From positions 1,085-26,464 of IMG/VR virus record IMGVR_UViG_3300030419_003148: DNA of 25,380 nucleotides. One strand, 5' to 3'. The translations under genes were made by a program, and so were the position numbers. Below, piece after piece: positions 1 to 25,380 of the stretch. Source of the stretch: a virus. The notes beneath the pieces were generated by a model that saw only the letters and a program-made list of their open reading frames with translations, did not search any database and was not told the DNA's origin. Each line of letters begins with the position of its first letter. The first letter of the stretch is position 1.

Positions 1-30
1 ATTTTTATTTGTGTACCATACTCTAATCAT
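1..30 (-). CDS. 5' end of an unidentified gene running off the left edge
   Basis: The stop codon of the gene at 27-380 overlaps an ATG in an ATGA arrangement, and the new frame stays open for the ten codons left (MIRVWYTNKN). The same ATGA coupling is used repeatedly in this phage, so this is probably the next gene of the minus-strand recombination operon. Too little is present to identify it. Confidence 0.5.
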   Translation of the reverse strand, partial: MIRVWYTNKN

Positions 31-380
31 TTTATTTTCATCTCCGCTCGTTGATTTGCTTCTTTCGTTTGTATTAAGTCAATCCATTTCAAATATGTTT
101 TATACTTGACGGATGCCTTATTCTTTTCACGTCTCGCCTTTCCTAAATCTTTTATGTAATCAGCGTATTCTTTTTTTGCGTGGGCATAGTGCTCTGCTTT
201 AGTTGTAGGAATACCATCATCTAATAGAGAAGACATTAGCTTTCCAACTAAATTCTTTTTAGTATCATCCAACATACCAAAAGCAGCATCTTTCTCCGCC
301 CAGTCATCGCCCAACTCCTCTGCCCTTTTCATTAGGACATTGGGGTCAAATCGGTTGTATTCTATATAATCATCAACCAT
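27..380 (-). CDS. Hypothetical charged helical protein in the recombination operon
   Basis: A 117-residue soluble protein rich in Lys, Glu and Asp, probably largely helical, with no membrane segment or catalytic motif I recognise. Residues 60-100 are strongly charged and could form a coiled coil. A GAGGAAAA ribosome binding site precedes the ATG and lies inside the last codons of the HNH gene, with which it overlaps by 8 bases. As a late gene of the operon carrying nuclease, ERF and HNH genes, it may assist DNA metabolism, but this rests on position only. Confidence 0.75.
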   Translation of the reverse strand: MVDDYIEYNRFDPNVLMKRAEELGDDWAEKDAAFGMLDDTKKNLVGKLMSSLLDDGIPTTKAEHYAHAKKEYADYIKDLGKARREKNKASVKYKTYLKWIDLIQTKEANQRAEMKIK

Positions 381-648
381 AAATTTTCCTCATAATTTTT
401 TCATCTAATTTTTTTTTCACCATATCATTGAACTCTTTATTGTGGTCAGCCATCGTATGGCAAGTCCTACATAAAGCGACCAAATTTTCCGGTGTATCCT
501 TTTTTTTGCTTCCTCCGGAACCTCTTTTTGAAATATGATGAACTTCGGTATTTAATTTTTGACAATAATCGCATGGAATTTTTTCCTGCGACAAAGAAGA
601 AACTGCATACCCCCAGAATTTTAGATAAACCCGAACGTGATTTTTCAT
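373..648 (-). CDS. Small HNH endonuclease
   Basis: A 91-residue protein with a complete HNH layout: a zinc-binding pair C26-x2-C29, the catalytic-type His pair H37-H38 in EVHHIS, N55 in the ENLVALC segment, and a second pair C60-x2-C63 followed by H64. HNH enzymes nick or cleave DNA using one metal ion. Compact phage versions occur beside recombination genes or near terminases. Here it follows the SSB-tail protein with a TAATG stop/start overlap, so a role in recombination or repair is more likely than selfish homing, but homing cannot be excluded. The start lacks a strong ribosome binding site, which fits translational coupling. Confidence 0.85.
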   Translation of the reverse strand: MKNHVRVYLKFWGYAVSSLSQEKIPCDYCQKLNTEVHHISKRGSGGSKKKDTPENLVALCRTCHTMADHNKEFNDMVKKKLDEKIMRKIYG

Positions 649-893
649 TAGTATGGTATGTCAATGTCTTCCTCTGGTTTGTTATTAATTTGTCCAGATG
701 GTTTGAATTGCTTCTCATCCACTTTGATATTAAGAGATGACTTGCCTTCCTTATCCTTCCACATACCAATTTGATACGCTTTTCCGGGCTCTAAAACAAC
801 TCTCTCCTTAACTGTAAAGTTAGAGTTGCTATAGATAGGTTTGTTATCACCCTCACTTTTATTTTCATTTTTAAATAATCTCATATAAAACAT
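648..893 (-). CDS. Small protein with an SSB-like acidic C-terminal tip
   Basis: An 81-residue protein without a recognised domain. A variable N-terminus is followed by a segment of alternating hydrophobic residues (about 27-62) that could be a small beta fold, then a Pro/Asn-rich linker and the terminus EEDIDIPY. That end closely resembles the acidic tip of bacterial SSB (typically DDDIPF), which recruits repair and replication proteins. The gene lies directly after ERF (TAATG overlap; the ribosome binding site is in the last ERF codons), as phage SSB genes often do. It is shorter than a normal SSB, so it may be a divergent SSB or an SSB-tail mimic. Confidence 0.7.
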   Translation of the reverse strand: MFYMRLFKNENKSEGDNKPIYSNSNFTVKERVVLEPGKAYQIGMWKDKEGKSSLNIKVDEKQFKPSGQINNKPEEDIDIPY

Positions 894-1447
894 TATGCTT
901 TTCTCCTCTCTGTTTTATGGTCTGTTTTATCAGTTGTCTTTTTTTGAACATCAAAATTTTGATTGTGTCCATCCAAGTCATCCTCCTCCCCTGTTGATAT
1001 TTGAAACAGTGAACGCATGAATTGTTTTAGTGTGTAAGACATACTACTCCCCATAGACTGACCACCAGTCATGGAAACAAACATATTTCTTCTTGGCGTA
1101 TACGCCCATGTATCGCCACTAGCGTGAGATAAAATAAATTTATATACAATGTGTACCCAAGGGTTTTTAGCACCATCTCTTGATACCTTACAACTCTCTT
1201 CATCCATTGTTATAATTAAACCATGCTTCGCACACAGTGGATTAACTGCTGATAAAAATTTATCTATACTTGCATAGTTGTAATTCTGATATTTATTTTC
1301 ATCATCTTTCTTTAACATCCTAATGTCCTTCATAACACCATTTATAGCTGTAGCTATACTCTTTGGTAATTTAGGAACAATGGGTTCACTCGGAATGTGA
1401 TATCCATTTCCATTAGTTTCAAAACTATTTTTTTCTTCTTCGCTCAT
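893..1447 (-). CDS. erf: ERF family single-strand annealing protein
   Basis: A 184-residue protein of the ERF superfamily (P22 Erf type), which binds single-stranded DNA and anneals complementary strands in RecA-independent recombination. Family features include the N-terminal region IATAINGVMKDI (about 30-41), the YNYASIDKFLSAVNPLCAKHG segment (about 55-75), and the family-typical GSSMSYTLKQFMRSLF followed by EEDDLDG (about 130-157). The C-terminal tail is short and charged. The start has a strong AGGAGG site inside the preceding gene. The partner nuclease is two genes upstream, the usual exonuclease-annealase pairing. Confidence 0.93.
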   Translation of the reverse strand: MSEEEKNSFETNGNGYHIPSEPIVPKLPKSIATAINGVMKDIRMLKKDDENKYQNYNYASIDKFLSAVNPLCAKHGLIITMDEESCKVSRDGAKNPWVHIVYKFILSHASGDTWAYTPRRNMFVSMTGGQSMGSSMSYTLKQFMRSLFQISTGEEDDLDGHNQNFDVQKKTTDKTDHKTERRKA

Positions 1448-1616
1448 TCTTTTTTTCCTCCTTTACTAGGTTCATCCATTCTAATCTTGGGCCATAATAA
1501 AAATTTTTAACTTTATTACCAAGATGGTCATTACCCCAAAACCACTGCGAGTAATGCTTCTCCTCTTTAATTTTTTCTTTATCACGCTTCCAAGATTCAA
1601 TGGTAAGTTCGGGCAT
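1425..1616 (-). CDS. Hypothetical small protein between nuclease and ERF
   Basis: A 63-residue basic protein with an aromatic centre (HYSQWFWGNDHLG, residues 21-33) and a Lys/Arg-rich end. The ATG chosen overlaps the stop of the nuclease gene (TAATG); an upstream start four codons earlier would lie inside that gene and is less likely. Its last codons hold the AGGAGG site for ERF and its stop overlaps the ERF start region. Sandwiched between nuclease and annealase, it may assist them, but no domain is recognised. Confidence 0.7.
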   Translation of the reverse strand: MPELTIESWKRDKEKIKEEKHYSQWFWGNDHLGNKVKNFYYGPRLEWMNLVKEEKKNERRRKK

Positions 1617-2428
1617 TACACACCCCAAACTTTTTTTCGTGCTTCAATTAATTTTGGCTCATTCCAAAAAAAATCATCTGTATTAGGGAAACACATTTGA
1701 GCAATCTCACTCTTATCATTACAATTGTATAGTAAGATATCCATAGTTTTAATTATTTGGTGTGCTGACTCTAAGTGTTTCTCTTTATCCTCCAATTCAT
1801 ACCAGACACCCTCAGTCCTGTAAGATACTTTTTTGGTTTTTCTATCTGTACTCCTGTATGGAATAAGATACAGCAGGACTGCCTCGCATTCTAATGCATG
1901 GCTGTAGAGGGCAATCTGTCTTGCATGGGAGGATGCAAGTTTTGATGGTTTTCGCTTTGTTGTTTTTAAATCCACAATTATTTTTTTTCCTGTAGATTTA
2001 TTTTCCATTACAAAGTCTGTATAACCATAATATTTATATTCGTGCAATACACCCTCAACTTTTGCTTGATAGGTATATAAGTCTCCAAGTTTATTTTTTA
2101 ACTCGTGTACTGCACCTTTTATTAAGTAAGGTATTGTCGCTCTTTCTTCGTGATAATCTTTCATATCTGGATTACATTTCTCATCAAATTTTTTTAATGC
2201 AATTTCTATTCCTTCATTTTCAGTTATTGCTCCCTCTAGTATAAATTTTACTCCTAGTTCTGAGCAAGTTCCTCTCTCCATTGCACAGTTGGAAGGAAAA
2301 TTATAACCATATATTTTCCTTAAACACCATTTTGCTCTATAACCAACAAAGTCATTAATACTTGACGGAGACGGAATTTTTAGGTTAAACTTCTCAAATC
2401 CAGACATGGGTCTATTAGGTATAATCAT
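1616..2428 (-). CDS. PD-(D/E)XK nuclease, RecB/Cas4-like phage exonuclease
   Basis: A 270-residue nuclease of the PD-(D/E)XK superfamily. The visible core is ERG near residues 51-53, an acidic residue around E125, GYTD (D138), IVDLKTT (D153, K155) and QIALY (Q171, Y175), in the order and spacing of RecB/Cas4-type domains. An N-terminal SPSSINDF motif (about 20-27) is also typical of this group. The likely role is resection of DNA ends to give single strands for the ERF protein downstream. The first ATG has no clear ribosome binding site. A later in-frame ATG (residue 8) is possible but no better supported. It begins only 34 bases from a divergent gene. Confidence 0.9.
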   Translation of the reverse strand: MIIPNRPMSGFEKFNLKIPSPSSINDFVGYRAKWCLRKIYGYNFPSNCAMERGTCSELGVKFILEGAITENEGIEIALKKFDEKCNPDMKDYHEERATIPYLIKGAVHELKNKLGDLYTYQAKVEGVLHEYKYYGYTDFVMENKSTGKKIIVDLKTTKRKPSKLASSHARQIALYSHALECEAVLLYLIPYRSTDRKTKKVSYRTEGVWYELEDKEKHLESAHQIIKTMDILLYNCNDKSEIAQMCFPNTDDFFWNEPKLIEARKKVWGV

Positions 2429-2462
2429 AGTTAACTAATACTAAAATTAATGAAGAATAGCA

Positions 2463-2783
2463 ATGGTAAATAAAGCAAAAAGAAAAGGTTCTAGAAGAGA
2501 ATACCAGATGAGAGACTGGTTCAAGGAGTTAGGTTTTAGATGTAAGAGGGTTATTCTTAGTGGTGCTTTGGGTGGTAAATTTTCTGGTGACTTGGATTTA
2601 TTCCTCCCCAGACAAAGAAAACCAATTAAAATAGAGGTTAAAGGCAGAAAAACTGAACCTGCCAAAACGCTACTAGGTTGGAAGAAGGATAATGATATAC
2701 TAATTGTAAAGGTTGACAATAAACCACCTTACTTTTTACTTGACGAAGACATAATGAAAGTGATTTTAAGTAGGGTTAAATGA
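2463..2783 (+). CDS. Resolvase-like PD-(D/E)XK endonuclease
   Basis: A 106-residue protein with the layout of small Holliday-junction-resolvase-like nucleases: a basic start with KGSRREY (E13), GALGGKFSGDLD (D43), IKIEVKGRK (E58, K60), then LLGWKKDNDILIVKVD. E13, D43 and E-x-K at 58-60 would form the metal site. Such enzymes cleave branched DNA or nick DNA during replication and packaging. It is the first gene of the plus-strand replication block and overlaps the next gene by ATGA. The ribosome binding site is weak (GAAGAA). Whether it resolves junctions or acts as another type of nuclease cannot be told from sequence. Confidence 0.82.
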   Translation: MVNKAKRKGSRREYQMRDWFKELGFRCKRVILSGALGGKFSGDLDLFLPRQRKPIKIEVKGRKTEPAKTLLGWKKDNDILIVKVDNKPPYFLLDEDIMKVILSRVK

Positions 2784-3013
2784 CAAAAAGACAAAAAAAG
2801 TTGTATGATTATCTCATTCGGTATATTAGCGAAAATGACATAGCACCAAGCTATGTGGAAATGATGGAGTATATGGGTTTGTCAAAAAAAAGCAAATCGG
2901 TTATACACCATTATTTAACGGAGCTAGAAAAAGAGGGTCTTATTACTAGGATTGCAGGAAAATGGAGAGGGATAAAAATAAATGAGCGAAGAAATACAAC
3001 TACCTTACAGTGA
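2780..3013 (+). CDS. Stand-alone LexA-type winged-helix DNA-binding protein
   Basis: A 77-residue protein matching the N-terminal DNA-binding domain of LexA from end to end: TKRQKKLYDYL, then APSYVEMMEYMGL, a recognition helix around SKSVIHHYLTELEKEGLI, and a short wing. The LexA self-cleavage domain is absent and the frame ends naturally, so this is not an obvious truncation. It would bind DNA but could not respond to RecA through cleavage. It may compete at host SOS boxes or regulate the nearby divergent promoters; a replication-accessory role is also possible. It overlaps both neighbours (ATGA upstream, 32 bases downstream). Confidence 0.85.
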   Translation: MTKRQKKLYDYLIRYISENDIAPSYVEMMEYMGLSKKSKSVIHHYLTELEKEGLITRIAGKWRGIKINERRNTTTLQ

Positions 3014-3785
3014 TTTATATCATGGAGACTGGAGAATGGGATGCTCTGGTTTTACTGCACAGCAAGAAGGAATATATATGAGATTATATACCCACTTAGG
3101 TACTTTAAATGGAAGAGGTTTACCTAATGATTTTAATAAAATAGCAAGAATGGTTTTAGACCACAGCGATATTCCAGAGTTTGTTGAGCAGCAGAAAGCT
3201 GATTTAATGTTAGTTATTAACGAGAAATTAACATTGATTGATGGAAAATATCATCAAAAAAGGCAAAAAAGAGACAGAGAAAAGAAAATTGAAAAAATAA
3301 TGCTTAAAAAATTAGCAGGGAGTAAGGGTGGTCTAGCAAAACACAAGCAGAAGTCTACCACAGACTCTGAATCTGATTCTCTTAATAGTATTTATAAGCA
3401 TATATGGGATAGCTTACTAGTGAAGAGAGGTTCTAAAACAGTTGGACTGAAGAGTTTTATTAATCATGCATCTGATGTAGACCCAGAGCTCATAATTAAG
3501 AAATTTAATGATTTATGTAGGCAGTCTGATGACCCTAAATTTATACCTCATCTATCAACATGGTTAAATCATCACAGGTGGGAGGAGGAACTACCTAGTA
3601 AAAAAGAGGATGTTCCAAATAGTATAAATCACTACCAAAGTAGAATTATGATGTTTAAAAGCGATAAAATTACGCCATTTTTAAAGAGTTTTGCTTTGAG
3701 ATATGAGCAGGATGTTAGGGAAGGCGTTAAAAAAGGAGATTTAACAAAGGAGAGAGCGAAAGAATTGGGCATAGAAGTTGGCTAA
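2982..3785 (+). CDS. DUF1376/YdaU-like phage replication protein
   Basis: A 267-residue protein. Residues about 5-95 match the DUF1376 (YdaU) pattern: LPYSDLYHGDWRMGCSGFT, then EGIYMRLYTHLGTLNGRGLPNDFNKIARM. This domain is common in phage replication initiators that play the role of lambda O. A Lys-rich linker (about 92-125) leads to a helical C-terminal half with a conserved-looking FIPHLSTWLNHHRWEEE stretch (about 187-203), typical of initiator C-termini. It starts inside the LexA-like gene, with a GAGAGGG site. I infer that it recruits the host helicase or helicase loader; no helicase gene is seen in the window. Confidence 0.8.
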   Translation: MSEEIQLPYSDLYHGDWRMGCSGFTAQQEGIYMRLYTHLGTLNGRGLPNDFNKIARMVLDHSDIPEFVEQQKADLMLVINEKLTLIDGKYHQKRQKRDREKKIEKIMLKKLAGSKGGLAKHKQKSTTDSESDSLNSIYKHIWDSLLVKRGSKTVGLKSFINHASDVDPELIIKKFNDLCRQSDDPKFIPHLSTWLNHHRWEEELPSKKEDVPNSINHYQSRIMMFKSDKITPFLKSFALRYEQDVREGVKKGDLTKERAKELGIEVG

Positions 3786-4293
3786 GCGAGGTAGACCAAA
3801 GAAAGATAAGCCATTGCGTGATAAGGGTACGCCAGAGCAACAAATCAAGAGACTTGCTCTAGTTAATGGAGGAGACCCAACTTTATCTACTACTCCACTC
3901 GACATAATGTTTGCCAGAAGAATTATTGAGCCAGACCAGTATAATGCAGGACTGACTTACTGGTACTTATATACCAAAGTGTTCGGAAAACCCTTTCCAG
4001 AGTCAAATACAGGGAAATTACTATCGCCAATTAAGGGTAGGATGATTGAAGAAGGCGAAAAAAGGAAGGATATACACAATAATACTGTGTATACTGAATG
4101 TAGGAAATTTATTGTTAAAGAGGTTGGGAGAAAAGTTTACGGAATGATGAGGGATGTTGTTATATTTTTTGAACACCCCCCATACTTAAATTACTCAAAG
4201 AAAAAAATAAGGGATAACCCTCACAAAGAGGATTTTCGCAATGCCTTAGACTCCATAGTTAAATTCTTTAATTTCTATAAGAAAAAGCGTTAG
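3778..4293 (+). CDS. Hypothetical basic protein with AT-hook-like start
   Basis: A 171-residue basic protein with a TTG start overlapping the previous stop by 8 bases. Residues 3-9 (KRGRPKK) form an AT-hook-like minor-groove-binding motif, so DNA contact is plausible. The middle holds an aromatic helix (LTYWYLYTKVFGKPF, about 59-73), and the C-terminus ends in FYKKKR. It is the last gene of the replication block and its stop overlaps the stop of the convergent glucosaminidase. It could be a replication or late-transcription accessory protein, but I recognise no family. Confidence 0.7.
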   Translation: MAKRGRPKKDKPLRDKGTPEQQIKRLALVNGGDPTLSTTPLDIMFARRIIEPDQYNAGLTYWYLYTKVFGKPFPESNTGKLLSPIKGRMIEEGEKRKDIHNNTVYTECRKFIVKEVGRKVYGMMRDVVIFFEHPPYLNYSKKKIRDNPHKEDFRNALDSIVKFFNFYKKKR

Positions 4294-4778
4294 AGGTTTT
4301 CTAATTGCTTAACCAACTTTTTTATTTTCTCTTCGTATTCATTATCCTCTGCATATTCATCCAGATGTTCTATTAACTTATAGATATTGACATTATCAAC
4401 TGTGTATTGTCTGATTAACTGCTCTTGGAATTCCTCGTATGGTTTTCCGTGTGCTAGTAAATCCATGTAGTCACCCACCGACTCACACCAAGTGTGATAA
4501 CTTCTTAATTTTTTCCCATTTCTAGAGCGAATGAAATCATCCCCCTCTAGAGCCTTAATGCCAAACAAATTATTACCTTCGGTGGCAAATCTACTCCTAC
4601 CCCAGTCTGACTCGTGTATAGCTTGAGCTAAAACTAGATTAATGGGTATTCTCTCGTGAGATTCAACTGTGGCGTTATGTTCTAAGGCACAAGCCTTAAC
4701 CTTTTCAATAAAATCTAAGTCTAAATCGCCATTGAGCGTATTACATAGAAGTAGAAGTGTTGCACATATATGTTTCAT
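4290..4778 (-). CDS. Exported glucosaminidase-type peptidoglycan hydrolase
   Basis: A 162-residue protein of the FlgJ/Bax-type glucosaminidase family, which cleaves peptidoglycan glycan strands. The signature runs PINLVLAQAIHESDWGRS (about 45-62) with the catalytic-type Glu56, then FATEGNNLFGIKA (about 64-76) and YHTWCESVGDYMDLL. Residues 1-17 are short and hydrophobic (CATLLLLC), consistent with a signal peptide or signal-arrest anchor. The gene is alone and far from the T4-type lysozyme, on the opposite strand, with several hairpins upstream. It may act in lysis, wall penetration, or modification of the infected cell. Confidence 0.85.
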   Translation of the reverse strand: MKHICATLLLLCNTLNGDLDLDFIEKVKACALEHNATVESHERIPINLVLAQAIHESDWGRSRFATEGNNLFGIKALEGDDFIRSRNGKKLRSYHTWCESVGDYMDLLAHGKPYEEFQEQLIRQYTVDNVNIYKLIEHLDEYAEDNEYEEKIKKLVKQLENL

Positions 4779-4974
4779 CTGTTCCTCATCTGTTCTTTAA
4801 ACTATTTATCATATTTGTGATATAAAATATAAACTGCACAATCGTGCAGTCATCTTAATATCTTAATAATTAGAGAGAATAGGGCAGCGAACCTGCCCTA
4901 CGTCTATTGTTTATTATAGTTATAGTTATGGTTGTAGTTATGGTTAGTAATACTAACGTAATGCGTTCGCATAA
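4779..4974. other. Intergenic region with four hairpins and a degenerate hexamer repeat
   Basis: No gene is visible. The region holds perfect hairpins at 4833-4850 (ACTGCAC/GTGCAGT), 4881-4899 (AGGGCAG/CTGCCCT), 4943-4957 (GTTAGT/ACTAAC) and 4961-4972 (ATGCG/CGCAT). Between the second and third, 4915-4944 is five tandem copies of a hexamer varying around TATAGT/TATGGT. The GC-rich hairpins probably terminate minus-strand transcripts from the genes to the right; the hexamers could be protein-binding repeats. Confidence 0.7.
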
Positions 4975-5127
4975 CTATTTTATACGTTTTACACGCTTTT
5001 TGCGTTTCTTTTTCTTCTTAGTAAATATAGGTTTGTGCTTAGAATTTGTGCCATAACCATAAATATTTGGGTGGTCATCCATGCTTCCAACAGGCACTCT
5101 CCCTATATTAGATTTACCTTTTTTCAT
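4975..5127 (-). CDS. Tiny lysine-rich protein
   Basis: A 50-residue protein beginning MKKGKSNIGRVPVGSMDD and ending in a run of Lys and Arg (residues 37-50). It overlaps the upstream gene by 14 bases, with GAAAG-type purines before the ATG. The polar N-terminal half (with NIYGYGTNS) and very basic tail suggest a nucleic-acid or virion-associated peptide. The tail loosely resembles the basic ends of proteins in the structural module. Support is the operon position and the clean overlap; the function is unknown. Confidence 0.6.
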   Translation of the reverse strand: MKKGKSNIGRVPVGSMDDHPNIYGYGTNSKHKPIFTKKKKKRKKRVKRIK

Positions 5128-5293
5128 GTTTTCTTTCGTAATAACCACTATGGGTGTGTATTACATTAAGATTAGGATATTTTATAAAATAATCTGATGC
5201 TTCTTTACGAGATATACTTTTTTTATATCCATTAATAACACCAAAATCTTTTCTATAAAAGTGTATCCTATTTCTTTTACTCTTTACTGGCAT
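5114..5293 (-). CDS. Hypothetical small basic protein
   Basis: A 59-residue protein starting MPVKSKRNRIHFYRK. This ATG has a strong GGAGGAATTT site and was chosen over a start seven codons upstream that would lie before the site. The protein is basic and Tyr/His-rich with no recognised domain. It overlaps the genes on both sides, as is usual in this operon (6192 down to 4975). Confidence 0.65.
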   Translation of the reverse strand: MPVKSKRNRIHFYRKDFGVINGYKKSISRKEASDYFIKYPNLNVIHTHSGYYERKHEKR

Positions 5294-5648
5294 TAAATTC
5301 CTCCATTGTTTCATATCCCATTTCCTTCGCCCATCTGCGTTTGGTTAGGATTTCTCTTTCATTATCAATAATGACTTGAGGGACTTTCATTTTAATAAAT
5401 TTTTTAAGTCTTTCCTCAGAGTTCTTGATTGCTTTATCAACGTAGTACGGCTCTCGAATTAACCAACCCATGTAAAGACCAAATCTCTCTACTCTCATGT
5501 AGATAAATAAAAATATATCAGATAGGATGTTGAGCGACTTACTGCCTGTGCCATACTTACTCTTTTCTATTGACTGGCTATGTAAATCATTCGACCACAT
5601 AACCAGAAATCTAGATTTTTTAAAAAAATATATATAAAGAGGTCTCAT
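5277..5648 (-). CDS. Hypothetical protein whose ribosome binding site lies in a hairpin
   Basis: A 123-residue protein with an aromatic and hydrophobic N-terminus, then SNILSD-like and FLFIYMRVERFGLYMGWLI segments (about 40-65) that may be amphipathic or buried helices, and a charged helical C-terminus. No family is recognised. Its ATG overlaps the previous stop (ATGA), and its GGAGG site sits in an 8-base-pair hairpin with the start codon at the loop, so translation is probably conditional. An internal ATG at residue 17 has no ribosome binding site. Confidence 0.65.
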   Translation of the reverse strand: MRPLYIYFFKKSRFLVMWSNDLHSQSIEKSKYGTGSKSLNILSDIFLFIYMRVERFGLYMGWLIREPYYVDKAIKNSEERLKKFIKMKVPQVIIDNEREILTKRRWAKEMGYETMEEFNASKE

Positions 5649-5659
5649 GTAGAGACCTC
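5639..5659 (-). promoter_or_regulatory. Hairpin sequestering a ribosome binding site
   Basis: On the minus strand GAGGTCTC, containing the GGAGG site of the gene at 5277-5648, pairs perfectly with GAGACCTC just after the start codon. The loop is TACAT, so the start codon sits at the loop/stem border. The hairpin would block initiation unless opened by a ribosome finishing the upstream gene or by a factor. Confidence 0.7.
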
Positions 5660-5947
5660 CCCGTTAGGTTTTCTTTTCCCATTTTTGAATTCTGGGAATG
5701 CTTTATCAAGTTTCTTGATAGCATCCTCAAGAAGTCCATCTTGGGCAAGTCTGTATGCTTTGGCAACAGCATCAGCCTTTGATGACCAATAACTGCTGTG
5801 CTTTAGAGACACAACAGAGTCATCAACAGTCAATCGCCATCTGTTTCCAGTTGAGCGACCATTTTCCTTAACAATGTTAACAACAATGTCAGCATTGTAG
5901 CCGTAAGGAACTAGGGTCTGGTAGTGACCCTGTCTAATCATTTTCAT
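5645..5947 (-). CDS. Hypothetical protein
   Basis: A 100-residue protein with a beta-rich looking N-terminal half (VPYGYNADIVVNIV, then GNRWRLTVDDSVVSLKHSSYWSSKADAVAKAY) and a helical C-terminus. The SSKADAVAKAYRLA stretch resembles short adaptor-like phage proteins but I assign no family. A GGAGGATGT site precedes the ATG and is part of the last codons of the upstream gene (ATGA overlap). Its own last codons, GEVST, carry the GGAGG of the next gene. Confidence 0.7.
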   Translation of the reverse strand: MKMIRQGHYQTLVPYGYNADIVVNIVKENGRSTGNRWRLTVDDSVVSLKHSSYWSSKADAVAKAYRLAQDGLLEDAIKKLDKAFPEFKNGKRKPNGEVST

Positions 5948-6192
5948 ACATCCTCCAATGGTGTAGTTTTATCTGTTTTACATACCCATCTGGGCAGAGG
6001 CTTAATAAAGACTTCAAATTTTTGCTCTGAAATCTCATCTATAATCGTAAAGTCAGCAATACCCTCAAGCATATTCATACCTGTATCGCCACCTAGTTTT
6101 ATCTCCCTTGCTGTCTCTTCATCTGGGTGTTTCCCATCTTTTATCAAGTCCATAAGGATACCTCGTATTTTGTGTATTCTCTTAAAATCCAT
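5944..6192 (-). CDS. Hypothetical small protein, first gene of an accessory operon
   Basis: An 82-residue acidic protein with no recognised domain. The ATG chosen (MDFKRIHKIR) lies five bases after AGGAG; a GTG two codons earlier overlaps that site and is less likely. It heads a five-gene minus-strand operon (6192 down to 4975), preceded by a plausible promoter, a repeated TATGACCG element and the strong terminator of the next operon. Confidence 0.7.
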   Translation of the reverse strand: MDFKRIHKIRGILMDLIKDGKHPDEETAREIKLGGDTGMNMLEGIADFTIIDEISEQKFEVFIKPLPRWVCKTDKTTPLEDV

Positions 6193-6213
6193 AATCACTC
6201 CTAGTTAATAATA

Positions 6214-6243
6214 GTTATATGATAACAATCTCACCGAATGCAA
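6214..6243 (-). promoter_or_regulatory. Putative promoter of the 6192-4975 operon
   Basis: On the minus strand a TTGCAT -35-like box and a TATAAC -10-like box are separated by 18 bases, upstream of the AGGAG-ATG at 6192. Both boxes differ from consensus and no transcript data exist. Direct repeats of GAGCGTC (6267-6273 and 6281-6287) lie just upstream and could be operator sites. Confidence 0.4.
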
Positions 6244-6293
6244 GATTATTGTAGAATTTTTATCGTGAGCGTCTTACTTAGAGCGTCCGACTA

Positions 6294-6319
6294 CTTACGG
6301 TCATAAGGAACGGTCATAA
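6294..6319 (-). repeat. Two copies of the TATGACCG element
   Basis: On the plus strand ACGGTCATAA occurs at 6297-6306 and again at 6310-6319. The first copy lies in a small hairpin CTTA-CGGTCA-TAAG (6294-6307). Further copies are at 9311, 11489 and, with one change, 13974, all between genes and in the same orientation. Confidence 0.65.
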
Positions 6320-6359
6320 AAATTTTGAAAAAAATTATTGCAGCTCAGAATTTTGGCTC

Positions 6360-6393
6360 AAAAAAAAGGCGATGAGAATAAAATCCCATCGCC
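6360..6393 (-). terminator. Rho-independent terminator
   Basis: Read on the minus strand, GGCGATG pairs with CATCGCC (6368-6393), extended inward by a G-U pair, and is followed by eight T residues (plus-strand A run 6360-6367). It ends the operon running from 7662 down to 6400. The G-U pair exists only in the minus-strand RNA, which confirms the direction. Confidence 0.88.
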
Positions 6394-6399
6394 TATTAT

Positions 6400-6570
6400 T
6401 TATTTTATTAATTCTTCTAATTCTCTTTTCACAGACATTAATTGTGACTGCAAACCTCTATTAGTATATTCATTTAAGTTTTTAAATGAGGAACTGTTAA
6501 TAAGTTTTTCTATCTTTTTATTTTGTTTATAGTTTATTAAACGAAACAATTTTTTAAAATAAGATAACAT
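6400..6570 (-). CDS. Tiny hypothetical protein at the end of an operon
   Basis: A 56-residue basic protein starting MLSYFKKLFRLINYK, with an amphipathic helical look throughout and a Glu/Leu-rich end (VKRELEELIK). A GGAGGTTGCATAAT ribosome binding site, part of the upstream gene's last codons, precedes the ATG, and a strong terminator follows the stop. The N-terminal amphipathic helix could touch membranes or a partner protein. Function unknown. Confidence 0.65.
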   Translation of the reverse strand: MLSYFKKLFRLINYKQNKKIEKLINSSSFKNLNEYTNRGLQSQLMSVKRELEELIK

Positions 6571-6571
6571 A

Positions 6572-6757
6572 TTATGCAACCTCCTCTATTGTGCAGGACA
6601 TTGGAAAGCCATCAACATTCCAAGTGTCTTCTGCTTTTTCTTCTATTTCGTTTTGTCCCATAAGACTTACTTGTTCTTGAGCATCTTTTTCATTCTTTGC
6701 TTCAATAATAAGTTTATGTCCAAAACTTGTAGACATTACTATTTCGTATTTTTTCAT
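6572..6757 (-). CDS. Hypothetical small protein with Glu-Val-Ala C-terminus
   Basis: A 61-residue acidic protein resembling a short beta-alpha fold: KYEIVMSTSFGHKLIIEAKNEKDAQEQ. That strand plus EAKNEKDAQEQ pattern is seen in small phage proteins of the two-strand-one-helix type, but I assign no family. It begins with a TAATG overlap and ends IEEVA, whose GAG-GTT-GCA codons form the ribosome binding site for the next gene. Confidence 0.75.
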   Translation of the reverse strand: MKKYEIVMSTSFGHKLIIEAKNEKDAQEQVSLMGQNEIEEKAEDTWNVDGFPMSCTIEEVA

Positions 6758-7020
6758 TACGCAACCTCCTTGTTAAAGTGTTCTTCTGCCATTTGATAAG
6801 CCAAATCATCGTCTGTAGCTCCTTGCCATTTTTTAAGCCATTCTTTTAATGATTTACAATTTTCTATATCAGCAGTAGATTGTTTAAAACCTATCGCACT
6901 ATCGCAACGACCCATGAACTCACTAACAGTATATTCTTTAAAATCTTTTTTCATTTCTTTTAATTCTTCTACTGAGTGATTATAAAAATTATGAACTATG
7001 TGTTCAAATTCATTACTCAT
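6757..7020 (-). CDS. Hypothetical small protein with Glu-Val-Ala C-terminus
   Basis: An 87-residue acidic, probably helical protein (HIVHNFYNHSVEELKEMKKDF; then LKEWLKKWQGATDDDLAYQMAEEHF). A strong GGAGGTAGC site precedes the ATG. It ends in KEVA, with the codons doubling as the next gene's ribosome binding site and the stop overlapping its start (TAATG). No family recognised. Confidence 0.75.
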   Translation of the reverse strand: MSNEFEHIVHNFYNHSVEELKEMKKDFKEYTVSEFMGRCDSAIGFKQSTADIENCKSLKEWLKKWQGATDDDLAYQMAEEHFNKEVA

Positions 7021-7028
7021 GCTACCTC

Positions 7029-7169
7029 CTATACACAGTTAAAGTTATTACAGTAGCAGGAGTCATTAAGAATACAGATAAACCATATTGCATAATAACA
7101 AAATGCTACAACGAATAAACTGCCCAGAATATATCCGAGCAGTTTAATAATTATTTTAAGATTGTTCAC
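7029..7169 (-). CDS. Tiny single-span membrane peptide with cysteine-rich end
   Basis: A 46-residue peptide with a GTG start overlapping the previous stop (GTGA). Residues 5-34 are strongly hydrophobic (LKIIIKLLGYILGSLFVVAF and on), enough for one membrane span, with a short positive N-terminus. The C-terminal 13 residues hold four cysteines (three in CYCNNFNC). GGAGGTTGC immediately precedes the start. It might be a holin-like, superinfection or membrane-signalling peptide. The family is not recognised, but the membrane nature is clear. Confidence 0.65.
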   Translation of the reverse strand: MNNLKIIIKLLGYILGSLFVVAFCYYAIWFICILNDSCYCNNFNCV

Positions 7170-7348
7170 GCAACCTCCAATTTTTGCATCTCTGCAACCC
7201 AATCATAATAGTCATCTACAAACCAACTTTTAATATCAAACTTACCTTTAAGTAAACTTTTGACATCATCAGCTAATTCAACATATGTAAAATTTTCTGC
7301 AAAATACATATGTAAAGGATAATTTTTATTTTCTTTAAAATCATCCAT
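7166..7348 (-). CDS. Hypothetical small protein with Glu-Val-Ala C-terminus
   Basis: A 60-residue acidic protein (MDDFKENKNYPLHMYFAENF). The start overlaps the stop of the previous gene in TAATG, after GGAGGTTGCG. It ends MQKLEVA, with GAG-GTT-GCG again supplying the next gene's ribosome binding site. No recognised domain. Confidence 0.72.
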   Translation of the reverse strand: MDDFKENKNYPLHMYFAENFTYVELADDVKSLLKGKFDIKSWFVDDYYDWVAEMQKLEVA

Positions 7349-7662
7349 TACGCAACCTCCTTGAGTTCAACTGCATCAATCTCTTCATCAGTTAATCTCC
7401 AAGAGGTAGTTTCACTTACATACTTTAAATAATCTTTTGGATTACTTTTAAGTTTTTCCATATCAACATATGGTCTAGTGATTTTTTTAAATTTTATTGC
7501 ACCAATGTGTCCAACAAAAATTTTCTCTTCTTGGTTATCTCCAATAGATTTAATACACTCAACTTTGTAAGGTTTAATTATTTTATTCTTTTTAGAATTA
7601 TAAATTCTCTTACTACGACAAAGTGTATAAATCGTATCAATTATATTTTTAGTAATTCGCAT
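7348..7662 (-). CDS. Hypothetical protein, first gene of a small-protein operon
   Basis: A 104-residue protein with a basic N-terminal half and an acidic end. It may contain a small beta barrel (YKVECIKSIGDNQEEKIFVGHIGAIKF). Its ATG follows AGGAGC and the AACTTTATAA leader box shared with other minus-strand units. It heads the operon 7662 down to 6400 and ends VELKEVA, with the coupling codons at the end. No family recognised. Confidence 0.72.
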   Translation of the reverse strand: MRITKNIIDTIYTLCRSKRIYNSKKNKIIKPYKVECIKSIGDNQEEKIFVGHIGAIKFKKITRPYVDMEKLKSNPKDYLKYVSETTSWRLTDEEIDAVELKEVA

Positions 7663-7677
7663 ACTTGCTCCTATTAG

Positions 7678-7687
7678 TTATAAAGTT
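7678..7687 (-). promoter_or_regulatory. Shared leader box AACTTTATAA
   Basis: AACTTTATAA on the minus strand sits just before AGGAGC and the ATG at 7662. The same box (AACTTTATWA) occurs before the genes starting at 9244 (9262-9271), 11392 (11407-11416) and 12004 (12018-12027). It may be a promoter element or a translation enhancer. Confidence 0.55.
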
Positions 7688-7697
7688 AATAAATAAA

Positions 7698-7723
7698 ATA
7701 AGGGCAGAACAACCTGCCCTTAT
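7698..7723 (-). terminator. GC-rich hairpin, probable terminator
   Basis: ATAAGGGCAG pairs perfectly with CTGCCCTTAT (10 base pairs, six-base loop). On the minus strand it is followed by the T-rich TTTATTTATT, so it probably ends transcripts coming from the 7724-8200 block before the next operon begins. Confidence 0.7.
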
Positions 7724-8160
7724 CCATGAGTTATGGTAGTTCTTCATGCTAGACTTTTATTACTACCAATTCAAAGTCTAATAACACATTTACTATTAAT
7801 GTTGCTGTCCCATTATCTAGCATTATCACTAGACCATTTCTGGCAAAACTTTTTGAGACATAATGCAACTCATATGCACCTCCATTAAATTTGGGTAGTT
7901 TTGAGTATTTGGTTGTATGTGCTTATTGCACTTCCACATATTCATTTGGCACTACCCAAGCCAGAGAGTTCACAACTCACAATTTATATACTTGGCATAT
8001 TTTATACTCACGATGTCAATTCACCGAGACAGGTATATTTTTATAGCCGTTAGCCTGTAGTGTCTTCGTGTAGTATCCCATGCGGAAATTCCCATGTGGT
8101 TTCGCTACATAGACTTTTCATTATCGGCAACCAAGTTAGTATACATAACATATACCCAAA
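7724..8160 (-). other. Hairpin-bounded region without a conventional gene
   Basis: About 440 bases between two strong hairpins, in the minus-strand direction. No frame of 60 or more codons with a normal start is present. The clearest content is a 57-codon open stretch at 7749-7922 with protein-like sequence but no ATG or GTG start, and a GGAGG-ATG pair that opens only a 14-codon frame. The rest could be a structured RNA, a decayed gene, or both. No tRNA or other known RNA family was recognised. Confidence 0.5.
7749..7922 (-). pseudogene. Possible gene remnant or non-canonical ORF
   Basis: Following a TAA codon, 57 sense codons remain open to a TAG. The translation reads like a real beta-rich protein (for example KLPKFNGGAYELHYVSKSFA and GLVIMLDNGTATLIVNVLL). 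No ATG or GTG lies early in this frame. A TTG at codon 19 has GGAGG ten bases upstream and would give 39 residues. In the same frame, 16 open codons before the TAA (ending VVPNEYVEVQ) also look protein-like, so an in-frame stop mutation or readthrough is possible. Confidence 0.35.
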
Positions 8161-8183
8161 TAGAGCAGGATGTACCTGCTCTA
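8161..8183 (-). terminator. GC-rich hairpin after the DUF932 gene
   Basis: TAGAGCAGG pairs perfectly with CCTGCTCTA (9 base pairs, five-base loop), 18 bases beyond the DUF932 stop codon on the minus strand. Only three T residues follow, so it may terminate weakly or act as a processing or stability element. Confidence 0.6.
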
Positions 8184-8200
8184 TTAAGCTAGATGTTTTT

Positions 8201-9244
8201 TTAAGCAGCAACAAGTTCTGGCATAGTTAATAATCTACCACCAATCTCCTGCATTTTAGTTCCTCTATCGTAATCATCCATCGTATTACCTAGAGCAGTA
8301 ATAGAGTTAACAACAGTCCAAATATTAGCAAACTTTTGATTGTCATCTCTATTGTTAACTAAGTTATCAAGAATACTCTCGCCCTCATTTTTAGTAAGGT
8401 CAAATTTATTCTCTAATAACTCAATAACTTTTTTAGGTCTCTTGATTTTAATTTGAGATGCATCAGTCATCATTTGTACCTGCTCCTCAAATCTCATCTC
8501 ATCACTTGTAGATGCAACAACATCTCTTACTTTAGTAAGTAATGCTCTAGAGTCTAACTCTTTAGCTTCATCTGATAGTACCTCGTAAACACCATCAATT
8601 GTAGCTTGGCTAGATGTTAGGTGTCTAGATTGTAATCTAGAGTCATTCATCACCATACCATTTAAACAAACTAATCTATGAATAAATGGTGATACATTAA
8701 CAGCACCATAACCAACCTCAGAATTAGAAATAATAACACCAGACTCAACAACATCACCCTTGTTAACCTCTCTCTGTAGAGATGGTAAACTAGCTTTGAT
8801 ATACATTTTTGTATCTGTAATTGCACAAGATTTAATGTCATATTTTTTATCTAAAAGAATAGGTAAAACTTGCTCTGCAATCATATCATTATCTACTCTT
8901 TTAAACTTGTCAGATAATACTGCTCTCACCGTACCACCTAGAGTTCTAATCATTTGAGGTTTAGGAGTATTAGTAAACCAATAGTTTATATTATCCTGCA
9001 ACAAATCTTTGTGACCATCAAGCATTTTATCTGTATACTTTTTAGACAATCCAACCTTTGTTGTAATCTGATTAAGTGCAATGTCATTAACATCAAAAAC
9101 CTCATCAATTTCTTGAAGGTGTAATTGATTACTGCCATTAGAGTAAAACCTAACATTGTCAGATTCTACTATATAATCTTTTTTCAAAGATTTTTCGTCA
9201 GTAAGTTTTTGTGCTAATTCATTTAATGATAATTGAGACTTCAT
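8201..9244 (-). CDS. DUF932 phage/plasmid protein
   Basis: A 347-residue protein of the DUF932 (TIGR03299-like) family found in phages and plasmids. Typical segments are RTLGGTVRAVLSDKFKRVDN (about 101-120), IKASLPSLQRE, and SPFIHRLVCLNGMVMNDSR. The biochemical function of the family is not established; it is often early-expressed and encoded near replication or accessory genes. This is by far the largest gene of the accessory region and is a single-gene unit. Its structured leader carries a TATGACCG element, the AACTTTATTA box and AGGAGC, and a hairpin follows it. The end of the protein (PELVAA) lacks the EVA coupling end. Confidence 0.85.
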   Translation of the reverse strand: MKSQLSLNELAQKLTDEKSLKKDYIVESDNVRFYSNGSNQLHLQEIDEVFDVNDIALNQITTKVGLSKKYTDKMLDGHKDLLQDNINYWFTNTPKPQMIRTLGGTVRAVLSDKFKRVDNDMIAEQVLPILLDKKYDIKSCAITDTKMYIKASLPSLQREVNKGDVVESGVIISNSEVGYGAVNVSPFIHRLVCLNGMVMNDSRLQSRHLTSSQATIDGVYEVLSDEAKELDSRALLTKVRDVVASTSDEMRFEEQVQMMTDASQIKIKRPKKVIELLENKFDLTKNEGESILDNLVNNRDDNQKFANIWTVVNSITALGNTMDDYDRGTKMQEIGGRLLTMPELVAA

Positions 9245-9302
9245 AATCTCGCTCCTTTTTTTAATAAAGTTTATAAATACTGTTTCGGCTATACCAAGCC
9301 AT

Positions 9303-9321
9303 GCTAATCAACGGTCATAGC
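9303..9321 (-). repeat. TATGACCG element in a small hairpin
   Basis: Plus-strand ACGGTCATAG (9311-9320) lies between GCTA (9303-9306) and TAGC (9318-9321), so the element sits in the loop. It is in the leader of the DUF932 gene. Neighbouring short hairpins include GATAC/GTATC and CTGCC/GGCAG, making a densely structured 150-base leader. Confidence 0.6.
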
Positions 9322-9369
9322 ATCTGCCATAAGGCAGTCATCAGAGATACTAATTGTATCTAACAGTAA

Positions 9370-9391
9370 GGCAGGGAGATTAATCCCTGCC
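9370..9391 (-). terminator. GC-rich hairpin between units
   Basis: GGCAGGGA pairs with TCCCTGCC (8 base pairs, six-base loop), six bases beyond the stop of the gene at 9398-9592 on the minus strand. It is followed by TTACTG rather than a long T run. It probably separates the 11392-9398 operon from the DUF932 unit. Confidence 0.6.
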
Positions 9392-9397
9392 ATAATT

Positions 9398-9592
9398 TTA
9401 TTTTTTTATTGGATTATAAATTTCTGTGACATCATGATGAAATAAATACTCATTCATTAATCTAACTGCCTCAAGTCTATCAGTTCTGCATGGTATATTA
9501 TTGTCATTAATATTACAGCTTAGACAACCAATGATTGCTTGTCCAAGTTCGCCAAGTCTCTTAACTTCTTTATTGCTTAGTGTATCGCTCAT
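9398..9592 (-). CDS. Hypothetical small cysteine-containing protein
   Basis: A 64-residue protein (KEVKRLGELGQAIIGCLSCN...), helical at the start, with C23-x2-C26 and a further Cys near residue 35 that might bind metal. The start overlaps the previous stop (ATGA) after GGAGGTCAC. Last gene of its operon. No family recognised. Confidence 0.68.
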   Translation of the reverse strand: MSDTLSNKEVKRLGELGQAIIGCLSCNINDNNIPCRTDRLEAVRLMNEYLFHHDVTEIYNPIKK

Positions 9593-9792
9593 GTGACCTC
9601 CTTTTTTATCAAGTTTAAAATTTCTTGAGACAATTCTTTTTTTGCTATTATGTCTTTTGAAATGCTACTAGAATCAAGACCAATCTGTTGAGCAAGGTTA
9701 ACATCAATTTTAAATTGCTCTAAGTTATCTTTGCAAATCTTTTTAATTTTACTTAAAGTTTGGTTTGCCAAGTCATCTGGATTATTTGTCAT
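9589..9792 (-). CDS. Hypothetical small protein with possible helix-turn-helix
   Basis: A 67-residue basic helical protein. The ATG (MTNNPDDLANQ) has a GAGGAG site seven bases upstream; a TTG five codons earlier would overlap that site and was rejected. The stretch LAQQIGLDSSSISKDI (about 34-49) has the pattern of a helix-turn-helix, so DNA binding is possible but weakly supported. It ends KKEVT, again with the next gene's ribosome binding site in the coding end. Confidence 0.65.
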   Translation of the reverse strand: MTNNPDDLANQTLSKIKKICKDNLEQFKIDVNLAQQIGLDSSSISKDIIAKKELSQEILNLIKKEVT

Positions 9793-10048
9793 AAATAAAC
9801 TCCTCAATTTCTTCTTTATATTTTTTATAGTAAGATAAAAGAATTTTATCGTCTATATTAGCTAACAAGTCATCAGCTTGACCCCACTCAGTTTTATCAC
9901 CACATAAATAACACCAAGTTTCAGCACCTGCTACCCAATAAATAGAACCTTTATCTTTACCAAAATACAAATTATCTGTTTGAACTTCTCTTAATTCGTT
10001 CTCACAGTAATCTCTGACTTTATCTAAACATACATCTGTATTAGTCAT
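9782..10048 (-). CDS. Hypothetical acidic protein with CxxC
   Basis: An 88-residue acidic protein with four Cys residues, including WCYLCGDKTEW (about 45-55), plus a helical C-terminus (YYKKYKEEIEEFI). The start overlaps the previous stop (TAATG) after GGAGGTAGAG. No recognised family; the CxxC could bind zinc if paired with another protein or with the N-terminal Cys residues. Confidence 0.7.
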   Translation of the reverse strand: MTNTDVCLDKVRDYCENELREVQTDNLYFGKDKGSIYWVAGAETWCYLCGDKTEWGQADDLLANIDDKILLSYYKKYKEEIEEFIYDK

Positions 10049-10248
10049 TACTCTACCTCCTTATAAGTAAAACCAAACCACTCTTGAAAATCTTTTAAAC
10101 TCCAAGATTTCATTTGTTTCTTAAAATCATCATCAGATAAAATGTTTCCATTTTTATCTGTTATTTGATTGTCTTCTAAATCAAGTGTGTAATCAAATGC
10201 TGTGGCATAATCTAAAAAATCTTTTTTAGTATATTTTTTTTTCATCAT
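10048..10248 (-). CDS. Hypothetical small acidic protein
   Basis: A 66-residue protein (KKKYTKKDFLDYATAFDYTL...), with an AGGAGAAAAAAAT site before two adjacent ATG codons; either could be the start. It ends YKEVE, a variant of the EVA coupling end, with stop/start overlap. No family recognised. Confidence 0.7.
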   Translation of the reverse strand: MMKKKYTKKDFLDYATAFDYTLDLEDNQITDKNGNILSDDDFKKQMKSWSLKDFQEWFGFTYKEVE

Positions 10249-10269
10249 ATTTTTTTCTCCTGTAAGAGA

Positions 10270-10287
10270 TGGCTCATTATTGAGCCA
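10270..10287 (-). promoter_or_regulatory. Hairpin over a stop codon
   Basis: TGGCTCA and TGAGCCA form a perfect 7-base-pair stem with a TTAT loop that includes the stop codon of the gene at 10277-10483. No T run follows, so it is more likely to affect translation coupling, RNA stability or processing than termination. Confidence 0.5.
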
Positions 10288-10483
10288 CCTTTAAATATGT
10301 ATTTAAAAGTATTGAATAATCTCTTTGAAGATTAATAAGTTCTTTTCTCATACTATTATTAAAATTTTTAAAATTACAAATAATTTTTTGCAGCTCTAAA
10401 TTTTTATCTAATTGAGAACTTAAAAAATCTTTAATTTCTATTAGTTCTTTTTTTGTAAAAATAACTTTAGTTTCATTACTCAT
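10277..10483 (-). CDS. Hypothetical coiled-coil protein
   Basis: A 68-residue, probably all-helical protein (KKELIEIKDFLSSQLDKNLE onward). The ATG was chosen because GGAGGAAAAAAT lies just before it; an upstream start 18 codons earlier is inside the preceding gene and precedes this site. It overlaps that gene by 8 bases. No catalytic motif. Confidence 0.68.
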   Translation of the reverse strand: MSNETKVIFTKKELIEIKDFLSSQLDKNLELQKIICNFKNFNNSMRKELINLQRDYSILLNTYLKVAQ

Positions 10484-10790
10484 ATTTTTTCCTCCATTGT
10501 TTTGAAGGAAGAAACCATCTTGGATTGTTTTCATCATAGTTTGGATTATTTTTTAAATTTTCAATTTTTGTTTCTAATTCATTAATCCAATTTTCCAAAG
10601 TTAAGTGATTAAGTCTATAAACATAAACTGAATCTGATTGAGGCTCTCCATTATCTTCGCCCAAATCCAATGAAGCATAATTATTATTAAGAGGTATAAA
10701 ATAAAAATATTTTTCTCCCATACATACTTCATAACCATAACTAGCTATTGTTTTATTAATTTTTTTAAGAGTTAAAAAGTTATTTGTCAT
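10476..10790 (-). CDS. Hypothetical phage protein of a recurring small family
   Basis: A 104-residue protein with the pattern LKKINKTIASYGYEV, KYFYFIPL, SVYVYRLNHLTLENWINELE. I have seen this general layout in small phage proteins of unknown function, but no name is established. A strong GAGGAGGTACT site and an ATGA overlap link it to the upstream gene, whose C-terminus is EEVL. Confidence 0.72.
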   Translation of the reverse strand: MTNNFLTLKKINKTIASYGYEVCMGEKYFYFIPLNNNYASLDLGEDNGEPQSDSVYVYRLNHLTLENWINELETKIENLKNNPNYDENNPRWFLPSKQWRKKYE

Positions 10791-11017
10791 AGTACCTCCT
10801 CGTTGTTTACAAGTTTAGAAATACCACCACTCATATTAACTAAAGTTTTATTTCTCAAGTTAGGCACATTATAAGCAGAGTCACCAAACTTAACTGTAAT
10901 ACTTTTTGCTAATCTTAATTCACAAAGTAATAGAGACAAGTCTGTAGTCTCTTGACTCTTTGGCAGTCTATCTATTATTGAAACAATAGATTTCATAATT
11001 TCAAATTTATCAATCAT
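10787..11017 (-). CDS. Hypothetical small protein
   Basis: A 76-residue protein (MIDKFEIMKSIVSIIDRLPK...) with a helical start and a possible beta-rich middle (ITVKFGDSAYNVPNL). A GGAGGAAAAAAT site precedes the ATG, with an ATGA overlap upstream. It ends NNEEVL and supplies the next ribosome binding site. No family recognised. Confidence 0.7.
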   Translation of the reverse strand: MIDKFEIMKSIVSIIDRLPKSQETTDLSLLLCELRLAKSITVKFGDSAYNVPNLRNKTLVNMSGGISKLVNNEEVL

Positions 11018-11193
11018 ATTTTTTCCTCCACATTTTTAAATGTATAACCAAGAGATTTAATTCTTAGAATATCATCTACACTTAAAGTCTTCGTCTTAGT
11101 TAAGTTAGCAAATAACTTTGCATCCTTGCAAATGGGATAAATAAGGTCTTTGCCATAAACAATTCTTTTCTTAACATATAAAATTTTTTCCAT
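11014..11193 (-). CDS. Tiny hypothetical protein
   Basis: A 59-residue basic protein (MEKILYVKKRIVYGKDLIYP...), ending FKNVEEKI. The ATG follows the upstream stop directly (TAATATG) and GGAGCGAT precedes it. Its stop overlaps the next start (ATGA), and GGAGGAAAAA in its last codons is the next ribosome binding site. The short TLSVDDILRIKSLG segment recalls DDILNIQK in the upstream gene, but this is too short to claim a duplication. Confidence 0.65.
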   Translation of the reverse strand: MEKILYVKKRIVYGKDLIYPICKDAKLFANLTKTKTLSVDDILRIKSLGYTFKNVEEKI

Positions 11194-11194
11194 A

Positions 11195-11392
11195 TTATCG
11201 CTCCACTTTTTGTATGTTTAAAATGTCATCGTTCTTTAAATCAACTGTCACTAAATACATTTGATTTGACCATTCATCGATGTAAGTTCTAGATTTAATG
11301 CTAACACCATAAATGCTGTTATTAGCATGAGTCTTTTCTGAGTGACCATCTTTTAATGTTTCACTCAATGTTGATATATGAATTGTTTCCAT
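11195..11392 (-). CDS. Hypothetical small protein, first gene of an operon
   Basis: A 65-residue protein (METIHISTLSETLKDG...) with a likely beta-rich middle (YGVSIKSRTYIDE, MYLVTVDLKNDDIL). It heads the operon 11392 down to 9398 and follows a leader with the AACTTTATTA box, hairpins and a TATGACCG element. Its ribosome binding site is TAGGAATT. No family recognised. Confidence 0.68.
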   Translation of the reverse strand: METIHISTLSETLKDGHSEKTHANNSIYGVSIKSRTYIDEWSNQMYLVTVDLKNDDILNIQKVER

Positions 11393-11488
11393 AATTAATT
11401 CCTATCTAATAAAGTTAATAAAAGGTTCTGCTTTCGTCTTAATTTTCAAAGACTCATTCAGTAGGCATCAACGCCTAGAGCAGTAATA

Positions 11489-11521
11489 ACGGTCATAAGC
11501 AGGACAAGTTAATGCCCTGCT
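11489..11521 (-). promoter_or_regulatory. Leader: TATGACCG element beside a GC-rich hairpin
   Basis: Plus-strand ACGGTCATAA (11489-11498) abuts a hairpin whose arms are AGCAGG (11498-11503) and CCTGCT (11516-11521). Read as minus-strand RNA the stem extends by G-U and C-G pairs to eight. The hairpin follows the stop of the gene at 11534-12004 and probably separates the units; the element then opens the leader of the 11392 operon. Further hairpins (AGGC/GCCT and GTCTT/AAGAC) follow. Confidence 0.55.
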
Positions 11522-11533
11522 CAGATTTTAAAT

Positions 11534-12004
11534 TTATAGTTGTTTGATTTGATTGTTTTCTTCGTAATACATTCTTGCATGACCTAAATCATACTCAGTA
11601 TAATTATCTAAAGGTTCAAAATTAATATTACCTTTAATCTCAGTATCAAGATAAAAACCTTCGCATCTATCTTCACAATATTCAATATCAAATCTAGAGT
11701 CATCTTTTGAATAACCCTCATCATCATCATTAGCAGTAAAAAATTTAACACCATTGTTTTTTATATACTCAACAATTTCTTCTTTTACTTTTTCTGAAAC
11801 AGCAGACAGTTGAATATCAGCATCTTCTTTTCTTCTACCAAACAAACGATTATTTTTATTTGGTCTGTCATAGTAGTTAGTCCAAACTGCAAGATATTCA
11901 TATTGGTCAATTACCTCTATTGCAGATAATTTTGAAATTTTATCAAAATACCATTCTTGTTCTACTGCAATTTGGTAGTCACTTTTATTAGTTTGATTAG
12001 TCAT
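11534..12004 (-). CDS. Hypothetical acidic protein
   Basis: A 156-residue strongly acidic protein, a single-gene unit next to the large control region. Segments include QEWYFDKISKLSAIEVIDQY, a helical VSEKVKEEIVEYI, and an acidic stretch FTANDDDEGYSKDD. High acidity and early position would fit a DNA mimic or host-takeover protein, but no family is recognised and this is inference. AGGAGC and AACTTTATAA precede its ATG, and it has the longest structured leader in the region. Confidence 0.7.
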   Translation of the reverse strand: MTNQTNKSDYQIAVEQEWYFDKISKLSAIEVIDQYEYLAVWTNYYDRPNKNNRLFGRRKEDADIQLSAVSEKVKEEIVEYIKNNGVKFFTANDDDEGYSKDDSRFDIEYCEDRCEGFYLDTEIKGNINFEPLDNYTEYDLGHARMYYEENNQIKQL

Positions 12005-12039
12005 AGTTTGCTCCTCGTTATAAAGTTAATAATTAAGGT

Positions 12040-12100
12040 GATGCTATTGCATCTTTATGCACCTACTATCTGAGCATAACCTCAGTAGATGCATAAAGAT
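12040..12100 (-). promoter_or_regulatory. Long bulged hairpin in the leader of the 12004 gene
   Basis: ATCTTTATGCA (12051-12061) pairs perfectly with TGCATAAAGAT (12090-12100). Inside, CTGAG pairs with CTCAG and CTA with TAG, giving about 19 pairs with bulges. A competing stem GATGC/GCATC (12040-12053) shares bases 12051-12053 with the long hairpin, so complete formation of both is mutually exclusive. This resembles a switch or attenuator. Confidence 0.6.
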
Positions 12101-12108
12101 AAAATAGT

Positions 12109-12134
12109 AGAGGGCATATATCTCAATGCCCTCT
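12109..12134 (-). terminator. GC-rich hairpin, possible terminator
   Basis: AGAGGGCAT pairs perfectly with ATGCCCTCT (9 base pairs, eight-base loop). On the minus strand it is followed by ACTATTTTATC. It marks the right boundary of the leader of the 12004 gene and may stop transcripts that begin further right. Confidence 0.5.
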
Positions 12135-12631
12135 GAAATTTTTAAATTTAAAAATAAAATTGTTAAATCAATAATAGAACAAACTAGTATGTATTAAGTA
12201 TTGCTATGGACACAAATAATCTGACGATACTGCAAACGCTACTGAGCAAAGTTTGTTTGTCTCAATGATTAAAAAATTTTAAACATTTTTTTTTTCACAA
12301 CATAGGTTGCTAAGTTTAAGAGATACAGGAAAGTCTCTTTATGAATAATAAAAAGAAAAGAGCATCTGTATACAGACTTTCCCACACTATGCAGTCACTC
12401 TCATTGATTGGACTTTGGACACCCAACCCCTGCCATCTAGACTACTAGAAAATTTGCATAGCCAAATAAACAATTTAACACTTACAATCAATTTCAATTA
12501 ATTGCAAACAATAATAATCAATAAGACGGATATTATTTCATTTTGTTTTAAATTAATTTTTGGCTGTTTCTATAAGGTTCTTGAAAGGTTCTCTGGAATT
12601 ATCCCATTTTTTATGCCAGATAAATTATATA
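12135..12631. other. Gene-poor control region between divergent modules
   Basis: About 500 bases between the minus-strand accessory genes and the plus-strand packaging genes. It contains a 9-base perfect inverted repeat GGAAAGTCT (12328-12336) and AGACTTTCC (12374-12382), short AATCAAT repeats near 12480-12530, and repeated GGTTCT near 12577-12592. A 35-codon frame (12341-12448, MNNKKKRASVYRL...) has AGGAAAG upstream but looks unconvincing. Divergent promoters are expected here; none matches consensus well. Confidence 0.6.
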
Positions 12632-13198
12632 ATGAGTAAAATTATGTCTAATTCACACATAACAATATCAGATTTCAAGGAATTCTATCTGCAACAGAGT
12701 AAACCTCGTTCAATTCGTAGGCTACACAAAACTCTTAAAGAGAAGTATCCAAAAAGAAAACTTGTTTCCCTAGCAACAATATTTCGACATTCAAATTCAG
12801 AAAATTGGAGTTCGCAATGTGAACAAATAGATATGAAATTGTCAGAAAAGTTAATGGATAAAACAGTAGATAAAAAAGTAAAAGAGCATGATGAAATTGC
12901 ATCGCAGTTAGAGTTAACTACGAGCAAAGCATTGCAATCTGTGTTGGATGCATTCAACAAAGGTATTGGTGCTGAAATAAAAAAACCAGAACAAATATTA
13001 AGTTTAGTTAAAGCAAGTGTTGAAAGTCAAAAACTATTAAACACAATCAATGGTCTTCCAAGTTCAATCTCTGGCCATGTGCAATATGACTCGGAGGATG
13101 TACACAAACTAAAACAACACATCAATGAATTGTATCAGAGTATTAACCAAGACTTGATACTCAAGATGGATGAAAAGAAAAAACAAAAATTAAATTAA
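12632..13198 (+). CDS. Probable terminase small subunit
   Basis: A 188-residue basic protein. Its N-terminal part (SKPRSIRRLHKTL, then LVSLATIFRHSNSENWSSQC) has the look of the DNA-binding domain of phage small terminases. The middle and end are helical and likely oligomeric (KLMDKTVDKKVKEHDEIASQ; LKQHINELYQSI). Position fits: first gene of the plus-strand packaging module, ahead of the large terminase. A TTG start 24 codons earlier gives an unlikely extension. The ATG at 12632, or the one at 12644, is preferred, although neither has a clear ribosome binding site. Family membership is inferred from pattern and context. Confidence 0.6.
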   Translation: MSKIMSNSHITISDFKEFYLQQSKPRSIRRLHKTLKEKYPKRKLVSLATIFRHSNSENWSSQCEQIDMKLSEKLMDKTVDKKVKEHDEIASQLELTTSKALQSVLDAFNKGIGAEIKKPEQILSLVKASVESQKLLNTINGLPSSISGHVQYDSEDVHKLKQHINELYQSINQDLILKMDEKKKQKLN

Positions 13199-13199
13199 T

Positions 13200-13361
13200 A
13201 TGTTTGTTAAATCTCTCACAGCAGAAGAGTACAATAGACTAATGCAATATTTAATTTCAAAACCATATCGAGAGTCTGCATCTCTCATTGCGATGCTTTC
13301 AGCAGATGTAAAAATTCCAGAACAAAAAAAAATAGAAACAAAAAATGACACCAACAAATAA
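13200..13361 (+). CDS. Tiny hypothetical protein
   Basis: A 53-residue protein starting one base after the small-terminase stop: MFVKSLTAEEYNRLMQYLIS, helical, then a Lys/Asn-rich tail. It overlaps the cysteine-rich gene by 17 bases. The ribosome binding site is weak, so it is probably coupled to the upstream gene. No family recognised. Confidence 0.55.
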   Translation: MFVKSLTAEEYNRLMQYLISKPYRESASLIAMLSADVKIPEQKKIETKNDTNK

Positions 13362-13500
13362 ATGTAATTGCGATTGCGAACCAGAGTGTGTTCCCAAGTG
13401 CTGTACAGAAGAAAATTGCGGTGGAGATAATTGTCAATGCAAAGAGAAAAAAGAAAAGACAATTGAGTTTGAACCAGACATGAATATAACATTGCATTAG
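13345..13500 (+). CDS. Tiny cysteine-rich, metallothionein-like protein
   Basis: A 51-residue protein with nine cysteines in residues 7-32 (KCNCDCEPECVPKCC, then CGGDNCQC), in C-x-C, CC and spaced pairs, and an acidic C-terminal part. Dense C-x-C and CC pairs in a small polar peptide are the hallmark of metal-thiolate clusters as in metallothioneins. The reading is supported by tight packing: it overlaps the gene before it, and the next gene starts at the base after its stop. Metal binding is inferred. Confidence 0.62.
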   Translation: MTPTNKCNCDCEPECVPKCCTEENCGGDNCQCKEKKEKTIEFEPDMNITLH

Positions 13501-13710
13501 ATGGTCACACACACAGAGTTCTTACAGGCTTATTCAAATAAGACTGATGCAGAGATACGAAAGTGTGCTGTATGTGGAGAGACTAACTCACCATTCATTG
13601 ATAGTAGTAATAAGTTAGATATCATATTCCATTGTCACAGGCATTGGTTAGAGAAGACAGGTAAGAAGAGTCCAAGCAGTATCAATAAGCCTCTCAGCGA
13701 TGAGATATGA
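13501..13710 (+). CDS. Small putative zinc-binding protein
   Basis: A 69-residue protein with C22-x2-C25 in KCAVCGET and a second cluster HCHRHW (about 44-49) that could complete a zinc site. The start codon directly follows the stop of the cysteine-rich gene, suggesting coupling. Small zinc-ribbon-like proteins near phage terminases are common, but this one matches no family I can name. Confidence 0.65.
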   Translation: MVTHTEFLQAYSNKTDAEIRKCAVCGETNSPFIDSSNKLDIIFHCHRHWLEKTGKKSPSSINKPLSDEI

Positions 13711-14135
13711 GGGTTTGAGAACCACTTTTTTGCCGACAGTTCGACAGCAGATTATTTTCAACAGTTGCTCTCAGTAATGCAGGATATTAAGAGTTTAAGT
13801 AGAAGGATATGTAGAGTGCATTATAAAGTGCATTAATATGTCATTATAAGGTACAATAATTGTAGTTATCGTACCTTATCCAAGTAAGTTATTGATATAT
13901 AAGGATAACATTACATAAATTACTTCCTATAAGAATTAATTATCGGAACTAAATCAATATATAGTGCTTAACATCGGTCATAAGCATTGAAATGAAACGT
14001 AATTTTGCTAATTATAACATCCACATATCCGAATACTTTTTTTTTTGACCCCCACCCCCCAATTTTTCCGAACACTTTAACATCCATATAGTGCCCACCG
14101 ACATACCATAATAGCAGAAAAAAGGGGGTATAACA
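13711..14135. other. Repeat-rich intergenic region before the late module
   Basis: No gene is seen. In order it holds: tandem AGTGCATTA at 13815-13823 and 13827-13835; a hairpin with arms ATAAGGTAC (13846-13854) and GTACCTTAT (13871-13879) plus an inner ATAA/TTAT stem; a TCGGTCATAA element (13974-13983) in a GCTTA/TAAGC hairpin (13966-13985); direct repeats TAACATCCA (14015, 14078) and CCGAAYACTTT (14029, 14068); and between them ten T residues followed by GACCCCCACCCCCC (14037-14060). The region could hold an origin, a packaging site or regulatory sites. Confidence 0.7.
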
Positions 14136-14164
14136 TTGAAAAGTATACAGTTATATATTATATT
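14136..14164 (+). promoter_or_regulatory. Putative late promoter
   Basis: TTGAAA and TATATT are separated by exactly 17 bases, close to the sigma-70 consensus. Transcription would start near 14171, giving a 5' leader of about 50 bases before the Hsp20 start codon, which contains two hairpins. Confidence 0.6.
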
Positions 14165-14174
14165 AAAATCAGTT

Positions 14175-14219
14175 TCCCCGCTCATTGTGAGGGGGAGTAA
14201 CCTTGCTAATACAGGAGGT
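14175..14219 (+). promoter_or_regulatory. ROSE-like RNA thermometer in the Hsp20 leader
   Basis: Two hairpins fill the leader. The first (14175-14196) is TCCCC-G-CTCA/TGAG-GGGGA with one bulged G. In the second (14200-14219), ACCTTGCT pairs with the ribosome binding site AGGAGGT across a five-base loop. UUGCU (14203-14207) faces AGGA (14213-14216) with the G bulged. This U(U/C)GCU-opposite-AGGA arrangement is the hallmark of ROSE thermometers, which control bacterial small heat-shock genes. The leader is shorter than most known ROSE elements. Confidence 0.68.
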
Positions 14220-14223
14220 AAAC

Positions 14224-14631
14224 ATGATTAGCACTGGCATGACAAGATTCACACCGAATCTTATGAAACAAATGTTGGTCGGATTTGATGATTTTTTTGA
14301 TGGCATTGATAGCTATCAGCATTATCCGCCCTACAATCTCGTTAAGAGTGATGACGATAACTACAAGATTGAGATGGCACTAGCCGGCTTCAAGAAGGAG
14401 GATATCAACATCACCCTCGATAACAGCACTCTTATCATAGAAGGTAAGAATAAAGTGGAGGATGAGCAATACATTCACAGGGGTTTGGCATCACGCCAAT
14501 TCAAGAGAATGTGGACTCTCGACAAGCACATGGAAATTAATGACGCTCAGATGAATGACGGCATTCTATGTGTGAAGATAAAGAGAAATCTTCCAGAGGA
14601 AATGAGACCTAAAAAAATAAAAATTAAATAA
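14224..14631 (+). CDS. Hsp20 small heat-shock chaperone
   Basis: A 135-residue small heat-shock protein (alpha-crystallin domain about residues 38-125), which binds unfolding proteins without ATP. Visible features are MALAGFKKEDINITLDNSTL near the start of the domain, IEGKN, HRGLASRQFKRMW, the DGILCVKI segment carrying the family G-x-L motif, and a C-terminal IKI that fits the I-x-I oligomerisation motif. The ATG follows AGGAGGTAAAC; a TTG seven codons earlier was rejected. It is the first gene after the late promoter and directly precedes the large terminase, so it probably assists virion assembly or stress survival during infection. Confidence 0.93.
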   Translation: MISTGMTRFTPNLMKQMLVGFDDFFDGIDSYQHYPPYNLVKSDDDNYKIEMALAGFKKEDINITLDNSTLIIEGKNKVEDEQYIHRGLASRQFKRMWTLDKHMEINDAQMNDGILCVKIKRNLPEEMRPKKIKIK

Positions 14632-16104
14632 ATGCATATACCAGAGAGCACCGAAGCGAAAATCGCCAAGTTGCAGCAACTGGTACAGCAGGTACAAGAA
14701 ATAGAGAAACGCTCGGAAGCGAAAAATTCGCTTCTGGGCTATGCTCGATTCCAGATGGAGGGCTACAAGACCCCACCGCATATAAAGCTCCTAGCAGAGA
14801 AACTAGAGGCTGTGGAGAGGGGGGATATACGCCGATTAGCAATATTTATGCCACCGAGGCACGGAAAGTCTATTCTGACTTCAGAATTCTTTCCCGCTTG
14901 GTACATGGGGAGGAACCCCGATAAGTTCATTATTTGTTCCACCTACGCACAGGATTTAGCCGATGACTTTGGTCGTAAGGTGAGAAATCAATTGCAGGGC
15001 AAGGACTACGAGGATTTATTTCCCGATGCTCACTTATCAACCGACTCAGCGAGTGTGAGACGATTTCACACAAGCAAGGGAGGGGTATACTTTGCGGTTG
15101 GTGCGGGCTCAGCCATTACAGGTAGAGGTGCACATTTACTGCTTATTGATGACCCCATTAAAGGCAGGGAAGAGGCGGACTCGCAGGCAATGCGAAAGAA
15201 CCTCCTCGACTGGTACAGGTCAACAGCTTATACAAGATTAATGCCTAATGCCTCTGTTATTCTCATACAGACACGATGGCACGAGGATGACTTAGCGGGT
15301 TGGATTTTAAAGGAGACGGGACACGAAGGTTGGGATATTGTTGAATTCCCCGCTATTCTAAATAACACCGCCGCCGAAATGCTTGGATTGAAGGAGGGAG
15401 ACCCCCTATGGGAGGAATCCTATCCTATAGAGCGATTACAGGAAATAAAGAAAACAATTGGCACCAGAGAGTGGACATCACTCTACAACCAGACACCATC
15501 CACCGAGGAGGGCAACCTCATCAAGCGTTGGTGGTGGAAGACATGGAAAAAGGAACAATTGCCGAACATTGAATACAAGATTCAGTCTTGGGATACAGCG
15601 TATACTGTAAACGAGACATCAGATTACTCTGCGTGTACAACGTGGGGTGTCTTTAGTGGCGAGGGTGGATACAATCTCATTCTCTTGGATTCCATGAGGG
15701 AGAGGCTAACATTCCCCGAACTCAAGAATGCAGCCATACATCTCTACAATGAACATCAACCAGACTTGGTTATGGTAGAGGCAAAAGCGAGTGGGTTATC
15801 ACTCGTACAGGAGTTAATGCGTACGGGATTACCGATAACGCCATTTAACCCACGAAAGATGGATAAACTAGCACGGGTACACTCGGTTGCACCCCTGTTT
15901 GAGAGTGGCAGAATTTGGGCACCCGACACCGATGAAACGGAAGCGGTGGTATCCCAGTGTGCGGCTTTTCCAAACACAAAACACGATGATTTAGTTGACT
16001 CGGCTACGCAAGCTCTGATAAGACTGCGTAAGGGTTGGATGATTAATCATCCGCAGGATGCACCATTTGAGGAACCCACAGGCCCGAAAGGAAGTTACTG
16101 GTGA
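14632..16104 (+). CDS. terL: Terminase large subunit
   Basis: A 490-residue packaging motor. The ATPase domain has Walker A PPRHGKS (74-80, K79), GRGAHLLLIDDP with Walker B (169-174), and an ILIQTRWHEDDLAGW segment (about 210-224). The nuclease domain shows QSWDTAY with an acidic residue (about 317), LVMVEAKASG (about 379-388), and TKHDDLVDSATQAL near the end. It translocates DNA into the prohead and cuts it. The start follows the Hsp20 stop with no gap and no strong ribosome binding site, so translation is probably coupled. Its base composition appears more GC-rich than that of the accessory genes. Confidence 0.97.
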   Translation: MHIPESTEAKIAKLQQLVQQVQEIEKRSEAKNSLLGYARFQMEGYKTPPHIKLLAEKLEAVERGDIRRLAIFMPPRHGKSILTSEFFPAWYMGRNPDKFIICSTYAQDLADDFGRKVRNQLQGKDYEDLFPDAHLSTDSASVRRFHTSKGGVYFAVGAGSAITGRGAHLLLIDDPIKGREEADSQAMRKNLLDWYRSTAYTRLMPNASVILIQTRWHEDDLAGWILKETGHEGWDIVEFPAILNNTAAEMLGLKEGDPLWEESYPIERLQEIKKTIGTREWTSLYNQTPSTEEGNLIKRWWWKTWKKEQLPNIEYKIQSWDTAYTVNETSDYSACTTWGVFSGEGGYNLILLDSMRERLTFPELKNAAIHLYNEHQPDLVMVEAKASGLSLVQELMRTGLPITPFNPRKMDKLARVHSVAPLFESGRIWAPDTDETEAVVSQCAAFPNTKHDDLVDSATQALIRLRKGWMINHPQDAPFEEPTGPKGSYW

Positions 16105-16535
16105 TTGAACAAATAAAGAACAGAATAAAGAAACACGAAGGCTTTAGAAATAAAGTTTATAAGGATACTCTAAACAAGAGAACCATTGGATATGGTCATC
16201 TATGCGTTGAGGATTGGTGGGAGGACGGCAAGGAATACACCGAAGCTGAACTAGAGAGAGTATTTGATAAAGATTTTGAAACAGCAAAGAATTCTGCATC
16301 TAATTTATATAAGGATTGCAGCATAGAAGACGAAGCAAAGGGAATTATCATAGAGATGGTATTTCAACTTGGCCCCACTGGGGTGTCTAAATTTAAAAAA
16401 ATGTGGGTGGCTTTAAAGAATAATCCACCTAATTACAAGGAAGCGGCAGTTCAGATGCTTGACTCACGTTGGGCGAAACAAACCAAGAACAGAGCCGAGA
16501 GCCTTGCGAAACAAATGGAGAACATAGGAGTATAA
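16101..16535 (+). CDS. T4-type lysozyme (GH24 endolysin)
   Basis: A 144-residue phage lysozyme that hydrolyses peptidoglycan between MurNAc and GlcNAc. KHEGFRNKVYKDTLNKRTIG shows the catalytic triad E13, D22 and T28 with the same spacing as E11, D20 and T26 of T4 lysozyme. TIGYGHL follows, and the C-terminal LDSRWAKQTKNRA region is typical. It starts at GTG with an AAGGAAG site and a GTGA overlap with the terminase stop. No signal sequence is visible, so a holin would be needed; none is adjacent. Unusually, it sits between terminase and portal. Confidence 0.95.
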   Translation: MIEQIKNRIKKHEGFRNKVYKDTLNKRTIGYGHLCVEDWWEDGKEYTEAELERVFDKDFETAKNSASNLYKDCSIEDEAKGIIIEMVFQLGPTGVSKFKKMWVALKNNPPNYKEAAVQMLDSRWAKQTKNRAESLAKQMENIGV

Positions 16536-16536
16536 A

Positions 16537-16914
16537 ATGGGCGGAACAATGGACATGATAAAAGGTGCATATCAAATGGGAAAGGGTATATTAAAATTAG
16601 GCTCTGGAACTATTATACCAGTAGGTATACTTGATACAGTAAGAAATATGTGGTTTAATAAAAAAAATTCAAAAGCAGAAATAGGTAAAGCACTAGACCT
16701 AACAGGAAAAGATGTTGGAGATATTATAAAAAGAATTACGGGCAGAGAAGACTACGAAGGATTTATGAAAAAAAATACTGGTGGTATGGCTTACGCTCGT
16801 AAAAAAAATATGGGTCTTAAAATGAAAAAAGGTGGAAGTGTTAAAAAATCTTCTAAAAAATCTCGTGGTACGGGAGCAGCTAAAAGAGGGACAAAATTTA
16901 AAGGAATATTCTAG
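16537..16914 (+). CDS. Basic protein with the shared KFKGIF tail
   Basis: A 125-residue, Lys-rich protein encoded in notably A-rich DNA. It has a Gly-rich N-terminus (about 5-30, KGAYQMGKGILKLGSGTIIP), a helical middle (KAEIGKALDLTGKDVGDII), and a basic tail from about residue 97 (GGSVKK, SRGTGAAKRGTKFKGIF). Almost the same tail ends the protein at 20151-20585, and a looser version ends 20585-20872. The tail codons AAAGGA also serve as the portal gene's ribosome binding site. Adjacent to the portal, it is probably a virion or assembly protein. Confidence 0.75.
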   Translation: MGGTMDMIKGAYQMGKGILKLGSGTIIPVGILDTVRNMWFNKKNSKAEIGKALDLTGKDVGDIIKRITGREDYEGFMKKNTGGMAYARKKNMGLKMKKGGSVKKSSKKSRGTGAAKRGTKFKGIF

Positions 16915-19371
16915 ATGGCAAGAACACCACTAGAGCCTGTTAATCCCCTTATTGAGGAAGAAGTAACCATCATTGCTGAGGGTGAGCCAATAGAGGAGCC
17001 ATTAGCAGTCTCAGACAACATGGCAGAGGACTTAGATGATGAGATTCTCGAAGATATCGCAAGTGAACTATTAGAGGCTTTTGATGCCGATGTTCACAGC
17101 AGAAAAGACTACGAGGAAACCATCAAAAAAGGGATGGATTTACTTGGTCTTAAAATAGAGGATACAACAAAACCATTCCCCGGAGCTTGTTCGGCTCATC
17201 ATCCTATGATGATTGAGGGAGCGGTACAGTTTCAATCACAGGCAATAAAAGAATTATTTCCATCTGGTGGCCCTGTTAAAACACAAATAATTGGTGAGCA
17301 TACTCCCGATACAGTTAAGCAATCAAACAGAGTTAAAGAATTTTTAAATTACCAGTTAACAGAGTCAATGGAGGAATACTTCGATGACTTCGACCAAATG
17401 CTTTTCTATCTTCCTATTGTTGGAAGTTGCTTTAAAAAGATTTACTATGATGAATCACTAAAGAGACCAGTATCAAAATTTATTCCTATTACCGATTTTG
17501 TTATATCTTATAACACATCAGATTTAAGAACATCGGGACGATACACCCACATTATACGCATGACACAAAATGAATTGCGTAGAAAACAAGTAAGTGGATT
17601 TTATAGAGATGTCGATACGGATATGAATCCCGAAGAGGATGACTCCAATGACATTACACAAAAAATACAAGAGATAGAGGGTTTAACACCTTCAAAGAAT
17701 TATCAAAGGGATGGACGATTAACCATTCTAGAGATGCACGTTGATTTGGAAATTCCGGGTTATGAAAAGGATTACGCTTGCCCTTATGTTGTTACAATTT
17801 GTAAGGAAACAAAGCAGGTTCTATCTATTCGTCAAAACTTTAAGGATGACGACCCAGATTTTAAACGCATACAGCATTTCGTACACTACAAGTTTTTGCC
17901 CGGATTTAGTTTCTATGGATTAGGCTATGTTCACCTATTGGGCAATCTACAAAAATCAGTAACAACCATTCTTCGCTCCTTGGTTGATGCAGGACAGTTC
18001 TCCAATCTGCCCGGTGGCTTTAAAGCTAGAGGCATGAGGGTAGAAGGAGAGCAACCTGTTGGTTTTGGTGAATTTAGAGATGTAGAGGGATACGGCGAGG
18101 ATATCAGAAAGTCTATTGTACCCCTACCATTTAAAGAACCATCACAAACATTGTTTGCTCTATTGGGCTCAATGACACAAGAGGGAAGAAGACTAGCAGC
18201 CATTACTGACCTACAAACTGGTGATATGAATTCACAAGCACCTGTGGGAACAACCATTGCTCTCTTAGAGCAGGGTATCAAGGTAATGTCTTCCATTCAC
18301 AAGAGACTACATAAAGCTCAGCGTGAAGAGTTTAAAATAATAACACGAGTGAATAAGGATTTCCTCCCAGATTATTATCCTTATAGGGTTGAAGGTGACA
18401 GTAAGTATGTCTTTAAGAAAGACTTTGATGACAGAGTAGATATACTTCCTGTCTCCGACCCAAACATTTTCTCAACTGCTCAACGAGTTCTGTTAGCTCA
18501 GACACAGTTGCAAGCAGCGGCAGCAGCACCTCAAATACACGACATGAAAGAGGCTTACAAACGATTATACGAAGCTCTAGATGTCAAGAACATTGATGAT
18601 ATGTTGCTACCAGAGGCAGGGGCAAAAAGAAAAGACCCTGCTACAGAAAACTATGCGATGATGTACGGCAGACCGGTTAAGGCTTACGCAGCACAAGACC
18701 ACGATGCCCACATCGCAGTTCATTCTTCCATGATGAATGACCCAACAATGATGCCACAGTCACCACAAGTGGCTCAACTCATTGCGGGAGCTATCGCTGC
18801 TCACATACAAGAGCACACCGCTCACAAGTATAGAAATATGATTTCAGCACAGAGTGGAACAGAGTTACCACCGGCACCAGAGTACGATAGAGCTAATCCG
18901 GGCAAGGATGACGATTACGAAGAAATTCCAATAGAAATGGAAAATCAAATTGCACAAATGCAGGCACAGGCGGGAATGCAAATGTCACAAGCTAACCAAG
19001 CGGCAATACAACAACAACAGCAACAACAGCAAATGGCTGACCCTAGAGTTCAGATTGCAATGCAAGACTTGGCTATTAAGAAGCAAGAGGCAGATAGAAA
19101 ATCTATGGATACCCAACAGCGTGCTCAAGACCGCCAACGAGAGATGGATATGAAAGAGCAAAATCAAGCAGCCGATGCTCAGATTGATATTGCAAGATTA
19201 CAACTCGATAAAGCAAAAGCGGAATCAGATATTGCAGTTGAGCAACAACAAATTGAATCAAATGAGAAGAGGGATGCAATGCGTGCAAGAGCAAATAAAT
19301 CCCTTGCAAGAGAGAAAACTATGAGTGATGTAGCAAAAGAACAGATGAAGAACACTAAGGAGAAGAACTAA
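16915..19371 (+). CDS. Portal protein, P22-like
   Basis: An 818-residue protein forming the vertex through which DNA enters and leaves the head. The N-terminal core has KPFPGACSAHHPMMIEGAVQ (about 85-104), FPSGGPVKT (114-122) and YLPIVGSCFKKIYYD, typical of portals of the P22 type in marine phages. A conserved core continues through GMRVEGEQPVGFGEFRDVEG and TGDMNSQAPVGTTIALLEQG. The last 150 residues are a Gln-rich helical tail with eight consecutive Gln (699-706), probably the barrel. It is longer than P22 portal (about 725). It starts right after the upstream stop. Confidence 0.92.
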   Translation: MARTPLEPVNPLIEEEVTIIAEGEPIEEPLAVSDNMAEDLDDEILEDIASELLEAFDADVHSRKDYEETIKKGMDLLGLKIEDTTKPFPGACSAHHPMMIEGAVQFQSQAIKELFPSGGPVKTQIIGEHTPDTVKQSNRVKEFLNYQLTESMEEYFDDFDQMLFYLPIVGSCFKKIYYDESLKRPVSKFIPITDFVISYNTSDLRTSGRYTHIIRMTQNELRRKQVSGFYRDVDTDMNPEEDDSNDITQKIQEIEGLTPSKNYQRDGRLTILEMHVDLEIPGYEKDYACPYVVTICKETKQVLSIRQNFKDDDPDFKRIQHFVHYKFLPGFSFYGLGYVHLLGNLQKSVTTILRSLVDAGQFSNLPGGFKARGMRVEGEQPVGFGEFRDVEGYGEDIRKSIVPLPFKEPSQTLFALLGSMTQEGRRLAAITDLQTGDMNSQAPVGTTIALLEQGIKVMSSIHKRLHKAQREEFKIITRVNKDFLPDYYPYRVEGDSKYVFKKDFDDRVDILPVSDPNIFSTAQRVLLAQTQLQAAAAAPQIHDMKEAYKRLYEALDVKNIDDMLLPEAGAKRKDPATENYAMMYGRPVKAYAAQDHDAHIAVHSSMMNDPTMMPQSPQVAQLIAGAIAAHIQEHTAHKYRNMISAQSGTELPPAPEYDRANPGKDDDYEEIPIEMENQIAQMQAQAGMQMSQANQAAIQQQQQQQQMADPRVQIAMQDLAIKKQEADRKSMDTQQRAQDRQREMDMKEQNQAADAQIDIARLQLDKAKAESDIAVEQQQIESNEKRDAMRARANKSLAREKTMSDVAKEQMKNTKEKN
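19009..19032 (+). repeat. CAA/CAG microsatellite encoding eight glutamines
   Basis: Eight consecutive CAA or CAG codons lie in the portal gene. They sit within a wider Gln-rich helix near the C-terminus, so length variation would be tolerated in frame. Confidence 0.9.
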
Positions 19372-20147
19372 TGCCTTTACCTTTAGCATTATTACCGTGG
19401 ATGCCTGCAATAGCGGCAGGAACAGGTGCGGCTATAAAAACTGGACAGAGATACGGCCCTCAAATTGTTCAAGGAGGAATAAATCTTTTAAACAGAGCGG
19501 GTCAATCTCCTTGGCTAACTAATTTAGCTAATAGATTTACATATGGTTTTGCACCACATAGTGGTAAACTTTCAAATACATTTTCACAAGCAGCTTTACC
19601 CGGAGGTATGATTTCAAGTAATCCAATGAATATATATGGATTAGATACTTTAAAAAGTGGTATTGAATTTCCGCAAGAAGTGGCAGATGATAAAGAATTC
19701 TGGAAAGAACAATTTGATAAATTACTTTCTAAAGATAAAAAAGAAGAAGATAAAATAGTAGAGATAGATGGAGAATTTTATACAATAGATAAAGAAGGAA
19801 AAACCAAAAAATTAGAATTAAAAAAAGAAACTAAAAAAAATGAAGAGTCATCTAAAGATGATGATTCTATGCCACCAAGTAATTGGATGGATGAAATGTA
19901 TGAAGATGAAAAAAAGAGCAAAGAAAAAAAATCAAGAAAAGATGCAATAGAAGCATTAACTAAAATAAATCCAGAATTTTCTAATTTGAGTAAAGAAAGA
20001 CAAGAAAGACAAATTAAGTCTTACATGGATGCTCAAAATTTAAAAAAAGGCGGATACGTTAAGAAGCAACGTAAACGAAAACATTACAAAGCAAAAGGTT
20101 TTGTAAAAATGAAAAAATCAAAGAAACGAAAATACATTAAGGAGTAA
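19371..20147 (+). CDS. Putative internal virion protein with hydrophobic start and basic end
   Basis: A 258-residue protein with a hydrophobic Ala/Gly-rich N-terminus (LALLPWMPAIAAGTGAAIK), a middle rich in Gly, Asn and aromatics, a highly charged Lys/Glu segment (about 118-200), and a very basic end including KKGGYVKKQRKRK. This end resembles the tails of the neighbouring basic proteins. It overlaps the portal stop (TAATG) with AAGGAG upstream. A membrane-active start and charged body fit an ejected or internal virion protein, but there is no family match. Confidence 0.7.
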   Translation: MPLPLALLPWMPAIAAGTGAAIKTGQRYGPQIVQGGINLLNRAGQSPWLTNLANRFTYGFAPHSGKLSNTFSQAALPGGMISSNPMNIYGLDTLKSGIEFPQEVADDKEFWKEQFDKLLSKDKKEEDKIVEIDGEFYTIDKEGKTKKLELKKETKKNEESSKDDDSMPPSNWMDEMYEDEKKSKEKKSRKDAIEALTKINPEFSNLSKERQERQIKSYMDAQNLKKGGYVKKQRKRKHYKAKGFVKMKKSKKRKYIKE

Positions 20148-20150
20148 AAT

Positions 20151-20585
20151 ATGGGATTAATGTCATGGTTATCGCCAACATATAAAAAAGGCAAGGAAGT
20201 ATTAAAGGCGGCTGAAGAAGCTAATATTAAAAAAATGGATAAGAATGTTGAATCCATTAAAAAAATGACTGAGGGTTTAAGTAAAAAACATCTTAAACTA
20301 CTTAAAAGTAAAGTGGGTGATGTTTTTGGAAGTACCCCCGGAACAATTAGTAAATGGATTAAAAGAATTGTTGGTGGTGGTGCAGCAGCAGGAACGGGTG
20401 CCTATCTTGGTTCAAGAATAGAAAAAGCCAAACAAATGGGACAAGATAAAGAAGCAATAGAGAAACGCTCAAAAGGTGGTTACGTCAAAATGAAAAGAGG
20501 CGGAAGTGTAAAGAAATCATCTTCTAAAAAATCTAGAGGTATTGGTGCAGCAAAACGAGGTACTAAATTTAAAGGTGTATTTTAG
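20151..20585 (+). CDS. Basic protein with glycine-zipper segment and KFKGVF tail
   Basis: A 144-residue basic protein. It has a helical charged start, then IVGGGAAAGTGAYLGSRI (about 68-85), a glycine-zipper-like stretch that could insert in membranes or pack helices. The tail from about 115 has GGSVKK, SKKSRGIGAAKRG and TKFKGVF, nearly identical to 16537-16914 but with many synonymous codon differences. It starts after an AAGGAG site. Its last codons supply AAAGG for the next gene. Probably a virion-associated protein. Confidence 0.72.
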   Translation: MGLMSWLSPTYKKGKEVLKAAEEANIKKMDKNVESIKKMTEGLSKKHLKLLKSKVGDVFGSTPGTISKWIKRIVGGGAAAGTGAYLGSRIEKAKQMGQDKEAIEKRSKGGYVKMKRGGSVKKSSSKKSRGIGAAKRGTKFKGVF

Positions 20586-20872
20586 TGGCTTTATTCAAAT
20601 TAGGTAAATCAATTATTAAAAATAAAGACGAAATAAAAAAAATTATACAAACTATAAAAAATCCACCGCAAGGTGGCATGGTTGATAAATTAATATCTTC
20701 TTTAAATAAAGAATTTGGCATTCCTATGGATAAAATTAGAAAAATGATAAATAAAAAAGATGGCGGAGTAGTCAAAAAATTTAACAATGGTGGAAGCGTT
20801 AAAAAGAATAAGAATTATAAAAAAGTTAACTCTAAAGCTATTGCAAAAAAACATTTCAAGGGTATATTCTAA
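20585..20872 (+). CDS. Small basic protein with a divergent KGIF tail
   Basis: A 95-residue Lys-rich protein. The GTG start overlaps the previous TAG by one base, with AAAGG upstream. It has a helical N-terminus, LISSLNKEFGIPMDKIRKMI in the middle, and a basic tail from about 67 (GGSVKKNK ... KKHFKGIF). The tail follows the neighbours' pattern but lacks the SRGxGAAKRG core, suggesting a diverged member of the same set. Encoded in very A-rich DNA. Confidence 0.68.
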   Translation: MALFKLGKSIIKNKDEIKKIIQTIKNPPQGGMVDKLISSLNKEFGIPMDKIRKMINKKDGGVVKKFNNGGSVKKNKNYKKVNSKAIAKKHFKGIF

Positions 20873-20875
20873 TTT

Positions 20876-21070
20876 GTGGAAATAATAAAATTTATTAAGC
20901 ACGTTTCAACAAAGGTTGATAAAGAAATTACCGACCGCAAGGATGCCTTTGCAATGGGTAAAATAGAAGATAATAATTTTAAAAAAGTTGTCGGCGAATT
21001 AAGGGGTTTGCAAATCGCAAGAGATTTGATAAGAGAATCCTCAAAACACATTGAGGAAGACGATGAGTAG
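20876..21070 (+). CDS. Hypothetical small helical protein before GroES
   Basis: A 64-residue helical protein starting at GTG (EIIKFIKHVSTKVDKEITDR). The pattern KDAFAMGKIEDNNFKKVVGELRGLQIARDLI resembles short proteins near the head genes of marine podophages; none has an established function that I know. It overlaps GroES by 8 bases, and AGGAAG within its end is the GroES ribosome binding site. Confidence 0.68.
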   Translation: MEIIKFIKHVSTKVDKEITDRKDAFAMGKIEDNNFKKVVGELRGLQIARDLIRESSKHIEEDDE

Positions 21071-21425
21071 CACAACTTTTAAATTAGAAGAAGTAGAATT
21101 AAAGAATGATAAATATCCAAAGCCAACAGGTCACAGGATATTAATTAAGACACTAGATGTCGCAAACAAAACAAATATGGGTATATATTTACCAAGCAAG
21201 TCTGTGGAAGACCACAGAGCAATTGCCTCAATAGGTAAAGTTATTGAATTAGGCAATGATGCATATAACAGGGATGATATGTCTGCCCCTTGGTGTAATG
21301 TAGGAGACTATGTTATGTTTGGTAAGTATGCAGGACACAGGTTTAAATTCGGTCAAGCGGAATTACGCATAATGAACGATGACGAAATTCTGGGAGTAGT
21401 CCCAGATGTGAGTGAAATAAGTTAA
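21063..21425 (+). CDS. groES: GroES-like co-chaperonin
   Basis: A 120-residue Cpn10-fold protein that would cap GroEL. Matches run through KPTGHRILIK, TNMGIYLPSK (the mobile loop, with IYL in place of the IVL of bacterial GroES), IGKVIELGNDAY, APWCNVGDYVMFGKYAGHRF and LRIMNDDEILGVV. It is longer than bacterial GroES (about 97), with an extended insertion around AYNRDDMSAPWC. The ATG follows GAGGAAG; a TTG four codons earlier overlaps that site. Like T4 gp31, it probably works with host GroEL to fold the capsid protein, consistent with its place just before the scaffold and capsid genes. Confidence 0.95.
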   Translation: MSSTTFKLEEVELKNDKYPKPTGHRILIKTLDVANKTNMGIYLPSKSVEDHRAIASIGKVIELGNDAYNRDDMSAPWCNVGDYVMFGKYAGHRFKFGQAELRIMNDDEILGVVPDVSEIS

Positions 21426-21466
21426 TTACTTCACTCTAAATTAGTAGCTTTATAGCTATGTAGAAG

Positions 21467-21490
21467 GCCACCATTTCGGTGGCTTTTTTT
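21467..21490 (+). terminator. Rho-independent terminator after GroES
   Basis: GCCACC (21467-21472) pairs with GGTGGC (21478-21483), followed by seven T residues. It separates the terminase-to-GroES unit from the scaffold-capsid unit. Confidence 0.92.
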
Positions 21491-21507
21491 ATTCTTAGGA
21501 GATACCT

Positions 21508-22497
21508 ATGCAAATAGTACACGATACTTCGGACAGTAAAAAAAAGCCGATGCAAGTTGTGGAAGAAGGCAAAGAAGAGAAACTCAAGAAGTTTGATGAC
21601 GAAGAAGCGTTAGCAAAACTTGAGGAATCGGAAGAGCTAACGGAAGCAGCAGACGCTGATGAGGATAAGCCTCAAGAAGCGAAAGTTGAAGAGGAGACAG
21701 AAAAAGAAGAGATAGAAGCCAAATCTGAAGATGAGGAAGAAGCTCCGAAAAAGAAATCAAGACTTCAACGAAGAATAGATGAACTAGTAAAGAAATCTAG
21801 TGCCTATGAGCAAGAGAGAAATCAATATTATGGTAGAGTTCAACAACTCGAAAACGAGTTAAGAAAGAACAATACTCTTAATAAAGATTATACTAAACTT
21901 CAAAAGAATTATTACGATTCTAAATTAGAGTCAGCTAATAAACTTTTGGAGAAAGCTCGCTCTGAACACACGTCTGCCTATGAATCGGGTGACTCTAGTA
22001 AAATGCTAGAGGCGGCTGAATCAATAGCAGATGCAAAAGTGGAACTAAAAACACTTGAGCAACAAAAACATTTGTTTGAAAATGAGGAACCTGCACAGGA
22101 ACCAAATTATCCAAGTGTTCCACCTGCTCAGACACAAGCTCCACAGCAGGCAGTTCAACCAGACCCAAGAGCCCTACAATGGGCACAATCAAATGAGTGG
22201 TTTGGGCAGGACGCTGCAAAAACAGGGGCAGCTTATGCCATAGACGCACAGTTAAAAATGGAGGGATACAATCCTTCATCTGAGGATTATTACTCAGAAC
22301 TAGACAAGCGAATAGGGGATGCATTTCCGTCTTCAAAGACAAATTCAAAACCTAAGCAAGTCGTAGCGAGTGTAACTCGTGCACCATCCGCACCTAAGAG
22401 GGTCAAATTGACTCAAGGCCAATTGGCAATGGCTAAGAAACTGGGTGTGCCACAAAATGAATATGCCAAGTTTGTGAGGAACACAAATGACCAATAA
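21508..22497 (+). CDS. Probable head scaffolding protein
   Basis: A 329-residue protein with the composition of a scaffold: a long acidic N-terminal third (Glu/Asp/Lys-rich), a coiled coil (about 90-195, RLQRRIDELVKKSSAYEQER onward), a Pro/Gln-rich linker, and a C-terminal domain with WAQSNEWFGQDAAKTGAAYA (about 229-248) and EGYNPSSEDYYSELDKRIGD. It directs coat assembly and then leaves the head. It has a strong TTAGGAGATACCT site, lies after a terminator and before the head proteins, and overlaps the next gene by 11 bases. Confidence 0.85.
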   Translation: MQIVHDTSDSKKKPMQVVEEGKEEKLKKFDDEEALAKLEESEELTEAADADEDKPQEAKVEEETEKEEIEAKSEDEEEAPKKKSRLQRRIDELVKKSSAYEQERNQYYGRVQQLENELRKNNTLNKDYTKLQKNYYDSKLESANKLLEKARSEHTSAYESGDSSKMLEAAESIADAKVELKTLEQQKHLFENEEPAQEPNYPSVPPAQTQAPQQAVQPDPRALQWAQSNEWFGQDAAKTGAAYAIDAQLKMEGYNPSSEDYYSELDKRIGDAFPSSKTNSKPKQVVASVTRAPSAPKRVKLTQGQLAMAKKLGVPQNEYAKFVRNTNDQ

Positions 22498-22951
22498 AAA
22501 TATAAAAACACCGTCTGAGGAGACCGCATCTAGGTCTCATCCGAAACGAAAAGTAACTTATACACCTCCTTCATATCTAGATGCACCCAAGCCAAAGGTT
22601 GACGGCATCAAATACCGATGGCTACGAGTGAGTGCGGGTGGGGAGGATGATGCTCGAAACATAGCTAAACGTAAGCGTGAAGGCTATGAGTTCGTTAAAA
22701 AAGATGAACACCCCGATTTCGATGTCCCTATGCATGAATCTGGAAAGTATGCAGGAGTGATTGGACACGGAGATTTAGTTCTCGCTAAAATACCAGTTGA
22801 AATGGCTGATGCTAAAAAGGAATATTTTCAAAATAGGACTAAACAGCAAACACAAGCCGTTGATGCTGATGTTTTAAAAGAACAACATCCATCCATGCCT
22901 ATATCACAACAGCGTAAAAGTTCTGTCTCTGTTGGTAAAAAAACAGGATAG
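22487..22951 (+). CDS. Hypothetical protein of the head module
   Basis: A 154-residue basic protein with a disordered start, a compact centre (KYRWLRVSAGGEDDARNIAK, GYEFVKKDEHP, YAGVIGHGDLVLAKIPVEMA) and a polar Gln-rich end. The YRWLRV and R-x-GYEFV pattern is familiar from marine phage head regions, where its role is not established. It is translationally coupled to the scaffold gene (11-base overlap). Confidence 0.72.
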   Translation: MTNKNIKTPSEETASRSHPKRKVTYTPPSYLDAPKPKVDGIKYRWLRVSAGGEDDARNIAKRKREGYEFVKKDEHPDFDVPMHESGKYAGVIGHGDLVLAKIPVEMADAKKEYFQNRTKQQTQAVDADVLKEQHPSMPISQQRKSSVSVGKKTG

Positions 22952-23004
22952 ACAAAATTTTCTTGTTAGGGGTTTTTTAACTTAAATTATACAGGAGAAA
23001 AATT

Positions 23005-23574
23005 ATGGCAAATACGGACGCCGCTTTCGGTGCAAGGCCAGTAAGACATCTCACTGGAGGCACTATCAGAGCTAACGAGTATAAAATAGTTAAAGAATAC
23101 GCAGCAAATGTTTTTACTGGTGATTTCGTGAAACTTGCGGCTACTGGATATATCCAAGTAGCATCAGCAGGAAACAGATTACTAGGCGTATTCGCAGGCT
23201 GTAAATATACTGCGTCTGATGGCTCAGAAGTCTTCAAGAGATATTGGCCAACCGGAACAGCTACACTAAACGATGGCGATGTCACCGCTTATGTGTATGA
23301 TGACCCTAATATTGTTTGGGCTATTCAATCTTCTGGCAGTGCTGACTTCGCCGATATCGGTAACTTAGCAGACATTGTTGCAGGTACAGGTAGTACCGTG
23401 ACAGGTCAATCTGCTCATGAGATTAATGGAACAACAGGAACAGGTACAGCGAATTTGCGTATTCTCGGATTGTATGAAGAACCAAAAAATGCCTATGGTA
23501 CTAATGGTGTGTTAGAAGCAGTTATATGGGAACATGAACTGATTGGACACGACCAAGGTACAGCAGGCGTATAG
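23005..23574 (+). CDS. Structural protein, probable head decoration/stabilisation protein
   Basis: A 189-residue Gly/Ala/Thr-rich beta protein. The start MANTDAAFGARPVRHLTGG and the following NEYKI, GDFVKL, LLGVFAGC and RYWPTG segments match a group of marine phage structural proteins found next to the capsid gene. It has a strong AGGAGAAAAATT site. Decoration of the head surface is inferred from its position beside the major capsid gene and its beta-rich composition. Confidence 0.8.
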   Translation: MANTDAAFGARPVRHLTGGTIRANEYKIVKEYAANVFTGDFVKLAATGYIQVASAGNRLLGVFAGCKYTASDGSEVFKRYWPTGTATLNDGDVTAYVYDDPNIVWAIQSSGSADFADIGNLADIVAGTGSTVTGQSAHEINGTTGTGTANLRILGLYEEPKNAYGTNGVLEAVIWEHELIGHDQGTAGV

Positions 23575-23589
23575 GGTAGGAGAAATATT

Positions 23590-24501
23590 ATGGCTATATC
23601 AAGAAGCCAACTCGTTAAAGAGTTGGAACCCGGCCTCCACGCCCTATTCGGGATGGAGTACAAACGATGGGAACGTGAACACGCTGAAATATTCACAGAA
23701 GAAAGCTCAGACAGAGCGTTTGAAGAGGAAACTCTACTTACGGGCTTCGGGGCTGCACCAACTAAATCAGAGGGTGCTTCTATTGAATATGACACTGCTT
23801 CAGAGCAATGGACTGCAAGATATGTGCATGAAACTATCGCCCTAGCATTCTCAGTTACTGAGGAAGCTGTGGAAGATAACCTTTATGACACATTATCTAA
23901 AAGGTACACTGCTGCTTTAGCACGTTCTATGGCTTACACTAAGCAAGTAAAAGCAGCTAACGTCCTAAATAATGGATTTAGTTCAAGTTACACAGGTGGA
24001 GATGCGAAAGCATTAATGACTACAGACCACCCTACACTTGAGGCAGGAGACCTTGCTAATGAGCCGTCAACAGCAGCCGACTTTTCTGAATCTTCACTAG
24101 AATCAGCAATCATTGCGATTGGTGGTTTTGTGGATGACAGAAACGTCCCAGTTGCGGTTAACGCTCGTAAGCTAATTATACCAAAAGACACAGCATTCAT
24201 TGCTCAGAGAATTCTGAAAAGTGATTTGAGAGTTGGTACTGCTGATAATGATATCAATGCATCTAGGTCAATGAATATCCTTCCACAAGGATATGCGGTA
24301 AATCATTACCTCACTGACACTGACGCTTGGTTCATTTTAACAGACCTTATCAATTCTGGTCTTAAAATGTTCCAAAGAAGAAGTTTAAAAACTTCTATGG
24401 AACCAGACTTTGAAACAGGAAATATGCGTTTCAAGGCTTCTGAAAGATATTCTTTCGGATGGTCTGACTGGAGAGCTATCTACGGCTCACCGGGTGCGTA
24501 A
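23590..24501 (+). CDS. Major capsid protein, Mu gpT-like
   Basis: A 303-residue protein, close to the length of Mu gpT. Matches to the Mu-like major head subunit family include LEPGLHALFGMEYKRWEREHAEIF (about 12-35), YVHETIALAFSVTEEAVEDN, ALARSMAYTKQVKAANVLN and FIAQRILKSDLRVGTADNDIN, ending in GWSDWRAIYGSPGA. It has an AGGAGAAATATT site and is followed by a terminator. The host GroEL with the phage GroES is a likely folding aid. Confidence 0.87.
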   Translation: MAISRSQLVKELEPGLHALFGMEYKRWEREHAEIFTEESSDRAFEEETLLTGFGAAPTKSEGASIEYDTASEQWTARYVHETIALAFSVTEEAVEDNLYDTLSKRYTAALARSMAYTKQVKAANVLNNGFSSSYTGGDAKALMTTDHPTLEAGDLANEPSTAADFSESSLESAIIAIGGFVDDRNVPVAVNARKLIIPKDTAFIAQRILKSDLRVGTADNDINASRSMNILPQGYAVNHYLTDTDAWFILTDLINSGLKMFQRRSLKTSMEPDFETGNMRFKASERYSFGWSDWRAIYGSPGA

Positions 24502-24515
24502 TAAAGTACGAATAG

Positions 24516-24534
24516 GAGGGGGATTTTCCCCCTC
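24516..24534 (+). terminator. Terminator-like hairpin after the capsid gene
   Basis: GAGGGGG pairs perfectly with CCCCCTC across an ATTTT loop; TTATCTTAAT follows. The T run is weak, so some readthrough is expected. Confidence 0.75.
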
Positions 24535-24558
24535 TTATCTTAATACTAGGATTAATCA

Positions 24559-24605
24559 ATTATACCAACTGACCTAGCAGACAATCGTAGAAGCGATGGT
24601 ATAAT
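24559..24605 (+). promoter_or_regulatory. Extended -10 promoter within an inverted repeat
   Basis: TG-G-TATAAT (24597-24605) forms an extended -10 element 25 bases or less from AGGAAT and the next start codon. The same bases form the right arm of an inverted repeat ATTATACC (24559-24566) and GGTATAAT (24598-24605), with ATCG/CGAT just inside. A repressor bound here would occlude the promoter. Confidence 0.5.
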
Positions 24606-24624
24606 TTAACTACGAGGAATTAAA

Positions 24625-25248
24625 ATGGCTAATACAACTTTTAGTGGTGCAGTAAGGTCAGAGACAGGTTTTAAAGTAATTAATAAAGCTGCCTCTACTG
24701 GTGCCATCACAGAAACAGGAGTTAATCTTAACTCAACTGGACAATTATGTGCACTTGGAACTCGCAAGTTTCAATCTTTCGCAGGAACTTTAGCTTCAAC
24801 AGATGCTGCTGATACAGCATACGGTGATGGTGATGTTCTTGTGGAATTAGGAACTCTGAATACAGATGCACCAGACGACTTAGTAACCCCTTCTAAATTT
24901 TTTATTCACAGAGCATTAATTGGTATTACAACTGCGGCAGGACAAACTCTTGTTGGTGGTTTATCTTTAAGTGCTACAAGTGGTACATCAACCAACTCTG
25001 CTGTTTCATCTGGAACAGAAATTGTTGGTGCGGGTGTTACTTCATTTCACGAACAGTTAAGTGCTACACAATCAATTACTGAGATTGATGTTAACTTTAA
25101 TGACACAGCAGGTAATTATCATATATTCGTTCCAAACGTAACAGCGGCTATAGCTAGTAAATACTTATATGCATTTGCTACTACAGCAGTCAATGCTGAT
25201 ATTACAGCAGGTAGATTTACGGTAGAACTAGAATATTCAGTATATTAA
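24625..25248 (+). CDS. Structural protein of the head/neck module
   Basis: A 207-residue Thr/Ala/Gly/Ser-rich, beta-type protein starting MANTTFSGAVRSETGFKVI. Similar starts are common in marine phage virion proteins. The central SLSATSGTSTNSAVSSGTEI region is low-complexity and the end, FTVELEYSVY, looks like a closing strand. It is flanked by its own promoter and terminator, suggesting high independent expression. It could be a head decoration or neck protein; the exact role is unknown. Confidence 0.78.
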   Translation: MANTTFSGAVRSETGFKVINKAASTGAITETGVNLNSTGQLCALGTRKFQSFAGTLASTDAADTAYGDGDVLVELGTLNTDAPDDLVTPSKFFIHRALIGITTAAGQTLVGGLSLSATSGTSTNSAVSSGTEIVGAGVTSFHEQLSATQSITEIDVNFNDTAGNYHIFVPNVTAAIASKYLYAFATTAVNADITAGRFTVELEYSVY

Positions 25249-25254
25249 CATAAT

Positions 25255-25286
25255 GGCTAGGGTGTAAAAGCCCTAGCCTTTTTTTT
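25255..25286 (+). terminator. Rho-independent terminator
   Basis: GGCTAGGG (25255-25262) pairs with CCCTAGCC (25271-25278), followed by eight T residues: an 8-base-pair stem directly after the structural gene. Confidence 0.93.
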
Positions 25287-25297
25287 AGGATAATACT

Positions 25298-25380
25298 ATG
25301 CATATTTGCGAAAGAATAGCTTTGTTTTTTATAATTATGAGAAACGAAACAAATAAAATTTTAATAGGAGGAAATAAATG
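25298..25380 (+). other. Leader and start codon of the next gene
   Basis: The window ends exactly on an ATG (25378-25380) with a perfect AGGAGG (25366-25371) upstream. A second frame from the ATG at 25298 (MHICERIALFFIIMR...) is open to the edge and could be a short leader peptide, but it lacks a good ribosome binding site. Confidence 0.6.

Follow-up and report, generated by a model that had tools for sequence, protein, structure and literature searches.

A candidate ROSE-type RNA thermometer precedes IbpA-type hsp20 genes in many phages

Introduction

The leaders of ibpA and ibpB in E. coli are established ROSE thermometers. ROSE-like thermometers are defined by an anti-Shine-Dalgarno (anti-SD) motif, U(U/C)GCU (PMC3669281, PMC11342760); the ibpA-type thermometer of gammaproteobacteria is the family ROSE_2 (RF01832), and the Pseudomonas ibpA leader is a short ROSE-like thermometer of two hairpins (PMC3669281). 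E. coli IbpA represses its own translation via the thermometer leader, for which R93 is required, Y34 must be aromatic, and R97/K98 must be basic (PMC10474464). The RNA thermometers known from phages, about three in number, are those of lambda cIII, SPbeta blyA (fourU), and Caudoviricetes sigma70 (fourU) (PMC4166951, PMC11182007). In cyanophages, hsp20 is counted as a core gene (PMC3037559), and the cyanophage small heat-shock protein papers (PMC5028025, PMC3827213) make no mention of a thermometer.

We analyzed 25,380 nucleotides of viral DNA (hereafter the window; IMG/VR record IMGVR_UViG_3300030419_003148, positions 1,085 to 26,464), in which an initial annotation had described a ROSE-like leader before a phage hsp20 gene. 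Our search of the open-access literature returned no prior account of a phage ROSE element; the elements described here appear to extend ROSE to a broad range of phages in which it had not been reported.

Results

Anatomy of the window leader

The open reading frame at 14224-14631 encodes Hsp20 (Pfam HSP20, 1.2e-18; phrog_432, 4.9e-41), and the leader sits before this small heat-shock gene, as ROSE-like thermometers do. Positions 14171-14223 hold two hairpins, followed by the hsp20 start codon at 14224. The features are as follows.

14136..14164, + strand: promoter-like site TTGAAA-17-TATATT (10/12 consensus matches; unverified)
14174..14197, + strand: hairpin 1, UUCCCC[G]CUCA-UUG-UGAG-GGGGAG (base-by-base check, conservation, covariation)
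14180, + strand: bulged G of hairpin 1 (geometric search)
14200..14219, + strand: hairpin 2, ROSE-type, ACCUU[G]CU-AAUAC-AGGAGGU (base-by-base check, relatives)
14203..14207, + strand: anti-SD U(U/C)GCU motif, UUGCU in the window, with G14205 bulged
14204..14210, + strand: 5' arm of a competing hairpin, UGCUAAU (ViennaRNA)
14213..14219, + strand: Shine-Dalgarno (SD) sequence AGGAGGU (sequence inspection)
14224..14631, + strand: hsp20, IbpA-type small heat-shock protein, 135 aa (Pfam, PHROG)
14227..14233, + strand: 3' arm of the competing hairpin, AUUAGCA, in hsp20 codons 2-4 (ViennaRNA, relatives)
14632..16104, + strand: terL, terminase large subunit, without SD (start abuts the hsp20 stop, TAAATG)

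A base-by-base check agrees with the two hairpins annotated initially, the last with UUGCU facing AGGA and G14205 bulged. In this 3'-proximal hairpin, UUGCU (14203-14207) lies opposite AGGA (14213-14216); the outer pairs are A14200-U14219, C14201-G14218, C14202-G14217, U14203-A14216, and U14204.G14215, the inner part consists of the unpaired G14205 (a bulge predicted from sequence), C14206-G14214, and U14207-A14213, and the loop is AAUAC (14208-14212), giving seven pairs and a five-base loop. The 5' arm of hairpin 1 comprises UUCCCC (14174-14179), the bulged G14180, which adds to the earlier description, and CUCA (14181-14184); the loop is UUG, and the 3' arm comprises UGAG (14188-14191) and GGGGAG (14192-14197). 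On inspection, the window leader has two hairpins and L041/L042 have three, both within the two to four of ROSE-like leaders.

The promoter proposed for the leader fared less well: TTGAAA-17-TATATT is present, but sites of this kind occur at chance frequency (6 vs. 4.7 +/- 2.0 in shuffled DNA), and inspection of the near-identical relatives L001/L012 showed that its spacing is not preserved. Further upstream of hsp20, the segment 14038-14060 consists of a T run and then GACCCCCACCCCCC; the region 13711-14200, which contains this run, has no long ORFs on the coding strand.

Occurrence of the element in phage leaders

Leaders were gathered by Hsp20 and terminase searches of IMG/VR and GenBank phages, which yielded 187 phage hsp20 leaders (112 distinct in their last 60 bases). 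The pattern [CU][CU]GCU is present 2-14 bases upstream of AGGA in 177 of the 187. Among distinct leaders with an AGGA site, U(U/C)GCU faces AGGA in 106 of 107, and the motif is found in 19 of 490 other ORFs of the same contigs and in 3.7% of shuffles; two of these 19 control ORFs (L223, L232) bear the same element, before a small gene heading an hsp20 operon. The 107 leaders cover T4-like cyanophages, pelagiphage HTVC115P, the marine lineage of the window, and lake phages. Inspection revealed both hairpins in ten further isolates (S-PM2, S-SM1, S-SSM7, S-TIM4, S-CRM01, Syn10, ACG-2014f, MED4-213, Methylophilales phage Melnitz-3, and Pseudomonas phage PA5oct). Models R1 and R2 were built from unaltered phage leaders only, with the lineage of the window excluded, and R2 scores nine of the ten isolates, the exception being PA5oct.

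Gene-agnostic scans placed hsp20 immediately downstream in 90/120 and 90/120 cases, and a whole-genome R2 search of 16 phage genomes returned an hsp20-operon leader as the top match in 15 (E <= 1.1e-4), G008 being the only genome without a significant match. The element is placed nearly exclusively before hsp20 operons and is carried by most of the hsp20-bearing cyanophages sampled. It is widespread in phages and not peculiar to the phage of the window, which goes beyond what had been annotated. A DNA similarity search of GenBank phages with the window leader gave no match.

In some phages, the same leader stands before an extra small gene, encoding a rubredoxin-like protein, a phasin-like protein, or a 30-aa membrane peptide (L480:143-289, L493:2281-2430, L223:1248-1487, L232:1239-1454, L479, L521, L556, and L456). 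In the contigs whose following gene was read (L480, L493, L521, L456, L223, and L232), that gene proved to be hsp20, and the element thus appears to stand at the front of an operon. In one cyanophage hsp20 leader (L143:1504), hairpin 1 is retained and the UYGCU segment is gone; this natural loss might serve as a control. In the IMG/VR contig L472 (minus strand, start 2470), a ROSE-like leader, AACUCGCUUAACAAGGAG, and an upstream bulged-G hairpin precede ahpC, with an apparent ahpF next, and ROSE control of a peroxiredoxin is possible there. Furthermore, L365:2058(-), L391:4556(+), and L427:2272(+) share a conserved long hairpin of the ROSE type, AAUAACCUU[G]CUUAAUAGGAGGUUAUU; the gene that follows encodes a 94-aa, possibly virion, protein, and no Hsp20 was found directly downstream.

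Conservation, covariation, and helix strength

A geometric search located the bulged G in hairpin 2 of 114 of 121 leaders and in hairpin 1 of 109 of 121. The stem of hairpin 1 is replaced wholesale between lineages (UGUC/GACA, CCAAC/GUUGG, GUUGU/ACAAC, GGAUA/UAUCC, GAGAU/AUCUC, CCCGU/ACGGG, and UUCCCC/GGGGAG), and the bulged G is kept. In an alignment of 56 distinct leaders, six of the seven pairs of helix 1 change on both sides. Whole-structure covariation of this helix is 0.441 (shuffles: 0.102 +/- 0.012; slid controls: 0.04-0.07), a figure that leans upward because we fitted this alignment to the structure and its sequences share ancestry, although the contrast is still large; cells altered on both sides number 121 vs. 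37.6 +/- 5.2. A check independent of the helix 1 alignment, in which leaders were selected by the hairpin 2 pattern alone, found a bulged-G hairpin 1 upstream in 94% of 165 distinct hsp20 leaders vs. 6.2% of dinucleotide shuffles. Hairpin 2 is nearly invariant in sequence, as expected given that one strand is the ribosome site, and covariation therefore gives no support to the majority of its pairs.

The strength of hairpin 2 also follows a pattern. Leaders with the UU form of the anti-SD, in which a U.G wobble lies beside the bulge, have an extra outer pair in 19 of 19 cases (A-U, C-G, or U-A, depending on lineage), compared with 4 of 56 leaders with the UC form, in which the corresponding pair is C-G. 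Because the outer pair tracks the wobble form, helix strength seems to be kept within a range, as a switch requires. The energy needed to open the SD at 20 °C is likewise high and confined to a narrow range, with a median of 4.9 kcal/mol (quartiles 3.8-5.5) in the leaders and 2.6 kcal/mol (1.1-4.3) in control genes (p = 9e-10).

DNA identity between the window and L014 is 87% in the leader, 68% in the CDS, and 59% upstream (the shuffled level, measured against L003, is 57%), so in this comparison the leader is more conserved than the hsp20 CDS downstream of it. Relative to L003, hairpin 1 differs by the loss of one C and one G, on opposite arms, with pairing retained. A check of relatives for a stem lost or broken without compensation did not refute the ROSE-like reading of the initial annotation: the added outer pair accompanies the wobble form, and hairpin 1 compensates around its bulged G. 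The relatives strongly support this reading.

Match to ROSE families and kinship with bacterial leaders

Comparison of window positions 14100-14300 with all 4,227 Rfam families returned ROSE_2 as the top family, matched end to end (E = 0.023), but the score of 20.9 bits is a pointer and not proof, the curated cut-off being 65 bits; no family was found in the window at Rfam gathering thresholds. In a scan of 18 loci, ROSE_3 fell, below threshold, exactly on the leaders of one betaproteobacterial relative and of two phages, pelagiphage contig L207 and cyanophage P-RSM1.

The covariance model R2 finds the E. coli leaders of ibpB (22.2 bits, E = 1.8e-4) and ibpA (14.9 bits, E = 0.016) in a small target set, and it also detects leaders of alpha- and betaproteobacterial hsp20 genes. 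A simple motif scan marked 69 of 79 bacterial relatives, including SAR11. The relation of the phage element to the E. coli ibpA and ibpB leaders is, like its anatomy, its placement, and its conservation with covariation, a direct observation. On the window leader itself, neither R1 nor R2 gave a significant match (R2: 2.9 bits), which we attribute to the divergent linker and loops of this copy. The candidate membership of the window leader in ROSE is based on the motif, the ROSE_2 match, and L003/L014; on the comparative evidence, we place the element in the ROSE group as a member carried by phages. Assignment of the window leader to ROSE-G was rejected because its motif is UUGCU and its SD strand pairs without a bulge, and a fourU thermometer was rejected because it has UUGCU and no U4 against the SD.

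Predicted folding and a competing hairpin

In ViennaRNA predictions, the ROSE hairpin of the window is dominant only for transcripts ending by 14229. The competing hairpin, 14204-14210/14227-14233, has a probability of 0.77-0.99 when the transcript ends at 14232 and of 0.93-1.00 from 14235 on (15-37 °C), where the ROSE hairpin falls to <=0.01. The fold expected from the annotation is thus favored up to 14229, but codons 2-4 shift the prediction to the competing hairpin. With 30 coding bases added, the ROSE core exceeds a probability of 0.5 in about half of the phage leaders. For the proven E. coli ibpA leader, the same calculation gave an SD release of 0.0009 at 20 °C and 0.0017 at 42 °C; because this leader barely melts in ViennaRNA, such calculations neither support nor refute function, and we did not use melting curves as evidence of heat sensing since a proven thermometer fails the same test.

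Complementarity between the anti-SD and the first codons is also found in L003, L014, partly L257/L044, and L222/L243/L370, the codons differing by lineage. UU-type leaders have greater complementarity to their own CDS than to swapped CDSs (10.11 vs. 9.74, sd 0.14; 1/200), and this excess was absent among UC-type leaders in the same comparison. The complementarity may be coincidental, or it may act as an additional lock or as a switch during transcription.

The Hsp20 protein and neighboring genes

The Hsp20 of the window has the YPPYN motif and R91, the Arg equivalent to R93 of IbpA. The 129 distinct phage Hsp20s are IbpA-like. YPPYN, which includes the Tyr equivalent to Y34, occurs in all 129; a pattern search recognized the Arg equivalent to R93 in 125 of them, and visual inspection added at least three of the remaining four. 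R97 is present in most of the 129, and the K98 position is not basic in most. In the Hsp20 tree, the window groups with pelagiphage sequences (support 99/94), and about four phage/bacterial label changes are required, which indicates that the gene and its element moved more than once. Within the terL lineage of the window, hsp20 is carried by some phages and missing from others, so the leader and hsp20 behave as a cargo cassette.

The two genes hsp20 and terL adjoin at a TAAATG or TAATG junction, and coupled control of terL had been suggested for the window. This suggestion was not upheld: terL starts mostly have no SD even in relatives without hsp20, so terL need not be coupled to hsp20. Among the head genes of the window lies a gene for a GroES-like co-chaperonin (21051-21425; Pfam Cpn10, 1.3e-15), so the phage carries two chaperone genes. 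In another phage contig, a tRNA gene lies downstream of hsp20 (L246:3076-3147; Rfam 61.3 bits).

Discussion

Proposed mechanism

We interpret the leader as a cis-acting RNA of the ROSE type, carried along with an IbpA-type hsp20, whose bulged-G helix represses the gene until warming, a reading to which we assign a probability of roughly 0.74. U(U/C)GCU would pair with the SD in a helix weakened by the bulged G, so that few ribosomes start on hsp20; warming would loosen the helix, expose AGGAGGU, and allow the chaperone to be made, with hairpin 1 serving as a stable companion conserved in structure. Both the translational repression and its relief by heat are proposed by analogy with bacterial thermometers. 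In addition, the conserved IbpA arginine suggests that Hsp20, when free, might attach to the leader and hold back its own production, in which case protein aggregation in the infected cell would also induce the gene. The chaperone output of the phage may therefore be gated by temperature or by protein stress. A pure heat switch is ecologically puzzling because temperature swings in the open ocean are small, and for ocean phages the sensing of protein load may matter more than heat. An extended version, which we consider unlikely, makes ROSE a joint gate for temperature and proteostasis: the anti-SD would be bistable, pairing with the SD or, in UU-type leaders, with codons 2-4, Hsp20 would close the gate, and assembly load would be the usual trigger.

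Alternative explanations

The element could instead be chiefly a binding site for Hsp20, temperature being secondary: free Hsp20 would block translation until misfolded protein made during infection titrates it away and lifts the block. The near-universal residues of the IbpA type (the Tyr at Y34 in all 129 phage proteins, the Arg at R93 in nearly all, R97 in most) are consistent with such a sensor, as are a bulged G in hairpin 1 that stays while the stem around it turns over, as expected of a shape recognized by a protein, and operons in which a phasin-like or rubredoxin gene comes first and hsp20 second, which fits operon feedback. However, the K98 position is non-basic in most of these proteins, and R93 is common to all alpha and gamma IbpAs, so the presence of the arginine does not show RNA binding; we regard the sensor as possible but doubtful. 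A different structure might also do the work in the phage of the window, with UGCUAAU/AUUAGCA acting as a clamp whose loop and lower stem would enclose the SD and the start codon, and with the ROSE pairing reduced to a co-transcriptional intermediate or a remnant. ViennaRNA strongly prefers this pairing in longer transcripts, different codons supply the same kind of complementarity in L003, L014, L257/L044, and L222/L243/L370, and UU-type leaders match their own CDS better than swapped ones. The effect is, however, small, post hoc, and missing in UC-type leaders, nearest-neighbor folding also misjudges the proven ibpA leader, and the conservation of the anti-SD length, of the bulged G, and of the compensating outer pair is what pairing with the SD predicts. 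We consider the clamp quite unlikely to be the working structure.

That the conserved CUYGCU block is a DNA signal, such as a host PhoB site, and not an RNA element has one published point in its favor. The anti-SD segment of the hsp20 leader of cyanophage S-PM2 (L339), ATTCAAACTCGCTTAAATA, figures in a 2024 study of this phage as a putative Pho box for hsp20 (PMC10976474). In the same study, the S-PM2 fragment gave no PhoB binding by EMSA, on which ground we reject the Pho-box reading, and hsp20 was not induced by low phosphate (PMC10976474). Moreover, the block is in register with the SD and pairs with it, and phages whose hosts are unrelated share the same block with alpha- and betaproteobacteria, so that a DNA signal is highly improbable; the RNA element accounts for the Pho-box prediction, which failed experimentally. 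Many of the loci are near-copies and any AGGAGG can meet a partial complement nearby, so common ancestry together with chance complementarity to the SD might produce a functionless motif. Against this stand the low background of the motif (3.7% of shuffles and about 4% of control genes), a leader conserved above its CDS, the covariation of the helix, and a conservation that reaches E. coli ibpB, and we find chance scarcely credible.

Significance

One RNA element is kept before hsp20 in cyanophages, pelagiphages, freshwater phages, and a Pseudomonas jumbo phage. Should the element function as its bacterial counterparts do, temperature or protein stress would control, at the level of translation, how much chaperone these very abundant viruses obtain. 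This bears on infection under changing sea temperature and offers a test of function for a core phage gene. Because the element would need no host protein to work, a regulatory RNA of host type could pass between hosts as different as proteobacteria and cyanobacteria.

Comparison with known systems

The phage element most resembles ROSE_2 (RF01832) and the Pseudomonas ibpA leader (PMC3669281), with which it shares two hairpins, U(U/C)GCU facing the SD with a bulged G in the 3' hairpin, one base left unpaired on the 5' side of hairpin 1, and a position directly before an IbpA-type hsp20. It differs from them in being phage-borne, in the unrelated sequence of hairpin 1, in a linker of only 2-3 bases in the window, and in an Rfam score below the cut-off. 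ROSE_3 (RF02523) is the best Rfam match, in the right place, for the betaproteobacterial relative and the two phage leaders, although below the gathering score, and it is not the best match of the window. ROSE-G (PMC12857270) likewise has a bulged G in the anti-SD strand, but it has CUGCU and a second, opposed bulged G, whereas in phages the motif is UUGCU or UCGCU with only one bulge. The likeness to E. coli IbpA autorepression (PMC10474464) lies in a small heat-shock protein of the same type, its key arginine, and a ROSE leader; in E. coli the leader is bound via R93, whereas RNA binding by phage Hsp20 is putative. The lambda cIII, SPbeta blyA, and sigma70 leaders are temperature-responsive and lie in phage genomes, as proposed for the present element, but they neither belong to the ROSE type nor precede a chaperone gene, and no report describes any of them as widespread across phage groups.
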